64,000 nt of DNA. Source: Alteriqipengyuania abyssalis (GTDB taxonomy: Bacteria; Pseudomonadota; Alphaproteobacteria; Sphingomonadales; Sphingomonadaceae). Both the position numbers and the translations under genes were made by a program. Positions 1-64,000 of the stretch are shown piece by piece (the stretch's first letter is position 1; each line of letters begins with the position of its first letter). The stretch spans positions 558,001-622,000 of the forward strand of contig NZ_JAHWXP010000002.1 in assembly GCF_019857185.1 (NCBI RefSeq), read 5' to 3'. The notes below the pieces were generated by a model. It did not search any database, was not told the DNA's origin, and saw nothing but the letters and a program-made list of their open reading frames with translations.

Positions 1-686
1 CGGTGGTCGCCATCCTTTGCCAGCTGAACCAGCACCTTGTCGGAATCGAGCCGCTCGGCGAGGCGCAGCGCGGTCTCCCACGGCACCTCCGCATCGCGCT
101 GGCCCTGCAGCAGGGTGACCGGGCAGGTAATCGGGATCGGCGCGCCCAGCAGCAGGTGCTGGCGCGCATCGGCCCAGAACCCGGCATGCGTCGGGGTCGG
201 CTCGGGGCCGTAGGGGTTATCTTCCAGCACCGTCTCGCCGCGTGCCAGCTGCGCCTTCTGCGCGTCGTCATATCCCCAGTCGGTAAAGTCGGGGGCGGCG
301 GCGATGCCGACCAGCCCGGCCAACCGGTCGGGGGCCCTGGCGGTCAGCTCCAGCGCGACCAGCAGCATCAGCCAGCCGCCCATCGACGATCCCACCAGCA
401 CCACCGGCTCGCTCAGCTTCGTCTCGATCAGCGCGAGCACCTCGTCGCGCCAGCGTGACAGCGTGCCATCGGCGAAGTCGCCATCCGATTCGCCGCAACC
501 CGAATAGTCGAGCAGCAGGCAGGTGTGGCCGTTCGCTTCCGCCCAGTCGAACAGCGCACTGGCCTTCGATCCCGCCATGTCGGACATGTAGCCGGGCAGG
601 AAGACGATCGCGGGCGCGGTGCCCGAGCCTTGCGTCAGGCGGTAGGCGATCCGCCGCCCGTCGGGCATTGCATGATAGTCGCTCAT
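1..686 (-). CDS. Alpha/beta hydrolase, 3' end cut off by window edge
   Basis: Reading leftwards from the ATG at 686, the frame stays open for 228 codons to the edge. It shows an alpha/beta-hydrolase core: an oxyanion-type stretch VFLPGYMSDM near residue 28, the nucleophile elbow GSSMGG near residue 100, and a GDH triplet near residue 227 that would be the catalytic His. This resembles small serine esterases and thioesterases of the ABHD10 / palmitoyl-protein-thioesterase-like group. There is no signal peptide, so it should be cytoplasmic. The substrate cannot be told from the sequence. Only the last few residues are missing. Confidence 0.8.
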   Translation of the reverse strand, partial: MSDYHAMPDGRRIAYRLTQGSGTAPAIVFLPGYMSDMAGSKASALFDWAEANGHTCLLLDYSGCGESDGDFADGTLSRWRDEVLALIETKLSEPVVLVGSSMGGWLMLLVALELTARAPDRLAGLVGIAAAPDFTDWGYDDAQKAQLARGETVLEDNPYGPEPTPTHAGFWADARQHLLLGAPIPITCPVTLLQGQRDAEVPWETALRLAERLDSDKVLVQLAKDGDH

Positions 687-859
687 CCGTGTGCGGTACG
701 GGCGGGGCAGGGGCCTGTCCATTCCCCGCGGGCGGATCAGCGCGCTCGGACCTGCACCGGATTTTCCTACTTGCACCCGCCGCGCTAGCAGTGGGGCCAT
801 GCCAGTTGCGCCCGCCCTTGCCGACCCTGTTCCTGCGCTTCGCGTGGCGGTTGAACGCA

Positions 860-885
860 GGGCTGGGCGGGGGCTGGGTTTTTTT
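860..885 (+). other. G-quadruplex motif followed by T7
   Basis: Four G-runs (860-862, 865-867, 869-873, 876-878) with loops of only 2, 1 and 2 bases are followed directly by seven T. The spacing fits a very stable intramolecular G-quadruplex in the + strand, or in RNA copied from this strand. It lies in the gap between the divergent hydrolase and phoD genes. Function is unknown. Confidence 0.5.
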
Positions 886-896
886 GCCTTTGGACA

Positions 897-914
897 GTGT
901 GTCAGGTGTGTCAG
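897..914 (+). repeat. Perfect 9-bp tandem direct repeat upstream of phoD
   Basis: GTGTGTCAG occurs twice head to tail (897-905 and 906-914), about 64 bp before the phoD start. It recalls a direct-repeat operator. The 9-bp period and sequence do not match the 11-bp periodicity of the classical Pho box, so calling it a PhoB site would be a guess. Confidence 0.4.
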
Positions 915-977
915 ACGTTGCCGGTCTGCGACAGGCCGTGTCTCGGATGTTTCACGAACCCGGTCTAGGCGGATGCC

Positions 978-2654
978 ATGTCGAACCTCCTCGCTCCTCC
1001 CCCCGCCAGCGGCACTGCCCGCTCCGCCCTTTCACTCGATCGCCGCAGCCTGCTTGCGGGTGGCATCATGGGGGCCGGCCTGCTCGCCATGCCGCTCTCC
1101 GCGCAGGTTGGCGCGAAGGGCTTCACCCACGGCATCGCCAGCGGCGAACCGAGCCAGGACGGCGTGCTGCTGTGGACCCGCTTCGTCGGCTCGAACGAGG
1201 CGAAGCTGGCGTGGCAGGTGAGTGACAATGCCGAATTCACCCGCGTGCTGGCGGAGGGCGAGACCCTCGCCACGCCGGGCAAGGACTGGTGCGCCAAGGC
1301 GCAGGTCAGCGGGCTCGATCCCGATAGCTGGTACTACTACCGCTTCATCGGGCCGGATGGCTCCCGCTCCGCCACCGGGCGCACGCGCACCCTGCCGCAG
1401 GGGCCGACCGGCCGGTTCCGGATGGGCGTGTTCTCCTGCTCGAACCTCGGCTTCGGCTATTTCAACGCCTATGGCCACGCGGCCCAGGCCAACGACCTCG
1501 ACCTGCTGGTGCATCTGGGCGACTATTACTACGAATACGACGCACAGCATTACCCGACCCCCGACCAGATCGTGCCGGGCCGGGTAGACGCGCCCGAGAA
1601 CGAGATCGTGCAGCTGGCCGATTACCGCCTGCGCCACGCGACCTATCGCGCCGATCCGGACCTCCAGCGGCTGACGCAGCTCTATCCGATGATCCTGGTG
1701 TGGGACGATCACGAGACCGCGAACGATTCGTGGGAAGGCGGGGCGGAGAACCACCAGCCCGAAACCGAAGGGCCGTGGGACGCGCGCAAGGCCGCCGCGA
1801 TGCGCGCCTATCGCGAATGGCTGCCGGTCTCGGACGATCCGTGGAAGGCCTATCAGGTCGGCGATCTCGCCACGCTGTTCCGGCTCGAAACGCGGCTCAC
1901 CGCGCGGTCCGAGCAGCTCGATGTGGCGAAGGTGCTGGCGGGCAAGTCCACGCCCGAAGAGATGATGGCTGCGCTCAAGGCGTTCCACGATGGCGCTTGG
2001 GCCGATCCGTCGCGCCAGATGATGGGTGCGGCGCAGGAGGCGTGGCTGGCCGACGGGCTGAAAGCCTCGACCCGCAGCGGCACGCGCTGGCAGGTGCTGG
2101 TCCAGCAGGTGCTGATGGGCAATCTCAACACGCCGACCGGACTGGCGGACGCGTTGCCCAAGTCGATGCCCGATGCGCTGCGCCAGCGGCTGATGGCGGG
2201 GGCGATGGCCTCTGCTGCGGGCATCCCGTTCAACATGGACGCGTGGGACGGCTATCCCGCCGCGCGCAAGCGGGTGTTCGACGCCGCGCTGGCCGCCGAT
2301 GCCAATCTGGTGGTGCTGGCAGGCGATACGCATAACGGCTGGGCGTTCGACCTCGCGCAGGACGGCACGCCGGTGGGCGTCGAGTTCGGCGTGTCTTCGG
2401 TGACCTCGCCCGGCTTCGAAGGCTATCTGCCGCAGATCCCGACGCCGTTCCTGGAGCGCGCTCTGGTCGACGCCAACCCGCAGCTGCAATGGGCGGATAC
2501 CTCGCGGCGTGGCTACATGGCGGTCGAGCTGACCCCGCAGGCGGCGAGCTGCGAATGGCGCTTCGTCTCGGGTGTGCGCCAGCGCGGCACCGCGCTGGGC
2601 GGCACGCACAATATGGCGAGCGCGCTCGGGTCGAACACGCTCGCCATGGGGTAA
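978..2654 (+). CDS. phoD: Alkaline phosphatase D family protein
   Basis: 558 residues. The N-terminus carries a twin-arginine signal (DRRSLLAGG, Arg22-Arg23, then a hydrophobic stretch ending near residue 43), so it is probably exported folded by Tat. Metal-site motifs of the PhoD metallophosphatase fold follow: HLGDYYYEYD near residue 180, WDDHETAND near 245 and LAGDTHNGW near 448. PhoD enzymes are Ca/Fe-dependent phosphomonoesterases or diesterases that release phosphate from organic esters. Length is normal for the family. A second, unrelated phosphatase of the PhoA type lies at 55399-56883. The upstream region carries a tandem repeat and a G-quadruplex motif. Confidence 0.93.
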   Translation: MSNLLAPPPASGTARSALSLDRRSLLAGGIMGAGLLAMPLSAQVGAKGFTHGIASGEPSQDGVLLWTRFVGSNEAKLAWQVSDNAEFTRVLAEGETLATPGKDWCAKAQVSGLDPDSWYYYRFIGPDGSRSATGRTRTLPQGPTGRFRMGVFSCSNLGFGYFNAYGHAAQANDLDLLVHLGDYYYEYDAQHYPTPDQIVPGRVDAPENEIVQLADYRLRHATYRADPDLQRLTQLYPMILVWDDHETANDSWEGGAENHQPETEGPWDARKAAAMRAYREWLPVSDDPWKAYQVGDLATLFRLETRLTARSEQLDVAKVLAGKSTPEEMMAALKAFHDGAWADPSRQMMGAAQEAWLADGLKASTRSGTRWQVLVQQVLMGNLNTPTGLADALPKSMPDALRQRLMAGAMASAAGIPFNMDAWDGYPAARKRVFDAALAADANLVVLAGDTHNGWAFDLAQDGTPVGVEFGVSSVTSPGFEGYLPQIPTPFLERALVDANPQLQWADTSRRGYMAVELTPQAASCEWRFVSGVRQRGTALGGTHNMASALGSNTLAMG

Positions 2655-2660
2655 GGTTAG

Positions 2661-3590
2661 CTATTTGGCGGCGGCCGCGCGGATTTCGGCGCGGACGATC
2701 TCCGGCTGGTCGAGCTGGACGAAGTGCAGCGAGTTGTCGACCGGCACCAGGCGGACGCCGGGCAGCGCGGCATAGTCGGTCGCGTAGCGCTCGATCGCCA
2801 TCTCGCGGTACTGGCCGTTGGCCATGTGGACGACGGTGACCGGCATCTCGAGGCCTGCGATTTCGCTGCGCAGGTCGGTCATGGTATCCACGTACACCAG
2901 CTCTGCGACCGCCAGCGGCTCGGCGTCGAGCGACCAGTTGGCGATGCGCACGCGGGTCGCCTCGTCGATCGACATGCCCGCCGCGCCCGCGCCGCTGGTG
3001 GCGTTGGCAAGGCCCGCCGCGCGCATCTGCTCGGCTCCCGCGATCATCATGTCGCGCATCTGCTTCGCCTGCGGCTCGACCTTCTCCAGCGTCATGTCGG
3101 GCGCGAAGACCATGCCGAAGAAGGGCAGCGAATCGAGAATGACGAGGCTCTTCGCCTGATCCGCATGGGCCAGCCCGAATTCCATCGCGATCAGCCCGCC
3201 AAGGCTGTGGCCGACGATGGTGGCAGGGCCGAGATTGCGGGCGGCGAGATCGGCGGAGATGTCCGCCACGATCCCGTCGATCACCCCCGCGCTCTCGTTC
3301 GCTGTGCCCCGTTCGCCTGCGAACCCGCGCACCTCGACGGTCAGCACGCGGTGGTCGTCGGCCAGCGAGGCGACCGTGTCGTCCCACACCGCAGCCGGGG
3401 TCGACATGCCGGGGATCAGCACGACCACAGGGCCGGTGCTGCCGTAGAGGCGGGTGCGGATGTGGTCGTGCTGCACCGCGTCGTCGGCCGGGGCGGCCTG
3501 CTGGGCATGGGCGTGATAGACCGGTGCGGCAGGTGCCATCAGGGCGAGCGCAAGGGTTGCGGTCGCGATGGCCGGGCAGAATCGTTTCAT
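2661..3590 (-). CDS. Exported alpha/beta hydrolase
   Basis: 309 residues with a Sec signal peptide (basic MKRF start, hydrophobic core, AHA-Q cleavage region near residue 30). The mature part is an alpha/beta hydrolase: PGMS oxyanion region near 60-63, nucleophile elbow GHSLGG with Ser129, and a C-terminal NSLHF His near 290. It is likely a periplasmic esterase or lactonase-like enzyme; the substrate is unknown. It lies 27 bp downstream of the small XRE regulator and is probably the last gene of that operon. Confidence 0.85.
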   Translation of the reverse strand: MKRFCPAIATATLALALMAPAAPVYHAHAQQAAPADDAVQHDHIRTRLYGSTGPVVVLIPGMSTPAAVWDDTVASLADDHRVLTVEVRGFAGERGTANESAGVIDGIVADISADLAARNLGPATIVGHSLGGLIAMEFGLAHADQAKSLVILDSLPFFGMVFAPDMTLEKVEPQAKQMRDMMIAGAEQMRAAGLANATSGAGAAGMSIDEATRVRIANWSLDAEPLAVAELVYVDTMTDLRSEIAGLEMPVTVVHMANGQYREMAIERYATDYAALPGVRLVPVDNSLHFVQLDQPEIVRAEIRAAAAK

Positions 3591-3617
3591 CGGTCTGGTC
3601 CTTGGTTGGTGGCGGGC

Positions 3618-3809
3618 TCAGTCCCGCAGGAAAATCTCTTCGATCGTGAGTTCGAACACCTCGGCGATCTGGAAGGCTAGGGGGAGCGAGGGGTCGTAGC
3701 GGCCGGTCTCGATCGCGTTGACACTCTGGCGGCTGACGCCGAGTTCCTCGGCGAGTGCCTGCTGGCTCCAGTTGCGCTCGGCGCGCAGGACCTTGAGGCG
3801 GTTCTTCAT
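3618..3809 (-). CDS. Small XRE-family HTH transcriptional regulator
   Basis: 63 residues, almost entirely one Cro/CI-type helix-turn-helix: QQALAEELGVSRQSVNAIE at residues 20-38 is the HTH, followed by the usual TGRYDPSLPLAFQIAEVF helix. There is no sensor domain. Its ATG overlaps the stop of the upstream membrane-protein gene by 4 bp (ATGA), implying translational coupling. Small XRE proteins paired with multi-pass membrane proteins usually repress their own operon. The two matched palindromes at 4602-4618 and 4655-4671 upstream of the operon are the obvious candidate operators (inference). Confidence 0.9.
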   Translation of the reverse strand: MKNRLKVLRAERNWSQQALAEELGVSRQSVNAIETGRYDPSLPLAFQIAEVFELTIEEIFLRD

Positions 3810-4429
3810 GACTCGTCGCCCAGGCCATCATTGGCGCGCCGGTCCGCCAGCGCCATCCAGCACTGGCCGAGCCCCATGCCGATCGCCCAGACGGGAAAGA
3901 CCCACCAGGCCCAGATGTGCGGGACCACTTCGAACGTTTCGAGAAAGCCCCAGAAAGTGCCCAGCGTCAGCACTCCGCCGAGCCCGAACAGGCTCGCCAT
4001 GATCGCACGATGACGCAGGAACTCGTCCTCTTCCTCGATCAGGTAGCGCGCCATGGTCCAGATCATGCCCAGCACGGGGATGACGGGCAGCAAGGCGATC
4101 AGGAAGCTCTCGATCTCGCTCAGATCGACCCGGTCCGCGATCGTCACCGCGATGCCGAGCCCCAGCATGTAGCCGAAGCTGGCAAGCAGGAAGCGGCGGG
4201 TGTAGCGAACGATCGCCGGGCTGAGATGACCGGTGGAGCGCTGCTTGGCGAGGCTCGCCCGGGTGAGCGGAACGATCTGCAGCATCGCGATCACCATCAG
4301 GATGAAACCGGTAGTGCTGCCTATCGCATCGGTCATGCGCAGGACCGAGATGATCCCGAAGGCGACAAAGATGCCCGCAGCCCAGAAGGCCGGGCGCCGA
4401 CGCAGCGGGAGCCGGGCCGCCTCGCTCAC
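3806..4429 (-). CDS. Multi-pass inner-membrane protein of unknown function
   Basis: 207 residues with a GTG start at 4429, chosen because it overlaps the TGA of the preceding small gene (GTGA) and because the same frame further upstream reads as antisense-like Arg/His sequence. About six hydrophobic segments are visible, for example FWAAGIFVAFGIISVL, FILMVIAMLQIVPL, LIALLPVIPVLGMIW and the Trp-rich HIWAWWVFPVWAIGMGLGQ. A charged EEEDEF loop lies between two of them. No catalytic motif was recognised. It sits between a 54-residue membrane peptide and the XRE regulator. Confidence 0.8.
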   Translation of the reverse strand: MSEAARLPLRRRPAFWAAGIFVAFGIISVLRMTDAIGSTTGFILMVIAMLQIVPLTRASLAKQRSTGHLSPAIVRYTRRFLLASFGYMLGLGIAVTIADRVDLSEIESFLIALLPVIPVLGMIWTMARYLIEEEDEFLRHRAIMASLFGLGGVLTLGTFWGFLETFEVVPHIWAWWVFPVWAIGMGLGQCWMALADRRANDGLGDES

Positions 4430-4590
4430 GACGACTTCCTCAGGCTGCAGCGCGTGCCGGTGGCGACTGCCAGGAACGGCAGGGTCAGAATGGCGGCGAT
4501 GGTCGCCCAGTCGGGCAGCACGTCGGCGATGTTGAGCAGCGCGACGATGATGATGGCGGCGCCCCAGAGGACAGGTGCGATGGCTTTCAT
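4426..4590 (-). CDS. 54-residue membrane protein, first gene of the XRE operon
   Basis: The ATG at 4590 is preceded by AAGGAA about 8 bases upstream, and the frame runs 54 codons to a TGA that overlaps the next gene's GTG. The product begins MKAIAPVLWG and has two hydrophobic helices (roughly residues 5-22 and 29-44) separated by a short NIADVLPDW loop, ending in a basic tail (TRCSLRKSS). The good ribosome site, tight coupling and operator-flanked promoter support a real gene. Function is unknown. Confidence 0.65.
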   Translation of the reverse strand: MKAIAPVLWGAAIIIVALLNIADVLPDWATIAAILTLPFLAVATGTRCSLRKSS

Positions 4591-4601
4591 GGTCAAGGTT
4601 C

Positions 4602-4618
4602 CTTTCTTCTATGGAAAG
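4602..4618. promoter_or_regulatory. Candidate operator 1 (CTTTC-N7-GAAAG)
   Basis: A 17-bp dyad: CTTTC (4602-4606), seven bases, GAAAG (4614-4618), followed after five bases by TTGTCA (4624-4629). It overlaps the ribosome site and the expected transcription start of the minus-strand XRE operon. A minus-strand TTGACA lies at 4649-4644. A second copy with the same geometry is at 4655-4671. Confidence 0.6.
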
Positions 4619-4654
4619 CATACTTGTCACGACTCACGCGCTGTGTCAACCACC

Positions 4655-4671
4655 CTTTCCATATATGAAAG
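4655..4671. promoter_or_regulatory. Candidate operator 2 (CTTTC-N7-GAAAG)
   Basis: CTTTC (4655-4659), seven bases, GAAAG (4667-4671), then five bases and TTGTCA (4677-4682), exactly as at operator 1. The two centres are 53 bp apart, about five helical turns, so both face the same side of the DNA. This copy lies about 20 bp upstream of the -35 element of the divergent threonine-leader promoter. Confidence 0.6.
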
Positions 4672-4691
4672 CGCCCTTGTCAAATATCGTG

Positions 4692-4727
4692 CTGGACCTC
4701 GCGCGCTTGCGGCCTATATTCCGGCCC
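4692..4727 (+). promoter_or_regulatory. Promoter for the threonine-rich leader transcript
   Basis: CTGGAC (4692-4697) and TATATT (4715-4720) are separated by 17 bases, a good sigma-70 arrangement. A start 7-8 bases after the -10 falls at 4727-4728, the first base of the leader ATG. The transcript would therefore be leaderless, which agrees with the absence of any Shine-Dalgarno sequence before that ATG. Confidence 0.55.
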
Positions 4728-4799
4728 ATGGCCATCGTGATCGCCTCGACTACGACCACCACGACCTCGGGCAACCGGGGGCGGATGGTCGCGTATTGA
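4728..4799 (+). CDS. Threonine-rich leader peptide (attenuator) upstream of thrS
   Basis: A 23-codon ORF, ATG 4728 to TGA 4797-4799, starts MAIVIAS, continues with six consecutive Thr codons (ACT ACG ACC ACC ACG ACC, 4749-4766) and ends SGNRGRMVAY. This composition is like the E. coli thr-operon leader peptide, where scarce charged tRNA-Thr stalls the ribosome. The next genes are an exoribonuclease and thrS, so the expected sensor, charged tRNA-Thr, matches the product downstream. It has no ribosome site and is probably translated from a leaderless mRNA. Overlapping alternative RNA stems begin within its last codons. Confidence 0.72.
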   Translation: MAIVIASTTTTTTSGNRGRMVAY

Positions 4800-4832
4800 G
4801 ACGCGATTACCGCCACCCGGGTTCGGGTGGCG
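4780..4832 (+). promoter_or_regulatory. Mutually exclusive RNA stems of the thr-leader attenuator
   Basis: Stem A pairs GGCGG (4780-4784) and TCGCG (4789-4793) with CGCGA (4802-4806) and CCGCC (4810-4814), enclosing the leader stop codon. Stem B is a perfect 9-bp hairpin, CGCCACCCG (4811-4819) with CGGGTGGCG (4824-4832), loop GGTT. Both use 4811-4814, so only one can form at a time. A further pairing, GCGCCG (4835-4840) with CGGCGC (4868-4873), ends just before the weak ribosome site of the next gene. No U-tract follows stem B, so control could act by factor-dependent termination or by masking translation. Confidence 0.6.
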
Positions 4833-4885
4833 CTGCGCCGGCTTCCCGAACCTGCAACCGGATTTGACGGCGCGGCAGGGATCCC

Positions 4886-5392
4886 ATGCGGTATTACATC
4901 GACACCGAATTCAACGGCACCGACGGCCAGCTGCTGAGCCTTGCGCTCGTCCGTCAGGATGGTGTGCATTTCTACGAGGTTCTGCATGCGCACGAGCTGA
5001 TCGTGCCGTGGGTGCAAGAGCATGTCGTGCCGTATTTCGACCGGGAGCCGGTCACGCGGTTGCAGGCGGTCAAGAAAATGCAGAAGTTCCTCAGGAAAGA
5101 GGAAGGTCCGCATGTTTTTATCGCCGACTGGCCCGAAGACCTTGTGCACTTCAACCGCATGCTGCTGCGCGATCAGGGCAAGCGCAATGATCCATTCCGC
5201 TATGCTTGCCTGCTGCTCAGCTTGCCCGGCTTCGATACCGCTGGCGCGAGTGCGGTGCCGCACAACGCGCTCGCCGATGCACAGGCGCTGGCGGCCTATG
5301 TGGAATGCAATCTGTCTGGCGAGCGGGGCGGCATGGAGGAGGCCGACCTGGCCCTGCTTCGCAATACTTGCGGCGAGAGCACCGTTGCCTAG
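4886..5392 (+). CDS. 3'-5' exoribonuclease, DEDDh, Rv2179c-like
   Basis: 168 residues. It opens with YYIDTEFNG (Asp6, Glu8), has an Asp in IADWPED (Asp81), and ends the fold with HNALADAQAL (His126, Asp131). That is the full DEDDh set of a two-metal exonuclease, in the compact form known from Mycobacterium Rv2179c, which trims RNA 3' ends. It is the first full-length gene after the Thr-rich leader and precedes thrS by 70 bp, so the two may share a transcript. Why an RNA-trimming enzyme should be co-regulated with threonyl-tRNA synthetase is unclear; tRNA end turnover is one possibility (inference). Confidence 0.85.
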   Translation: MRYYIDTEFNGTDGQLLSLALVRQDGVHFYEVLHAHELIVPWVQEHVVPYFDREPVTRLQAVKKMQKFLRKEEGPHVFIADWPEDLVHFNRMLLRDQGKRNDPFRYACLLLSLPGFDTAGASAVPHNALADAQALAAYVECNLSGERGGMEEADLALLRNTCGESTVA

Positions 5393-5462
5393 CCGCGCTG
5401 TGCCGACCATAGGCGCTTGAACCTCATTCTCCCGAACACTGCTCGGACGAAAGCACGATACA

Positions 5463-7460
5463 ATGACCGAACTGCTCAAGATCAGCCTGCCCGACGGCTC
5501 CGTGCGCGAAATGCCGGAAGGCTCGACTCCGGCGGATGTCGCCGCCGCGATCGGCCCCGGTCTCGCCAAGGCGGCGATCGCTGCCCGCGTGAACGGCGAA
5601 CTGCGCGACATCACGCGGCCCTTCGAAGGCGACGCGGAGCTTGCGCTGGTGACCAGCAAGGATGTCGACGAGGCGCTGGAACTGGCCCGGCACGACTATG
5701 CGCACGTGCTGGCCGAAGCGGTGCAGAACCTGTTCCCCGGCACGCAGATCACCTTCGGCCCGGCGACCGATGACGGCTTCTACTACGACTTCGCTCCCGC
5801 AGAGGGACGCGGGGCCTTCACTGAGGAAGACCTGCCGAAGATCGAGGAGGAGATGCGCCGGATCATCGCGGCGGATACGCCGCTCGAGCGTGAGGTGTGG
5901 ACCCGCCAGCAGCTGATCCAGTGGTTCAAGGACCATGGCGAGAGCTTCAAGGCCGAATGGGCCGCCGAGCTTCCCGAGGGCGAGGAACTGACGATCTACC
6001 GCCAGGGTGACTGGCTCGACATGTGCCGCGGGCCGCACCTTGCCAGCACCGGCAAGCTCGACCCACAGGCGTTCAAGCTGACGCGCGTGAGCGGTGCCTA
6101 CTGGCGCGGCGACCAGAAGAACGCGATGCTCAGCCGCATCTACGGCACCGGCTGGCTCAACAAGAAGCAGCTGAACGAGCATCTCCACCGGCTGGAGGAA
6201 GCCGCCAAGCGCGACCACCGCAAGCTGGGCCGCGAGATGGACCTGTTCCACCTTCAGGAAGAGGCGCACGGAAGCGTGTTCTGGCACCCGCAAGGCTACA
6301 AGATCTGGCGGCAGCTCGAAGCCTACATGCGCCGCAAGATGGACGGTGCCGGCTATCGCGAGATCAAGACCCCGCAGGTGATGGACGCGCGCCAGTGGGA
6401 GCAGTCCGGCCACTGGGGCAAGTATCGCGAGAACATGTTCGTCATCCCCGACGAGGTGCCCAATACCGAGGACGAGGGCGAGCTGGTGTCCAAGGACGCC
6501 GACTGGATGGCGCTCAAGCCGATGAACTGCCCCGCGCACGTGCTCGTCTTCAAGCAGGGCATCACCTCCTATCGCGAACTGCCGATCCGGCTGGGCGAGA
6601 TGGGCTGCTGCCACCGCAACGAACCGCACGGCGCGCTTCACGGGCTGATGCGCGTGCGCCAGTTCACGCAGGACGATGCGCATATCTTCTGCACCGAAAA
6701 ACAGGTGGTCGAGGAAGTGCGCGCCTTCATCGAGCTGGCGGACGCGGTCTATCGCGACTTCGGCTTCAAATACGCGATCAAGCTGGCGCTGCGCCCCGAA
6801 CAGCGCTTCGGCTCGGATGCCGACTGGGACAAGGCCGAGCAGGAACTGCGCGATGCGGTGGCCGAAGCGGGCATGATGAACGAGGAATACGGCTGGGAAG
6901 AGCTGCCCGGCGAAGGCGCGTTCTATGCCCCCAAGCTCGAATGGCACCTGACCGACGCGATCGGGCGGACCTGGCAGGTCGGCACGATCCAGGGCGACCG
7001 CGTTCTGCCCGAACGGCTCGACGCGAGCTATATCGGCGAGGATGGCGAGAAGCACCGCCCGGTGATGCTCCACCGCGCGATCTTCGGTTCGTACGAACGC
7101 TTCATCGGCATCCTGATCGAGCATTTCGCCGGGAAGCTGCCCGTGTGGCTCGCGCCGACGCAGGCGGTGGTCGCGACGATCGTTTCGGATGCGGACGACT
7201 ACGCCAGTGAAGCGCTGGCCAAGCTGCGGGCGGCAGGAATTCGCGCCGAGAGCGATCTTCGCAACGAGAAGATCAACTACAAGGTGCGCGAGCACTCGCT
7301 CGCCAAGGTCCCGCACCTGCTGGTGGTCGGCAAGCGCGAGGCGGAGGAAGGCACGGTCGCGGTCCGCACGCTGGGCGAGAAGGAACAGCGGGTGATGAGC
7401 CTCGACGAGGCGATCGCGATGCTGCGCGACGGCGCCACCCCGCCTGATCTGCGCGACTGA
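5463..7460 (+). CDS. thrS: Threonine--tRNA ligase
   Basis: 665 residues, normal for full-length bacterial ThrRS. The N-terminal TGS domain (about 1-63) precedes the editing domain, which shows HDYAH (His77, His81) and DMCRGPHL of the Ser-tRNA(Thr) hydrolysing site. The class II catalytic core carries MNCPAHV (zinc Cys), the motif 2 region [21 protein letters not shown] and a C-terminal anticodon-binding domain from about residue 560. It charges tRNA-Thr. In E. coli thrS is controlled by translational autoregulation. Here a Thr-rich leader 660 bp upstream suggests attenuation instead. A weak TTGAAC at 5414 could add a private promoter. Confidence 0.97.
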
Positions 7461-7464
7461 CCCC

Positions 7465-8211
7465 TTGGAGATCTTCGCCGGTTTCACCTGGCTGCAACTC
7501 GCAGTCGCGCTGGGCACGGGGCTCACGGCCGCGTTCATTCGCGGGCTGGCGGGCTTCGGGCTCGCGATCCTGCTGGTGCCGGTTCTCGCGCTGACGCTGA
7601 GCCCGGTCGAGGCGGTGCTGACCACCAATGTGGTCGCGCTGCTGATCGGCGGGCTCGAACTGCCGCGCCTGCTGCGCGAGGCGGAGCGCAGCGTGTGGAC
7701 GATCATCGTGCTGGTCTTGCTGACCACGCTGCCGGGGCTCGCGCTGCTCGCCGCGACTCCGCCGAACATCGCGCGCCTGCTGATTGCGCTGGTCGCGCTT
7801 TCCGCCTTTGTCGCGATGCTGTTCCCGGTCCGCGAGCCGGAGCGGCCCGGCATGGTGACCACCGGGCTGACCGGCGTGGCGACCGGTATTCTGACAGGCT
7901 TTGCCGGGATGCCCGGGCCTCCGGTGGTGCCCTATTATGTCGGGCGTGCGATTCCCCGGCAGATGGCGAAAAGCTCGATGATCCTGATCTTCACCTTCGC
8001 AGCGCTGATCGGGATCGGATCGGGCATTGCGCTCGGGCGAATGGAATGGCGGCTGGCGCTGCTGGGCGCAATGCTGCTGCCGGTCGTGATCCTGGGCACA
8101 TGGCTGGGGCGCAAGGCGGACGGGCATGTGTCCGACCGTGCGTGGCGTATTTTCGTAGGCTTGGTGCTGGCGGCAGCGGCGCTGGCCGCGCTGCTCAAGC
8201 TGGTCGTCTAG
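7465..8211 (+). CDS. TauE/SafE-type sulfite exporter family permease
   Basis: 248 residues from a TTG start 5 bp after thrS; there is no nearby ATG. The protein is almost wholly hydrophobic, with seven to eight transmembrane segments in two repeats. The family signatures RGLAGFGLAILLVPVLAL near residue 25 and LTGFAGMPGPPVVPYYVG near 137 are both clear. TauE/SafE proteins move sulfite, sulfoacetate or other organic anions across the inner membrane. The substrate here is unknown, and linkage to thrS looks positional. Confidence 0.85.
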   Translation: MEIFAGFTWLQLAVALGTGLTAAFIRGLAGFGLAILLVPVLALTLSPVEAVLTTNVVALLIGGLELPRLLREAERSVWTIIVLVLLTTLPGLALLAATPPNIARLLIALVALSAFVAMLFPVREPERPGMVTTGLTGVATGILTGFAGMPGPPVVPYYVGRAIPRQMAKSSMILIFTFAALIGIGSGIALGRMEWRLALLGAMLLPVVILGTWLGRKADGHVSDRAWRIFVGLVLAAAALAALLKLVV

Positions 8212-8327
8212 AAGACCGGGACGAAGCGCTCGGCCACGATCAGCGCGATCGCGCAGGCCGATACGATGATCGTGCGGGCGGCGGAAAGCGCCTCGAACCG
8301 GCGGGCGATGGCGATGGGGCGGGTCAT
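8208..8327 (-). CDS. Possible 39-residue membrane peptide
   Basis: An ORF starting ATG at 8327 (MTRPIAIARR...) with one hydrophobic helix (IIVSACAIALIVA) and a stop that overlaps the end of the convergent permease gene by 4 bp. It lies 35 bp downstream of the agmatine deiminase gene on the same strand. There is no convincing ribosome site, so it may be chance. Confidence 0.35.
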   Translation of the reverse strand: MTRPIAIARRFEALSAARTIIVSACAIALIVAERFVPVF

Positions 8328-8362
8328 GCGCACCAGCTTGGCGGGCGCGCCTTAAGAAAGTC

Positions 8363-9343
8363 CTACCGCGTCGGAGCGCTGGGCATCTGCATGCTGGCGC
8401 AATGGAAGCCGCCACCGCCCGCCAGCACCGCGCGCATCGGCAGGCCGATCGCTGAGCGATCCGGAAACAACGCATCGATCGCCGCGACCGCGCCTTCGTC
8501 CTGCGGCACACCGAAGGTCGGCACCGCGACAATCGAACTGGCGATCAGAAAATTGGCGTAGCTGGCAGGCTCGACCCAGTCCCCGCGCGTGACGAGGCCG
8601 GGTGAGGGTATCGCCGCGACCGTCAGCCCCGCGGCTTCGAGCCGGGCCTTGGCGTCGGCATAAACATCCGCGTTGGGGTCGTCGCTGCCGAAGGGCTCGG
8701 CCAGCGCGACCATACCCGGAGCGACGAACCGCGCGAGGTTGTCGACATGGCCGTCGGTATGGTCGTTGAGCAGCCCGTCGCCGAGCCACACCACACGATC
8801 CAGCCCCAGATCGCGCGCCAGCCGCTGCTCGATCTGCTCGCGACTTAGCGAGGGATTGCGATTGGGGTTGAGCAGGCATTGCTCGGTGGTCAGGACCGTG
8901 CCCTGTCCGTCAGTGTCGATCGCACCGCCTTCGAGGATCCAGTCGGGCCGGTCGAGCGGCAGGCCCTCGTCCCCGGCGAGTTCCGCCCCGATCGCCTCGT
9001 CGCCCTTCATCAGGTATTTGCCGCCCCAGCCGTTGAAGCCGGGGCGCACCGCGCGGCGCGTGGCGCCGTCGAAGCCGGTCAGCGGGCCGGTGTCGCGCAG
9101 CCAGACATCGCCATAGGTGCGCCGTTCGAGATCGACCGCGCCCGTCACCAGCGCCTTCGCCCGCCCTTCGTTGGCGGCATCGCGGACCAGCAGGCGGACC
9201 TCCTGCCCGCTCTCGGCCACCGCATTGGCGAAGGCTGCGATCTCCTCCTGCGCGGGGGCGAAGGCATCGCCCCACTCGTCGGGATCATGCGGGAAGCCGA
9301 TCCACAGCCAGTCCTGCGGCTCCCACTCTGCGGGGAGCCGCAT
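8363..9343 (-). CDS. aguA: Agmatine deiminase
   Basis: 326 residues from ATG 9343, preceded by AGGAGCAGG; a longer frame to 9433 would run into the upstream peptidase gene. It shows the N-terminal MRLPAEWEPQDWLWIGFPH, the guanidine-binding LEGGAIDTDG, the catalytic-His NDHTDGHVDN segment, and near the C-terminus GGGGFHCASMQMP with the nucleophilic Cys. These are hallmarks of the agmatine deiminase branch of the PPAD family, which hydrolyses agmatine to N-carbamoylputrescine and ammonia on the way to putrescine. No partner carbamoylase is in the window. Confidence 0.92.
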   Translation of the reverse strand: MRLPAEWEPQDWLWIGFPHDPDEWGDAFAPAQEEIAAFANAVAESGQEVRLLVRDAANEGRAKALVTGAVDLERRTYGDVWLRDTGPLTGFDGATRRAVRPGFNGWGGKYLMKGDEAIGAELAGDEGLPLDRPDWILEGGAIDTDGQGTVLTTEQCLLNPNRNPSLSREQIEQRLARDLGLDRVVWLGDGLLNDHTDGHVDNLARFVAPGMVALAEPFGSDDPNADVYADAKARLEAAGLTVAAIPSPGLVTRGDWVEPASYANFLIASSIVAVPTFGVPQDEGAVAAIDALFPDRSAIGLPMRAVLAGGGGFHCASMQMPSAPTR

Positions 9344-9374
9344 TGCGCGCACCTGCTCCTGGGTCACGAGCCGA

Positions 9375-11075
9375 TCAGCAACCTGCGTTGGTCGCGGCGC
9401 AGCTTTCGTCACGAATGCCGCGGAATTCGTCACCCTCGACCCAGTTGGGCCAGCTGGTCGACATCGCCATCATCCGGCCGAGACGGTAGTAGAGCTGAAG
9501 ATCGGCCATCACGCCCGACCAGTCCCAGTTCTCGTCGAACTCGTCCTTGGGGCCGTGGTAGCGGTTGTCGCGGTATTCCTTGGCAACCGCCGCCCCGGCT
9601 TCACGCCCGCCTTCGACCAGATCCTCACCGCCGTCGAGATAAAGCATCGGTACGCCCTGCTTGGCGAAGGGGAAGTGGTCGGAACGGTAGTAGTACCCCG
9701 CTTCCGGATTGGGATTGTCGGTCGCTATCCGGCCATCGCTATCGAGCGCGGCCTTGAGGAACTCGTCCAGCTGCGACTTGCCCGGGCCGACCACCGTCAC
9801 GTCGCGCGCGGGGCCAGCGATCAGGAAGGCGTCCATGTTCACCCCGCCAACCGTCTGGTCGAGCGGGAAGACCGGGTTCTGCGCGTAATAGGTCGAGCCG
9901 AGCAGGCCCTGTTCCTCTGCGGTCACCGCGAGGAACACCATGCTGCGATCCGCCGCGCCCGCCTTCGCCTGCGCTTCGGCCAGCGCGACCAGCGCTGCTG
10001 TGCCGGTGGCATTGTCCACCGCGCCATTGCAGATGTCGTCGCCGTCATCGGCAGGCGTGCACCGGCCAAGGTGATCCCAGTGCGCGGTGTAGAGCACGTA
10101 TTCCTCAGGCCGCTTGGTGCCCGGAAGAATACCGATCACGTTCTGTGACATGTATTCGCGGGTCTCGTTGGCGAAGCTGGTCGACGCCTGCACGTCCAGC
10201 GGCACCGCCTTGAAATCCTTCTTGCGCGCAGCTTCCTTCAGCTTGGCGAGATCCTTGCCCGCCGCAGCGAAGATTTTCTGCGCGACATCGTTCTGGATCC
10301 AGCCGTTCATCTCGGTCAGCGCCGGCGCGTTCTCGCCCCGCTGGGGGTAGGCCTGCGGGCCCGACCAGCTGCTTTCGACGACGTTCCAGCCGTAGGAGGC
10401 AGGCTCGGTCTCGTGGATGATCAGCGCGGCTGCGGCTCCCTGCCGGGCGGCCTCTTCAAACTTGTAGGTCCAGCGCCCGTAATAGGTCATCGCCTTGCCG
10501 TTGAACGGCCCTTCGAGATCCTCGGCACCGAAATCGGGATCATTGACGAGGATGACCGCGGTCTTCCCCTTCATGTCGAGCCCTTCGTAATCGTTCCAGC
10601 CGCGCTCGGGCGCGTTGATGCCGTAGCCGACGAACACCAGTTCGCTGTTGTTGATCCGGGTGCGCGGGGTCTCGCGATAGCTTACACCGACCCAGTCCTT
10701 GCCATATTCGAACGCCATCCCGCCGTCCTTGCCGCCGGTGATGGAAAGCGGCGCGAAATCGCTCCCGGTGATTTCGACCAGCGGGACGTCCTGCGTCCAC
10801 TTGCCGTCGTTTCCAGGCTGGAGGCCGGCCGCCTCGAACCGCTGCGTCAGCAGTTCGACGGTTTTCTTCTCGCCTTCGGAGCCGGGCATGCGGCCTTCGA
10901 ACTCGTCGGACGACAGCTCGCGGGTGACATCGACCATCGTCTTTTCGGAGATGTCGCCATCGGCAATCTCTGGAATGTCGAGCGTGTCGTCATTCCCGTC
11001 CGAACCGGACAATACGGCGGCATCGCAACCGGCAAGGGCGAGGGCGGCGGCCGCCACGACAAGAATGCGTTTCAT
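9375..11075 (-). CDS. M28 family metallopeptidase, lipoprotein
   Basis: 566 residues from ATG 11075 (GGAGAACC upstream). It begins with a lipoprotein signal ending LALAGC (Cys17), so it is lipid-anchored in the envelope. A protease-associated (PA) domain insertion is likely between about residues 130 and 300. The M28 zinc-aminopeptidase core follows: YTAHWDHLG, GAVDNATGTAALVALAE, TAEEQGLLGS, VNMDAF and RSDHFPFAKQGVPMLYLDGG supply the dinuclear zinc ligands and general base. It probably trims peptides in the periplasm. The deiminase gene follows 31 bp downstream. Confidence 0.92.
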   Translation of the reverse strand: MKRILVVAAAALALAGCDAAVLSGSDGNDDTLDIPEIADGDISEKTMVDVTRELSSDEFEGRMPGSEGEKKTVELLTQRFEAAGLQPGNDGKWTQDVPLVEITGSDFAPLSITGGKDGGMAFEYGKDWVGVSYRETPRTRINNSELVFVGYGINAPERGWNDYEGLDMKGKTAVILVNDPDFGAEDLEGPFNGKAMTYYGRWTYKFEEAARQGAAAALIIHETEPASYGWNVVESSWSGPQAYPQRGENAPALTEMNGWIQNDVAQKIFAAAGKDLAKLKEAARKKDFKAVPLDVQASTSFANETREYMSQNVIGILPGTKRPEEYVLYTAHWDHLGRCTPADDGDDICNGAVDNATGTAALVALAEAQAKAGAADRSMVFLAVTAEEQGLLGSTYYAQNPVFPLDQTVGGVNMDAFLIAGPARDVTVVGPGKSQLDEFLKAALDSDGRIATDNPNPEAGYYYRSDHFPFAKQGVPMLYLDGGEDLVEGGREAGAAVAKEYRDNRYHGPKDEFDENWDWSGVMADLQLYYRLGRMMAMSTSWPNWVEGDEFRGIRDESCAATNAGC

Positions 11076-11194
11076 CTCAGGTTCTCCGGGGAGTTCGCTT
11101 CGGCGCGCTTGTTGCAAACTGTGCGCCGCAGGGCAAGCGAGAGGGCTGCCACAGTGCGCTTGCCACCACCCGAGGCAACGGGCAGGGCAAACCA

Positions 11195-13873
11195 ATGGCT
11201 GGCGAATGGCAATCCGCGATCGACCGGGCGCAGCGCAACGCGCCCTTCCTTGCACGCAGCCTCGAACGCCTGCCGGAGCTGGCCGCTCTGCTGGCGGCGG
11301 GCGATCTGGATGCCGCATTCGACTACTGTGCGCACGCGGGCGATGGCGCGGATATCGGCGTTGCCCTGCGGCGAGAGCGGCTGGCCCTCGCGCTGACGCT
11401 CGCGATCGGCGATCTGGCCGGGGTGTTGTCGCTGGATGAGGTGATGGCGCGCCTCTCCGCCTTTGCCGACCGCTCGCTCGACCGCGCGATCGCGGAGGCG
11501 GCGCGCGCGCGCACGACGATGGACAGTGTCGATGGATTCTTCGCGCTCGCGCTCGGCAAGCATGGTGCGGGCGAGCTCAACTACAGTTCGGATATCGACC
11601 CGATCCTGCTGTTCGATCCTGCTGTGCTCGCGCATGGCGAGCGCTCTTCACCTGCCGAAACGGCGCAGCGCATGGCGCGCGATATCGTCCGCCTGCTCGC
11701 CGATCATACCGACGAAGGTTACGTCTTTAGGGTCGACCTGCGGCTGCGCCCGGCGGCGGAGGTCACCCCGCTGGCTGTGTCGGTCAACGCAGCCGCCTCG
11801 CATTACGAAAGCGCGGCGCTGGCGTGGGAGCGCGCCGCGTTCATCCGCGCACGCTCGGCGGCGGGGGACGTGGAGCGGGGCGAGCGGTTTCTCGCCAGCA
11901 TTCGCCCCTTCGTGTGGCGGCGGAGCGTGGATTTCGGCGCGATCGACGACATCGCCCAGCTGCGCGTGCGGATTCGCGAGGCCTATGGCGGCGAGCCGAA
12001 GCTTGGCCCCGGCTTCGATCTCAAGCGCGGGCGGGGCGGCATTCGCGAGATCGAGTTCTTCGCGCAGACCCACCAGCTGATCCACGGCGGGCGCCTTCCG
12101 CGTCTGCGCAGCAGCGATACGCGTGCCGCGCTGCATGCGCTCGCCCGCGCGGATATCGTCGAGCAGGACGTCGCAACGCAGCTCGCCGATGCCTACGCCC
12201 GGCTGCGCGTAGTCGAACACCGCATCCAGATGATGGAGGACCGGCAGACCCACACCGTGCCCGAAGGCGAGGCGCTGGAGCGGCTTGCGCATCTCGACGG
12301 GTTTGCCGATGGCGCAGGCCTGCTGGCCGACCTCGAACCGCATATGAGCGCCACCGCGCAGGCGTTCGACCGGTTGCTCGAAGCGAGCGAGACGGGCGCC
12401 GCCAAGCAGCGCCCGGTGCGCGAACTGGTTGCGGCGAGCCCGTTGGCGGACGAATCGGCGATGGCGGATCGCGTGTCCGGCTGGCTCGACGGGCGCTACC
12501 GCGCGCTGCGCAGCACCGATGCGCAGAACGCTTTCCGGCGTATCTTGCCCCCACTGCTCGACGCGCTGGCCGCTTCGTCCGAACCCGATCGCGCGATCGT
12601 GCGGCTGGAGCGATTGCTGGAAGCCTTGCCGAGCGGGATCAACCTGTTCCGCCTGCTCGAAGCGCGCCCGGCATTGCTCGACCAGCTGCTCTCGATCATC
12701 ACGCTTGCCCCGCCGCTGGCCAACGATCTCGCGCTACGCCCGGCCCTGTTCGACGCGCTGATCGATCGCTCCGCACTCGACCTTCCCGAGAGCGTCCCCA
12801 CGCTGCGTCGCCGGATGATGCGGGCCGAGCCCCAGGGTAATTACGAGGCGCTGCTCGACCGGATCAGGGTGGTCACCGGCGAACAGCGGTTTGCCCTCGG
12901 CGTGCAGCTGATCGGCGGGGTGCACGACCCGCTCGAAATCGCGACCGGGTTCGCGACCGTGGCTGAGGCGGCGCTGCAGGCTGCGCTCGATGGGACGGTG
13001 GCGGATTACGCGCGGACCCACGGAAGCATCGCCGACAGCGAGATGGTGATCCTCGGCCTCGGGCGACTGGGCGGAGAGGCGCTGACCCATGCCTCCGACC
13101 TCGACATCATCTATCTGTTCACCGGCGACCACGCGGCGGAGAGCGACGGTGAGCGTCCCGTCAGCGCGACGCGCTATTATAATCGCCTCGCCCAGCGGGT
13201 GAGCGTGGCGATGAGCGTCCCGACCGCCGAAGGCCCGCTTTACGAAATCGACACCAGGCTGCGACCGCAGGGCGCGCAGGGGCCGCTCGCGGTGAGCGTG
13301 GAGAGTTTCGCCCGCTACCAGCGCGAATCGGCATGGACGTGGGAGCATATGGCGCTGGCGCGTGCCCGCGTGGTCGCAGGCTCTTTCTCCGCGCGCGCCC
13401 AGGTAGAGGAGATTATCCGCGACGTGCTGTGCGCGCCGCGCGATCCGGTCACGCTGCGGCAGGACATCCTGAAAATGCGTTCCGACATGGCGGAGCACAA
13501 GCCGGCCAAGGGCCCGCTTGACGCCAAGCTGCTGCGCGGCGGGCTGGTCGATATCGAGTTCATCCTCCACTTCATCCAGCTGCGCGATCGCGTCGCGCTC
13601 GACCCGCGGCTGGCGAAGGTGTGCGAAACGCTGGTCCACGCGGGCACGCTGACGCGCGAATTTGCCGAGGCGCACGACTTTCTCACCCGGCTGATCGTCG
13701 CCGCGCGGCTGCTCGCGCCCGATCTCGCGGTGTCGCAGGGCCCATCGGGCGAAGCGCTCGCGCGGGCGTGCGGGTGCGCGGATATCGATGCGCTCTTGCA
13801 CCGCATGGCCGAGGCGCGGCAGGAGGTCGCGCGAACCTGGCAGACGATGTTCGACGAACGACTGGAGATATGA
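11195..13873 (+). CDS. glnE: Glutamine synthetase adenylyltransferase/adenylyl-removing enzyme
   Basis: 892 residues, slightly shorter than E. coli GlnE. Two nucleotidyltransferase domains are visible. The N-terminal deadenylylase has GELNYSSDIDPILLFD near 127 and the C-terminal adenylylase has LTHASDLDIIYLF near 632, each followed by a GlnD/PII-uridylyltransferase-like helical domain (for example RGGIREIEFFAQTHQL and RGGLVDIEFILHFIQL). It switches glutamine synthetase off and on according to PII state. The 4-bp gap to the peroxiredoxin gene suggests cotranscription. Confidence 0.96.
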   Translation: MAGEWQSAIDRAQRNAPFLARSLERLPELAALLAAGDLDAAFDYCAHAGDGADIGVALRRERLALALTLAIGDLAGVLSLDEVMARLSAFADRSLDRAIAEAARARTTMDSVDGFFALALGKHGAGELNYSSDIDPILLFDPAVLAHGERSSPAETAQRMARDIVRLLADHTDEGYVFRVDLRLRPAAEVTPLAVSVNAAASHYESAALAWERAAFIRARSAAGDVERGERFLASIRPFVWRRSVDFGAIDDIAQLRVRIREAYGGEPKLGPGFDLKRGRGGIREIEFFAQTHQLIHGGRLPRLRSSDTRAALHALARADIVEQDVATQLADAYARLRVVEHRIQMMEDRQTHTVPEGEALERLAHLDGFADGAGLLADLEPHMSATAQAFDRLLEASETGAAKQRPVRELVAASPLADESAMADRVSGWLDGRYRALRSTDAQNAFRRILPPLLDALAASSEPDRAIVRLERLLEALPSGINLFRLLEARPALLDQLLSIITLAPPLANDLALRPALFDALIDRSALDLPESVPTLRRRMMRAEPQGNYEALLDRIRVVTGEQRFALGVQLIGGVHDPLEIATGFATVAEAALQAALDGTVADYARTHGSIADSEMVILGLGRLGGEALTHASDLDIIYLFTGDHAAESDGERPVSATRYYNRLAQRVSVAMSVPTAEGPLYEIDTRLRPQGAQGPLAVSVESFARYQRESAWTWEHMALARARVVAGSFSARAQVEEIIRDVLCAPRDPVTLRQDILKMRSDMAEHKPAKGPLDAKLLRGGLVDIEFILHFIQLRDRVALDPRLAKVCETLVHAGTLTREFAEAHDFLTRLIVAARLLAPDLAVSQGPSGEALARACGCADIDALLHRMAEARQEVARTWQTMFDERLEI

Positions 13874-13876
13874 GCG

Positions 13877-14344
13877 ATGAGCGTGACCGAAGGCGAGCAG
13901 ATGCCCGATATCGCGATGGTGCGGCACGACGGCGAGAGCGTGAAGCCGTCCGACTATCGCGGTCGCAAGCTGGTGGTGTTCTTCTACCCCAAGGACAACA
14001 CACCCGGCTGCACCACCGAGGCGAAGGACTTCTCGTCACTTAAGGATGAATTCGAGGCGGCGGGTTGTGCGCTGCTCGGCGTGAGCAAGGATTCGACCAA
14101 GAAGCACCAGAACTTCATCGCCAAGCACGATTTGACGGTCGACCTTGCAACCGATGCCGAGGAAGGCGGGCTGTCAGACGAACTGGGCGTTTGGGCCGAG
14201 AAGAAGATGTACGGCAAGACCTTCATGGGCATGGTCCGCAGCACCTACCTGCTCGACGAGCAGGGCAGGGTCGCGCGTATCTGGCCCAAGGTGAAGGTTG
14301 CGGGTCACGCGGAAGACGTGCTCGCCGCGGTCAAGGCACTCTGA
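13877..14344 (+). CDS. bcp: Thioredoxin-dependent thiol peroxidase (peroxiredoxin)
   Basis: 155 residues, BCP/PrxQ type. The peroxidatic Cys45 lies in DNTPGCTTEAKDF, with a second Cys at 64 in AAGCALLGVS. It reduces peroxides and alkyl hydroperoxides using thioredoxin in the cytoplasm. The ATG lies 4 bp after the glnE stop. A hairpin without T-tract follows at 14356-14386. Confidence 0.95.
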   Translation: MSVTEGEQMPDIAMVRHDGESVKPSDYRGRKLVVFFYPKDNTPGCTTEAKDFSSLKDEFEAAGCALLGVSKDSTKKHQNFIAKHDLTVDLATDAEEGGLSDELGVWAEKKMYGKTFMGMVRSTYLLDEQGRVARIWPKVKVAGHAEDVLAAVKAL

Positions 14345-14355
14345 ATCTCTGCAGG

Positions 14356-14386
14356 GCGGATGCGGTGCAAAAGGCTCCGCATTCGC
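14356..14386 (+). terminator. Hairpin after bcp, weak terminator
   Basis: A 10-base arm at 14356-14365 pairs with 14377-14386 with one mismatch (loop 11). No T-run follows, so it may end the glnE-bcp transcript only weakly or stabilise its 3' end. Confidence 0.4.
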
Positions 14387-14390
14387 TTGA

Positions 14391-14737
14391 CCGCCTGATT
14401 GCCCGCGCGACGAACCGCGCAAGGCATTTCGCCGCAGCCTGCACAGAATCGCCAAGCAGCCGCAGAAAAGCGGACCTTCGGGAGGTTAATCGACTATTTT
14501 CGGGGTGGATTAAGCGGCGGTTCAACGACTCAACCCGCAATGCAGCCGGTCCGTCGCGCAGGGCCCAAGACCCGCTTGGCAAGTAAACCGGGACCGGCCT
14601 ATCAAACTAAACAGACGAGGGCGGGAGTGGTTCCCGTCATTTTTTAGGGGTCTCGGCGGATCTCACGGATCGAAGATACGCCAGGGATCGGAACGGGCGG
14701 AGCAGGATGCTTCGCCGCCGACAGAGGGACGGACATT
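14391..14737 (+). other. Gene-free stretch with structured RNA and terminator-like hairpin
   Basis: No convincing ORF lies here. GCCGGTCC (14545-14552) pairs with GGACCGGC (14591-14598), and inside it a GC/GGG arm (14558-14563) pairs with CCC/GC (14571-14575). Then CGGGA (14622-14626) pairs with TCCCG (14632-14636), followed three bases later by TTTTTT (14640-14645), which looks like an intrinsic terminator. Either a small RNA or a terminated 5' leader of the M23 peptidase gene would fit. Confidence 0.45.
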
Positions 14738-15442
14738 TTGCTGACCACTGATCGCTTTTTCCTGCGCGCCAGCCTCGTATGCGGTGCCGCTTTCGCAATC
14801 GCAGCCACCCCCGCCCAAGCCAACAGCAGCAGCGCCGCGGCAGCGGTCGATGTCTCGGACGCCGCCGAGCAGGCGCAGAGCCCGCTCGGCAATGGCGACG
14901 CGCAGTTCCGACAGCTGTTCGCCAGCTGGCAGACGCTGGATGTGGAACGGACCACCCCGGCGGTAGCGATCCCGACCGTTTCGGTCCCCTCGCGGATGCC
15001 GCTTGAAAATGCCCGTGTTTCCAGCGGCTACGGCATGCGTGACCACCCGGTTCTGCGCAAGCGTGCCAACCACAAGGGTATCGACCTTGCCGCGCCGAGC
15101 GGCACGCCGATTTACGCCACTGCCGACGGCACGGTCGAACGCGCCAACTGGTTCAGCAGCTACGGCAACTATATCCAGATCGGCCACGGCAACGCGATCG
15201 AGACGCGCTATGCGCACCTCTCGCGGATCATCGTCGCCGACGGTCAGCAGGTCCGCAAGGGCGACCTGATCGGCTATGTCGGCTCGACCGGCCGCTCGAC
15301 CGGCCCGCACCTCCACTACGAAGTCCGTATCGACGGCCGCGCGGTCGACCCGCGCCCCTTCATGGTGGAGACCGAAGCGCAGGAAGCCTTCCGTCTCGCG
15401 ATGGGCCCCGGCGGCATCGGCGGCGGCGACGAGGAAGAGTAA
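14738..15442 (+). CDS. M23 family zinc metallopeptidase
   Basis: 234 residues from a TTG start, with a signal peptide ending TPAQA-N near residue 28 and a low-complexity Ala/Gln linker. The LytM/M23 domain spans about 95-205: SSGYGMRDHP, HKGIDL (zinc ligands His112 and Asp116), ETRYAH (His160) and HLHYE (His191, His193). All zinc and catalytic residues are present, so it should be an active peptidoglycan endopeptidase in the periplasm. It is monocistronic, with a strong terminator following. Confidence 0.93.
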   Translation: MLTTDRFFLRASLVCGAAFAIAATPAQANSSSAAAAVDVSDAAEQAQSPLGNGDAQFRQLFASWQTLDVERTTPAVAIPTVSVPSRMPLENARVSSGYGMRDHPVLRKRANHKGIDLAAPSGTPIYATADGTVERANWFSSYGNYIQIGHGNAIETRYAHLSRIIVADGQQVRKGDLIGYVGSTGRSTGPHLHYEVRIDGRAVDPRPFMVETEAQEAFRLAMGPGGIGGGDEEE

Positions 15443-15474
15443 GCCTCCGGCCTCCTCCAGAACCGAGTTTTACG

Positions 15475-15504
15475 AAAAGGCGGTGCTTCGGTGCCGCCTT
15501 TTTT
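15475..15504 (+). terminator. Intrinsic terminator after M23 peptidase
   Basis: AAAAGGCGG pairs with CCGCC plus a T-run around a TTCG tetraloop, and six T follow. A classic factor-independent terminator. Confidence 0.9.
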
Positions 15505-15552
15505 CTTGCGTGCTCCCTGTCCATTCGAAAGACTGCGCGGCGGGAGAGACAT

Positions 15553-17085
15553 ATGCATCCGATAACACATGCCGCGGCGCGGCCGGACCATGCCGCGATC
15601 ATCAATGCCACGTCCGGCGAACAGGTCACCTATGGCGAGCTGGAGGCCTTCGCCAATCGCATGGCTCGCTGGCTGCGCGCGCAGGGCATCGGGCGGCGCA
15701 CCAACGTGGGCCTGCTGCTGGAGAATCGCCCGCTCTATCTCGAGATCGTGTGGTCAGCGCAGCGGATGGGCGCGATGCTGGTGCCGATCTCCACCCGGCT
15801 GACCGCACCGGAAATCGCCTATATCCTCGCCGATGCTGAGTGCAGCCTGCTGCTGACCTCGCCCGCCTTTGCCGAGGTCGCGCAGGAGCTGGCGCAGATC
15901 GCGCCCGATTTGCGGATCGTCGATGTCGACGGCGACGATTTTCAGCAGGAGGTTGCGGCGCAGTCTGCCGAGGTGATCGAGGATCCCGTACCGGGCCAGT
16001 ACATGCTCTATTCCTCGGGCACGACCGGCCGACCCAAGGGGATCGTGCCCCCTCCGCCACCGAGCGAGGACATTACCGCGCCCAACGCGCTGGTCGGCCT
16101 CGCGACAATGGGGGTGGGCATGCCGACCGATGGCAGCCTCGTCTATCTCTCGCCCGCGCCGCTTTATCATGCAGCACCGCTCGGCTGGTGCACCACGGTT
16201 AACCGTCTCGGCGGGACGGTGGTGATTATGGAGAAGTTCACGCCCGAGGGCGCGCTCGCCGCGATCGAGAAATACCGCGTGACCGACAGCCAGTGGGTGC
16301 CGACCCACTTCGTGCGGATGCTCAAGCTGCCCGAGGAAGAGCGGACCCGCTACGACCTCTCCAGCCACGCTCGTGCGATCCACGCCGCCGCGCCGTGTCC
16401 GGTACCGATCAAGCAGGCGATGATCGACTGGTGGGGGCCGATCATCCAGGAATACTACGCCGGGTCGGAAATGATCGGCATGTCGCTGGTCAAGAGCGAG
16501 GACTGGCTCGCCAGACCGGGCACGGTGGGGCGCATGGTCCACGGCAAGGTGCATGTCTGCGCGCCCGACGGGAGCGAACTTCCCCCCGGCGAGACGGGAT
16601 TGCTGTTCTTCGAGAACGAAACCCTCCCTAGCTACCACAAGGACCCGGAAAAGACCGAGGAGGCGATGCACGATCGCGGGTGGATGACGCTGGGCGATAT
16701 CGGCCATGTCGACGAGGACGGCTTCATCTTCCTGACCGACCGCAAGAGCCACATGATCATCTCGGGCGGGGTCAACATCTATCCGCAGGAGATCGAGAAC
16801 CTGCTGGTCGCGCATCCGGACGTACTCGATGCGGCGGTCATCGGCGCGCCCGATCCCGATCTGGGCGAACGCGTGGTCGCGGTGATCCAGCCGGTCGACA
16901 TGGCGCAGGCCGGAGACGCGTTCGAACAGAGCTTGCGCGCCTATCTGGAGCCTCAACTCAGCCGGGTCAAAATGCCCCGCCAGTTCGACTTCCGGCCCGA
17001 TCTGCCGCGCGAGGCGAACGGCAAGCTCTACAAGCGCGAACTGCGTGACGAATATGCGCGGAAGGCCGAGGCCGTGACAGGGTGA
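15553..17085 (+). CDS. Acyl-CoA synthetase (AMP-forming)
   Basis: 510 residues, ANL superfamily. The P-loop YSSGTTGRPKG lies near 150-160. Core motifs EYYAGSEM near 304, GWMTLGDIGHVDEDGFIFLTDR near 376-397 (A8 region) and the C-terminal KMPRQFDF / NGKLYKREL segment with the catalytic Lys are intact. It activates a carboxylic acid as the acyl-AMP and transfers it to CoA. The ATG follows GGGAGAG. Similar to FadD-type fatty or aryl acid ligases; the substrate is undetermined. Confidence 0.9.
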   Translation: MHPITHAAARPDHAAIINATSGEQVTYGELEAFANRMARWLRAQGIGRRTNVGLLLENRPLYLEIVWSAQRMGAMLVPISTRLTAPEIAYILADAECSLLLTSPAFAEVAQELAQIAPDLRIVDVDGDDFQQEVAAQSAEVIEDPVPGQYMLYSSGTTGRPKGIVPPPPPSEDITAPNALVGLATMGVGMPTDGSLVYLSPAPLYHAAPLGWCTTVNRLGGTVVIMEKFTPEGALAAIEKYRVTDSQWVPTHFVRMLKLPEEERTRYDLSSHARAIHAAAPCPVPIKQAMIDWWGPIIQEYYAGSEMIGMSLVKSEDWLARPGTVGRMVHGKVHVCAPDGSELPPGETGLLFFENETLPSYHKDPEKTEEAMHDRGWMTLGDIGHVDEDGFIFLTDRKSHMIISGGVNIYPQEIENLLVAHPDVLDAAVIGAPDPDLGERVVAVIQPVDMAQAGDAFEQSLRAYLEPQLSRVKMPRQFDFRPDLPREANGKLYKRELRDEYARKAEAVTG

Positions 17086-17108
17086 CACGCGTCACCCGGG
17101 TGTCACCC
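17080..17108 (+). terminator. Nested inverted repeats over the acyl-CoA synthetase stop
   Basis: GGGTGACAC (17080-17088) pairs perfectly with GTGTCACCC (17100-17108). The left arm can alternatively pair GGTGAC (17081-17086) with GTCACC (17091-17096). The stop codon lies inside. There is no T-tract; it may act as a 3' stabiliser or weak terminator. Confidence 0.45.
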
Positions 17109-17300
17109 TCCGCCTCATCGCCCTAGGTCACTGGGAACAGGCGATTTTTTTCCGGCTCGAACGGGCCAGGGCGACATAGTGCCTGTTTCGGGGGCGCATT
17201 AACGCCCAGCCCAGTCGCCAGGCGGGCGCGCGTGGATGATTGACGGTTTGAAAGAGCGGATTTCGCCCTAGCAAAGCGCTCCACGGTAGGAAAATCGTCG

Positions 17301-17315
17301 ACCCCGCCCCGGGGT
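17301..17315 (-). terminator. Weak hairpin downstream of galU
   Basis: On the minus strand ACCCC pairs with GGGGT around a 5-base loop, with a TTTT only 6 bases further on. It is a plausible but weak end for the galU transcript. Confidence 0.3.
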
Positions 17316-17326
17316 TGGCGCAGGCA

Positions 17327-18208
17327 TTACGCCTTGAGCAGGCGCTCCGCCATCGCGCGAACCTCATCCCCCATGTCGGGGCGTTGCAGCGCCAGCGCCA
17401 GTGTCGCCTCGACGAAGCCGGTCTTGCTGCCGCAATCGTAGCGGGCGCCGTCAAAGGTGACCGCGTGGAACGGCTGGGTGCCGATCATCCGCGCCATTGC
17501 GTCGGTCAGCTGGATTTCGCCGCCTGCACCCTTGCCCTGATTTTCCAGCACACGCATCACTTCGGGCTGGAGGATGTAGCGGCCCGAGAGGATCTTGTTC
17601 GACGGAGCTTCGGCCACCGGCGGCTTCTCGACCAGGCCCTTCACCTCGGTCAGCGTGCCGTCTTCCTTGCCCGGATCGATCACGCCGTAGCTCGATACGT
17701 TTTCCTGCGGCACTTCCAGCACGCTGATCACGTTGCCGCCGACCTTTTCGTAGGCGTCGACCATCTGCTTCATGCAGCCCGTGCCGCCCTCGTTCCCGAT
17801 CATCAGTTCGTCGGGCAGGAAGATCGCGAAGGGATCGTCGCCCACGATCGCGCGCGCGCACCAGATCGCGTGGCCGAGGCCCAGCGGCACCTGCTGGCGG
17901 ACGGTGATGATGTCGCCGGGCGTGGCGCGGGTCGAATCGAGGATCGAGAGATCCTTGCCCCGCTCCTCCATCGTCTGTTCCAGCTCGAACGCGATATCGA
18001 AATGTTCGACGATCGCGGTCTTGCCGCGCCCGGTGACGAAGATCATCTGCTCGATCCCCGCCTCCCGCGCCTCATCCACCGCGTACTGGATCAGCGGGCG
18101 GTCCACGATCGCCAGCATTTCCTTGGGAATCGCCTTGGTCGCGGGAAGGAAGCGGGTGCCGAGACCGGCAACGGGGAAAACGGCTTTGCGGATCGGTTTG
18201 TGCGCCAT
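17327..18208 (-). CDS. galU: UTP--glucose-1-phosphate uridylyltransferase
   Basis: 293 residues. The N-terminal nucleotide-binding signature FPVAGLGTRFLPATKAIPKEML (about 11-32), IQYAVDEA, and downstream FVTGRGKTAIVEHFD and FEGARYDCGSKTGF-type segments identify GalU. It makes UDP-glucose for surface polysaccharides and glycolipids. Divergent from murA with 130 bp between them. Confidence 0.96.
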   Translation of the reverse strand: MAHKPIRKAVFPVAGLGTRFLPATKAIPKEMLAIVDRPLIQYAVDEAREAGIEQMIFVTGRGKTAIVEHFDIAFELEQTMEERGKDLSILDSTRATPGDIITVRQQVPLGLGHAIWCARAIVGDDPFAIFLPDELMIGNEGGTGCMKQMVDAYEKVGGNVISVLEVPQENVSSYGVIDPGKEDGTLTEVKGLVEKPPVAEAPSNKILSGRYILQPEVMRVLENQGKGAGGEIQLTDAMARMIGTQPFHAVTFDGARYDCGSKTGFVEATLALALQRPDMGDEVRAMAERLLKA

Positions 18209-18338
18209 GAGGCAGGGGTATGCGGATGGCTAGCGGGTCGGTCAATGCCGCGCCGCCAAAGCCAACAATGGTTAGCGGCAGGTGCGTGCGCGCGAGTGCG
18301 GCTTGTGTTGGCGCGCGCGACCGCTACACGACGAAGGC

Positions 18339-19622
18339 ATGGACAAACTACGCATTATCGGAGGGCAAAGGCTCTCCGGCACGATCCCGATTTCCGGTGC
18401 CAAGAATTCCGCGCTCACGCTGATTCCCTGCGCGCTGCTGACCGACGAACCGCTCACGCTGCGCAACCTTCCGCGGCTGGCGGATATCGACGGCTTCCAG
18501 CACCTGATGACGCAGTTCGGCGTGGCGGTGAACATCGCAGGCACGCGGCCCGATGACTTCGGCCGGGTGGTCACCTTCGAAGCGACGCGGCTGACCTCGA
18601 CCACCGCGCCCTATGATCTGGTGCGCAAAATGCGCGCCTCGATCCTCGTGCTGGGGCCGATGCTCGCGCGTGCCGGCGTGGCGACCGTGTCGCAGCCGGG
18701 CGGCTGTGCGATCGGCAACCGCCCGATCGACCTGCATCTTTCGGCGCTCGAAGCGCTCGGCGCGCGGATCGAGCTGGCGCAGGGCTATGTCCGCGCGCAC
18801 GCCCCCGATGGCGGATTGCCGGGCGGCGAGTTCGACTTCCCCGTCGTCTCGGTCGGCGCGACCGAGAACGCGCTGATGGCGGCGGTGCTCGCCAACGGAA
18901 CCTCGACCCTGCGCAACGCCGCGCGCGAGCCGGAAATCATCGACCTGTGCAACCTACTGGTCGCAATGGGTGCCGAGATCGAGAATATCGGCCAGTCGGA
19001 CCTGGTCATCCACGGGGTCAAGCGGCTCAACGGGGCGACCTACAAGGTGATGGCCGACCGGATCGAGGCCGGCTCCTACGCCTGCGCCGCAGCGATCACC
19101 GGCGGTGAGGCGCGCCTCGAAGGGGCCAAGGCCGACGACATGTCCGCCACGCTCCACGCGCTGCGCAATATTGGGGTTCATGTCGAAAGCGATGCCAAGG
19201 GCGTGAACATCGCAGCCGATGGCAAGCTGAAGGCGGTCAACCTTTCCACCGCGCCGTATCCGGGCCTTGCGACCGATATGCAGGCCCAGCTGATGGCGCT
19301 GCTGACCGTGGCCGAGGGCACCAGCGTGCTGACCGAAACGATCTTCGAAAACCGCTACATGCACGTGCCCGAACTGAGCCGCATGGGCGCGAATATCGAA
19401 GTGTCGGGGCGCACCGCGATCGTGCAGGGCCAGCCGGGCCTGACCGGCGCGGAAGTGATGGCGACCGACTTGCGCGCCTCGATGAGCCTGGTGATCGCCG
19501 CGCTCGCTGCCGAGGGCGAGACCCAGATCCGCCGGATCTATCACCTCGACCGCGGGTACGAGCGGCTGGAAGAGAAGTTGCAGGCGATCGGCGCGCAGAT
19601 CGAACGGGTCGGCGACGACTAG
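18339..19622 (+). CDS. murA: UDP-N-acetylglucosamine 1-carboxyvinyltransferase
   Basis: 427 residues from the ATG at 18339. A longer in-frame extension from 18282 lacks any family resemblance. The EPT fold shows [19 protein letters not shown] near 20-38 and the catalytic Cys123 in [15 protein letters not shown]. Because the PEP-binding residue is Cys rather than Asp, the enzyme should be fosfomycin-sensitive (family knowledge). It performs the first committed step of peptidoglycan synthesis. Confidence 0.96.
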
Positions 19623-19690
19623 CGCCGATTATTCGGACCCAAACCCGTTCTCCCACGTTCGCCAGATAAGAATATTATTGGAGACGTGAC

Positions 19691-19918
19691 ATGGGTTTGA
19701 TTCGAACCGCAATCCTCGGTGGCCTCGGCTATCTCGGCTACAAGGCCTACAAGAACCACAAGGACGAGAACGGCGTCGCCTTTGCCGATGGCCAGCCGAG
19801 CGGAGGCGTGCGCAACGCAGGCTCCTCCGCCACGGCGACCAAGGGCGACAAGATGAGCCGCACCGACGAGGCGCTCGACGAGACCTTCCCGGCGAGCGAC
19901 GCGACCGCAAAGTACTAG
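19691..19918 (+). CDS. Small conserved hypothetical protein
   Basis: 75 residues with GGAG before the ATG. A short hydrophobic, glycine-rich N-terminus (TAILGGLGYLGYKAYK) is followed by a charged, probably disordered tail ending EALDETFPASDATAKY. The tail resembles the RTDEALDETFPASDP-like C-termini seen in many sphingomonad small proteins. No function known; possibly membrane-associated. Confidence 0.7.
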   Translation: MGLIRTAILGGLGYLGYKAYKNHKDENGVAFADGQPSGGVRNAGSSATATKGDKMSRTDEALDETFPASDATAKY

Positions 19919-19947
19919 CGCTGGACGCCGACCGGCGGCGGGCGCGC

Positions 19948-21141
19948 CTAGCCCCCGTCGCCGTCGGCCGCTTCCCGCAGAGCATCGAGCTCGTTCTGCG
20001 CCTTGATCCGGGCAACTTCACGCGCGAGCGACGCCGTTTCCGCGTCGCGTAACGTCTCTGCGGCGGCGAGCGCTCCGGTAAGCGCGGCTGCAACGTCCGA
20101 CCCCGTGCCGCCTTCGGAATACTTGATCTTCACCAGACGTCCTTCCTTGGTGAATTCCGCAGAGAGACTCTTTTTGCCCAGCACTTTCGCCGAGATGGGC
20201 AGTGCCTGGAACGGGGAGAGCTGCGGGATCAGCACGGATGCCGTCTTGACCGGTTCGGCTGCGTCGCAACTGTCGCCCGTGTAGACCGTGACCTGCAATG
20301 GCAGCGGTGTGCGGTAGATAAACCGGTCCTGCCGCAGGTTCGCATCAAAGGGCGGGTTCGCGGTTCCGCCACGCGCGATCTGTGCCCTCGCATCGTCACC
20401 GAGTTTCGCAGATACGCACACCTCTTTCGGAAGGCCTGAGACCGCCGGCACCTTCCCTCCGTCGAACCAATCCTCGATCTTCAGTCGACCAAGCGCAGTC
20501 CTCGATCCGTTAGGCAGATCGCTCGGGCCAGTCGGCGCGAACTTTTTCGAGACCGTGATCGTCAGCGCCTTGTCGATCTCGACCAGCCGCGCGGTGTTGC
20601 CTTCGTAAAGAGCCTTGGCCTGCGCGCTCAACACATCGCCCCGCGCCAGCTGGGCCTCCAGCCCGGCGATACTCTCGGCCGCGTTCTGGCGCTCGGCCAC
20701 CAGGCTCTCGATCTTCGCGGTGCATTGTGCCGGAGCGTCAAATAGCGAGGACTTCAGGCCCACCATCCCCGCTGCGACCTTCAGGATGGCCGCCAGCACC
20801 TCGCCTCCGGTCCCCGCACTTTCGGAATTGATCGTCTTGAGCGTCCCGTCCTCGAAGTATTCCAGTGCGATCGACTTGCTCGCCAGAAACGAGCTGTTGG
20901 CGTTGAGTCGCACGTGGGGCCCGGGCGTGTAGCTCCCCCGGATCGCGGGGCCGTGGACGATCTGCGTATTCTCGCCGTTCGCGTCGGGGCATTGCGTGAT
21001 GCGCGCAGAATATCCCGCAAGGGCCGCTCCGTCGGGCAGGCGGTAGCTCAACTCCTGCGCCGCCGCAGGTTGAACGATCATGCATGCCAGCATCACGGCG
21101 GGCAGCGCCCTGCCGATATGGTGTGTCCTTGATTTTCTCAC
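19948..21141 (-). CDS. Exported protein of unknown function
   Basis: 397 residues from GTG 21141, chosen for GGGGGAA seven bases upstream and because it gives a proper signal peptide (RKSRTHHIGRALPAVMLA... ending AAAQ-E); the frame extends to 21204. The mature protein is about 370 residues without transmembrane segments. It has an ALEYFEDGTLKTIN-like beta-rich segment repeated as EFTKEGRLVKIKYSEGGTGSD near the C-terminus, each followed by a similar Ala-rich helix, which suggests an internal duplication. A helical EVARIKAQNELDALRE tail closes it. Periplasmic; not recognised. Confidence 0.7.
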   Translation of the reverse strand: MRKSRTHHIGRALPAVMLACMIVQPAAAQELSYRLPDGAALAGYSARITQCPDANGENTQIVHGPAIRGSYTPGPHVRLNANSSFLASKSIALEYFEDGTLKTINSESAGTGGEVLAAILKVAAGMVGLKSSLFDAPAQCTAKIESLVAERQNAAESIAGLEAQLARGDVLSAQAKALYEGNTARLVEIDKALTITVSKKFAPTGPSDLPNGSRTALGRLKIEDWFDGGKVPAVSGLPKEVCVSAKLGDDARAQIARGGTANPPFDANLRQDRFIYRTPLPLQVTVYTGDSCDAAEPVKTASVLIPQLSPFQALPISAKVLGKKSLSAEFTKEGRLVKIKYSEGGTGSDVAAALTGALAAAETLRDAETASLAREVARIKAQNELDALREAADGDGG

Positions 21142-21228
21142 AGCCCATTCCCCCGAGGTGGGCGACCCTCCGGCAAGGCTGATCCAATCAGAGGGATCCT
21201 GCAAGCGGGTTTATTTTCGTAAGTACGA

Positions 21229-21459
21229 CTACCCGGCCTGCAAGCGGCCAACCAACCATTGCCGGATCGCGCTGGCGAGGCCGGTGGGCTCGGCCGCATC
21301 GAGCCGCTCGGCGTCGATCTGCGCGACGATCGCGTTGACCGGCACGCCGCGCGCGCGGGCGGCATCGCGCAGCATCTCCCAGAAAACCGGCTCCAGCGTG
21401 ATGCTGGTCTTATGGCCGGCAATCTCGACCGATCGTTTGACGGGCGGATGATATTTCAT
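21229..21459 (-). CDS. Ribbon-helix-helix domain protein
   Basis: 76 residues starting MKYHPPVKRSVEIAGHKTS. The core, ITLEPVFWEMLRDAARARG, is the RHH_4-type fold found in many alphaproteobacteria, an arc/MetJ-like DNA-binding dimer module, here alone. Its ATG overlaps the stop of the upstream hydrolase by 4 bp (ATGA). Target DNA unknown. Confidence 0.8.
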   Translation of the reverse strand: MKYHPPVKRSVEIAGHKTSITLEPVFWEMLRDAARARGVPVNAIVAQIDAERLDAAEPTGLASAIRQWLVGRLQAG

Positions 21460-22301
21460 GGGGCCTTCCCGGCTACCGCAGGATTCTCCGCCTCCGCCGC
21501 TTCCCACTGCTGCCAGATCTTCTCGGCGAGCGAATCGAGGGGCACCCAGTGTCCGCCTCCTGTCAGATTGACGCGGGTGACGTTGGCACCGCCGGCTTTC
21601 TCCAGCCGTTCGGCCATGCGCGGGTCGATCGTCTCGTCCTTTGTCCCGTGCAGCAGCAGGATCGGCTCATTCACGCGCGTGATGGTTTCGAGATTGTCGT
21701 ATTGCTCGGTCACGAAGGGGCGCAGCAGAGCGGGTGCCGCATCCTTGAGGCTGGTGAACGCGCCCATTGTGGCTACCGCGGTCACGTCGTGTCGGGCGGC
21801 CATCTCGAGCGCGACTGCACCGCCGAGCGAGAAGCCGAAGAGGTAGAGCCGGGCATCGGGCTGCAATGTGCGCGCCTGCGCAATCCATGCCTCTGCATCG
21901 CGATAGAGGCCGGCCTCGGACGGCTCGCCCGGATTGTCGCCGAACCCGCGATAGGAGGCGAGCAGCACCCCGCGCCCGCCGACCCGCAAGGGCTCGGCAC
22001 GCACCGCCATGACGAGGTGGTTGTACGAATTGCCTTGGAACACGACCACGATCTGGTCCACGCCCTCGTCCGGTGGCCAGTAGGCCCCTGCAAGCGTCAA
22101 ACCGTCTGCGGTTTGCACGGTGATCGCCTGTGGCGGCTCGCCCCGGAATTCCACTTGGGTGTCGGCGAGCGAAACGGGCTCGTAGACCCGGCTGGAAACC
22201 GGTCCTGCAGTCGCCGCTGTCGAGACCAGCAGCGCGCAAAGGCCGAGGAGGCACAGGGCGAATAGGCCGGGAAACCCGGCGCGCTCTCTCGTAAGGACCA
22301 T
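21456..22301 (-). CDS. Alpha/beta hydrolase with N-terminal signal/anchor
   Basis: 281 residues. An N-terminal hydrophobic segment (GLFALCLLGLCALLVSTAATAG) targets it to the envelope. The core contains VVFQGNSYNH, the nucleophile elbow GFSLGGA near 153-159, an LLHGTKDETIDPRMAE acid loop and GGHWVPLD with the catalytic His near 256. This resembles the BEM46/YfhR-like bacterial membrane-tethered hydrolases. It is translationally coupled to the ribbon-helix-helix gene downstream. Confidence 0.85.
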   Translation of the reverse strand: MVLTRERAGFPGLFALCLLGLCALLVSTAATAGPVSSRVYEPVSLADTQVEFRGEPPQAITVQTADGLTLAGAYWPPDEGVDQIVVVFQGNSYNHLVMAVRAEPLRVGGRGVLLASYRGFGDNPGEPSEAGLYRDAEAWIAQARTLQPDARLYLFGFSLGGAVALEMAARHDVTAVATMGAFTSLKDAAPALLRPFVTEQYDNLETITRVNEPILLLHGTKDETIDPRMAERLEKAGGANVTRVNLTGGGHWVPLDSLAEKIWQQWEAAEAENPAVAGKAP

Positions 22302-22363
22302 GCGTCAGGTGTGCGCGGTGTTTTCTGCAAGAGCAATCCCGGTAAGCCCTTCGGATGGTGTGC

Positions 22364-22379
22364 CCCCAAGAATTTGGGG
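22364..22379. promoter_or_regulatory. Dyad in the divergent promoter region
   Basis: CCCCAA (22364-22369) and TTGGGG (22374-22379) form a perfect 16-bp inverted repeat with a 4-base centre, 37 bp upstream of the LuxR-type regulator start and 62 bp from the divergent hydrolase start. It is a plausible operator for that regulator. Confidence 0.4.
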
Positions 22380-22416
22380 TGTCTGGAAACCCTTTGGCGG
22401 CCTAGACTAACCCGTC

Positions 22417-23175
22417 ATGCAAGAGGGGCTCCAGGCACTTACCGAAAAGGAAAAGCAGGCACTGCGCCTGATGCTGCGCGGCCACGACGCGAAGTCGATC
22501 GCGCGCGAGCTCGACCGGTCGGTCCATACGGTCAACGATCGCCTGCGTGCGGCGCGGCGCAAGCTTGCGGTCACCAGCAGCCGGGAGGCGGCGCGGATTC
22601 TGCTCGAAGATGAAGGCCCCGAAATCCTTGGGCACAATCCGTTGGGGGAAGCCAACACGGCGGAGGGCGCCGATACCTTCGATCCATCGAACGGGCGCCA
22701 TCCCGGCCCCCGTGCCGCCAGCAAGCTGCGCGGCTGGATCATCGGAGGATGTCTTCTCATGTCGCTTATTCTTGCACTCGCCCTGGCCGCTGTGGCGGCC
22801 GATAAACCGCCCGTGACAGACAGCCCGCCCGAACAGGTGGCGCTCGATCACGCGACCGAGGAGGCGGCGCGCGCATGGCTCGCCATGGTCGACGCGAGCG
22901 ACTGGAGCGCCAGCTTCGCCGCGGCCGGAAAGCAGTTCCGGGAGCAGAACACGGTCGCAGGCTGGGAGGCTGCCTCGCAGGCGGCACGGGTTCCGCTGGG
23001 CGCGGTGATGGAACGCGAGGCGGTCGGCTATCAGTCGGTCAATGCGCCGCCGCGCGGCTATCGCGTGGTCCAGTTCCGGAGCGATTTTGCAAACCGCAAG
23101 GGCGTGACCGAATCGGTGACGCTCGAGCAGGAGGACGGCGGCAGCTGGCGGGTCGTCGGCTATTTCATCAATTGA
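22417..23175 (+). CDS. Membrane-tethered LuxR-type HTH regulator with DUF4019 domain
   Basis: 252 residues. Residues 5-60 form a GerE/LuxR helix-turn-helix (LTEKEKQALRLML... AKSIARELDRSVHTVNDRLRAARRKL). A linker of about 40 residues follows, then one transmembrane helix (about 105-128, WIIGGCLLMSLILALALAAV), then a periplasmic DUF4019 domain (about 140-250, AWLAMVDASDWSASF... GSWRVVGYFIN). It therefore looks like a one-component regulator binding DNA while anchored in the inner membrane, as in ToxR/CadC but with a LuxR head. The signal sensed is unknown. Confidence 0.85.
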   Translation: MQEGLQALTEKEKQALRLMLRGHDAKSIARELDRSVHTVNDRLRAARRKLAVTSSREAARILLEDEGPEILGHNPLGEANTAEGADTFDPSNGRHPGPRAASKLRGWIIGGCLLMSLILALALAAVAADKPPVTDSPPEQVALDHATEEAARAWLAMVDASDWSASFAAAGKQFREQNTVAGWEAASQAARVPLGAVMEREAVGYQSVNAPPRGYRVVQFRSDFANRKGVTESVTLEQEDGGSWRVVGYFIN

Positions 23176-23181
23176 GCGGAT

Positions 23182-23208
23182 GCGGGCGCGCCATCGCGGC
23201 GCGCCCGC
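23182..23208. terminator. Bidirectional hairpin between convergent genes
   Basis: GCGGGCGCGCC (23182-23192) pairs perfectly over 11 bp with GGCGCGCCCGC (23198-23208), loop of five. It lies between the regulator gene and the convergent phaB end. No T-run on either side. Confidence 0.6.
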
Positions 23209-23214
23209 GCGCCG

Positions 23215-23937
23215 TCAATACATGTGCTGCCCGCCATTGATGCTCATGGTCGATCCGGTGACGAAGGCGCCGTCGTCGGCGGTGAGGAAGGCGACGCCGC
23301 GCGCGATCTCCTCCGCGTGGCCGAGCCGGCCGACAGGGATCTTGGCGACGATCTTGGCCAGCACCTCTTCCGGGACCGCGGCGACCATGTCGGTATCGAT
23401 ATAGCCGGGCGCGATCGCGTTGACCGTGATGCCGAAGCGCGCGCCTTCCTGTGCCAGCGCCTTGGTGAAGCCGTGAATGCCCGATTTGGCGGCGGCGTAG
23501 TTGACCTGCCCGTACTGGCCCGCCTGACCGTTGATCGACCCGATATTGACGATCCGCCCCCATTTGCCCTCGCGCATGCCGGGAAAGCACGCCTTGGCCA
23601 TGTTGAAGCAGCCGCCCAGATTGACCCGCATCACCTCGTTCCAGTCGTCGAAGCTCATCTTGGCCAGCGTTCCGTCGCGGGTGATTCCGGCATTATTGAC
23701 CAGAATTTCTACATGGCCGTGATTTTCGGTGATTCGCGAAATGTTTTCGAGGCAGGCCTCATGGTCGCCCACGTCCCACTTCATCACGGCAATTCCGGTG
23801 CGAGTCGCAAATTCCTGCGCGCGTTCGTCATTGCCGGCATAATTGGCGATGACCGTGCGGCCCTGTTCCTTCAGCGCAAGGCTGATCGCTTCGCCAATAC
23901 CCCGGGTTCCACCCGTCACCACAGCGACACGTGCCAT
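23215..23937 (-). CDS. phaB: Acetoacetyl-CoA reductase
   Basis: 240 residues, short-chain dehydrogenase of the PhaB type. NADPH site TGGTRGIG (8-15), NNAG (81-84), catalytic Ser134 in NIGSINGQAGQ, Tyr147 and Lys151 in VNYAAAKSG, and the PhaB-like GYIDTDMV loop. It reduces acetoacetyl-CoA to (R)-3-hydroxybutyryl-CoA for polyhydroxyalkanoate synthesis. No phaA or phaC neighbours; the PHA depolymerase gene is 16 kb away. Confidence 0.92.
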   Translation of the reverse strand: MARVAVVTGGTRGIGEAISLALKEQGRTVIANYAGNDERAQEFATRTGIAVMKWDVGDHEACLENISRITENHGHVEILVNNAGITRDGTLAKMSFDDWNEVMRVNLGGCFNMAKACFPGMREGKWGRIVNIGSINGQAGQYGQVNYAAAKSGIHGFTKALAQEGARFGITVNAIAPGYIDTDMVAAVPEEVLAKIVAKIPVGRLGHAEEIARGVAFLTADDGAFVTGSTMSINGGQHMY

Positions 23938-24062
23938 TCTCTCTCTCCCCTGTATTTCTTATCTTATTCACGCCGACGTAGCCCACCCGCAGCGGCGGGC
24001 AAAGCAAAACAGATAGGGGAAGAGTTCTGCGCCGCGTCGCGTGCGCGAGGATCTGCCGGGCG

Positions 24063-24818
24063 TCAGAAGCGCAGCTGGGTTCCGATGTAGACCGACTGGC
24101 TGTCTTCCGCACCATTGGTCAGCGGCGAAAGACGGTCGCTCTCGTCCGACAGGCGGACGCCTGCGGTCACGTCGAAATTGCGCGTGACGCGGTAGGCACC
24201 GCCAAGGTCGACTTCGCGATCGCTGCGACCATCGAGGGTGCGCGAAGTACGACCGCGCATCCGGTCCTGATCAATCGAGACCCGCGGCTGGAAGCGGCTC
24301 GGTTCTTCCTTCGCGCCTTTCGACGGGCGGAACTCGGCCAGGTCGGGCACGGAAATGCGCGACACGGACTTGGGCAGCTCGGCCGCAGGCTTCGCGAAGC
24401 TCTGGTATCCACGGGCAACGCCCAGGTCGAACGCAGAGGGCGCAATGGCGATATCGCGGCGACCGGGCTCGCCACGGGCTGCTTCGATTGCCGAGCGGAC
24501 CGAAACGGCGCGCGCCAAATCATTGTCTACCCGAACGGCCACGGTCACCATGCGATCGGGAATCGTCTTGCCTGCGGCGGGGGTGAAAGGCAGCGGCTGC
24601 TGGCGGGCGGCGTAGCGTTCAGCCACACGGCGGGCGAGCGCAGGGTCGACCGAGGCGGGCGTGAAACGACCCGCGTTTTCGCCGATGGTGCTGACGAGCG
24701 TGGGCGACGTGGCCTCTGCCAGAGCAACGCCAACCACCGGAATCGCGACCAGCGCCAGCGCGCCGCCCAAGGCGGGCACGATCAGCTTGCGTAGTCCTGA
24801 GGCGACCTTGACGCTCAT
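24063..24818 (-). CDS. Exported protein with C-terminal outer-membrane-like strands
   Basis: 251 residues from ATG 24818 (MSVKVASGLRKLIVPALGG). An N-terminal hydrophobic helix or signal, an Ala/Pro-rich middle, then a C-terminal stretch of alternating strands (VDLGGAYRVTRNFDVTAGVRL ... SVYIGTQLRF) ending in Phe, as in outer-membrane beta-barrels recognised by BamA. It is too short in strands to be a full barrel. Function unknown. Confidence 0.65.
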   Translation of the reverse strand: MSVKVASGLRKLIVPALGGALALVAIPVVGVALAEATSPTLVSTIGENAGRFTPASVDPALARRVAERYAARQQPLPFTPAAGKTIPDRMVTVAVRVDNDLARAVSVRSAIEAARGEPGRRDIAIAPSAFDLGVARGYQSFAKPAAELPKSVSRISVPDLAEFRPSKGAKEEPSRFQPRVSIDQDRMRGRTSRTLDGRSDREVDLGGAYRVTRNFDVTAGVRLSDESDRLSPLTNGAEDSQSVYIGTQLRF

Positions 24819-25172
24819 TACACTCACTCTAGCGCCGCACGATTTACGGCAGGATGAACAAAGCTGGAAGCGCTTTGCCCAGACCAATGGTTCCCCTGAA
24901 CACTAGGACAGCGCCCGGACGGATGCTAGCTTTTCCACAGGGCCCGGCGCACTTGCATGTCAGGTGTTGCACGCGGCACACAATCGTAATCCGGGTTCAT
25001 GATGCGTAAAGCCGCGTGGCGCTGCTTTACGTGGCAAGGCAGGCGCGCACTTGCTGCGCCCGTTGCGCGGCGATAGAGGCTGTACACGCGCGGTCTGCCG
25101 ACCGATCCTTACGCCATTCTCATGGGGCCCTTACGATTTTTCCGGGCCAGTTTCAGTGGAAAGCCAGCACAG
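24819..25172. other. Gene-free interval before the DUF3576-leuS operon
   Basis: No credible ORF lies here. The notable element is an 11-base arm at 25006-25016 pairing with 25020-25030 around a 3-base loop, with one mismatch; the outer seven bases are GTAAAGC/GCTTTAC. Without a T-tract it is more likely an operator or leader hairpin than a terminator. Confidence 0.4.
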
Positions 25173-25640
25173 ATGATCCAGCGCCGCTCCTCGACCCGTT
25201 CCGCCTCCACCGCGATTCGCTGCGGCCTGCTTGCCGGGGCGTGCGCCGCGCTTGCCGCCTGCGCGAGCGGCGGTAACGAACTGCCCGATGCCGATCTGGC
25301 AGCGAGCCAGGTGACCACCATCGGGGTCAATTCCTATCTCTGGCGCGCCAGCCTCGAAGCGATCAGCTTCGCCCCGCTGCTGCAGGCGGACAGTGCAGGC
25401 GGCGTGATCGTGACCGACTGGTACGCCAATCCCGAGAATCCGGGCGAGCGGGTCAAGCTCACCATCTCCATCCTCGACCAGGATCTGCGCGCCGATGCCC
25501 TGCGCGTCGCTGCCAGCCGGCAGGTCAACCAGGGCGGCACCTGGGTCGATGCGCCGGTACAGGCCGCGACCGTGCAGAAACTGGAAGACATTATTCTGAC
25601 CAAGGCGCGCGAACTGCGCCGCCAGGCGATTTCGAGCTGA
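25173..25640 (+). CDS. DUF3576 lipoprotein
   Basis: 155 residues from the ATG at 25173 (a longer frame begins at 25122). The lipoprotein signal ends LAAC (Cys30). The body matches the alphaproteobacterial DUF3576 family: [41 protein letters not shown] and [18 protein letters not shown]. The family commonly lies just upstream of leuS in alphaproteobacteria, as here, where the genes are 28 bp apart. Envelope-anchored; function unknown. Confidence 0.85.
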
Positions 25641-25668
25641 TCCGCCTGTTTCGCGAAAAGACGTACCT

Positions 25669-28194
25669 ATGAACGACACGCGTTTCGACCCGTCGAGTGC
25701 CGACGGGCGCTGGCAGAAGGCATGGGACGAGGCCGAGTGCTTCCGTGCGGACAGCGCCAGCGACCGGCCCAAGAGCTACGTGCTCGAAATGTTTCCCTAC
25801 CCTTCGGGGCGGATCCATATCGGGCACGTGCGCAACTACACGATGGGCGACGTGCTGGCGCGCTACAAGGCGATGCGCGGACACGAGGTGCTGCACCCGA
25901 TGGGGTGGGATGCGTTCGGCATGCCGGCGGAAAACGCGGCAATGGAAAAGGGCGTCCACCCGGGCAAGTGGACTCGCGAGAACATCGAATCGATGAAGGC
26001 CCAGCTCAAGCGGCTGGGCTTCGCGCTCGACTGGAGCCGCGAACTCGCCACGTGTGAGCCCGAGTACTACGGGCACGAGCAGGCGCTGTTCATCGACCTG
26101 TTCGAGGCAGGGCTGGTCTATCGCAAGGAAAGCGAGGTCAACTGGGACCCCGTCGACCAGACCGTGCTCGCCAACGAGCAGGTGATCGAAGGCCGTGGCT
26201 GGCGCTCCGGCGCGGAGGTCGAGAAGCGCAAGCTTGCGCAGTGGTTCCTCAAGATCACCGATTTCGCCGAAGAGCTGCTCGACGGGCTCGAAAGCCTCGA
26301 CAAGTGGCCCGACAAGGTCCGCCTGATGCAGGAAAACTGGATCGGCAAGAGCCGGGGCCTGCAGCTTGCGTTCGATCTCTCGGACGGCGGGCGGGTAGCG
26401 GTCTATTCGACCCGGCCCGACACGATCTACGGTGCGAGTTTCGTCGCGGTCGCGCCCGATCATCCGATCGCGCAGGCGGTTGCCGCGAAGGATCCAGGCG
26501 CGGCTGCCTTCATCGAGGAATGCAAACGCGGCGGGACCACTGCTGCCGACCTCGAAACGGCGGAAAAGAAGGGGTATCTGACCGCCCTGACCGCGCGCCA
26601 CCCGCTGCTGGGCAGCGAGCTGCCGCTGTTCATCGCCAACTTCGTGCTGATGGATTACGGCACCGGCGCGGTGATGGGCGTGCCCGGCCACGACCAGCGC
26701 GATTTCGACTTCGCGCGCAAATACGACCTGCCGATCCTGCGCGTGGTCGGCGTCAGCGCCGCCGATGCGGACCGCCCGCTGGGCACGACCGCGGAGCCGG
26801 GCGAGGGCGTGCTGGTCAATTCCGGCCCGCTCGACGGGATGGACGTCGACAGCGCCAAGCAGTGGGTAATCGACCGGGCGGAACGCGAAGGCTGGGGCGA
26901 GGGCAAGACCGTCTGGCGCCTGCGCGACTGGGGCGTTTCGCGCCAGCGTTACTGGGGCACGCCGATCCCCTTCGTCCATTGCGATGCTTGCGGCGTGGTG
27001 CCGGTGCGCAAGGCCGATCTGCCGGTGACCCTGCCCGAGGATATCGACTTTGCGACCCCGGGCAATCCGCTCGCCCGGCACGAGAGCTGGAAGAACACCA
27101 CCTGCCCCAAATGCGGCGGCGCGGCAGTGCGCGAAACCGACACGCTCGACACCTTCGTCGATTCCTCCTGGTATTTCCTGCGCTTTGCCAGCCAGCCCGC
27201 GGATCGCCCGTTCGAACCGGAAGAGGTCGCCAAGTGGCTGCCGGTGGAGCAGTATATCGGCGGGATCGAGCATGCGATCCTGCATCTGCTCTACGCACGC
27301 TTCTGGACCCGGGCGCTCGCCCGGCTGGGCATGGTCGAATTTACCGAGCCCTTCGCCAGCCTGTTCACGCAAGGCATGGTCACGCACGAGACCTATTTCC
27401 GGCGCGAGCCCGATTCGGGCCGGATGGTCTATTTCGCGCCCGAAGAAATCGCGCGCGACGCCAAGAGCGCGGTGCTCAAGGAAGACGGCTTCCCGGTCAG
27501 CATCGGCCGCGTGGTCAAGATGTCCAAGTCCAAGCGCAACGTGGTCGATCCCGATACGATCATCGCGCAATATGGCGCCGACGCCGTGCGCTGGTTCATG
27601 CTGTCCGACAGCCCGCCGGAACGCGATCTGCCATGGTCCGAAAGCGGCATCGAAGGTTGCGCGCGCTTCGTCCAGCGGGTGTGGCGTCTGGTCGGCGAAC
27701 ATGATCCGGCGGCGCAGGGCGAGGATGCCGATCTGGCGCGCAAGACCGCGCGCAGCGTGCACGACGTCGCCGAAACGATCGAGGCGCTGCACTTCAACAA
27801 GGCGGTCGCCAAGCTCTACGAACTGGTCGGTGCGCTCGAAAAAGCCGCGCCGTCTGCTTCGCGCACCCGGGGAATCCAGACGCTGTTCCAGCTGGTCGCG
27901 CCGATGATGCCGCACCTCGCCGAAGAGGCGTGGCATTCCATCGGCCAGCTGGGCCTCATCGCGAACGCGCCGTGGCCCGAGGTCGACGAGAGCCTGCTGG
28001 TCGAGGACGAGGTGACCATTGCGGTTCAGCACAGGGGCAAGCTGCGCGACACGCTGACCGTGCCCAAGGGCGCATCGAAAGAGACGCTGGAGGAACTGGC
28101 GCTGGCCAGCGACAAGGTCCAGCGCTCGATCGACGGAGCCGAGATCCGCAAGGTCATTGTGGTGCCCGACCGTCTGGTGAATATCGTCACCTGA
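25669..28194 (+). CDS. leuS: Leucine--tRNA ligase
   Basis: 841 residues. Class I signatures: [11 protein letters not shown] (HIGH at 50-53) and [12 protein letters not shown] near 617. The CP1 editing domain lies between about 220 and 420 ([19 protein letters not shown] and [14 protein letters not shown]). [16 protein letters not shown] zinc-like pair occurs near 440-480. It charges tRNA-Leu and edits mischarged products. Its stop overlaps the lptE start (TGATG). Confidence 0.97.
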
Positions 28195-28685
28195 TGCGAT
28201 TCGCGTTTGCCTTTCTCGCGCTGCTCGCGCTTTCGGCCTGCGGGCTCCAGCCGATCTATGCCGGAGCCAATGGCAAGGCGGCGATTGCCGACCTTTCGGC
28301 TATCGAAATCGCCCCGATCGAGGGCCGCGACGGCTGGCTGGTCGCCACCGCGCTGGAAGATCGGTTGTCGATCGGCCCGGCGGGCCAGACCCCGCGCTAT
28401 CGCCTCGATATCCTGCTCGACGACGAGCTGGGCAGCCTCGGCCTGCTGAGCGACGAAACCGTCAGCCGCGAGCGGCGCACGCTGCGCGCGCGCTATCAGC
28501 TGGTCGACCTGTCGAGCGGGGCGATCCTGCTCGATTCGACCGCCGGTTCGGATGCAGGCATCGACGTCGTGTCGAGCGACTATGCCACCATCGCCGCAGA
28601 GCGCGCGGCGCTCGAACGGCTGGCCCAGGTCGTCGCCGACCAGATCGTGACGCGAGTCTCGCTGACGCTGCGCGCGCAAGACTGA
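28194..28685 (+). CDS. lptE: LPS-assembly lipoprotein LptE family
   Basis: 163 residues from the ATG overlapping the leuS stop by one base. Lipobox LSAC with Cys16, then GLQPIYAG, the typical start of alphaproteobacterial LptE. The rest is a mixed alpha/beta domain with RYQLVDLSSGAILLDS and an Ala/Glu-rich final helix. LptE plugs the LptD barrel during LPS insertion in the outer membrane. The leuS-lptE-holA order is classic. Confidence 0.88.
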   Translation: MRFAFAFLALLALSACGLQPIYAGANGKAAIADLSAIEIAPIEGRDGWLVATALEDRLSIGPAGQTPRYRLDILLDDELGSLGLLSDETVSRERRTLRARYQLVDLSSGAILLDSTAGSDAGIDVVSSDYATIAAERAALERLAQVVADQIVTRVSLTLRAQD

Positions 28686-28698
28686 GGCGCGCGGACGC

Positions 28699-29748
28699 AT
28701 GGCGGCGGCGCGTCAGCAATCCCTCAAGGCCAATCAGAACACCTTCGGCCGGGTCGCCGGGCAGGCGGCGCGCGAGTGCCACACCTTCTTCCTGTGCGGG
28801 CCCGACGAAAGCGCCGCCTCCGCCGCAGCCGCGACGATCGTGGGCAATCTGGCGGATGCGGGAGAGCGGGTCGATCTGTCCGGGGCGGAACTGCGCCGCG
28901 ATCCCGTAAGGCTGGCGGACGAGGCGCGCTCTTGCTCGCTGTTCGGCGATGCGCGCCACATTCTGGTGCGCGCCACCGGCGAGGAAGCGCATGATGCGCT
29001 CAAGCTCCATCTGGAGGCAGAGGGCGAGGCGTGCCCGGTGCTCGTCATTGCGGTCAACGCGACTGACAAGTCGCGCAGCGCGAAGCTGGTGGCGGGTGCG
29101 AAGGGCACGCTGGTCGCGATGTTCTATCCGCCCAATCTGGGCGACATGGCCAACACCGTGCGCGATCTCGCCGACCGGGCGGGGCTGCGGCTCGGCGGCG
29201 ATCTGGCGCAGCGGATCGCCCGCGCCTCCGGCCTCGACCGGCGGCTGGCCGAGGCCGAGGTGGAGAAGCTGGCGCTATACCTCGATGCAGCGCCCGACAC
29301 GCCCAAGACCGCCGATGCCGCCGCATGGGACGCGATCGGCGCGTCGAGCGAGGAGGACGGCTTCATGCCGCTGGTCAATGCGGCACTGGGCGGTCATGCC
29401 AAGCGGCTGCCCGGCGAACTGGCGCGGCTTCATACGCTGGCGCTCAACCCCGTCGGCGTGGCGCTGGCGTTCGAGCGGCGCGCGGCGCAGTTGGCGCAGC
29501 TTTCCGCACGGATGCGTCCGGGCGAGGATGTCGGCTCTTTCGTCGATGCGCAAAAGCGCGCGCGGCGGATCTTCTTCAAGGACGAGCGCGATCTGGCGGA
29601 ACAGCTGCGGATCTGGCGTGGCAAACGGCTCGACCGGCTGGTCTCGCGCCTGACCGCGCTGCATCAGGCGCTGCTCGCCAACAGCCAGCAGGCCGAACTG
29701 CTTCTGAGCCAGGAAATCGCGTGGATCGCGCGAGTCGCTTCGCGCTAA
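28699..29748 (+). CDS. holA: DNA polymerase III subunit delta
   Basis: 349 residues, normal for HolA. It has FFLCGPDESAASAAAA in the N-terminal AAA+-like domain without a working Walker A, VEKLALYLD in the helical region and the C-terminal collar domain. Delta opens the beta clamp during loading. Third gene of the leuS operon, 13 bp after lptE. Confidence 0.93.
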   Translation: MAAARQQSLKANQNTFGRVAGQAARECHTFFLCGPDESAASAAAATIVGNLADAGERVDLSGAELRRDPVRLADEARSCSLFGDARHILVRATGEEAHDALKLHLEAEGEACPVLVIAVNATDKSRSAKLVAGAKGTLVAMFYPPNLGDMANTVRDLADRAGLRLGGDLAQRIARASGLDRRLAEAEVEKLALYLDAAPDTPKTADAAAWDAIGASSEEDGFMPLVNAALGGHAKRLPGELARLHTLALNPVGVALAFERRAAQLAQLSARMRPGEDVGSFVDAQKRARRIFFKDERDLAEQLRIWRGKRLDRLVSRLTALHQALLANSQQAELLLSQEIAWIARVASR

Positions 29749-29793
29749 TCTAATGCGGTAGGGGCCCGCTCTGGAGCCGTAGGTACAGGAAAA

Positions 29794-30333
29794 TCAGTCC
29801 TCGGGGACTGAGAAGGAGCCGGTCACCCGGCCGCCATTATCCGATCCGCCGGCACCGTCCACGCTGGAAAGACCGGTCCGCAGATCGATCGTCAGCCGCC
29901 CGCCATTGAGCGTGTCTGATCCGCGCTTAAGCCGGACATCGCCGGTCATGGTGATCACCCGCCGATTGAAATCGTACACCGCCACATTGCCGCGCGCACT
30001 TTCGTTGCCGCGGGTCACGGTGACCCCGCCGGTCGCGGAAATGCGCTGGATGCTGAGCGATCCGGCGTCCGAATAGTCGACGATGGTGCTCGCCGAAGTC
30101 ATCCGCAGGTCGGCCTGTTCGATCACCACATTGCCCGACAGGACCACACGGTTCTGCCGGTCCTGCAGCTCGATCCGGTTGGCGGCGTAATCGACCGGCG
30201 CGTTGGAATTGTGCGCCGCAATCGCCTGCGCATGCAGCTGGATACCGGTGAGAGTGCACGCGGCCAGCGCGAAGCCGACCACGCCGGATCGGGCGGCCAG
30301 CCGGGAATTTTGGCGGATGAGGTGCGGGATCAC
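29794..30333 (-). CDS. lptA: LPS export periplasmic protein LptA (OstA domain)
   Basis: 179 residues with a signal peptide ending HAQA near residue 37. The OstA beta-jellyroll appears as repeated short strands: ANRIELQDRQNRVVLSGNVVIEQADLRMTS, then GNVAVYDFNRRVITMTGDVRLKRG. LptA bridges the periplasm between LptC and LptD. Its ATG overlaps the lptC stop (ATGA). Confidence 0.92.
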   Translation of the reverse strand: MIPHLIRQNSRLAARSGVVGFALAACTLTGIQLHAQAIAAHNSNAPVDYAANRIELQDRQNRVVLSGNVVIEQADLRMTSASTIVDYSDAGSLSIQRISATGGVTVTRGNESARGNVAVYDFNRRVITMTGDVRLKRGSDTLNGGRLTIDLRTGLSSVDGAGGSDNGGRVTGSFSVPED

Positions 30334-30998
30334 TGCATGGTCTCCAATCGGCCCGGCACCATGCGCAGGCGCGCATCGCCGTCAAGCGTTATCGTTCGGG
30401 TCTCCAGATCGACCCGCAGGGTGTCGGCGGAGAAGGTGCCCGCGGGCACGGCGCCCGATACGCCTTCGTCGCCCACAAGAGTCTGGTCGCGCAGATCGAC
30501 CGAAACGCCGCGCGCGACCAGGTTGTAGCCATCGGCCGCGTTGAGGATGATCGGGCCGGTCACATCGAGCACTTCGTCGGAAATCTTGTACGCGCCGCCC
30601 TCCGCGCGCAGCTGCGCGGGCCCCCCCTGCAGCAGGATCCGGGCGATGACCGTGTCCAGCCGCACGATCCCTTCCTTGCTCGACCTCTGGACTGCCTCGC
30701 GCGCGGTGAGCGAAAAGGGACGGCCCTGATTGTCGGACCCGCGATAGGTCGCGTTGTCGATCCTCAGCCGCTCGTCGATTTCCTGCACCTTGTCGCGATC
30801 GAGCACGAAGGAAACCTCGTCGCGCGGCGAGAAGGGGGCGATCACGAGGAAGGCGACGATCACCCCGGTCGCCATCGGCAGGGCGACCGCGAGGATCTTG
30901 ATCAGGCGATCGTGAAACCCGCCGGGCGCGGCCTGGCGTTGCCGCCCGCGGCGCTGCCGGCTTGCCTCGCTCGTTTCTTCCACCTGATCGTGCTGCAT
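30330..30998 (-). CDS. lptC: LPS export ABC system protein LptC
   Basis: 222 residues. A basic N-terminus, one transmembrane anchor (about 35-56, ILAVALPMATGVIVAFLVIA), then a periplasmic LptC/OstA-like domain (ERLRIDNATYRGSDNQGRPFSLTAREA). It receives LPS from the LptBFG transporter and hands it to LptA. Expected next gene lptB is not downstream; the cluster ends with lptA. Confidence 0.9.
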   Translation of the reverse strand: MQHDQVEETSEASRQRRGRQRQAAPGGFHDRLIKILAVALPMATGVIVAFLVIAPFSPRDEVSFVLDRDKVQEIDERLRIDNATYRGSDNQGRPFSLTAREAVQRSSKEGIVRLDTVIARILLQGGPAQLRAEGGAYKISDEVLDVTGPIILNAADGYNLVARGVSVDLRDQTLVGDEGVSGAVPAGTFSADTLRVDLETRTITLDGDARLRMVPGRLETMQ

Positions 30999-31022
30999 GA
31001 TGGGTTCAGACCCTAACCGGGC

Positions 31023-31640
31023 TTACTCGTGACTGAAGATGTCGGTGTCGGGCCAGCCGGCAATGTCCAGCCGCGCGCGGGTCGGCAGGAAATCGAAACA
31101 GGCCTGCGCGATTTCGGTGCGCCCTTCGCGTGCCAGCCGCTCTTCGAAAATATCGCGCAGCCGGTGGAGGTAACGCACGTCCGACGCGGCATATTCGCGC
31201 TGTGCGTCGTTGATCTTGGGCGCGCCCCAGTCGGAGCTTTGCTGCTGCTTGGAGATATCCTCGCCCAGCAGTTCGCTGACCAGCATCTTGAGCCCGTGGC
31301 GGTCGGTATAGGTGCGGGTCAGCTTGCTCGCGATCTTGGTACAGAACACCGGGGCGGCGGTGACGCCGAGCCAGTACTCGATCGCCGCGAGATCGAAGCG
31401 GCCGAAGTGGTACAGCTTGGTCCGCGCCGGATCGGCGAGGACCGCCTTGAGATTGGGCGCATCGAAGCTGCTGTCGACGCCGAAGCGGACCAGGTGTTCG
31501 TCGCCCTTGCCATCGCTGATCTGCACGAGGCACAGCCGGTCGCGCCGGGTGATGAGACCCATCGTCTCGGTATCGACCGCCACCGCGCCTTCGGCGAGCA
31601 CGCCCTCGGGCAGGTCTTCCTCGTGAAAATATACGGCCAT
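31023..31640 (-). CDS. rnd: Ribonuclease D-type 3'-5' exonuclease
   Basis: 205 residues, only the catalytic DEDDy domain: VDTETMGL (Asp22, Glu24), FDLAAIEYWL, and YAASDVRYLHRL with the Tyr. The HRDC domains of E. coli RNase D are absent, as in short alphaproteobacterial forms. It trims tRNA and other RNA 3' ends. First gene of rnd-lptC-lptA, 24 bp before lptC. Confidence 0.9.
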   Translation of the reverse strand: MAVYFHEEDLPEGVLAEGAVAVDTETMGLITRRDRLCLVQISDGKGDEHLVRFGVDSSFDAPNLKAVLADPARTKLYHFGRFDLAAIEYWLGVTAAPVFCTKIASKLTRTYTDRHGLKMLVSELLGEDISKQQQSSDWGAPKINDAQREYAASDVRYLHRLRDIFEERLAREGRTEIAQACFDFLPTRARLDIAGWPDTDIFSHE

Positions 31641-31753
31641 GGAGAACTTTCTTCGTCTGGTGCCAGCCCGCCCCTTGCGCGTTCCCTAGGCATATTGGGG
31701 AAAGAGGGGAAGGGCATCTGGCCTCTGCGCCCCCGGACCAATAGCGAGGGGGC

Positions 31754-32440
31754 ATGGGCCAAGACCTACCCGATAGCTGGCAAGACACGCTGGCCCCGGT
31801 GCTCGCCACGCCGGAGGCGCGCAAGCTGGGCGGCTTTCTGCGCGCGGAGGAAGCAGCGGGCAAGGCGATCTATCCGCCGCAGGGCTGCCGGTTGCGCGCG
31901 CTGGAGCTGACCCCGCTCGACCAGGTCAAGGTCGTCATCCTTGGGCAGGACCCGTATCACGGGCCGGGGCAGGCGATGGGGCTGAGCTTCTCCGTCCCCG
32001 ATGGCGTGCCGCATCCGCCCTCGCTGCGGAACATCTTCCGGGAACTGGCGGACGACTGCGGTATCCCGGCACCCGCGTCGGGCGACCTGACCGCATGGGC
32101 ACGGCGCGGCGTGCTGCTGCTCAACAACACGCTGACCGTCGAGGCGGGCAATGCGGGCAGCCATGCGGGGCGCGGGTGGGACGCGATCACCGATGCCTGC
32201 GTCGCGGCGGTGGCGGCGCGCGAACAGCCGGCGGTGTTCATCCTGTGGGGCAGCCATGCGCAGAAGAAAGCGTCGCGGATTGCGGAGCTGAACGAGCCGA
32301 CGCGCCACTGCGTGATTCGCTCGCCGCATCCCAGCCCGCTCTCGGCGCATCGCGGGTTCTTCGGCTCGAAGCCGTTCAGCCGCGCCAATGCGTTTCTGGA
32401 ACAGGTCGGCCTAGGCCCGGTCGACTGGCAGATCGCCTGA
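31754..32440 (+). CDS. ung: Uracil-DNA glycosylase
   Basis: 228 residues, family 1. The water-activating loop GQDPYHGPGQAMGLSFSV carries Asp66 and HPSPLSAHRGF the leucine-intercalation loop. It removes uracil from DNA for base-excision repair. Alone on its strand between two minus-strand operons. Confidence 0.96.
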   Translation: MGQDLPDSWQDTLAPVLATPEARKLGGFLRAEEAAGKAIYPPQGCRLRALELTPLDQVKVVILGQDPYHGPGQAMGLSFSVPDGVPHPPSLRNIFRELADDCGIPAPASGDLTAWARRGVLLLNNTLTVEAGNAGSHAGRGWDAITDACVAAVAAREQPAVFILWGSHAQKKASRIAELNEPTRHCVIRSPHPSPLSAHRGFFGSKPFSRANAFLEQVGLGPVDWQIA

Positions 32441-32456
32441 GCGACTCCGCGCGCGC

Positions 32457-33590
32457 TCAGGCGACGTCGTCGAGTCGCGTCAGCCGGTCCAGCGCCACGC
32501 GCAACGCCCGGTCGATATCGCTTTCATCGGGCACGGATTTCGGCGCCAGCGCCGATTCGTGGCGATGTGCGCCGGTGCGCGGCGGGATGCCATGGCCAGC
32601 CTGCGCCTCGGCCTCACCCTGCAGGGCGCGGGCGAGACGTTCGACCAGTTCGGCAACCCCCAGCTCCTGCAATTCAGGCTCCTCGGCACGCGGCGTGGGC
32701 CAGACCGGCGGAGGAGGCGGCGCGGTGGGGCGCGACATCATCAGCTCGATCTGCGTGAGGTCGAGGGGGGGCAGTGCTTGTGCAGCGGGCGCGAAAGACA
32801 GCGGTTGGGCGGCGGGCGCTTCCTTGCGGCGCGGCTCTGCGTCCACCGGCTCTTCCTTCGAGACGAAATCGGCGAAAGGGTTGTAGCGCGAGGGTTGCGG
32901 GACGGGCGTCGGCTGAGCGATTTCCTGCTCGACCGGCCATGCGTCGTCGCTCCCGTCGTCCGAGGACACGTCAGCGCCAAAGACCTGCGGATCGTGCCCG
33001 GGCAGCGGCACGGATTCGTCCTGCTCGGCATCCTCTGTCTCGCCGGTCGGGATATCGGCATCGTGGCTACCCGAATCGCTCCATGCCGAGGCGAAATAGG
33101 GATCGTCGATCGGCGGGCCGATCTCGTCGGTCAGTTCGTAGTCGGCGTCTTGCGGCGGCGGGGCGGGGCGCTTCTTCTCCTCGGCCACCTCGTCCGCGTC
33201 TTCGTCTTCGACGCCGCGCACCATGCCGAGCGCCGCGCGAATATCGAGCGGCGCGCGCGCCTTTCTCTTGCGGGTCTTGCGCTCCGGTTCGGCGCTGGCT
33301 TCGATGGAGCGCGGGGCCTGCTCGTCATCGCTGCGCACGCGGCTCGCGATGAACAGACCCAGCAGCAGCCCCATGACGGCAGCGGCGGCGACAAAGACGA
33401 TGCGCGTGTTCGGGCCGAACGGCGGTGCGCCGGAAAATGCCGCGTCGAACAATACCGGAGGCAGCAGCAGGCAGCCGCCGCCGAACAGCGCGGCGAACCA
33501 CAGGCCGACGATGACGACGAAGGCCGTGCTGTGCGTAAATCCGGCAGCTTTGCCGGTGTGTGTCTGTGCGGTGTGATCGCTCTCGGTCAC
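32457..33590 (-). CDS. Membrane protein with long acidic disordered tail
   Basis: 377 residues. Two transmembrane helices near the N-terminus (TAFVVIVGLWFAALFGGGCLLL and IVFVAAAAVMGLLLGLFIASRV) with a short loop, then about 280 residues rich in Glu, Asp, Pro and Ala, ending in a short basic helical module (DIDRALRVALDRLTRLDDV). No catalytic motif. It lies 12 bp downstream of the glycosyltransferase gene, so a surface-polysaccharide role is possible but unproven. Confidence 0.75.
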   Translation of the reverse strand: MTESDHTAQTHTGKAAGFTHSTAFVVIVGLWFAALFGGGCLLLPPVLFDAAFSGAPPFGPNTRIVFVAAAAVMGLLLGLFIASRVRSDDEQAPRSIEASAEPERKTRKRKARAPLDIRAALGMVRGVEDEDADEVAEEKKRPAPPPQDADYELTDEIGPPIDDPYFASAWSDSGSHDADIPTGETEDAEQDESVPLPGHDPQVFGADVSSDDGSDDAWPVEQEIAQPTPVPQPSRYNPFADFVSKEEPVDAEPRRKEAPAAQPLSFAPAAQALPPLDLTQIELMMSRPTAPPPPPVWPTPRAEEPELQELGVAELVERLARALQGEAEAQAGHGIPPRTGAHRHESALAPKSVPDESDIDRALRVALDRLTRLDDVA

Positions 33591-33602
33591 CCTGCTTGTC
33601 CT

Positions 33603-34877
33603 CTATCGCGTGCCGCCCTGGCTGGCGCGGACTCTCCCAGCGGGAACTGCCCACGCCGCGCCTTCGGGCGACCGATCCAAAGGCCTGCCTAGCAGGCGAT
33701 GGTAAATGGCTTGATAACGCTGCGCATTTATCGCCCAGTCGCGTTCGAGCGCAACATACTTGCTCGCCCTTTCGCGGATCGCGGGCCATTCGTCCTGCCG
33801 ATCGAGCATGTCGCCGAGCACGGTGGCCAATGCGTGCGGATCGTCGGCGGGGAACAGCAGCCCGGTCCGCCCGTGATCGATCAGTTCCTTGTGCCCGCCG
33901 ACATCAGAGGCGGCGACGACTCGCCCCTGCGCCATTGCCTCCAGCGGCTTGAGCGGCGTGACCAGCTCGGTCAGTCGGCTGCGCTTACGCGGGAAGGCGA
34001 GAATGTCGATCAGCGAATAGTAATCGGCCACCTCGCCATGCGGGACGCGGCCTGCGAAGATGATCGAGTCGATCGCGCTCGATCCGTCTGCCTGTGCGCG
34101 CAGAGCGGCGTCATCCGGCCCGCCGCCGACCAGCAGCAGGCGCGCATCCGGGTGGCGACTTTGCAGCGCGGGCAGCGCCGCGATCAGATCGTCGAGCCCT
34201 TCGTAAGGGTAGAAACTGCCGATGAAGCCGATCACCGGGCCGTCGGTGAGGCCGAGTCGGGCGGCGAGTGCGGCGTTGCGCGGCGCGGGCTCGCCGAACT
34301 GGGTCAGGTCGACCGCATTGGGCGAAATGCCGATCTTGCCCGGCGGAAATCCCCGTCCGACCAGATCGCTGCGCAGCCCCTCGCAGATCGTGAAGACCGC
34401 GTCCGCGCGGGCCACGACATGGTTTTCGAGCAGCCGGGTCAGGCGGTACTTGGCCGACCCTTCGCGCCCGGTCCCGTTGGAGACCGCTGCGTCTTCCCAG
34501 AAGGCGCGAATCTCGTACGCCACGGGGATGCCCAGCTTCCTGCCCGCACTGACTGCGGCGAGGCCGCACAGCGCAGGCGAATGCGCGTGGATCACATCGG
34601 GCCGCCATTCCTTCGCCAATTGCACGATCGCATCGGCCTGCGCCTGCACCTCGCGCCACTCGCCGATCAGCGGCGGGCCGCCTGCCGCACCCTCGCTGCG
34701 ATGAAAGGTGAGCCCTTCGCAGGTTTCCGCCTGCGGGCCGTCGGCGCTGTGGCGCGGACCGGTGAGCCCGCGCACATCCAGCCCCGCCGCCAGCTGCGCG
34801 CGCATGATGGCGCGGGTGCGGAAGGCGTAGCCGCTGTGCAGCGGCAGTGAGTGGTCGAGGACGTGAAGGACGCGCAT
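33603..34877 (-). CDS. Exosortase A system-associated glycosyltransferase, GT4
   Basis: 424 residues. The start RVLHVLDHSLPLHSGYAFRTRAIM is characteristic of the Daro_2409-type (TIGR04063) glycosyltransferases that accompany exosortase A loci. GT-B features follow: IGFIGSFYPYEGLDDLI near 215 and a C-terminal KPLEAMAQGRVVAASDVGGHKELI nucleotide-sugar site. It should transfer a sugar from a nucleotide donor onto a lipid-linked or exopolysaccharide acceptor at the cytoplasmic face. Divergent from the O-ligase gene; no exosortase gene is in the window. Confidence 0.88.
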   Translation of the reverse strand: MRVLHVLDHSLPLHSGYAFRTRAIMRAQLAAGLDVRGLTGPRHSADGPQAETCEGLTFHRSEGAAGGPPLIGEWREVQAQADAIVQLAKEWRPDVIHAHSPALCGLAAVSAGRKLGIPVAYEIRAFWEDAAVSNGTGREGSAKYRLTRLLENHVVARADAVFTICEGLRSDLVGRGFPPGKIGISPNAVDLTQFGEPAPRNAALAARLGLTDGPVIGFIGSFYPYEGLDDLIAALPALQSRHPDARLLLVGGGPDDAALRAQADGSSAIDSIIFAGRVPHGEVADYYSLIDILAFPRKRSRLTELVTPLKPLEAMAQGRVVAASDVGGHKELIDHGRTGLLFPADDPHALATVLGDMLDRQDEWPAIRERASKYVALERDWAINAQRYQAIYHRLLGRPLDRSPEGAAWAVPAGRVRASQGGTR

Positions 34878-34944
34878 GGCAGGCTGTGCCTAGCGCGGTG
34901 TCCTTAACGTCGCGTCAACTCGCCCCTGATAGCGCGGCTGCCAG

Positions 34945-35127
34945 ATGGCCCGGAAACCTCCGTGCCTGCCACCTGCCCGATGGAGCATTCACGCCGTGAT
35001 CGATATGGCCGTCATCGTTTCGATCCACGGATTGCTGCTGCTGGCGGCCTATCGGCTAATGCTGCGCGACGATCTCGATGAAGATCCGCCGCTCGACCAG
35101 GGAGGCACGGGCGACGCGGCGGCATGA
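34945..35127 (+). CDS. Small single-pass membrane protein
   Basis: 60 residues with one hydrophobic helix (VIDMAVIVSIHGLLLLAAYRLML) and an acidic tail. Internal GTG and ATG starts near 35002 are also possible. Its stop overlaps the next ATG by 4 bp, indicating coupling to the O-ligase. Not recognised. Confidence 0.6.
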   Translation: MARKPPCLPPARWSIHAVIDMAVIVSIHGLLLLAAYRLMLRDDLDEDPPLDQGGTGDAAA

Positions 35128-36521
35128 CCGACCTGTTTCTCCTCGGCTTTTTCGGCCTTCTCCTGCTGTTCGGGCTCAAGCGCCCGTTCCTGTGGGTCTG
35201 CGCCTATCTCTATGTCGATATCCTCGCCCCGCAGAAAATGGGCTTTGGGATCATCACCAGCGTGCCGGTCTCGCTGATCGCCTTCGCGGCGGCCTTCGGT
35301 GGCTGGCTGCTGATGGACAAGAAGACGAAGCTCACCTTCACCTTTCGTCAGGGGCTACTGGCGTTCCTGCTGGTGTGGAGCTGGTTCACGCTGCAGGGGG
35401 CCGAATTTACCGAGCCCGCGCTCGCCAAGTGGGACTGGGTGTGGAAGACGCTGGTGTTCGCGATCTTCCTGCCGTTCACCGTGACCACCAAGCTGCGCTT
35501 CGAAGCCGCCGCGCTGATCATGGTGCTGACGGCCGGGGCGATCATCATTTCCGGCGGGATCAAGACCGTGTTCGGCGGCGGCGGTTACGGCACGCTGTCG
35601 CTGTTCGTGAACGATAATAGCGGGATCTACGAGAGCTCGACCATCTCGACCGTGGCGATCGCGATCATTCCGCTGATCTACTGGTTCACCCGCTACGGAA
35701 CGATCTTTCCCCCTAGCCTGCCGGTCAAGATCTTCGCGGCCTGTCTGGCAGGGGCCTGCCTGCTGATCCCGATCGGGACCGAGGCGCGCACTGGCCTGCT
35801 GTGCATTGCCATGCTCGGCCTGCTGATCCTGCGCGAAAGCCGCCACAAGCTGCTGCTCGCGGTCGGCGGCGTGCTGCTGTGCGTCGCAGCCTTCCCGTTC
35901 CTGCCGCAATCCTATGCCGACCGCATGGCCACGATGATGACTGCGGAGGAGGACGAAAGCGCCTCGACCCGGATGGCGGTGTGGGAATGGACGATCGACT
36001 ACGCGAGGGACCGGCCGCTGGGCGGCGGGTTCGAGGCCTATCGCGCCAACAGCTTCACCTATCGCATGCCGCAGACGACGGGCGAGGGGAACATGACCAC
36101 CACCCGGTTCGAGAAGGTGGTGGACGAGGGTCGCGCCTATCACTCGGCGATCTTCGAGATGCTGGGCGAACAGGGCTGGCCCGGCCTGATCGCGTGGCTG
36201 CTGCTCCAGGCGCTGGGCCTGTTGCAGATGGAACTGGTCCGGCGGCGAATGCGCAGGCGGGCAGACCCACAGGTCGAATGGCTCGGCCATCTGGCCATCG
36301 CGCTCCAATATGCGCAGCTGATCTATCTGGTCGGGGCGCTGTTTCAGGGGATCGCGTGGCAGCCCTTCATCATGATGCTGGCAGGGCTCCAGATCGCGCT
36401 GGCAATCTATGCGAAGCGCTATGATTCGCCGCAGGGTGCCACTGTGGGAGAGCGGCTGGCCGCACAGCGGCGCGCCGCCGCTCCCGATGCCGTAGCGACA
36501 GGCCCGGCTCCATTGCGCTAG
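35124..36521 (+). CDS. Putative O-glycosylation ligase, exosortase A system-associated
   Basis: 465 residues with about ten to twelve transmembrane helices. It matches the TIGR03097 type: DUF5935-like N-terminus (FGLKRPFLWVCAYLYVDILAPQKM, then FRQGLLAFLLVWSWFTLQGAEF) and a C-terminal Wzy_C/O-antigen-ligase region with GTEARTGLL and a periplasmic loop RPLGGGFEAYRAN ... AYHSAIFEMLGEQGWPGL. Such ligases move lipid-linked glycans onto proteins or polymer. It pairs with the divergent glycosyltransferase. Confidence 0.88.
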   Translation: MTDLFLLGFFGLLLLFGLKRPFLWVCAYLYVDILAPQKMGFGIITSVPVSLIAFAAAFGGWLLMDKKTKLTFTFRQGLLAFLLVWSWFTLQGAEFTEPALAKWDWVWKTLVFAIFLPFTVTTKLRFEAAALIMVLTAGAIIISGGIKTVFGGGGYGTLSLFVNDNSGIYESSTISTVAIAIIPLIYWFTRYGTIFPPSLPVKIFAACLAGACLLIPIGTEARTGLLCIAMLGLLILRESRHKLLLAVGGVLLCVAAFPFLPQSYADRMATMMTAEEDESASTRMAVWEWTIDYARDRPLGGGFEAYRANSFTYRMPQTTGEGNMTTTRFEKVVDEGRAYHSAIFEMLGEQGWPGLIAWLLLQALGLLQMELVRRRMRRRADPQVEWLGHLAIALQYAQLIYLVGALFQGIAWQPFIMMLAGLQIALAIYAKRYDSPQGATVGERLAAQRRAAAPDAVATGPAPLR

Positions 36522-36574
36522 CGCCCGGCATACGGCATGGAGCGCGCACAAATCCACGCAAAGGAGAGGCGCGC

Positions 36575-37024
36575 ATGAGCCCGCAGGATATCGCTGAAAA
36601 GGTCGGCGAACAGATCGGCACCAGCCCCTGGGTTGAGATCAGCCAGGAACGGATCAACCAGTTCGCCGAGGCAACCGGCGACCACCAGTTCATCCACGTG
36701 AACGAGGAAGCGGCCAAGATGACGCCGTTCGGCGGCACCATCGCGCACGGCTTCCTGACGCTGTCGATGATTCCCTATCTCAGCGCCGAGGCAGACCTGC
36801 CCAAGCCCGACGGTATCAAGATGGCCGTCAACTACGGCGGCAACAAGACGCGCTTCATCAACCCGGTGCGGAGCGGAAAGAAGATCCGCGGCCACTGGAA
36901 GCTGCTCGAGATGACCGAGAAGCGCCCCGGCCAGTGGCAGCAGACGGTCGAGATCACGATCGAGATCGAAGGCGAGGATAAGCCCGCCCTGATCTGCGAA
37001 TGGATGACGATGTTCTTCGTTTAA
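36575..37024 (+). CDS. MaoC family dehydratase
   Basis: 149 residues, hot-dog fold of the (R)-specific enoyl-CoA hydratase/NodN type. The hydratase motif [31 protein letters not shown] carries the catalytic Asp and His near 33-38. It would hydrate or dehydrate an acyl-CoA. A thiolase gene follows 104 bp downstream, separated by REP-like palindromes. Confidence 0.88.
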
Positions 37025-37031
37025 ATCCCTG

Positions 37032-37108
37032 GCGTGAGGTCCCGGCGAAAGCCGGGACCTCACGCGACCAGGCAGCAAGAATTAAGAGGTCCCGGCTTTC
37101 GCTGGGAC
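37032..37108. repeat. REP-like palindromes between maoC and thiolase
   Basis: First unit: a perfect 15-bp stem, GCGTGAGGTCCCGGC (37032-37046) with its reverse complement (37051-37065) and a GAAA tetraloop. Second unit: 37086-37110, the same GGTCCCGGC core with TTTCG centre and CTGGGACTC, with one bulge and one mismatch. The shared core in opposite orientations is typical of REP/BIME-type elements. It may act as a transcription or mRNA-decay barrier. Confidence 0.65.
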
Positions 37109-37128
37109 TCAGCAAGAGGACCCTTCCC

Positions 37129-38310
37129 ATGACCCGTAGTGCAGTCATCGTTTCCACCGCACGCACCGCCATCGGCCGCGCCTACAAGGGCGGCTTCAAC
37201 GACACCAAGGGCGCGACCCTCGGCTCGTACTCGCTCGCCCCCGCGATCGAGCGCGCCAAGATCGAAGCCGGCGAAATCAACGACGTGATCTGGGGCGCCG
37301 CGCTCCAGCAGGGTGCGCAGGCGGGCAACCTCGGCCGCCAGGTCGCGCTGCGTTCGGGCTGCCCGATCGGCGTCTCGGGCATGACGATCGACCGCCAGTG
37401 CTCGTCGGGCCTGATGGCGATCTCGACCGCTGCAAAGCAGATCATCGTCGACAACATGGATATCGTCGCGGGCGGCGGGCAGGAATCGATCAGCCTCGTC
37501 CAGACCCCCGAAATGCGCGTCATGCCCGATCCCGAACTGATGGCGATGCACAACGCGGTCTACATGCCGATGCTGCAGACGGCCGAAACGGTCGCCCAGC
37601 GCTACGGCATCAGCCGTGACGCGCAGGACGAATACGCGCTGCGCTCGCAGCAGCGCACCGCCAAGGCGCAGGAAGAGGGCAAGTTCGACGACGAAATCGT
37701 GCCCGTCACCGTCACCATGAAGGTGAAGGACAAGGAAACCGGCGAGGTTTCCGAGAAGGAAGTGACCGTCGCCAAGGACGAGGGCAACCGGCCCGAGACC
37801 ACGCTGGAAGGGCTGCAGTCGCTCAAGCCCGTGCTCGGCCCCGACAGCACGATCACTGCCGGTAACGCCAGCCAGCTGTCCGACGGTTCGTCCGCCAGCA
37901 TCCTGATGGAAGAAAAGCTGGCCGAAAAGCGCGGCCTGACCCCGCTCGGCCGCTATGTCGGCATGGCGGTTGCGGGCACCGAGCCCGACGAAATGGGCAT
38001 CGGCCCGGTCTTCGCGATTCCCGCCGTGCTCGAACGCACCGGCCTCAAGATGAGCGATATCGGCCTTTGGGAACTGAACGAAGCCTTCGCGGTGCAGGTG
38101 CTGTACTGCCGCGACAAGCTCGGCATCCCCGACGAAGACCTCAACGTCAATGGCGGCTCGATCTCGATCGGCCACCCCTACGGCATGACCGGGGCACGCT
38201 GCGTCGGCCACGCGCTGATCGAAGGCAAGCGTCGTGGTGCGAAGTATGTCTGCGTGACCATGTGCGTCGGTGGCGGCATGGGCGCAGCGGGGATTTTCGA
38301 AGTCCTCTGA
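37129..38310 (+). CDS. Acetyl-CoA acyltransferase (thiolase)
   Basis: 393 residues from ATG 37129 with AGGA nine bases upstream; the frame extends to 37000 but runs through the REP palindromes. Thiolase residues: nucleophile Cys91 in [26 protein letters not shown] with the catalytic His near 353, and [13 protein letters not shown] with the second Cys near 383. It condenses or cleaves acyl-CoA in beta-oxidation. Whether it degrades fatty acids or makes acetoacetyl-CoA for phaB cannot be decided. Confidence 0.93.
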
Positions 38311-38333
38311 CGCCTCGCGAATGTGCGGAACAT

Positions 38334-38370
38334 GGGCGGCGCTCGGGAAACCGGGCGCCGCCCTTTTCGT
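38334..38370 (+). terminator. Intrinsic terminator after thiolase
   Basis: GGGCGGCGC (38334-38342) pairs with GCGCCGCCC (38355-38363), followed by TTTTCGTTT. Confidence 0.85.
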
Positions 38371-38397
38371 TTGGGCGGAAGGCGGGTGGAGGTTTCT

Positions 38398-39039
38398 ATG
38401 ATGGTGAGGACGATCGGATTGGCGCTCGCCGCGATGGCGCTGGTGGGCTGTCAGGGACAAGGCGAGCCGGACGAAGACGCCGCCGCGCCCGCGCAGACCG
38501 GCGAAGGGCTCACGCCCGCCTCATCGTCGCCAGGCGTGGCTGATGGGGACACGCCAGCAGCCAATTCGGACGAATTTTCATCGCATTACACTCCGCTTGA
38601 TCTCGCGGCCTGCGAGGTGACCGACTCGGAAAGCGAGGAGGGCCAGTGGGCGGAGCGGACCTGCCCCGCCTATCGCGGCGTCTCGCTGTTCGTGGACGAC
38701 GGCGATGGACGCTTCGACATCGACGCGGGCGTGCGCAACGAGGCGTTTCAGTCTCTGGGCGCTTTCAACGATCCACCCGACACGATCGAATGGCGGATGA
38801 AGGACGGCGTGCCCTTCGCGATCATCTACCGCCTGAGTGACGCCACCCCCGAAGGCGCGGGGCGCACCGTGCTGATGGTCGAGCGGATCGGGACGGCACA
38901 GCAGCCGGGCTGCACCATTGCGCAGGTGGCAGGGAGCGCGCGAGAGGCGAATGTTCGCGCCCGCCAGTTCGCGGACCGTGCCGCCGCAGGGTTCGACTGC
39001 ACCGAGAGCCAACCGGCGACCGTGGGCAACGCCCGCTGA
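38398..39039 (+). CDS. Lipoprotein of unknown function
   Basis: 213 residues from ATG 38398, with GGAGG about six bases upstream (38401 is the alternative). The lipobox ends ALVGC near residue 17. An acidic Glu/Ala/Pro-rich linker leads to a globular C-terminal domain with several Cys (LAACEV, ERTCPAY, PGCTIAQVAGSA, FDCTES), which may form disulfides in the periplasm. Not recognised. Confidence 0.8.
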   Translation: MMVRTIGLALAAMALVGCQGQGEPDEDAAAPAQTGEGLTPASSSPGVADGDTPAANSDEFSSHYTPLDLAACEVTDSESEEGQWAERTCPAYRGVSLFVDDGDGRFDIDAGVRNEAFQSLGAFNDPPDTIEWRMKDGVPFAIIYRLSDATPEGAGRTVLMVERIGTAQQPGCTIAQVAGSAREANVRARQFADRAAAGFDCTESQPATVGNAR

Positions 39040-39071
39040 TGCAAACCGAGTGATCGTGCTATAGCGCGCCC

Positions 39072-39674
39072 ATGGGCATCATCGAACTCCTCGGTCTTGC
39101 GGGCAGTGTCAGCCTGCTGTCGGGCTGGCGGCTCTACGCCACGATCCTGGTCACCGGGCTCGCCATGCGGACCGGATGGGTGCCGTTACCCGAGCAGCTT
39201 CAGGTGCTCGATGTCCTCGCCAATCCGTGGGTGCTGGGCGTCGCAGGCGTCGGAGTGGTGATGGAATTCCTCGCCGACAAGGTCATGTGGCTCGATTCGA
39301 TCTGGGATGCGGTCCATTCGCTGATCCGACCGGTCGGGGGCGCGCTGCTGGCGCTGGCGATTGTCGATCCGTCCGATCCGACATGGCAGGTCATCGCCTT
39401 CCTGCTCGGCGGCGGGGCGGCCTTCGCTGCCCATGCGGGCAAGGCGAGCGCGCGCGCCGCGATCAACACCAGTCCCGAACCGGTCAGCAATGTCGTCGCC
39501 TCGACCGCGGAGGATGTTGCCACCGTCGGCCTGCTCGCGCTGGCCTTCGCCAACCCGGTGATCGCGGCGGTGATCGCCGCCGTGCTGCTGGTGCTCAGCA
39601 TCGTGCTGATCGTGGTCGTGGGGCGGACCGTGAGGCGCGTCCTCAAGCGAACGCCGAAGCCAGACGCAGCCTAG
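39072..39674 (+). CDS. DUF4126 membrane protein
   Basis: 200 residues. Family traits: GLAGSVSLLSGWRLYATILVTGLA at the N-terminus, then VMEFLADKVMWLDSIWDAVHSLIRPVGGALLA and AAINTSPEPVSNVVASTAEDV. Four to five transmembrane helices and a basic C-terminus. Cellular role of DUF4126 is unknown. Confidence 0.85.
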   Translation: MGIIELLGLAGSVSLLSGWRLYATILVTGLAMRTGWVPLPEQLQVLDVLANPWVLGVAGVGVVMEFLADKVMWLDSIWDAVHSLIRPVGGALLALAIVDPSDPTWQVIAFLLGGGAAFAAHAGKASARAAINTSPEPVSNVVASTAEDVATVGLLALAFANPVIAAVIAAVLLVLSIVLIVVVGRTVRRVLKRTPKPDAA

Positions 39675-39698
39675 CGCGCCCGACCGGCTGCGGCTCTA

Positions 39699-40934
39699 TC
39701 AGCCGTGTTCGCCCATGAACTCCTCGACCACCGGCGCGATCTTCGTGCGCCACTTGCTGCCGTTGAAGATGCCATAATGGCCTGCGCCCTCTGCGAGGTA
39801 GTAGCGCTTTTTCTTCTCGGACAGGTTGCGCGCGAGCGGCAGTGCGGCCTTCGTCTGGCCGATGCCCGAGATATCGTCGCGCTCGCCCTCGACCGCGAGC
39901 AGCGCGGTAGTGGTGATGTCGCCCAGGTCAATCACCTTGCCGCGATGCTCCAGCTCGTTGTTGGGCAGCGAGTGCTTCTGGAACACTTCTTCGACCGTCT
40001 GGAGATAGAATTCCGCCGTCATGTCGCAGACGCTGCGATATTCCTCGTAGAAATCCTTGGTCTGCTGCGCGCTGTCATCGTCGCCCGCGACCAGATGCTT
40101 GTACATCTCGTAATGCGAGAGGATGTGGCCGCCCAGGTTCATGCTCATGAAGCTCGCCAGCTGCATGAAGCCGGGATAGACGCGCCGCCCGCTGCCCGCA
40201 TATTGGGCGGGCACGGTGGCAATCACGTTCTGGCGGAACCAGCTGAGCGGCCGCTTCATCGCCATGTCGTTGACCGTGGTCGGGCTTTCGCGCGTGTCGA
40301 TCGGCCCGCCCATCATGGTCAGCGTCTTGGGTGAGGCCTTGTCCTTCGCGCCGTTCATCAGCGCGGTCGCGGCGAGTGCGGGAACCGAGGGCTGGCAAAC
40401 CGCGACCACATGCGCGGCCTTGCCATCGTTGCGCTGCGCGATCTCCTGCAGGAACTCGACGATGTAATCGATATAGTCGTCGAGATCGAAGCGCCCTTCG
40501 GCGAGCGGGATGTCGCGCGCATCGTGCCAGTCGGTGATGTAGACCTCGGCATTTTCGACCATCCGCTCGACCGTGCCGCGCAGCAGCGTGGCGAAATGGC
40601 CGCTCATCGGGGCGACGATCAGCACTGCAGGCGCATCGTCGGGCAGGTTCGCGCGGCGGAAGCGCTTGAGATCGCCGAAGGGGCGGTGAAGCACCAGCGT
40701 TTCGGACACCGGATCGGCCTTGCCCTTCACGGTGACGCTTTCGATGTCGAATTCCGGCTTGCCGCGCCGGATCGTTGCATGCGCGAACACCTCCAGTGCA
40801 GAGCCAGCGATCGGTCCGATGCCGGTATAGGCCATCGGGTTGCGCGGATTGGTCAGCAGTTCGGAGCCGATCGAGGCCATGGCGCTGGCGCTGTTGAGCC
40901 AGGCGGCCTGCAGTTCATAGGCGTGGTAGAGCAC
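39699..40934 (-). CDS. phaZ: Intracellular polyhydroxyalkanoate depolymerase
   Basis: 411 residues from GTG 40934 (GAGG upstream), giving the family start LYHAYELQAAWL. The active-site nucleophile is Cys180 in VVAVCQPSVPALAAT, as known for the Ralstonia PhaZa1-type intracellular depolymerase, where Cys replaces Ser. A C-terminal GAGHYGIFNGSKWR supplies the His. It mobilises stored PHA granules. The divergent promoter region carries a TTGTGC-AAC-GCACAA dyad. Confidence 0.93.
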   Translation of the reverse strand: MLYHAYELQAAWLNSASAMASIGSELLTNPRNPMAYTGIGPIAGSALEVFAHATIRRGKPEFDIESVTVKGKADPVSETLVLHRPFGDLKRFRRANLPDDAPAVLIVAPMSGHFATLLRGTVERMVENAEVYITDWHDARDIPLAEGRFDLDDYIDYIVEFLQEIAQRNDGKAAHVVAVCQPSVPALAATALMNGAKDKASPKTLTMMGGPIDTRESPTTVNDMAMKRPLSWFRQNVIATVPAQYAGSGRRVYPGFMQLASFMSMNLGGHILSHYEMYKHLVAGDDDSAQQTKDFYEEYRSVCDMTAEFYLQTVEEVFQKHSLPNNELEHRGKVIDLGDITTTALLAVEGERDDISGIGQTKAALPLARNLSEKKKRYYLAEGAGHYGIFNGSKWRTKIAPVVEEFMGEHG

Positions 40935-41009
40935 GGGGAGCCTCTTACATTCAGTGTCGGGGCGAAAATCGCCTCCGGGTTGGCCGATAGCCTGCCCGGG
41001 TTCATGCCG

Positions 41010-41024
41010 TTGTGCAACGCACAA
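41010..41024. promoter_or_regulatory. Dyad TTGTGC-AAC-GCACAA upstream of phaZ
   Basis: A perfect 15-bp inverted repeat 75 bp upstream of the phaZ start and 84 bp before the divergent ABC transporter gene. Its TGC-N3-GCA core recalls the dyads bound by the PHA-responsive repressor PhaR in alphaproteobacteria. Assignment to PhaR is inference. Confidence 0.45.
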
Positions 41025-41107
41025 TGTACTATAGCCAACGTACGAGGTGGATGAGGTGTCCATCGACCGTGGATTTCCCTCGGCCGGGCGGCTAGGCGGG
41101 AGCACAC

Positions 41108-42946
41108 ATGGCTCGCGAAGATCAGACTCACAAAGGCCGGCGACGGCGGGGTGGCGTACCGGACGACGCGGCCGGCCCGCCCAAGGCTCGCTCGCTCGCT
41201 CCCTTGCGCATGGTCTATCGCGAGGCGGCCCGCTACCCGCGAGAGATCGCCTTTGCCGCCGCCGCGCTGATCACCACCGCCGCCGCGACGCTGGCAATCC
41301 CCTGGCGTTTCAAGGTGATCGTCGACGATGCCTTCAGTGGCGGTGCCGGGGCCGAGCAGATCGCGCACGCCTTCGAATACCTGCTGATGATTGTCGTCGT
41401 GCTCGGGATCGGCACCGCGCTGCGGTTCTATTTCGTCAGCTGGCTGGGCGAGCGGGTGGTCGCCAATATCCGGCTGAAGGTCCAGGAAAACCTGCTGCGG
41501 CAGTCGCCGAGCTTCTACGAGGAAAACAGCCCGAAGGAGATTTCGAGCCGGATGACCTCAGACACCGCGATCATCGAGACGGTCGTCGGGACGACGGTCT
41601 CGGTCGCGCTGCGCAACAGCCTGACCGCGATCGGCGGCATCCTGTTTCTGCTCTATCTCGCGCCGTCTCTGACCTTGGGCTTGCTGATCGGGATTCCGCT
41701 GGTGCTCGCGCCCATCGTGTTCTTTGGGCGCAAGATCCGCACGGTCTCGCGCTCCAACCAGGACCGGGTCGCCGATGTCGGCGCCTATGTCACCGAAGTG
41801 CTTGGCGCGATGCCGATCGTCCAGAGTTTCGGTCAGGAAAAGCGCGAGAGCAAGCGCTTCGCCGGCGTTGTGGAGCGGACCTTCGATAGTGCCAAGAGCC
41901 GCATCCTGCTGCGCGCGGCGATGACCTCCATCGTCATCGTGCTGATCTTCGGCGGGATCACGCTGGTGATGTGGCGCGGGGCCATCGCTGTGTCGGAAGG
42001 CGCTATCACCGGCGGCACGATCACCGCCTTCGTGATTACCGGCGGGCTGGTCGCGGGCGCGTTCGGGTCGCTGACCGAGGTCTATGGCGACCTGCTGCGC
42101 GGCGCAGGCGCGGCGGACCGCTTGGCCGAACTGCTGCACGCGGAGCCTGCCATCGCCCCGCCGCCCAAACCGCAGCCGCTGCCCGTGCCCGCGCGCGGCA
42201 GCCTGTCGTTCCGCAATGTCAGCTTCACCTATCCCAGCCGCCCCGGCGAGGTCGTGATCGACGACCTGACGCTGGAGATCGAGCCCGGCGAAACCGTCGC
42301 ACTGGTCGGCCCTTCGGGGGCGGGCAAGTCGACGCTCTTCATGCTCGCCCAGCGGTTCTACGACCCGGACGAGGGCACGATCCGGCTCGACGGGATTGCC
42401 TTGCCGAGCGCCGATCCGGCTGAAATCCGCGAGCGGATGGCCTTCGTCCCGCAGATCGGCACGCTGTTTTCCGGCAATGCGCGCGACAACCTGCGCTACG
42501 GCCGCTGGGATGCGAGCGATGAGGAGATCTGGGAGGCCGCGCGCCTCGCCAATGCGGCCGACTTTATCGAAGCGCTGCCGCAGGGTCTCGACACCAATCT
42601 GGGCGAGGACGGCACGCGCTTGTCCGGCGGGCAGCAGCAGCGACTCGCGATCGCCCGGGCGATCCTGCGCGATTCGCCGATCCTGCTGCTCGACGAGGCG
42701 ACCAGCGCGCTCGACGCGCAGAGCGAGCGGCTGGTGCAGGAAGCGCTCGCCCACGTGATGCGCGGGCGGACCACGCTGGTCATCGCGCACCGCCTCGCCA
42801 CCGTGCGCGAGGCGGACCGGACCGTGGTGATGGACGGTGGCCGGATCGTGCAGCAGGGCACCCATTCCGAACTGGTCGCACGCGGCGGGCTCTATGCGCA
42901 GCTGGCCAAGCTGCAATTCGACGCGCCGCGCAGCGACACCGCCTGA
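41108..42946 (+). CDS. ABC exporter, fused permease and ATPase
   Basis: 612 residues: a six-helix type-1 exporter permease (about 40-330) followed by an ATPase domain. Walker A GPSGAGKST near 400, Q-loop FVPQIGTLFSG, signature LSGGQQQRLAIARA near 507, Walker B ILLLDEATSALD, H-loop IAHRLAT. It works as a homodimer pumping lipid or hydrophobic cargo out of the cytoplasm, like MsbA. Cargo unknown. GGGAG ribosome site; divergent from phaZ. Confidence 0.92.
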   Translation: MAREDQTHKGRRRRGGVPDDAAGPPKARSLAPLRMVYREAARYPREIAFAAAALITTAAATLAIPWRFKVIVDDAFSGGAGAEQIAHAFEYLLMIVVVLGIGTALRFYFVSWLGERVVANIRLKVQENLLRQSPSFYEENSPKEISSRMTSDTAIIETVVGTTVSVALRNSLTAIGGILFLLYLAPSLTLGLLIGIPLVLAPIVFFGRKIRTVSRSNQDRVADVGAYVTEVLGAMPIVQSFGQEKRESKRFAGVVERTFDSAKSRILLRAAMTSIVIVLIFGGITLVMWRGAIAVSEGAITGGTITAFVITGGLVAGAFGSLTEVYGDLLRGAGAADRLAELLHAEPAIAPPPKPQPLPVPARGSLSFRNVSFTYPSRPGEVVIDDLTLEIEPGETVALVGPSGAGKSTLFMLAQRFYDPDEGTIRLDGIALPSADPAEIRERMAFVPQIGTLFSGNARDNLRYGRWDASDEEIWEAARLANAADFIEALPQGLDTNLGEDGTRLSGGQQQRLAIARAILRDSPILLLDEATSALDAQSERLVQEALAHVMRGRTTLVIAHRLATVREADRTVVMDGGRIVQQGTHSELVARGGLYAQLAKLQFDAPRSDTA

Positions 42947-43095
42947 TTGCGGCGCTGCCTCAATCGACGAGCGACAGACTCGGCCCGACGAGCGTCGCTG
43001 TACCTGGCCCGCATGGGCGTATGACGGCACCATGCGCAATCCGCCGTTCATCGCGGGCGGCGATAGAAGCAAATCTTTGAACAAGGGGCATAATC

Positions 43096-45267
43096 ATGAT
43101 CCGAACCTTCCTAGCCACCGCTAGCGTCGCCGCGCTGGCGATCGCCGCGCCCGCCGCCGCCCATGAGGGCGACGCGCCCGACGGGATCGAGATGCTGTTG
43201 CAGGACAATGGCTCGACCGAGGGCGAAACCGCCACGCCGACCATGAGCTTCGGCGAATGGGGCGTCGACACCTCGCTGCTGTCCGACACGATCGATCCGG
43301 GCGACGACTTCTTCGCCTACGTCAATCAGAAGTGGCTCGATGCGAACCCGCTGCCGCCCGAATACAGCCGCTTCGGCGCGTTCAACCTGCTGCGCGAGAA
43401 ATCGACCAGCGATGTGAACACGCTGGTCGACAGCCTGCTCAAGAAGCCCGCCGCGCAGCTGACTTCGGACGAGAAGCGTATCGTCGACGCCTATAATTCC
43501 TATTTCGACACCGACGCGATCAATGCCGCAGGGCTCGCGCCTGCGCAGCCCTACCTCGACAAGATCCGCGATGCGGGCACGCTGGCGGAGCTCGCCACGC
43601 TGTGGGGCACGCCGGGCTATTCCTCGCCGATGGGCGGCGGCGTCAGCGTCGATTCGAAAGAGCCGACCCGCTATTCGGTCTATGTCGGATCGGGCGGCCT
43701 CGGCCTGCCGGACCGCGACTACTATCTCGACGAGACGGACAAGGGCCGCGAGATCCAGGCCAAGTATCGCGAATACCTGACCTTCCTGCTGAAAGAGGCA
43801 GGCTATGACGATCCTGCCGCGATGGCCCAGTCGGTCTACAACTTCGAAGACAGCATCGCCCGCAAGGTCTCCTGGGACCGCGCGACGCGCCGCAACCGCG
43901 ACCTGACCTACAACGCACTGACGCCTGAAGAACTGGGCGCGCTGGCGGGTGGCTTCCCGCTGACCGCGCTGCTCACCGCGAGCGGCTTTGCCGACACCGA
44001 CCGATTCATCGTCGGCGACCTTCCGCCCAGCCTCGAGCAGGCGAAGGAGCTCGGCCTGACGGACGAGACGCTCGACAAGATCGGCGGCGGCACGCCCGCG
44101 CTGATGGAGCTGGCGGTGAACACCCCGGTCGAGGTGCTGCAGGCCTGGACGATCAAGGAATTTCTCGAAAACAACGCCTCGGTCCTGCCCTCGCGCTTCG
44201 ACGAGGCGGATTTCGCGTTCTACGGCAAGGTGCTGCAGGGCACGCCCGAACAGCGCCCCCGGTGGAAGCGTGCGATCGACGAGACCGAAGGCCTGCTGGG
44301 CGAGCTGCTCGGCAAGTCCTACGTCGCGGAATATTTCCCGGCGGAGAACAAGGCCGCGATGGAAGACCTGGTGGCCAACCTGCGCGTCGCGCTGCGCCAG
44401 TCGATCGGTGAGATCGACTGGATGGGCGAGGCGACCAAGGAAGAAGCGCTCGACAAGCTCGACAGCTTCGATCCCAAGATCGGCTACCGTGACAATCTGG
44501 AAACCTATCAGGGGCTCACCATCACTCCGGGCGATCCGATCGCCAACCGGATGGCTGCGGCCCGCTGGCAGTGGAAGGACAACCTTTCCAAGCTGGGCGG
44601 CCCGATCGACCGGACCGAGTGGTTCATGCTGCCCCAGACGGTCAACGCCTACTACAACTCGACCAAGAACGAGATCGTCTTCCCCGCCGCAATCCTGCAG
44701 CAGCCGTTCTTCGCGCTGAGCAATGATCCGGCCGTGAACTATGGCGGGATCGGCGGCGTCATCGGCCACGAAATGGGCCACGGCTTCGACGATCAGGGTT
44801 CCAAGTCCGACGGCACCGGCATGCTGCGCAACTGGTGGACCGACGCCGACCGCGCCGCGTTCGACAAGCTGGGCGATGCGCTGGTCGCGCAGTACAACAG
44901 CTACTGCCCGCTCGACGATGGCGAGACCTGCGTGAACGGTCGCCTGACGCTGGGCGAGAATATCGGCGACCTCGGCGGGCTCAGCCTCGCCTACCGCGCC
45001 TACAAGCTCAGCCTCAATGGCAAGGAAGACAAGGTGATCGACGGGCTGACCGGCGACCAGCGCTTCTTCCTCGCCTGGGCGCAGGTATGGCGCAGCCAGC
45101 AGCGCGAGGAGGCGGCCCGCACCCGCCTGCTGACCGATCCGCACAGCCCGGAAGAGTTCCGGGTCAACGGCATCGTGCGCAACATGGATGCGTGGTACGA
45201 CGCGTTCAACGTGACCCCGCAGGACGATCTGTACCTGCCGCCCGAAGAGCGGATCCGGATCTGGTAA
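43096..45267 (+). CDS. M13 family metallopeptidase (neprilysin-like)
   Basis: 723 residues with a signal peptide (ASVAALAIAAPAAAHE). Zinc motif HEMGH (His558, Glu559, His562), the distal ligand segment GENIGDLGG (about 620-628), and the substrate-pinning VNAYYNSTKNEIVFPAAILQ just upstream. Exported zinc oligopeptidase, full length. Ends in a strong terminator. Confidence 0.95.
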   Translation: MIRTFLATASVAALAIAAPAAAHEGDAPDGIEMLLQDNGSTEGETATPTMSFGEWGVDTSLLSDTIDPGDDFFAYVNQKWLDANPLPPEYSRFGAFNLLREKSTSDVNTLVDSLLKKPAAQLTSDEKRIVDAYNSYFDTDAINAAGLAPAQPYLDKIRDAGTLAELATLWGTPGYSSPMGGGVSVDSKEPTRYSVYVGSGGLGLPDRDYYLDETDKGREIQAKYREYLTFLLKEAGYDDPAAMAQSVYNFEDSIARKVSWDRATRRNRDLTYNALTPEELGALAGGFPLTALLTASGFADTDRFIVGDLPPSLEQAKELGLTDETLDKIGGGTPALMELAVNTPVEVLQAWTIKEFLENNASVLPSRFDEADFAFYGKVLQGTPEQRPRWKRAIDETEGLLGELLGKSYVAEYFPAENKAAMEDLVANLRVALRQSIGEIDWMGEATKEEALDKLDSFDPKIGYRDNLETYQGLTITPGDPIANRMAAARWQWKDNLSKLGGPIDRTEWFMLPQTVNAYYNSTKNEIVFPAAILQQPFFALSNDPAVNYGGIGGVIGHEMGHGFDDQGSKSDGTGMLRNWWTDADRAAFDKLGDALVAQYNSYCPLDDGETCVNGRLTLGENIGDLGGLSLAYRAYKLSLNGKEDKVIDGLTGDQRFFLAWAQVWRSQQREEAARTRLLTDPHSPEEFRVNGIVRNMDAWYDAFNVTPQDDLYLPPEERIRIW

Positions 45268-45297
45268 GCGGGCATAAGCCTGTCATCCTGACACTGT

Positions 45298-45335
45298 GGG
45301 GCCGCGCGAGCTTGACTTGCGCGGCCCCTTGTCTT
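45298..45335 (+). terminator. Intrinsic terminator after M13 peptidase
   Basis: GGGGCCGCGC (45298-45307) pairs perfectly with GCGCGGCCCC (45319-45328), followed by TTGTCTTT. Confidence 0.85.
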
Positions 45336-45349
45336 TGAGCGTGTCGCCC

Positions 45350-46159
45350 ATGGACACCATCGTAACCGCGATCCTGCTCGGCATCCTCGAAGGGCTGACC
45401 GAGTTCCTGCCGGTCTCCTCGACCGGTCACTTGATCCTCGCGCAGGCGTGGTTCGGCTACGACCCCGCGCTGTGGCGGCAGTACAACATCATCATCCAGC
45501 TGGGCGCGATCCTCGCGGTGGTGGTGACCTATTTCAAAACCTTCTGGACCATGGGCACTGGGTTGCTGCGCGGAGAGCGCAAGGCGATCCTGTTCGTGCG
45601 CAACATCCTGCTCGCCTTCCTGCCCGCGGCGGTGATCGGGCTGCTGATCCTCGACGTGATCGACGCGATGCTGGAAAGCCCCGCCGTGGTCGCCATCGCG
45701 CTGATCGTGGGCGGGATCGCGATCCTCGTGCTGGAGAAGACCATCCCCACGCGCGAGGAGCAGGGGGTCGAGGCGCTGTCGTGGAAGACGGCGATCGGAA
45801 TCGGCTTCGTCCAGTGCCTTGCGATGATCCCCGGCACCAGCCGCTCGGGCGCGACCATCATGGGCGCACTGGCGATGGGCGTGGGGCGCAAGACTGCGGC
45901 CGAGTTCTCGTTCTTCCTCGCGGTGCCGACCATGCTCGGTGCGTCGGTAGTCAAGATTGTTCAGGAGCCGGAACTGCTCGCAGGGACCGCGACGATCGGC
46001 TGGACGCATATTGCGCTGGGCTTCGTCGCGAGCTTCCTGGTCGCGCTGGTCGTTGTGCGGGCGTTCGTGGCCTATGTCAGCAAGCGGGGCTTCGCACCCT
46101 TCGCCTGGTACCGGATTCTGATCGGTTCGGTCACGCTGATCTGGCTCTTCGCATTCTAG
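45350..46159 (+). CDS. uppP: Undecaprenyl-diphosphate phosphatase
   Basis: 269 residues from ATG 45350. A longer frame from 45296 runs through the preceding terminator. Signature EGLTEFLPVSSTGHLIL near 13-29 and PGTSRSGATIMGAL near 160 are the two catalytic loops of BacA/UppP. About eight transmembrane helices. It recycles the lipid carrier for peptidoglycan and surface glycans and confers bacitracin tolerance. Confidence 0.95.
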   Translation: MDTIVTAILLGILEGLTEFLPVSSTGHLILAQAWFGYDPALWRQYNIIIQLGAILAVVVTYFKTFWTMGTGLLRGERKAILFVRNILLAFLPAAVIGLLILDVIDAMLESPAVVAIALIVGGIAILVLEKTIPTREEQGVEALSWKTAIGIGFVQCLAMIPGTSRSGATIMGALAMGVGRKTAAEFSFFLAVPTMLGASVVKIVQEPELLAGTATIGWTHIALGFVASFLVALVVVRAFVAYVSKRGFAPFAWYRILIGSVTLIWLFAF

Positions 46160-46296
46160 CCCACGAGGGGCTTGCCCTTGCCCCCGGCCACCAGAACCGC
46201 GCTTTGCTGCGGGTGGCGGGGTAAACAGGCGGGAACCAAGCCCGCGTCCACCTGTTCGACAAAAGTGCAGAAACCTGACTTTTGTTGAATCGAGCG

Positions 46297-46551
46297 ATGG
46301 GCTTTTTGATCCTCATCTGTAGCGGCGGCGTCATCGGCTGGATCGTCGCGCTTGTCACCGGTGCCGATGATGCCCGCTCGGCATGGCTGCGAATCGCGCT
46401 GGGGGCAGGGGCTACGGTGGTGTCGGGAATGGCCGTTAGCGAAGCCTCGCTGATCGAGTCGCTGGGGGCCAACGCGCTGCTCGTGGCGATCGCCATAGGC
46501 TTGGCCGTGCTGGCAATTGTGTCATTTGCGGCCGCGCACGCCCGCCGCTGA
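46297..46551 (+). CDS. Small membrane protein, YeaQ/GlsB-like
   Basis: 84 residues, three hydrophobic helices. The start MGFLILICSGGVIGWIVALVTG resembles the GlsB/YeaQ/YmgE stress-response family (GGxxGWxxxLxxG). An in-frame TTG at 46282 is an alternative start, as no good ribosome site is seen. Confidence 0.55.
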   Translation: MGFLILICSGGVIGWIVALVTGADDARSAWLRIALGAGATVVSGMAVSEASLIESLGANALLVAIAIGLAVLAIVSFAAAHARR

Positions 46552-46655
46552 TCCGCAGAAAACTGCATATCCCGTCCTGATTGAGGCAAATTCAGGGTAT
46601 CCGTGTGGCGAAAACGTGGCTATGCGGAACCCCCAACCAATCTAGGGGAAGAATC

Positions 46656-46931
46656 ATGAAGAAGACTTTCAAAGCCGCTCTGATCGCGTCGACCGTCGTT
46701 CTGGGCCTGGGCGTTGCTGCTTGCGGCGAAACCGCCGAAGACACCACCACCGAAGACACCGCCGCTGAAGACGCGATGGCGACCGACGCCGCCGACGATG
46801 CGATGGCTGAAGACGCGATGGCGACCGAAGCAACCGACGACGCGATGGCTGAAGACACCATGGCGACCGACGCCGCTGACGAAGCGACCGCCGAAGAAGA
46901 AACCGCCGACGAAACCGCAGCTGCCGAGTAA
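46656..46931 (+). CDS. Acidic repeat lipoprotein
   Basis: 91 residues from ATG 46656. Lipobox GVAAC (Cys23). Residues 39-80 are three 14-residue repeats of the form DAMATDAADDAMAE (42-bp DNA repeats, 46770-46895), and the rest is Glu/Asp/Thr/Ala. The mature chain has no basic residues, so it is a highly negative, disordered surface or periplasmic tether. A second acidic lipoprotein lies at 51353-51688. Function unknown. Confidence 0.8.
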   Translation: MKKTFKAALIASTVVLGLGVAACGETAEDTTTEDTAAEDAMATDAADDAMAEDAMATEATDDAMAEDTMATDAADEATAEEETADETAAAE

Positions 46932-46959
46932 TCGCAGCTCATCCGTCGGATGATTTTCG

Positions 46960-46991
46960 ACCGGCCCCGAAGCGATTCGGGGCCGGTTTTT
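46960..46991 (+). terminator. Intrinsic terminator after the acidic lipoprotein
   Basis: ACCGGCCCCGAA pairs perfectly over 12 bp with TTCGGGGCCGGT around a GCGA loop, with a T5 run. Confidence 0.92.
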
Positions 46992-47034
46992 GTTTGTCCG
47001 AAAGGTGCCGCGCCGGGTGCGGGCGGGCAGAGCG

Positions 47035-47976
47035 CTAGACGGGCCGTGCGCTGCTGCCGCGCCCGCCGCGCAGCAGGTATTCCTGCGTGCCGACATTGAC
47101 CACATTGTCCACGTCGATCACCGCCGAATTGGCGTAGGTGAAGGACGGCGGCAGCTTCTGGTAAAGCGTCTCGAAATCGCGCTCCACCGTCTTGCGGTAC
47201 AGATCCTCGAAGCTTTCGATCACGAAATAGGTCGGCTGCAGGTCCGAGATCACATAATCGGTCCGCATCACGCGATCGACGTTGAGCATGATTCGGTTGG
47301 GGCTTTTTGCCTCGACCGAGAACACAGCTTCAGTCGGGCCTGACAGGATGCCTGCGCCATAGGCGCGCAGATCCTTGCCGCCTTCCATGATCAGCCCGAA
47401 CTCGACCGTGTACCAGTACAGCGCGCCGAGCGCCTTCAGGCGGTTATGCTTCATCGCGCGCCAGCCCGCGCGGCCATATTCCTGCATGTAATCGGCGAAC
47501 ACCGGATTGGTCAGCATCGGCACGTGGCCGAACACATCGTGGAACACGTCGGGTTCCTGGATGTAATCGAAGGTTTCGCGCGTGCGGATGAAATTGCCTG
47601 CGGGAAAGCGCCGGTTGGCGAGATGCCAGAAGAAGATGTGATCTGGGATCAGCATCGGCACGGGCACCACGCTCCACCCGGTCAGCTTGTTCAGAGACTC
47701 TGACAGCTCACCGAATTCGGGCACACCGCCCGCACCCAGATCGAGTCGCTCCAGCCCTTCGAGAAAAGCGGTCGCCGCGCGTCCGGGGAGGATTTCCATC
47801 TGGCGGGCGAACAGATCGTCCCAGATCCGGTCGTCTTCACTGTCGTACTCGGTCTGCTTGGGCTCCAGCCAGTCCTCGCCGACATGCGCCGGCCGCTTGA
47901 GCGGCGCGGTGAATACGTCGTCGGGCATGACGGGTATCTGGGAAAAATCGGGCTTGCGTTCGAGTACTGCTTCCAT
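47035..47976 (-). CDS. phhA: Phenylalanine 4-monooxygenase
   Basis: 313 residues from ATG 47976. The iron ligands are His146 and His151 in PDVFHDVFGHVPML and Glu192 in YWYTVEFGL. Pterin-dependent hydroxylation of phenylalanine to tyrosine. No regulatory ACT domain, as is normal in bacteria. No pterin-recycling gene adjacent. Confidence 0.95.
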   Translation of the reverse strand: MEAVLERKPDFSQIPVMPDDVFTAPLKRPAHVGEDWLEPKQTEYDSEDDRIWDDLFARQMEILPGRAATAFLEGLERLDLGAGGVPEFGELSESLNKLTGWSVVPVPMLIPDHIFFWHLANRRFPAGNFIRTRETFDYIQEPDVFHDVFGHVPMLTNPVFADYMQEYGRAGWRAMKHNRLKALGALYWYTVEFGLIMEGGKDLRAYGAGILSGPTEAVFSVEAKSPNRIMLNVDRVMRTDYVISDLQPTYFVIESFEDLYRKTVERDFETLYQKLPPSFTYANSAVIDVDNVVNVGTQEYLLRGGRGSSARPV

Positions 47977-48046
47977 GCCTGTGCAGATAGCACTTCGCGG
48001 GTAACGAAACAATTTATGCCGATTTTAACGACGAACCGCGGGAGAC

Positions 48047-48895
48047 TCAGCGGCTTGCGTGGGCCGTGGTCAACACCGCGCCTGCATCGTTGAGCGCGGC
48101 GAGTTCCAGCGTATCGCCCTGCTCGCGAACGGCAAGGTGAAGCGTGTCACCCACGATCGCGGGCGAACGCGCGGAGAAACCGAAGGAGCCGACCGGTCCC
48201 GCGACATCTGCCGCCAGTTGTAGCAGCAAAGTCGCGAGCAGCGGTCCGTGCACCACTGGCCCGCGATAGCGCTCCACCTCGCGCGCATAGGGAGCGTCGT
48301 AATGGATCCGGTGCGTGTTGAAGGTGAGTGCGGAGAAGCGGAACAGCAGCGCTTCGGATGGCACCATCGTCTGAACCCGGTCCCACGCCTGGGGATCGAA
48401 CAGCTTTTCGCCCACTACCGGCGGCACCAGCGACGCATCGGGCGCGGCGGCCTCGCGATAGACCAGCGTCTGTCGCTCGCGGATCGCGGGCTCGCCATTG
48501 GCCGCGATCTCGTGCTCCAGCTCCAGGAAGGCGAGCCGACCGCTGCGCCCTTCCTTTTCCGAAAGGCTGACCACGCGGCTGAGCTTGTCGATCCGGTCGC
48601 CCAGCATCAAGGGGCGCAGGAACGTGATCTCGCTGCCCGCCCACATCCGCCGGGGCAGGTCGATCGGCGGGTAGAGGCTTGCCGGATCGTCCGACCTTGC
48701 CGGATGCCCGTCCTCGCCCAGCATCGCGGTCGGTGCCTGCGGCGTGCACAGGGCGAAGTGGACGCCCTGCGGCAACGCGGCACCCTCAGGCGCAGTGAGG
48801 TCGAGCGTGGCGAGCCAGCGCGCCGCCAGCGACTCGTCGAGGCGTTCGGCAGCGCGCGCCTCGCGCCCGATCCAGTCCGACCAGTCGTTCGCCAT
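48047..48895 (-). CDS. MaoC-like/FAS1-like acyl-CoA hydratase
   Basis: 282 residues from ATG 48895, overlapping the upstream thiolase stop by one base. A tandem hot-dog protein: the N-terminal FAS1-like dehydratase half (LPRRMWAGSEITFLRPLMLGD ... ELEHEIAANGEPAIRERQTLVYRE) and a C-terminal MaoC half (FRFSALTFNTHRIHYDAPYAREVERYRGPVVHGPLLATLLLQLA). Resembles mesaconyl/itaconyl-CoA hydratase-type enzymes (HTD2-like). It likely hydrates a CoA ester made by its operon partners. Confidence 0.82.
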   Translation of the reverse strand: MANDWSDWIGREARAAERLDESLAARWLATLDLTAPEGAALPQGVHFALCTPQAPTAMLGEDGHPARSDDPASLYPPIDLPRRMWAGSEITFLRPLMLGDRIDKLSRVVSLSEKEGRSGRLAFLELEHEIAANGEPAIRERQTLVYREAAAPDASLVPPVVGEKLFDPQAWDRVQTMVPSEALLFRFSALTFNTHRIHYDAPYAREVERYRGPVVHGPLLATLLLQLAADVAGPVGSFGFSARSPAIVGDTLHLAVREQGDTLELAALNDAGAVLTTAHASR

Positions 48896-50115
48896 CAGGC
48901 CGCGCGTTCGAACAGCGCGGCGAGGCCCTGTCCGCCGCCGATGCACATCGTCTCGAGCGCGTAACGCCCTTCGCGCCGGTGCAGCTCGTGTGCCATATCC
49001 GCGAGAATGCGCACGCCGGTGGCGCCGATCGGGTGGCCGAGCGAGATGCCCGAGCCGTTGACGTTGAGCATGTCGCGGCGCGAATCGTCCTCGCTCCAGC
49101 CCCAGCCCTTGAGCACGGCAAGCACCTGCGGCGCGAAGGCCTCGTTCAGCTCGACGAGGTCGATATCATCCCAGCCCTTGCCGGTACGGGCGAACAGGCG
49201 TTCGGTCGCGGGCACGGGGCCGATCCCCATGCGCGCCGGATCGCACCCGGCGGCGGCCCAGCCTTCGAACCACAGCAGCGGTTCAAGGCCGAGTTCGTCC
49301 AGCTTGTCTTCGGTGACCACCAGACACGCGGCGGCGGCATCGTTCTGCTGGCTGGCATTGCCCGCTGTGACGATCCCGTCCTTCTCGATCGCGCGCAGTC
49401 CACCGAGGGTTTCCATCGAAGCATCGGGGCGAAAGCCCTCGTCACGGTCGAAGCGGATCGGGTCCTTGCGCCGCTGCGGCACATCGACCGGCACCAGCTG
49501 CGCATCGAACTTGCCTGCGTCCCACGCGGCGGCAGCCTTCTGGTGCGAAGCGACCGCGTATTCGTCCGCTGCTTCGCGCGAAATGTCGTAGTCCTTCGCG
49601 AGGTTCTCCGCCGTCTCGATCATGCCGGAGATCACCCCGAACCGCTCGATCGGCTGGCTCATCAGGCGACCGCGCGTCAGCCGGTCGTAGAGCGAGAGAT
49701 CGCCCATCTTCGCACCGTGGCGCGCCTTGGTCGTGTAATGCTCGACATTGGACATCGACTCGACGCCGCCGGCCAGCACGCAGTCCGCCGCGCCAGTCTG
49801 GACCATCATCGCCGCCTCGATCACCGCCTGCAGGCCCGACCCGCAGCGCCGGTCCAGCTGGAAACCGGGCGTCTCGATCGGCATGTCGGCGGCGAGCCAG
49901 GCCCAGCGTCCGATCGCGGGCGCTTCGCCGCTGCCATAGCCCTGCGCGAATACCACGTCGTCCACGCGCGAGGGATTGACGCCCGAGCGTTCGACCAGCG
50001 CCTTGATGATGATCGCGGCGAGCGGACCTGCCTCCAGCGGGGTCAGCGTGCCGAGGAAGCGCCCGACCGGGGTGCGCAGTGGGGAGACGATTGCGGCGCG
50101 GCGCAGTTCGCTCAT
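48895..50115 (-). CDS. Thiolase (acetyl-CoA acyltransferase)
   Basis: 406 residues from ATG 50115, overlapping the upstream dehydrogenase stop by 4 bp (ATGA). Nucleophile Cys near 91 in LDRRCGSGLQAVIEA, NVNGSGISLGHPIGATG with the His, and MCIGGGQGLAALFE with the second Cys. It cleaves a 3-ketoacyl-CoA in the operon's degradation route. Confidence 0.92.
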   Translation of the reverse strand: MSELRRAAIVSPLRTPVGRFLGTLTPLEAGPLAAIIIKALVERSGVNPSRVDDVVFAQGYGSGEAPAIGRWAWLAADMPIETPGFQLDRRCGSGLQAVIEAAMMVQTGAADCVLAGGVESMSNVEHYTTKARHGAKMGDLSLYDRLTRGRLMSQPIERFGVISGMIETAENLAKDYDISREAADEYAVASHQKAAAAWDAGKFDAQLVPVDVPQRRKDPIRFDRDEGFRPDASMETLGGLRAIEKDGIVTAGNASQQNDAAAACLVVTEDKLDELGLEPLLWFEGWAAAGCDPARMGIGPVPATERLFARTGKGWDDIDLVELNEAFAPQVLAVLKGWGWSEDDSRRDMLNVNGSGISLGHPIGATGVRILADMAHELHRREGRYALETMCIGGGQGLAALFERAA

Positions 50116-51281
50116 GCCTGGCCCCCGGCCGCGAAATTGCGGAGCATGGCCTTGGCGATCACCAGTTGCATGATCTGGCTGGTCCCTTCGTAGATCGTGT
50201 AAATCCGGCTGTCGCGATAGAACCGCTCCGCCTCGTATTCCGCCAGATAGCCCGCTCCGCCATGGATCTGCACGCAGCGGTTGGCGACCCGGTTGCACAT
50301 TTCCGATGCAAAGAGCTTGGTCGAAGCGGCGGGCAGCAGCGAGGGCTCGCCCGCATCGACCTTGGCGGTCGCGTCCTTGAGCATGCATTCGGCAGCGTAG
50401 ATTTCCGCCTCGCTATCCGCGAGCATCGCCTGGATCAGCTGGAACTGGTTGATCGGTTCGCCGAACGCCTTGCGGTCCTGGGCATAACGCATCGCCGTGT
50501 CGAGGATGCGGCGCGCGTAGCCCGCGCTTGCTGCCGCAACCGAAAGCCGCCCGTTGTCCAGGCTCATCATCGCGGTGCGGAAGCCCTGGCCTTCCTCGCC
50601 GCCGAGCAGCGCATCGCCATCGACATGCACATCGTCGAGATAGATGTCGGCGATCTGGCTGCCTTCCTGGCCCATCTTCTTGTCGGGCTTGCCCACCGTA
50701 ACGCCCGCCTTTTCCATATCGACCAGGAAGGCGGAAACGTGCGCGTTCTTGGGCAGCGGCTCCTTGCTGGTGCGCGCCATGATCAGGCCCAGCTTCGCGA
50801 AGGGCGCGTTGGTGATGTAGCGTTTGGAGCCGTTCAGACGATAGCCGTTGCCATCCTTCACCGCGGTGGTCTGCATCGCGGCGCTGTCGCTGCCGCTGCC
50901 CGGCTCGGTCAGGCCGAAACAGGCGATTTCGCCCGCGGCGAGGCGCGGCAGCCACTCGGCCTTCTGCGCTTCTGTGCCCGACTTCTTGAGCGCGGTGCAC
51001 ACCATGCCGAGGTTGATCGAGGTGATCGAACGATAGGCGGGCAGCGCGTAGGAGAGGACGCGGATCGTCTCGACATATTGCGAGGTGTTCATCCCTGCGC
51101 CGCCGTATTCCTCGGGCATAGTCAGGCCGAACAGGCCCATCTCGCGCATCTCGTCGAGGATATCTTCGGGAATCGCGTTCGCCGCGATCACGTCTTTCTC
51201 AGCAGGAATCAGCCGTTCGTGCACGTAGCGCCACAGCTGTTCGATAAACTGGTCGAAGACCTCGGCATCCATTCCCGACAT
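50112..51281 (-). CDS. Acyl-CoA dehydrogenase
   Basis: 389 residues from ATG 51281, which has AAGGG six bases upstream; ATG 51287 is possible. ACAD features: CFGLTEPGSGSDSAAMQTTAVKDG near 134 (flavin loop), GSQIADIYLDDVHV, and the C-terminal IHGGAGYLAEYEAERFYRDSRIYTIYEGTSQIMQLVIAK with the catalytic Glu. First gene of the dehydrogenase-thiolase-hydratase operon. It introduces the alpha-beta double bond; substrate unknown. Confidence 0.93.
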   Translation of the reverse strand: MSGMDAEVFDQFIEQLWRYVHERLIPAEKDVIAANAIPEDILDEMREMGLFGLTMPEEYGGAGMNTSQYVETIRVLSYALPAYRSITSINLGMVCTALKKSGTEAQKAEWLPRLAAGEIACFGLTEPGSGSDSAAMQTTAVKDGNGYRLNGSKRYITNAPFAKLGLIMARTSKEPLPKNAHVSAFLVDMEKAGVTVGKPDKKMGQEGSQIADIYLDDVHVDGDALLGGEEGQGFRTAMMSLDNGRLSVAAASAGYARRILDTAMRYAQDRKAFGEPINQFQLIQAMLADSEAEIYAAECMLKDATAKVDAGEPSLLPAASTKLFASEMCNRVANRCVQIHGGAGYLAEYEAERFYRDSRIYTIYEGTSQIMQLVIAKAMLRNFAAGGQA

Positions 51282-51316
51282 GATCATCCCTTATATTCTA
51301 ATCGCGGCAGAAAGCC

Positions 51317-51343
51317 GGGGCGACCCGGAATGCGGGCCGCCCC
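51317..51343 (-). terminator. Hairpin between the lipoprotein and acyl-CoA dehydrogenase genes
   Basis: GGGGCG and CCCG (51317-51327) pair with CGGG and CGCCCC (51333-51343). Read on the minus strand it ends the lipoprotein transcript, though only a short GGCTTTCT follows. Confidence 0.55.
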
Positions 51344-51352
51344 GAGTCATAC

Positions 51353-51688
51353 TCAGTTTTCAGTCTTCATGTTGTCAAGTTCAGCCTGGATGTCGGCGGC
51401 TGCGGCTTCAGCTGCCTCGGCATCGCTCTGCATCTTCTCGCGATCGGCCTCGGCGCGTTCTTCGGCGGTAGGACCTTCGCTCGCCGGGGCGGGCGGCGGC
51501 GCTTCGGGCATGGCCGAGTCGTCCTCGATCGGCTCGTCGGCTACGCCGTCCATCGCGTCGTCAGCGACGACCTCGACATCCTCGGCGACGACTTCGTCAC
51601 TCGCGTCGTTCGAATCGCCACAGGCGGCCAGCGCCAGCGCGCTCGCGCCGGTCACCACAGCCAGCCCCATCCGGGTCGTGAATTTCAT
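51353..51688 (-). CDS. Acidic helical lipoprotein
   Basis: 111 residues. Lipobox LALAAC (Cys23), then an acidic stretch (DEVVAEDVEVVADDAMDG), a Pro/Ala hinge, and a final amphipathic helix (EERAEADREKMQSDAEAAEAAAADIQAELDNM) able to form a coiled coil. It recalls Lpp-like spacer lipoproteins but lacks a terminal Lys for peptidoglycan linkage. Function unknown. Confidence 0.75.
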   Translation of the reverse strand: MKFTTRMGLAVVTGASALALAACGDSNDASDEVVAEDVEVVADDAMDGVADEPIEDDSAMPEAPPPAPASEGPTAEERAEADREKMQSDAEAAEAAAADIQAELDNMKTEN

Positions 51689-51853
51689 GTGCGGATCCTC
51701 CGTTGGAATATGCCGCGCGGGGCGGCAGGCATGCGCCGCGCGCGCTGGCGCAAACTAAGCAGAGCAGCGCGTCCGGGGCAAAGGGAAATGCGGCCCATGC
51801 AGCACGCAAAGGCTTTGCGGCTTGTTAACCATTCTATCTTACGCCTGTCGCCC

Positions 51854-52864
51854 ATGACCCACGATAGCGACCGCATCAGCCCCACGTTCGTCGACCGGCC
51901 CGTGCTTGGCCGACCGTCGATGCTTCTGGCCACGCTGGTCGCGGTGGCGGCGATCGCGCTGATCCCGCTGGCCGCGCTGATGGCGCAGCCGGTGCCCGCG
52001 CCCTTCGTCGTGGTCGAGACCAATCGTGGCTACCCCACCTTGCAGGCCGCCGTCGATGCGATCGGATCGGGCGAGGGCAGCATTGCCATTGCGCCGGGCA
52101 CCTATCGCCAGTGCGCGGTGCAGCAGGCGGGAAGGATCGCCTACCTCGCGACCGAGCCGGGCAGCGCAGAGTTCACCGGCGCTGCGTGCGAAGGCAAGGC
52201 GGCGCTGGTCCTGCGCGGCACCGAGGCGAGCGTTTCGGGCCTGATCTTCAGCAATATCGCGGTCGCGGACGGCAATGGCGCGGGCATCCGCCAGGAAGCG
52301 GGCACGCTGACCGTGGCCAATTCCTGGTTCCGCGACAGCCAGCAGGGCATTCTGACCGGCCATGACGATCAGATGCGGCTGGTGGTCGACCGTTCAACCT
52401 TCACCCGGCTGGGCACCTGCGAGAATTCGGGCGGCTGCGCCCATTCGATCTATACCGGCGATATCGGGCACCTGCGGGTGACCCGCAGCCGGTTCGAACA
52501 GGGCACCGGAGGCCATTACGTGAAGGCGCGCGCGGCGATGGTCGAGATCGCGGCCTCCAGCTTCGACGATTCGAACGGCCGCGAAACCAATTACATGATC
52601 GACCTGCCGCAGGGCGCGCGCGGTCAGATCACCAATAACTGGTTCGTCCAGGGCGAGGACAAGGAGAACTACTCCGCGTTCATCGCAGTGGGTGCCGAAG
52701 AGCAGACCCATAGTTCAGACGGGCTGGTGATCGCGGGCAACGACGCGCGCTTCGTGCCTTCGCTGTCGCGCCAGTCGGCCTTCGTGGCAGACTGGACCGG
52801 GGCCAACCTCCGGATCGACGACAACCGGCTGGGTGCCGGCCTCACGCCCTTCCAGCGGCGCTAG
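51854..52864 (+). CDS. Membrane-anchored right-handed beta-helix protein
   Basis: 336 residues from ATG 51854 (an in-frame extension goes back to 51689). One N-terminal transmembrane helix (LLATLVAVAAIALIPLAALMA), then a parallel beta-helix: GYPTLQAAVDAIGSGEGSIAIAPGTYRQCAVQ is the classic first coil, followed by repeated turns with Asn/Ser (GLIFSNIAVADG, LTVANSWFRDS, LRVTRSRFEQG, GQITNNWFVQG). Such folds bind or cleave polysaccharide; no catalytic set recognised. Its end overlaps the convergent GNAT gene by 4 bp. Confidence 0.82.
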   Translation: MTHDSDRISPTFVDRPVLGRPSMLLATLVAVAAIALIPLAALMAQPVPAPFVVVETNRGYPTLQAAVDAIGSGEGSIAIAPGTYRQCAVQQAGRIAYLATEPGSAEFTGAACEGKAALVLRGTEASVSGLIFSNIAVADGNGAGIRQEAGTLTVANSWFRDSQQGILTGHDDQMRLVVDRSTFTRLGTCENSGGCAHSIYTGDIGHLRVTRSRFEQGTGGHYVKARAAMVEIAASSFDDSNGRETNYMIDLPQGARGQITNNWFVQGEDKENYSAFIAVGAEEQTHSSDGLVIAGNDARFVPSLSRQSAFVADWTGANLRIDDNRLGAGLTPFQRR

Positions 52865-53385
52865 AGCTTCCCTGGCATCTCGCCGAAGGCCGGCGCGTAA
52901 GTCACCGTGCCCTTGGGGCGCGGGCCCTCTGCCAGCATGCGGACCTGAAAGAACTCCGGCGCAACCCCCGGCAGGATGAGGTCCGGATCGGGATGAAGCC
53001 CGAAGCGGGCGTAATAGCCCGGATCGCCAACCAGCACGATGCCCTTGGCACCCATCTCCGTCAGCCAGACGATGCTCTGGGTCGCAAGATGCGCACCGAT
53101 CCCCGTGCGCTGCCGGGTCGGCATCACCGCGATCGGCCCGGCTGCGTACCAGCCCTGCGTCCCGTCCGAGATCGTGACCGGCGAGAACGCGAGGTGGCCG
53201 ATCACCGCCTCGTCCATATTGGTCGCCACCAGCGACAGCGCCAGGTCTCCGTCCCGGCGCAGCGCGTCGACGATCTCCGGCTCGTTACCCCGCGGCCGCT
53301 GCGCCCGCGCAAAGGCTGCGCGGGAGAGGGCTCGGATCGCCGGGATGTCTTTTTCGACCTCTTCCCGGATGGTCGGCAACCTCAT
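52861..53385 (-). CDS. GNAT family N-acetyltransferase
   Basis: 174 residues from ATG 53385, overlapping the ribA stop (ATGA). The acetyl-CoA site is visible as PIAVMPTRQRTGIGAHLATQSI, with GDPGYYARFGLHP near the C-terminus, close to the YhbS-type. Acceptor unknown. Confidence 0.85.
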   Translation of the reverse strand: MRLPTIREEVEKDIPAIRALSRAAFARAQRPRGNEPEIVDALRRDGDLALSLVATNMDEAVIGHLAFSPVTISDGTQGWYAAGPIAVMPTRQRTGIGAHLATQSIVWLTEMGAKGIVLVGDPGYYARFGLHPDPDLILPGVAPEFFQVRMLAEGPRPKGTVTYAPAFGEMPGKL

Positions 53386-54503
53386 GGCAAGAGGTGGCCG
53401 GAACGATCGCGTTTGGTCGCAAGATAGCGTGTGTTGTGGGGGTTGATGCCCGCGCTCAAGGGAACCCTTTCGACGATGGTGATGCCTGATTCGGCCAGCG
53501 CGGTAACCTTCGCCGGGTTGTTGGTCAGCAGACGTATGCGTGGAATCCCCAGTAGTGAAAGCATGCGTCCCGCAATGGGAAAGTCTCGCGCCTCGTCGGG
53601 CAGGCCGAGCCGGAGGTTCGCCTCGACCGTGTCGTGCCCCTGATCCTGCAACTGGTACGCGCGCAGCTTGTTGACGAGGCCTATGCCGCGCCCTTCCTGC
53701 CGCAGGTACAGCACCACGCCATAGCCGCCGTCTTCCGCTTCCTGCGCGAAAGTGGCGAGCGCGGCATCGAGCTGGGGGCCGCAATCGCACTTGAGGCTGC
53801 CGAACACGTCGCCGGTCAGGCATTCGGAGTGCAGGCGCACCAGCGGCACCCGGTCCGCGTTCTGCCGCCCGATAATCAGCGCGGCATGTTCGCGCAGGTC
53901 TGCGGGAGAGCGGAAAACCGCGATCTCGGCCTGTTCGGCCGCAGCGGTCGGCAGGCGGGAGCGTGCCGCGATCCGCAGCGTCTCAGGCGCGGAGAATGCG
54001 GCAAGATCGGCGCTCGTCACATCGAGCGGTTCTTCGCACGGTGCCGGGTCGATCATGAAGGCGGGCAGCACGCCTGCGCGCCGGGCGATCTCCAGCGCGG
54101 TCGCGGGCCACTGGGCCTCGGGCAGGGCAACCGCGCGGAACGGGCCCTTCATCGGGTTGGCAAGGTCGAGCGCCGGGTCCGCCACCGCGCGTGCAAGATC
54201 GAGCGTGAAGCGTTCGCTCCCCTCGATCAGCACCGGTGCGTGGGGGACGGCGGCTTCACGCTGGTTGGCCAGCTTGAGCGTCTGCGCGCGCGCCGCGGCG
54301 ATCAGCATCCGCGCGCCGCTCGCATCGGGCTCTGCCGCAGTCTCGACCGGCAGCAATACGGGCCCGCCATCCACGCGGATCGGCCAGCCATGGCGCAGGG
54401 CATCGATCGCCTGCGCCAGCGCGCGGGCGCTGCCGCCGGCGCCCTGCGCGCTCAGAGTTCGAACTCCGTCGTCAGCGGGACATGGTCCGAAGGTCGCTCC
54501 CAA
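53382..54503 (-). CDS. ribA: GTP cyclohydrolase II with N-terminal RibB-like remnant
   Basis: About 373 residues. No ATG precedes the conserved region. TTG 54503, with AAGAGG upstream, was chosen; it overlaps the xth 3' end by 52 bp, and CTG 54455 at the xth stop is the alternative. The C-terminal half is RibA: zinc ligands in ECLTGDVFGSLKCDCG, RQEGRGIGL, HDTVEANLRLG. The N-terminal part (ALAQAIDALRHGWPIRV ... VLLPVETA) looks like a degenerate DHBP-synthase domain without its catalytic acidic loop. First step of riboflavin synthesis. Confidence 0.88.
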   Translation of the reverse strand: MGATFGPCPADDGVRTLSAQGAGGSARALAQAIDALRHGWPIRVDGGPVLLPVETAAEPDASGARMLIAAARAQTLKLANQREAAVPHAPVLIEGSERFTLDLARAVADPALDLANPMKGPFRAVALPEAQWPATALEIARRAGVLPAFMIDPAPCEEPLDVTSADLAAFSAPETLRIAARSRLPTAAAEQAEIAVFRSPADLREHAALIIGRQNADRVPLVRLHSECLTGDVFGSLKCDCGPQLDAALATFAQEAEDGGYGVVLYLRQEGRGIGLVNKLRAYQLQDQGHDTVEANLRLGLPDEARDFPIAGRMLSLLGIPRIRLLTNNPAKVTALAESGITIVERVPLSAGINPHNTRYLATKRDRSGHLLP

Positions 54504-55249
54504 TTGCGCGCCTCTTCCAGAATGCGGTGCCGCGTGGCCTGCTTCGCCAGATCGGGGCTGGCCCACATGTGGTCGAGCCGGCGGCCCTTGTCGTTGGTCT
54601 GCCAGTTGGGATTGCGATAGCTCCACCAGCTGTAATACCGCTCCGGCGCGGGCACGTGCTCGCGCCCGATATCGGTCCAACCGTGTGCGTCCATGAAGCG
54701 TTGCAGCGCCTCCACTTCGATCGGCGTGTGGCTGACCACCTTGAGCAGCTGCTTGTGGCTCCACACATCGCTTTCGAGCGGGGCGATGTTGAAGTCGCCC
54801 ACGATCAGCGTCGGCTGGTCGATTTTGTCGGCCCAGCGGGCCATGCGTTCGAGGAAGTCGAGCTTCTGGCCGAACTTCGCGTTCACCTCCCGGTCGGGCA
54901 CGTCGCCGCCTGCGGGCACGTACACGTTCTCGATCACCATGCCCTGATGCGCGGGATCGGTCAGTTGTACGCCGATGTGGCGTGCCTCACCATTATCCTG
55001 CCAATCGTAGCGGGAGATTTCCCTGAACGGCAGGCGGCTGACCGTGGCGACGCCATGATAGCCCTTCTGCCCGTGGATCGCGATGTGATCATAGCCGAGA
55101 TCGCGGAACGCCTTGGCAGGGAACTGCTCCTCGACGCACTTGATCTCCTGCAGGCACAGCACGTCGGGGGCGTGCTGGGTGAGAAACTGCTCGACCAGCG
55201 GCATGCGCAGGCGGACCGAGTTGATATTCCAGGTGGTGACAGAAACCAT
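54452..55249 (-). CDS. xth: Exodeoxyribonuclease III
   Basis: 265 residues from ATG 55249. AP-endonuclease/exonuclease III motifs: TTWNINSVRLR (Asn), LQEIKC with the metal Glu, VYVPAGGD, GDFNIAP with Asp and Asn, RLDHMWAS, and the C-terminal PSDHVPL Asp-His pair. Repairs abasic sites. First gene of xth-ribA-GNAT. Confidence 0.95.
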   Translation of the reverse strand: MVSVTTWNINSVRLRMPLVEQFLTQHAPDVLCLQEIKCVEEQFPAKAFRDLGYDHIAIHGQKGYHGVATVSRLPFREISRYDWQDNGEARHIGVQLTDPAHQGMVIENVYVPAGGDVPDREVNAKFGQKLDFLERMARWADKIDQPTLIVGDFNIAPLESDVWSHKQLLKVVSHTPIEVEALQRFMDAHGWTDIGREHVPAPERYYSWWSYRNPNWQTNDKGRRLDHMWASPDLAKQATRHRILEEARNWERPSDHVPLTTEFEL

Positions 55250-55398
55250 GGCGGCGGACTTAGGCGCGGGGTCCGGCCCCCGCAAGGCGCACGAATCACA
55301 AGCGCCAACCGGTCGCACGCTTGTCTCATTCCTCGGCGAGGGGCATGGGAACGCCGATTCGGCCATTCGTTTCAGCCATTCGCTTGAGGGAGCCTGCC

Positions 55399-56883
55399 AT
55401 GATCCGCCATTCCGCCCGCCCGCACCGGCGCTGGGCCGCCGCCCTTGCGCTGATCGCGCTGCCGCTGGCGGCGTGCAGCTCGACCACCAATTATTACGGC
55501 GCGGACCCGGCGGTGCAGTCCGCCGCGCCTGTGGCGCAGGGCCAAGTGGCGCAGGGCCAAGTGGCGCAGGGCAAGGCGAAGAACGTGATCCTGTTCGTCG
55601 GTGACGGGATGGGCATTTCCACGATCACTGCCGCGCGCATTCTGGATGGGCAGCAAAGGGGCGAAACGGGCGAGGAAAATTCGCTCAGCTTCGAAAAGTT
55701 CGACAATGTCGCGCTGGTCAAGACCTACAACACTGACGCGCAGGTCGCTGACAGTGCGGGCACCGCGTCCGCGCTCAACACCGGCACCAAGACGCGCATC
55801 GGCGTGATCAACACCGCGCCCGACGTGCCGCGCGGCGATTGCGCTGCGGCGCAGGGCCACGGGATGGAAACGGTCGCGCAAGAGGCGCTCGAGCATGGCA
55901 AGGCGGTCGGCATCGTCAGCACCGCGCGGCTGACCCATGCGACTCCAGCGGCGGTCTACGGTCACAACCCGGATCGCAACTGGGAATCGGACGCCGACAT
56001 GCCGGCCGAGCAGCAGGCGCTGGGGTGCACCGACTTCGCGCAGCAGCTGGTCGAATTCCCCTTCGACCTCGCGCTGGGCGGCGGATCGCGCAAGTTCCTG
56101 GGCACCGGTCAAGGTGGCGAACGCAAGGACGCCGGGGCCAATCTGCCCGCCGAGTGGGCCGCGCGCACGGGCGGCACCTTCGTGGCCGATACGCAGGCGA
56201 TGCGCAAAGCACCGCTCGACAAGCCGGTGCTGGGGCTCTTTTCGCCCAGCCACATGACCTACCAGCTCGACCGCAAGCCGGACACGAGCGAGCCGACTTT
56301 GACCGAGATGACCGCCGAGGCCCTGCGCCGTCTGTCCGACGATCGGGCAGGTTACTACCTGATGGTCGAAGGTGGCCGGATCGATCATGGCCACCACGCG
56401 GGCAAGGCAGGCTACGCGCTGGAGGAGACGATCGAGTTCGCCCGCGCGATCCAGTACGCGGTCGACAATACCGATCCGGACGAGACGCTGATCCTTGTCA
56501 CCGCCGATCACAGCCACGTGTTCACGATCGCAGGCTATCCCAAGCGGGGCAATCCGATCCTGGGCCTGGTCCATCCGCCTGCCAGCGGGGACGAGGATCA
56601 TCCCGGTGCGGCCAATGACGAGGCCGTCATTGCAGACGACGGCCAGCCGTACACCACGCTCGGCTATGCCAATGGCCCGGGCGCGGTGAAGGGAGAGCGC
56701 GACGAGCCGGAGACGGGCGCGCAGGCGCAGCAGCAGTCGCTGGTTCCGCTCGGCTCCGAAACCCATGGGGGCGAGGATGTCGCGCTGTTCGCCACCGGCC
56801 CGGGATCGCAGCGGGTCCACGGCGTGATCGAGCAGAACGTGGTCGCCGATATCATGCGCAAGGCATTCGGCTGGGAAGAGTGA
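55399..56883 (+). CDS. Alkaline phosphatase, PhoA type, lipoprotein
   Basis: 494 residues from ATG 55399. Lipobox LPLAAC (Cys26) instead of a plain signal, so anchored. VAQGQ repeats (45-59) form a linker. Core: VILFVGDGMG (metal Asp near 70), DSAGTASALNTG with the nucleophilic Ser near 118, VEGGRIDHGHHAG, TADHSHVFT and SETHGGEDVALFATG. All the zinc ligands of the PhoA superfamily are present. Releases phosphate outside the inner membrane. Confidence 0.93.
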   Translation: MIRHSARPHRRWAAALALIALPLAACSSTTNYYGADPAVQSAAPVAQGQVAQGQVAQGKAKNVILFVGDGMGISTITAARILDGQQRGETGEENSLSFEKFDNVALVKTYNTDAQVADSAGTASALNTGTKTRIGVINTAPDVPRGDCAAAQGHGMETVAQEALEHGKAVGIVSTARLTHATPAAVYGHNPDRNWESDADMPAEQQALGCTDFAQQLVEFPFDLALGGGSRKFLGTGQGGERKDAGANLPAEWAARTGGTFVADTQAMRKAPLDKPVLGLFSPSHMTYQLDRKPDTSEPTLTEMTAEALRRLSDDRAGYYLMVEGGRIDHGHHAGKAGYALEETIEFARAIQYAVDNTDPDETLILVTADHSHVFTIAGYPKRGNPILGLVHPPASGDEDHPGAANDEAVIADDGQPYTTLGYANGPGAVKGERDEPETGAQAQQQSLVPLGSETHGGEDVALFATGPGSQRVHGVIEQNVVADIMRKAFGWEE

Positions 56884-57045
56884 GTGTCTTTCGCTCGCGG
56901 TGAGTGCGCTGGCGCGCACCACCTCCGCGGCGGCGACCTACCGGTCGGCGGCCGGTCGCCCTTGCCCTCGCCTTCGGCTCGCGTCTGGACGTGATTCGCC
57001 GGGTCGGCGCGTGCCGCTGCCCACTGCCGGGTGTGGGAGGCGCAG
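56884..57045. other. Gene-free stretch after the PhoA-type phosphatase
   Basis: No ORF with recognisable protein features. A minus-strand intrinsic terminator (57046-57064) and a structured RNA lie immediately to its right. The stretch itself shows nothing further. Confidence 0.4.
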
Positions 57046-57064
57046 AAAACCCCCGCGCCGGGGG
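57046..57064 (-). terminator. Intrinsic terminator of the small RNA
   Basis: On the minus strand CCCCC, loop GGCGC, GGGGG, then TTTT (57049-57046). Confidence 0.8.
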
Positions 57065-57200
57065 CTGTGGCACGGGGGTTCCTTACGCGCGTTCGTCACG
57101 CTTGCGACAAGGCCTGTGTTTGAGGGGAACCGCGGGGCAACAGGGGGGAAACCCGCTGGTTCATCAGGCCTTGCAAGAATGAAACTAGGTCCCCCAGCCT
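57046..57200 (-). ncRNA. Rod-shaped small RNA, 6S-RNA-like
   Basis: Read on the minus strand, three stems stack into one rod. P1 pairs GGGGG-A-CCT (57195-57187) with AGG-AA-CCCCC (57083-57074). P2 pairs CAAGGCCTG (57173-57165) with CAGGCCTTG (57116-57108). P3 pairs AACC and CGGG (57161-57152) with CCCG and GGTT (57136-57128). Between P1 and P2 is a large asymmetric internal bubble. A private terminator follows: CCCCC-GGCGC-GGGGG-TTTT (57064-57046). This closing stem, big bubble and apical stem layout is that of 6S RNA, which binds sigma-70 RNA polymerase. It lies downstream of lolA. Confidence 0.55.
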
Positions 57201-57262
57201 TGCTTGCCCATGAACGTGACGGTCATTCCATCGCTCATACGGGGCATCGCTCGACGAACGGT

Positions 57263-57934
57263 TTACCGGGGGCGACGGGATGCGCGGCGCGGGTCCTTAT
57301 AGGTGAACGTGGAGTCGCTCACCGACACGCCGTAGCGCTGATTCGCCAGCCGCACCGTGGTGCGATTGTTCTGGGCATCGAGCGAGACCCAGTTGGTCAG
57401 CTCCCACCCGCCTGGCGCACCGGCCTTGCGCACGAAGATCAGCGTGATGACGCCGTATTCGGGCTTCTTGGGATCGCGCACCTCGACCGAGAGCACGTTG
57501 GGATTGCCGGTATTGCGCAGCTTGCCGTATTTCTTGACGTCGCGATTGGGGTCCAGCAGCGCGCCCAGCGGCGAATTGCTGATCGGCCAGCGCTGCACCT
57601 GGTTGACCTCGTAATCGACCATGGTCAGCGATTTGCCGTTGGACACGATCAGCAGCGGCACGTCCTTCGAATATTCGAAGCGAATCTTGCCCGGCCGCTT
57701 GAGCGTCATGGTCCCGCGAACGGTCTGGCCGCTGCGGTCGGTCTGGGTGAAGCTGGCGCGCATGGTCTCGATGCCGCGCAGCGCCGCGACCGCATCGTCC
57801 AGCGTACCGCCCGCCTGCGCAAGCGCAGGGGCGGGCAGGGCGATGGTCGCTGCGGTGATCGGCGCACCGGCAATCAGGGCAATGCTGGCAAGCCCGGCGA
57901 GCGGGCGGCGAAGTGCTTTGTAAGTGGTCGTCAT
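57263..57934 (-). CDS. lolA: Outer-membrane lipoprotein carrier protein LolA
   Basis: 223 residues from ATG 57934 (MTTTYKALRRPLAGLAS), with a signal peptide ending ALAQA near 39. LolA fold: ALRGIETMRASFTQTDRSGQTVRGTMTLKRPGKIRFEYSKD, a SNGKSLTMVDYEVNQ strand set and PLGALLDPN. It ferries lipoproteins across the periplasm from LolCDE. Many lipoproteins in this window (M28 peptidase, LptE, PhoA-type) are its potential cargo. Confidence 0.92.
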   Translation of the reverse strand: MTTTYKALRRPLAGLASIALIAGAPITAATIALPAPALAQAGGTLDDAVAALRGIETMRASFTQTDRSGQTVRGTMTLKRPGKIRFEYSKDVPLLIVSNGKSLTMVDYEVNQVQRWPISNSPLGALLDPNRDVKKYGKLRNTGNPNVLSVEVRDPKKPEYGVITLIFVRKAGAPGGWELTNWVSLDAQNNRTTVRLANQRYGVSVSDSTFTYKDPRRASRRPR

Positions 57935-58038
57935 GACGGCCTCCGTAATGGTTTCGGAGTGAACCGTGCGTGAGCGTGCCGGTTCCGCCATTGTCAGACG
58001 AATCGGCACCGGAGAAGCCGTCGGCGGCTTCCCGACCC

Positions 58039-58206
58039 TTACTTGATCTTCGCTTCCTTGAACTCGACGTGCTTGCGCACGACGGGATCGTACTTGCGGA
58101 AGGTCATCTTCTCGGTGATGTTCCGCGGGTTCTTCTTGGTCACGTAATAGAAGCCGGTGTCCGCGGTCGACACGAGCTTGATCTTGACGGTCGTCGGCTT
58201 CGCCAT
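58039..58206 (-). CDS. rpmG: 50S ribosomal protein L33
   Basis: 55 residues, too short for many ORF filters: starts [19 protein letters not shown] and continues [22 protein letters not shown], the L33 consensus. It lacks the zinc Cys pairs, so it is the C-minus paralogue type. Confidence 0.97.
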
Positions 58207-58367
58207 AACTCAATCCTGCCAGTTCAAAGGCCCGGCCATCGGTGGTTTGCCCCAGAGGAGCGTCACGATGTGCATCGGGTGAAAAAACAACAGGCGGCGC
58301 ACGCGGCACCGCCCGATCGCACGCGCTATTGGCCGCGAGACCCGGAAAAGTCAAGCAAGCAGTCGCA

Positions 58368-58787
58368 CTACCAGTCGCTGCGGCTGGGCTTCCCGCGATT
58401 GGCCTTGACCGCGCCGCGCGCCTTCTTCTGCTTGAGCCGCTGGGTCTTGCCCACCCGGTTGAGCCGGGTCTTGGCCCTTTGTTTGGGCCGGCGATGCGCC
58501 TCGCGCAGCAGATCCTCCAGCTTTTCGCGCGCCAGCGCCCGATTCGCTTCCTGCGTGCGGTGCTCTCGCGCGACGATCAGGATGTCGCCCGAATCGGTCA
58601 GCCGGCTGCCCGCAACTTCGCCCAGCCGCCGGAACGCGAAGGGCGAGAGGCGCAGCTTGTAGGCGTTGACCCGCAGCTGCACCTCGGTGGCGACCTTGTT
58701 GGCGTTCTGCCCGCCCGGTCCGGAGCCTGCGACGAAGCGTTCCTCCGCCAGCGCATGCGCGCGAGAGATCAGATCGTCAGGGAGCAT
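58368..58787 (-). CDS. arfB: Alternative ribosome-rescue hydrolase ArfB
   Basis: 139 residues from ATG 58787, overlapping the rluA-type stop by 11 bp. The catalytic GGQ (25-27, in GSGPGGQNANKVAT) and the long basic C-terminal tail (KQRAKTRLNRVGKTQRLKQKKARG) that enters the empty mRNA channel are both present. It frees ribosomes stalled on non-stop mRNA. Confidence 0.95.
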   Translation of the reverse strand: MLPDDLISRAHALAEERFVAGSGPGGQNANKVATEVQLRVNAYKLRLSPFAFRRLGEVAGSRLTDSGDILIVAREHRTQEANRALAREKLEDLLREAHRRPKQRAKTRLNRVGKTQRLKQKKARGAVKANRGKPSRSDW

Positions 58788-59454
58788 CCGGCCCTTCGCC
58801 GCCGAAGCCGAGCGCTTGGAAATCCGCCGGGAGCGGGCTGGTCGCGGCGATATCCGTCTTGCCCTCGCGCTCAACCGTCAGCGCGCTGGCATGGAGCATG
58901 GTGCGCGGCGCGCCCTGCTTCGTGCCGTAGACCGGGTCGCCGACCAGCGCGATGCCGATCCCGCTTGCCGCGTGGACGCGAATCTGGTGCGTGCGCCCGG
59001 TCGCGGGGCGAAACTCGACCAGCGCGCGGCCCTCGTGCGTCGCGACCACCCGCCACGCGGTGACCGAAGGCTTGCCCTTCTTCGCCGGGATCATCCGCCA
59101 GCCCTTTTCCGCGCTGCTGATCTTGGACAGCGCGAGTTCGACCACGCCCTCTTCCTGCGCAGGAATTCCCGCAAGGATGCCGTGATAGACCTTGGTCACC
59201 TGCTGCGCCTCGAACGCGGCGGAAAAGCGTTTATGCGCCTTGGGATTGCGCGCGAGCAGCAGGCAGCCGCTGGTATCCGTGTCGAGCCGGTGGACCGCGC
59301 TCGGCGGGCGCTGGAAGCCCAGTTTGAGCTGCTCCAGATAATCGTCGAGGCACGGCCCGCCCTTGCGCGGGCGGTCGATCGACAGGCCTGCGGGCTTGTC
59401 GATCACCAATGCCTCGCCGTCTTCGTAGAGGATCGGGATGGTCGTATCGGTCAT
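58777..59454 (-). CDS. RluA-family pseudouridine synthase
   Basis: 225 residues. Catalytic Asp58 in AVHRLDTDTSG, plus GRTHQIRVHAA near the C-terminus. No S4 domain, so closest to RluA/TruC-like single-domain members. Modifies rRNA or tRNA uridines. Between pabBC and arfB in one operon. Confidence 0.92.
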   Translation of the reverse strand: MTDTTIPILYEDGEALVIDKPAGLSIDRPRKGGPCLDDYLEQLKLGFQRPPSAVHRLDTDTSGCLLLARNPKAHKRFSAAFEAQQVTKVYHGILAGIPAQEEGVVELALSKISSAEKGWRMIPAKKGKPSVTAWRVVATHEGRALVEFRPATGRTHQIRVHAASGIGIALVGDPVYGTKQGAPRTMLHASALTVEREGKTDIAATSPLPADFQALGFGGEGPDAP

Positions 59455-59470
59455 GTGAAATCGGGGCTTT

Positions 59471-61279
59471 TTATATGAGTCTTGAGCGCATCAACCCGCG
59501 CACGGCGTTGCCGATCCAGAACCCGTGTCCGAGGTCGTCCAGCGTGAGTTCGGCCTCAATTGCGCGGCCTTCGGTGATCAGCGAATCGCGCAGCACGCCG
59601 GGCAGCAGGCCGAGCGCGAGCGGCGGGGTTGCCAGCACGCCGTCGCGCTCGACGAACACGCTGGTCCAGCTGCCTTCGGTGACCAGCCCGTCGTCGCGCA
59701 CCAGCAGCGCCTCGTGCGCGTCCAGACCTCGCGCGGCAGCCAGCGCATCGGCGTAGAACCCGCGGTCGGTGGTCTTGTGGCGCAGGCGCCAGTCGCCGGG
59801 ATCGACCGGCAGGGGGAGGGCGATGCAGTCGAGCGGCTCGCTCGGCGTGACGGGCAGCGGCGACACCTCGATCGCGGTCGTACCGGAACGCGCGCAGACC
59901 AGCCGCACGCGCGCCGGATCGGCGAGGTCGAAGCACAGCGCCTGAATCTGGTTGCGCGCGGCGTGCCGATCGAACGCGAAGCCCAGCTCGCTCGCGCTGG
60001 CGGAAATCCGCGCCAGATGCCCTTCGAGCAGGGGCACGCCCTCTTCGGGGTCGAACCGCATCGTCTCGATCAGGTCGAAGGCGGGCGCGCGCGATTCGGG
60101 ACTGCTGGCGCGCGCGAAGCCCGCCTTGATCTGCGCTTCGCGCCATTCGCCCAGCGAATCGCTGTCCGCGACGATCCCTGCGCCCACGCCCAGCACGGCG
60201 GTGCCGTGGCCATTCTCGGTCGGGGTGAGGCGCAGCGTGCGGATCGCGACGTTGAAGCTGGCGCTGCCATCGGCATCGAACGCGCCGATCGCGCCGCAAT
60301 AGGGCCCGCGCGCATCGCGCTCCAGCCGGTCGATGATCTCCATCGCGCGGATCTTCGGCGCGCCCGTGATCGATCCGCTGGGGAACAGCGCCGCGACGAT
60401 CTGCGCAAGGCCCGTGCCCGGCTTCATCTGCGCATGCACCGTGCTGACCATCTGGTGCACGGTGGGGAAGCTCTCGACCTTGAACGGCTCGTCGACCCGC
60501 ACCGACCCGGGCACGGCGATGCGCGAGAGATCGTTGCGCATCAGATCGACGATCATCAGGTTTTCGGCGCGGTCCTTCTCCGAGTCGGCCAGCTCCTGCG
60601 CCGCTGCCCGGTCGGCCTGCGCATCCGCGTGCCGGGGGCGGGTGCCCTTCATCGGGCGCGCGGTCAGGCCGCCATCGGCCAGTTCGAAGAACAATTCGGG
60701 GGAGAGGCTGACCACCGCGTGGCTGCCATCCCACACGACGCCGCCGTGCCCTGCGCTGGAGGCCTTGCGCAGGCTCGCATAGAGCGCCAGCGGATCGCCG
60801 CGGAATGCGCCGGTCAGCGGCAGGGTGAGGTTCGCCTGATAGATGTCGCCCGCCGCGATATTCTCCTGCAACGCGGCGAAGCGTTCCTGCCATTCGCCGG
60901 GAGAGATTGCCGGGTCGAGCGGGCCCAGCGTAGCGGGGCCGGGCGCGCTCTGGGCCAGCCAGTCCCCGACCGCGTCCGCCGCGATTCTCTGCTCGGCATC
61001 GAACAGCCCCAGCCACACGAGCGGCCCAGCCGCGCCCGTGCGCGCATCGGCCATAGGATGCAGCTTCGGCTCCAACGCCAGCCCCGCCTCGTAGGCGAGG
61101 TAGCCTGCCAGCGTGCCGCCGCGTGTCCCTTGCGCGGCCTGTGCCGCGGCCAGCGTTTGTTCGACCTCGTCCGGGCGCAGCGCGCGGAACACCTCGACCG
61201 GTCTTTCGAACAGGCGTGCGCCGCCATCATGCGCAGGCCGCGCATCGTCGAGCAGGATGAAGGGGTCCGCCGTTGCCAT
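59471..61279 (-). CDS. pabB: Fused aminodeoxychorismate synthase I and lyase (PabB-PabC)
   Basis: 602 residues. Residues 1-345 are PabB: AGDIYQANLTLPL, RPMKGTRPRH, ENLMIVDLMRNDLSRI, SGSITGAPKIRAMEIID. From about 390 a PLP class IV lyase domain follows: FDLIETMRFDPEEGVPLLEGHLAR, HEALLVRDDGLVTEGSWTSVF and GLLPGVLRD, matching PabC. It thus makes 4-aminobenzoate for folate from chorismate in one chain (with a PabA amidotransferase elsewhere). Fusions of this kind are known. Confidence 0.92.
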   Translation of the reverse strand: MATADPFILLDDARPAHDGGARLFERPVEVFRALRPDEVEQTLAAAQAAQGTRGGTLAGYLAYEAGLALEPKLHPMADARTGAAGPLVWLGLFDAEQRIAADAVGDWLAQSAPGPATLGPLDPAISPGEWQERFAALQENIAAGDIYQANLTLPLTGAFRGDPLALYASLRKASSAGHGGVVWDGSHAVVSLSPELFFELADGGLTARPMKGTRPRHADAQADRAAAQELADSEKDRAENLMIVDLMRNDLSRIAVPGSVRVDEPFKVESFPTVHQMVSTVHAQMKPGTGLAQIVAALFPSGSITGAPKIRAMEIIDRLERDARGPYCGAIGAFDADGSASFNVAIRTLRLTPTENGHGTAVLGVGAGIVADSDSLGEWREAQIKAGFARASSPESRAPAFDLIETMRFDPEEGVPLLEGHLARISASASELGFAFDRHAARNQIQALCFDLADPARVRLVCARSGTTAIEVSPLPVTPSEPLDCIALPLPVDPGDWRLRHKTTDRGFYADALAAARGLDAHEALLVRDDGLVTEGSWTSVFVERDGVLATPPLALGLLPGVLRDSLITEGRAIEAELTLDDLGHGFWIGNAVRGLMRSRLI

Positions 61280-61384
61280 TCGTGATCCGCTCTATCGAAG
61301 CGTCCGCGAATTGGAACCACCTTGACGCTTCGCAGGTGCCCCGCGAAGACCGTCGAACGATTGTGAGAGAAGGGTGTCGGCGGC

Positions 61385-62959
61385 GTGAGCACGATTTTTC
61401 TGGGGCGCAACCAGGATGGCGAGGCGCAGGAGCTGCGGCTCGACCGCGCCAACCGCCACGGCCTGATCGCGGGCGCGACCGGTACGGGCAAGACGGTGAC
61501 CTTGCAGGGCCTCGCCGAAAGCTTTTCCGCCGCCGGAGTCCCGGTGTTCGTTGCCGATGTGAAGGGCGATCTCGCGGGGCTCGCGGTGCCGGGTTCGGCC
61601 AAGTTCAAGCATGCCGACAAGCTGGAAGGCCGCGCGGCCGAGCTGGGGATGGACGATTATGCCTATGCCGATTTCCCGGTGATCTTCTGGGACCTGTTCG
61701 GTGAACAGGGCCATCCGGTGCGCACCACCGTCTCCGAAATGGGCCCGCTGCTGCTCGCGCGCCTGCTCGACCTGAACGAGACCCAGGAGGGCGTGCTCCA
61801 GATCGTCTTCCGCCATGCCGACGATAACGGCCTGCTGCTGCTCGATTTCGAGGATCTGCGCAGCCTGCTCGCGTGGGCGGCGGACCATACGGACGAAGTC
61901 TCGGGCGAATATGGCCGCGTCACCAAGGCCTCCATCGGCGCGATCCAGCGCGCGCTGCTGACTTTCGAGAGCGAGGGGGCGGATAAGTTCTTCGGCGAGC
62001 CTGCGCTGGAGGTGGACGACCTCTTCCGCGTCGATGCCGCCGGGCGCGGGTTCATCAGCATCCTCGCCGCAGACAAGCTGATGCGCAGCCCCAAGCTTTA
62101 CGCGACCTACCTGTTCTGGCTGCTCGCCGAACTGTTCGAGACGCTGCCCGAGGTGGGCGACCCGGAAAAGCCCAAGCTGGTGTTCTTCTTTGACGAGGCG
62201 CACCTGCTGTTCGACGACACGCCCAAGGCGTTTCAGGATACGATCGAGACGGTTGTGCGCCTGATCCGATCGAAAGGCGTGGGCGTGTTCTTCGTCACCC
62301 AGAACCCGATCGACATTCCCGACGATGTTGCGGGGCAGATCGGCAACCGCGTGCAACACGCGCTGCGCGCCTTCACCCCGCGCGACCAGAAGGCGATCAA
62401 GGCCGCGGCGCAGACCTTCCGGATCAATCCCGAGCTCGACGTCGCGACCGCGATCACCGAGCTGAAAACGGGCGAGGCGCTGGTCTCCACGCTGGGCGAG
62501 GATGGCGCGCCGTCCGTAGTCCAGCGCACGCTGATCAAGCCGCCGCAAAGCCGCCTTGGCCCGCTATCGACGGGCGAGCGTGCGGTGATCCTCGGCGCGA
62601 GCCCGCTGGCGGGCAAGTACGATATGCCGGTCGACCGCGAAAGCGCGGCGGAAGTGATCGCGCAGAAGATGGTCGATGCCGCCGCAACCGCTGCCGAGGT
62701 CGAGGAAAAGGGCGAAGCCGAGGTCCGCAAGCGGGAGCGCAAGAGCACCAGCATCTGGGGCAAGGCAATCTCGCGCGGCACCAAGGTCGCGGCTGGCTCT
62801 GCCGCCGGAATGGCCGCGCGCACCGTGCTGGGCAAGAAATCGCGCGCCAATCCGATGGCCTCGGGTGTTACCTCGGCTGCGGGTTCGATCGCGACCGATC
62901 TAGCGGGACCGGTGGTCGGCAGCTTCGTGCGCAACCTCGTCGGCGGGTTGATGCGTTAG
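61385..62959 (+). CDS. HerA-like ATPase, DUF853 family
   Basis: 524 residues from GTG 61385. Walker A GATGTGKT (30-37), Walker B KLVFFFDEAHLLF near 275, arginine-rich NRVQHALRAFTPRDQKAIKAAAQ sensor region. The C-terminal 120 residues are a basic linker and a Gly/Ala/Ser-rich hydrophobic tail. DUF853/HerA-C proteins are hexameric DNA-handling ATPases of unsettled role. Divergent from pabBC. Confidence 0.88.
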   Translation: MSTIFLGRNQDGEAQELRLDRANRHGLIAGATGTGKTVTLQGLAESFSAAGVPVFVADVKGDLAGLAVPGSAKFKHADKLEGRAAELGMDDYAYADFPVIFWDLFGEQGHPVRTTVSEMGPLLLARLLDLNETQEGVLQIVFRHADDNGLLLLDFEDLRSLLAWAADHTDEVSGEYGRVTKASIGAIQRALLTFESEGADKFFGEPALEVDDLFRVDAAGRGFISILAADKLMRSPKLYATYLFWLLAELFETLPEVGDPEKPKLVFFFDEAHLLFDDTPKAFQDTIETVVRLIRSKGVGVFFVTQNPIDIPDDVAGQIGNRVQHALRAFTPRDQKAIKAAAQTFRINPELDVATAITELKTGEALVSTLGEDGAPSVVQRTLIKPPQSRLGPLSTGERAVILGASPLAGKYDMPVDRESAAEVIAQKMVDAAATAAEVEEKGEAEVRKRERKSTSIWGKAISRGTKVAAGSAAGMAARTVLGKKSRANPMASGVTSAAGSIATDLAGPVVGSFVRNLVGGLMR

Positions 62960-62971
62960 GCCCCGTAATAC

Positions 62972-64000
62972 CTAACTAAGCGGCAGCCGCATCTCGGCGC
63001 GCAGGCCGCCCTGCGTGCGGTTGGCGAGCCGCAGCTCTCCGCCATGTTCGGCAAGGATCGCGCGGGTCAGCGTGAGGCCGAGCCCGGCACCGCCGGTCCC
63101 GCGATTGCGACTCGCCTCGCCCCGCCTGAAAGGCTCGAGCATCGCGGCCATGTCTTCCGGCGGGATGCCCGGGCCTTCGTCCTCCACCGCGATCACCGCA
63201 GCACTGCCCTCGCGGGTGAGCGAGACCTGCGCGGTGCCGCCGTAGCGCAGCGCATTCTCGATCAGGTTGCGAAGCGCGCGCCGCAGCCAGGTGACCTGCA
63301 CCGGGGCGACGATCCGATCGGTGTGCGCGATGGCGACGGGCCGGTCCATGTCCTCGAACTCCTCGACCACGCTTTCGACCAGCGCGGCGAGCTGGGTCGC
63401 CTCAGGCGGGTCTTTCGCGCGTCCGATCCGCGCGAGCGAGAGGATATCGTCGAGCGAGCGGCGCAGATCCTCGATCGTCTCGGCCATCCGCGTGCGCTGG
63501 GTTTCGTCCGTAACCGATTCGATCCGCACCCGCAGAGCGGCGAGCGGCGTCTTGAGATCGTGCCCGATCGCGCCGAGCATCACATCCTTCTCGTTCAGCA
63601 GCGCGGCAATCCGGCTTTCGAGCAGGTTGTGCGCCGCGATCAGCCGGCTGACATCCTCCGGCCCACGTTCTGGGAGCGGTTCGCGTGCCTCGTGCGTGCG
63701 CGCGAAGCTCTCGACCCGCTCGGTCAGGCGGGCGAGCGGGCGGGTGATCCGGCGCAGCACCAGATAGGTCGCGGCGAGCAGCACCAGAAACAGCAGCACG
63801 GTCTGCGCCGCGATCAGCCACAGCACGCCCGCCTCCACCGGGGGGCGCAGCGCGCGCGCGACGATCCAGCGACTCTCGCCCGGCATGCGCAGCGCGGCGA
63901 CCATCACCTCGCGCTCGCTCAGGCCATCGCGCCAGCGGGCGCGGAAGCGCGGGAATTCGTCCGCAAGCGAGGCGAGCAGCGTATCTTGTGCAACGGGGCG
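62972..64000 (-). CDS. Sensor histidine kinase, N-terminus beyond window
   Basis: The frame is open to the right edge. A transmembrane helix (about 63790-63730, VLWLIAAQTVLLFLVLLAATYLVL), HAMP (RRITRPLARLTERVESF), phosphoacceptor IGHDLKTPLAALRVRIESV, and HATPase with NLIENALRYGG, DEGPGIPPE and GTGGAGLGLTLTRAI. EnvZ/OmpB-type two-component sensor; its partner regulator and signal are outside the window. Confidence 0.9.
   Translation of the reverse strand, partial: RPVAQDTLLASLADEFPRFRARWRDGLSEREVMVAALRMPGESRWIVARALRPPVEAGVLWLIAAQTVLLFLVLLAATYLVLRRITRPLARLTERVESFARTHEAREPLPERGPEDVSRLIAAHNLLESRIAALLNEKDVMLGAIGHDLKTPLAALRVRIESVTDETQRTRMAETIEDLRRSLDDILSLARIGRAKDPPEATQLAALVESVVEEFEDMDRPVAIAHTDRIVAPVQVTWLRRALRNLIENALRYGGTAQVSLTREGSAAVIAVEDEGPGIPPEDMAAMLEPFRRGEASRNRGTGGAGLGLTLTRAILAEHGGELRLANRTQGGLRAEMRLPLS

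Follow-up and report, generated by a model that had tools for sequence, protein, structure and literature searches.

A candidate leaderless threonine-codon attenuator upstream of thrS in Alteriqipengyuania abyssalis and other Sphingomonadaceae

A short reading frame with six consecutive threonine codons, followed by a series of RNA hairpins, precedes thrS in Alteriqipengyuania abyssalis within the stretch of 64,000 nucleotides analysed here (contig NZ_JAHWXP010000002.1, positions 558,001 to 622,000; referred to as the window, with coordinates counted from its first letter). This observation is confirmed, and comparison among relatives establishes that the Thr-codon reading frame exists, that it stands before thrS and that the pairings of two alternative structural states covary. 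Judged from the sequences, the element is quite probably a ribosome-mediated attenuator which would sense charged tRNA-Thr and control thrS, here as an exonuclease-thrS operon. A leaderless Thr-codon attenuator of thrS was the core idea of a preliminary description of this DNA, and it is strongly supported by the comparison and the covariation. The Sphingomonadaceae would accordingly offer a candidate mode of thrS control unlike the autoregulation of Escherichia coli, and the family provides numerous natural leaders whose sequences covary and whose seemingly leaderless mRNA carries a his-like relay.

Leader reading frame, promoter and distribution

The promoter elements, the leader reading frame and the downstream genes are as follows.

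4693 to 4698, forward strand: -35-like hexamer TGGACC of the putative leader promoter (promoter scan)
4715 to 4720, forward strand: -10 hexamer TATATT; the start would fall on or beside the leader ATG
4728 to 4799, forward strand: leader peptide ORF MAIVIASTTTTTTSGNRGRMVAY, 23 codons plus TGA, probably with leaderless translation
4749 to 4766, forward strand: six Thr control codons ACT ACG ACC ACC ACG ACC, codons 8 to 13 of the leader ORF
4886 to 5392, forward strand: gene for a putative Rv2179c-like DEDDh exoribonuclease of 168 residues, between leader and thrS
5463 to 7460, forward strand: thrS, threonyl-tRNA synthetase (TIGR00418, 642 bits), the conserved target of the leader

The peptide of 23 codons with six Thr codons in a row, as originally described, was borne out at 4728-4799, with the Thr codons at 4749-4766. 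Across the six frames of the whole 64 kb window, the leader ORF is the single instance of a run of at least five Thr. In the leaders found upstream of thrS (46 loci, by eye) the peptide typically ends in RGRxVA or a similar sequence, and it varies widely outside the Thr run and this RNA-constrained RGR end. Regarding codon usage, ACU made up 62 of 256 leader Thr codons versus 17 of 498 in the first 840 nt of thrS from the same 38 non-redundant loci (p 1e-17), an enrichment of about sevenfold, and ACU plus ACC made up 189 of 256 versus 246 of 498. Since ACU and ACC are both read by tRNA-Thr(GGU), the leader may sense that isoacceptor; alternatively, the ACU preference may reflect a constraint on the RNA sequence itself. 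That attenuators may be built with control codons biased to the most sensitive isoacceptor is described in the available portion of PMC1183508.

TGGACC and TATATT are separated by a spacer of 16 nt, and the -10 box ends (4720) seven nt before the leader ATG. The claim that a promoter starts on this ATG gained from the relatives rather than from the window, where the pair is the sole sigma-70-like match in 2600-9600 against a chance expectation of 0.8 +/- 1.0 and is, taken alone, within chance. The match is supported because the place of the -10 box is kept: of 38 leaders, 32 have 6-8 nt between the best -10 hexamer and the ATG, and 37 have 4-9 nt (counts given with no shuffled control). (Note that the promoter scan of the relatives imposed a spacing of 16-19 nt, so that the presence of a -35 element there is no independent evidence.) A Shine-Dalgarno (SD)-like motif was seen in 3 of 38 leaders. 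With the -10 box at 6-8 nt from the ATG in most of these leaders, the leader mRNA is probably leaderless, and transcription would start on the ATG. Just upstream of the leader promoter, the intergenic region of the window contains an inverted repeat, TATGGAAAG at 4610-4618 and CTTTCCATA at 4655-4663, and two TTGTCA boxes at 4624-4629 and 4677-4682; locus L005 shows a similar arrangement. These elements may serve as an operator, either for the divergent gene or for the leader.

The distribution was determined in two sets of thrS loci from the closest relatives with a few species in common, the first comprising the best 80 among the matches listed and the second the best 30 of 199 family genomes. 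The nearest thrS among the matches listed was that of Citromicrobium sp. UBA3494 (Sphingomonadales), with 97% identity over 279 residues, in a scan which may leave out records very near the window. Of the 110 loci, 46 have a short Thr-rich ORF ahead of thrS, picked by eye from the ORF lists, at a distance of about 180-235 nt, and of 720-736 nt in the window's genus. The 46 leaders gave 44 rows (alignment A1) after removal of L137 (a duplicate of L045) and L032 (start not alignable); L112, L113, L061 and L132 were dropped before alignment A2, leaving 40 rows and, after a filter at 80% identity, 38.

Among 296 genomes of the order, 90, from 23 of 80 genera, matched a covariance model of the leader, with one match each and all in the window's family; some of the matched sequences had trained the model and match by construction. 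Of the 90 genomes, 37 also occur among the family genomes scanned for thrS, and for 35 of these the position of thrS was listed; the match lay directly upstream in 35 of 35, among which comparison by hand found the exonuclease gene between leader and thrS in G000 and G059. In the first set, 27 of 79 loci matched the model at E <=0.001 (L094, with only 101 nt upstream, was omitted); these are mostly loci used in training, and they include one, L034, which lacks the Thr ORF. Alignment of homologous thrS loci, which had been proposed as a check for a conserved Thr run and covarying stems, thus returned the run in 46 of 110 loci and five covarying pairings, but 52 of 79 loci were without a model match. 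A class-wide element is not supported: with stricter filters, 4 of 385 genomes of the class matched, all in the window's family.

Several further observations were made at loci with no typical leader. L034 carries at 2335-2447 a degenerate leader in which an hp2-like hairpin is kept and the Thr-run ORF is lost (model E 2e-4). In L043, L056 and several other Sphingomonas loci with no Thr leader, a -10 region resembling TTGCCTATAT was seen by eye about 65 nt before thrS, which looks like a joint replacement of promoter and leader. Among thrS loci from other families, 9 of 28 had a Thr-rich short ORF upstream under a lax test (3 Thr in 8); the ORFs of L192, L176 and L174, located 322, 181 and 138 nt upstream of thrS (e.g., MRTHPVLRSTATTTTTATGGRWRMRA), appear leader-like by eye and are possibly independent Thr leaders of other alphaproteobacterial families. 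A recurring inverted-repeat-like motif is found at 5400-5416 of the window, as GTGCC...GGCGC, and in many of the loci L031-L140 some 35-60 nt ahead of thrS. By eye it reads TGTGCCATGGCGC in Novosphingobium and Erythrobacter relatives and GGCATAAGCC in Sphingomonas, and it occurs with and without the Thr leader; it could be a second control element.

Alternative RNA pairings and the modelled switch

The segments of the leader RNA are, in order, S1 (after the Thr codons), S2 (the last codons), S3, S4, E, S5 and E'. They form the following pairings, for which z refers to the partner-swap test described below.

4765 to 4780, forward strand: hp1, S1 (4765-4770) with the start of S2 (4775-4780), a protector or pause hairpin inside the ORF (z -3.2)
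4775 to 4820, forward strand: S2:S3, antiterminator-like pairing of 4775-4784 with 4810-4820, containing stem A (z -3.6)
4811 to 4832, forward strand: hp2, S3:S4, identical with stem B (z -5.0)
4819 to 4852, forward strand: S4:S5, alternative pairing of 4819-4827 with 4844-4852, which excludes hp2 and competes with hp3 (z -9.6)
4832 to 4876, forward strand: hp3, E (4832-4841) with E' (4866-4876), terminator-like, with no U-tract here (z -6.5)

The preliminary description had named two stems, A (4780-4814) and B (4811-4832), the former excluding the latter. Stem B (CGCCACCCGGGTTCGGGTGGCG) is real and the exclusion holds, but the two stems are only part of a relay of hp1, hp2 and hp3 versus S2:S3 and S4:S5. 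Stem A is the distal half of the longer S2:S3 pairing between CCGGGGGCGG (4775-4784) and CCGCCACCCGG (4810-4820), which comprises 10 bp with one bulged base (-21.9 kcal/mol) and is mutually exclusive with stem B. Additions to the earlier picture are hp1 inside the ORF, the S4:S5 pairing, and hp3, which lies immediately ahead of the exonuclease start.

The leader RNA folds better than its shuffled versions (z -3.58, with 0 of 200 as good). In the partner-swap test, duplex energies with own and with swapped partners were compared across 38 leaders less than 80% alike, irrespective of the relatedness of the leaders. Swapping weakened all five pairings (z -3.2 to -9.6; 7 of 5000 permutations at the very most did equally well), and the own partner was the better one in 34 of 38 leaders for hp1, 24 of 38 for S2:S3, 27 of 38 for hp2, 35 of 38 for S4:S5 and 29 of 38 for hp3. 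The control pairings S1:S5, S2:E' and S3:S5 were not weakened (z -0.5, 0.1 and -0.6). The extra hairpin and the alternative pairings on either side of it (S2:S3, hp2 and S4:S5) thus all covary by this measure.

Regarding the alignment columns of the three hairpins hp1 to hp3, 84.8% of the cells were paired and 13 pairs showed double changes, with 49 double-change cells. Shuffles gave 16.0 such cells, and none of 500 reached 49; slid versions gave 12-31. For S2:S3, which is GC-rich and conserved, 89.9% were paired, with 11 double-change cells versus 2.0 in shuffles, none of 500 of which came up to 11; counted as doubly changed pairs, however, it was equalled by 21 of 500 shuffles, and slid versions had up to 9 double-change cells, so that the column evidence is weaker here than for the hairpins. 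S4:S5 was tested by partner swapping rather than by column counts because the S5 and E' columns are out of register in some rows of the MAFFT alignment. Taken together, the comparative evidence favours selection on both sets of exclusive structures, and the five pairings appear to form two exclusive states in a relay like that of the his attenuator.

The effect of a ribosome was modelled by folding with the 5' part of the RNA hidden. For the stalled state the hidden part ran about 12 nt beyond the start of the last Thr codon, and for the released state about 12 nt beyond the stop codon. In the window, the stalled state gave 8.9 pairs for S2:S3, 0.0 for hp2, 7.9 for S4:S5 and 0.0 for hp3, and the released state gave 8.0 pairs for hp2 and 9.0 for hp3. 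Averaged over 44 leaders, hp3 had 6.4 pairs when released and 2.7 when stalled. Stalling cost hp3 more than 3 pairs in 27 of the 44 leaders, compared with 52 of 440 shuffled ones; the drop was not above 3 pairs in 17 of 44, and in 5 of 44 hp3 gained more than 1 pair. Within the window's genus the full modelled switch is seen in the window leader only: in L031, L112 and L113 stalling removes hp3 and hp2 is kept rather than S2:S3, and in L114 hp3 is absent even when released.

The position of the stall and the length of the RNA both matter in the model. Only stalls at Thr codons 11-13 of the window leader abolish hp3, and stalls at codons 8-10 leave 8.8-9.3 pairs. If the RNA is extended so that it ends at 4892-4930, only 3.4-8.2 pairs of hp3 remain in the released state; S4:S5 of the stalled state becomes weaker once the end lies at 4905 or beyond. 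As hp3 is weaker with longer RNA, the clean switch is seen while RNA polymerase is just past hp3. In this computation, a ribosome stalled on the Thr codons and one at the stop codon set mutually exclusive pairings.

The proposed mechanism would run as follows. Transcription would start on the leader ATG. When Thr-tRNA is plentiful, the ribosome would pass the Thr run, reach the stop codon and cover S2; S3 would then pair with S4 (hp2), S5 would remain free and E would pair with E' (hp3), upon which expression would stop, most likely through premature transcription termination. When Thr-tRNA is short, the ribosome would stall on the Thr codons and cover S1, so that S2:S3 and S4:S5 would form, hp3 would be absent and the downstream genes would be expressed. 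Of this scheme we infer where transcription starts, that the ribosome stalls, how the output is produced and how the cell responds physiologically.

Output step, downstream genes and rival explanations

A U-tract is lacking after hp3 in the window, where the next ten bases contain 2 T; the window-genus leaders scored, L111 and L114, have 2 and 1 T in these ten bases. A pattern scan of the window found no terminator-like site at hp3. Among the relatives, at least four consecutive T follow hp3 in 7 of 38 leaders (L051, L077, L099, L101, L105, L110 and L133; by eye), and in most leaders the sequence downstream of hp3 is C-rich with short T stretches; several leaders without an exonuclease gene have zero or one T. 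By analogy, the output step would most likely be premature transcription termination, with Rho or another output left as alternatives. The short or missing U-tracts, as in the Streptomyces thrS leader, raise the question of how GC-rich attenuators end transcription.

The preliminary description had placed a DEDDh exoribonuclease and threonyl-tRNA synthetase downstream of the leader. For thrS this holds; for the exonuclease the DEDDh likeness is weak and the gene is not an ancestral component. Its product (4886-5392) resembles Rv2179c DEDDh exoribonucleases over residues 1-60 (PDB phmmer E 0.003), scores 12.9 bits against PF16473 (cut-off 27) and matches phrog_2259, labelled RNase H, at 1.2e-22. 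A TauE-like gene follows thrS. Homologues of the exonuclease occur in 43 of 199 family genomes, and the neighbourhoods of 30 of these 43 were inspected, with flanking sequence of some 1.5 kb, or less in the case of L010 and L026. In 5 of the 30 (L001-L005), namely four genomes of the window's genus in the draw and G059, thrS lies beside the exonuclease within about 1.5 kb; in the other 25 there is no thrS within the flanks. The exonuclease is therefore rejected as the ancestral partner of the leader, which in the other leader loci examined directly precedes thrS. The leader of G059, MAKATITTTTNTTSGNRGRSVAA, has the SGNRGR end common to the window's genus. G131, from the genus of G059, has its leader directly before thrS and is absent from the 43 genomes with an exonuclease homologue. 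From the few loci with thrS beside the exonuclease and from G131, the exonuclease gene is taken to be a lineage-specific insertion or co-transfer and no part of the ancestral leader-thrS unit. The locus would then show how insertion of a nuclease gene parts a conserved leader-thrS pair. That low charged tRNA-Thr raises the exoribonuclease together with the synthetase in the window's lineage, with an output independent of an intrinsic terminator, is a doubtful proposition to which we give a low probability; if it is true, the charging of one tRNA would be linked to RNA turnover.

In a first rival explanation the sensor and relay are the same, and the output in the window's lineage is not intrinsic termination: Rho might terminate transcription in the stretch that is not translated, or hp3, which ends beside the ribosome-binding site of the exonuclease, might affect translation. 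Position 4876 closes the 3' arm of hp3 and is adjoined by AGGGA (4877-4881), which is followed by the exonuclease ATG at 4886, and this layout speaks for such an output, as do the low T counts and the lack of a terminator-like site. However, several of the leaders without the exonuclease are equally or more T-poor. An effect on translation by simple sequestration of the exonuclease SD is opposed by the folding, in which stalling does not free the SD: its unpaired probability was lower for stalls at Thr codons 10-13 than in the released state, and about equal for Thr 8. Sequestration by hp3 is therefore not supported, and a non-intrinsic output of either kind is considered unlikely, although it carries more weight than the remaining rivals. 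One of these holds that the attenuator is ancestral and works in relatives, and that it has become vestigial in the window's genus since insertion of the exonuclease separated the leader from thrS. The missing U-tract in the window and L114, the modelled switch which is incomplete in L031, L112 and L113 and fails in L114, and the decay seen in L034 would all fit a decayed element, whereas the window's genus and G059 retain the Thr run and, by reading of the sequences, the complementarity of S2 to S3 and of S4 to S5, and the folding model does produce a switch for the window; we regard decay as very improbable.

Two further explanations have next to no probability. What maintains the ORF might be a peptide or small RNA that acts in trans, as with peTrpL and rnTrpL, and not cis control of thrS; a precedent is rnTrpL, whose 5' end is the trpL ATG and which acts in trans, as stated in the available portion of PMC7298713. 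The wide variation of the peptide outside the Thr run and the RGR end and the position of the element beside thrS in 35 checked genomes speak against a purely trans function, and a trans role may exist in addition to cis control of thrS. A chance ORF with chance hairpins would be helped by the ease with which GC-rich sequence gives stems and by the promoter match, which alone is within chance, but is countered by the conservation, the covariation and the single match per genome next to thrS. The cis-acting attenuator of thrS remains the preferred reading.

Comparison with known systems

No covariance model of Rfam matched the leader, including Thr_leader, and an Rfam identity was rejected: there was no match at the gathering threshold in the window and none at E <=1 in 4600-5000. 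E. coli thrL (Rfam Thr_leader) has a run of Thr codons, together with Ile codons, and acts by attenuation of the thrABC biosynthetic genes. The window leader has the Thr run and, probably, attenuation in common with it and differs in its target. In E. coli, control of thrS itself is exerted by ThrRS, which acts on its own mRNA, and involves no Thr leader peptide; control of thrS is thus shared with the window leader and the mode is different. This autoregulation is mentioned in the available portion of PMC2965389.

In the literature on Sphingomonadales and other Alphaproteobacteria no thrS Thr leader was found described, and a prior prediction is possible; none is mentioned for these groups in the available portions of PMC2965389, PMC4833913 and PMC2330054. 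The earlier statement that no such leader was described for this group is in agreement with this, and an example outside it exists in Streptomyces lividans, as the available portion of PMC8079986 indicates. Leader peptides before alphaproteobacterial tRNA synthetase genes are on record for other amino acids and in other taxa: the uORFC-8-2 motif upstream of cysS in Rhodobacterales, described as ribosome-mediated attenuation (PMC8632094, available portion), and a leader peptide before trpS in Caulobacter (PMC4117421, available portion). The term thrS does not appear in the main text of either paper. The leaders of cysS and trpS resemble the window leader in their place before a synthetase gene and differ in amino acid and taxon. 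A paper by Lopatovskaya et al. from 2010 reportedly concerns attenuation of aminoacyl-tRNA genes, so that a prior prediction of thrS attenuation may be found there.

The his attenuator alternates, segment by segment, between two sets of pairings. In E. coli and Salmonella it has an extra hairpin between the pause hairpin and the terminator, according to the available portion of PMC1183508. The window leader shares with it the run of control codons beside the first hairpin and the extra hairpin before the terminator position; unlike the his leader, it would sense Thr, would control a synthetase rather than biosynthesis, is probably leaderless, has a weak U-tract or none, and has S5 in the loop of hp3, not in an arm of it. 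The rnTrpL RNA of Sinorhizobium meliloti starts with the ATG of its leader ORF (PMC7298713, available portion). It is an alphaproteobacterial leader-peptide RNA with a start at the ATG, as we infer for the window; it differs in its amino acid (Trp), in its target (trpE(G) biosynthesis) and in its trans-acting products, which have been described in Sinorhizobium meliloti (PMC7298713).

The closest counterpart is the leaderless thrL before thrS in Streptomyces lividans TK24, which has a hairpin that lacks a U-rich tail and which is proposed to act as an attenuator (PMC8079986, available portion). Like the window leader, it encodes a Thr leader peptide before thrS and has a hairpin without a U-rich tail, and its transcript is leaderless, as that of the window probably is; it differs in belonging to an Actinobacterium, in having 18 residues with two Thr (MKRVRPFLETTPGFVPAR), and in the one hairpin that the available text reports (PMC8079986). 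The peptide stretch TTPGF is common to L109, L123 and the published Streptomyces thrL in the available part of that report, and its recurrence may be due to chance, to a shared hairpin constraint or to kinship. Against this background, the sphingomonad element would add one more case to a familiar type of switch.
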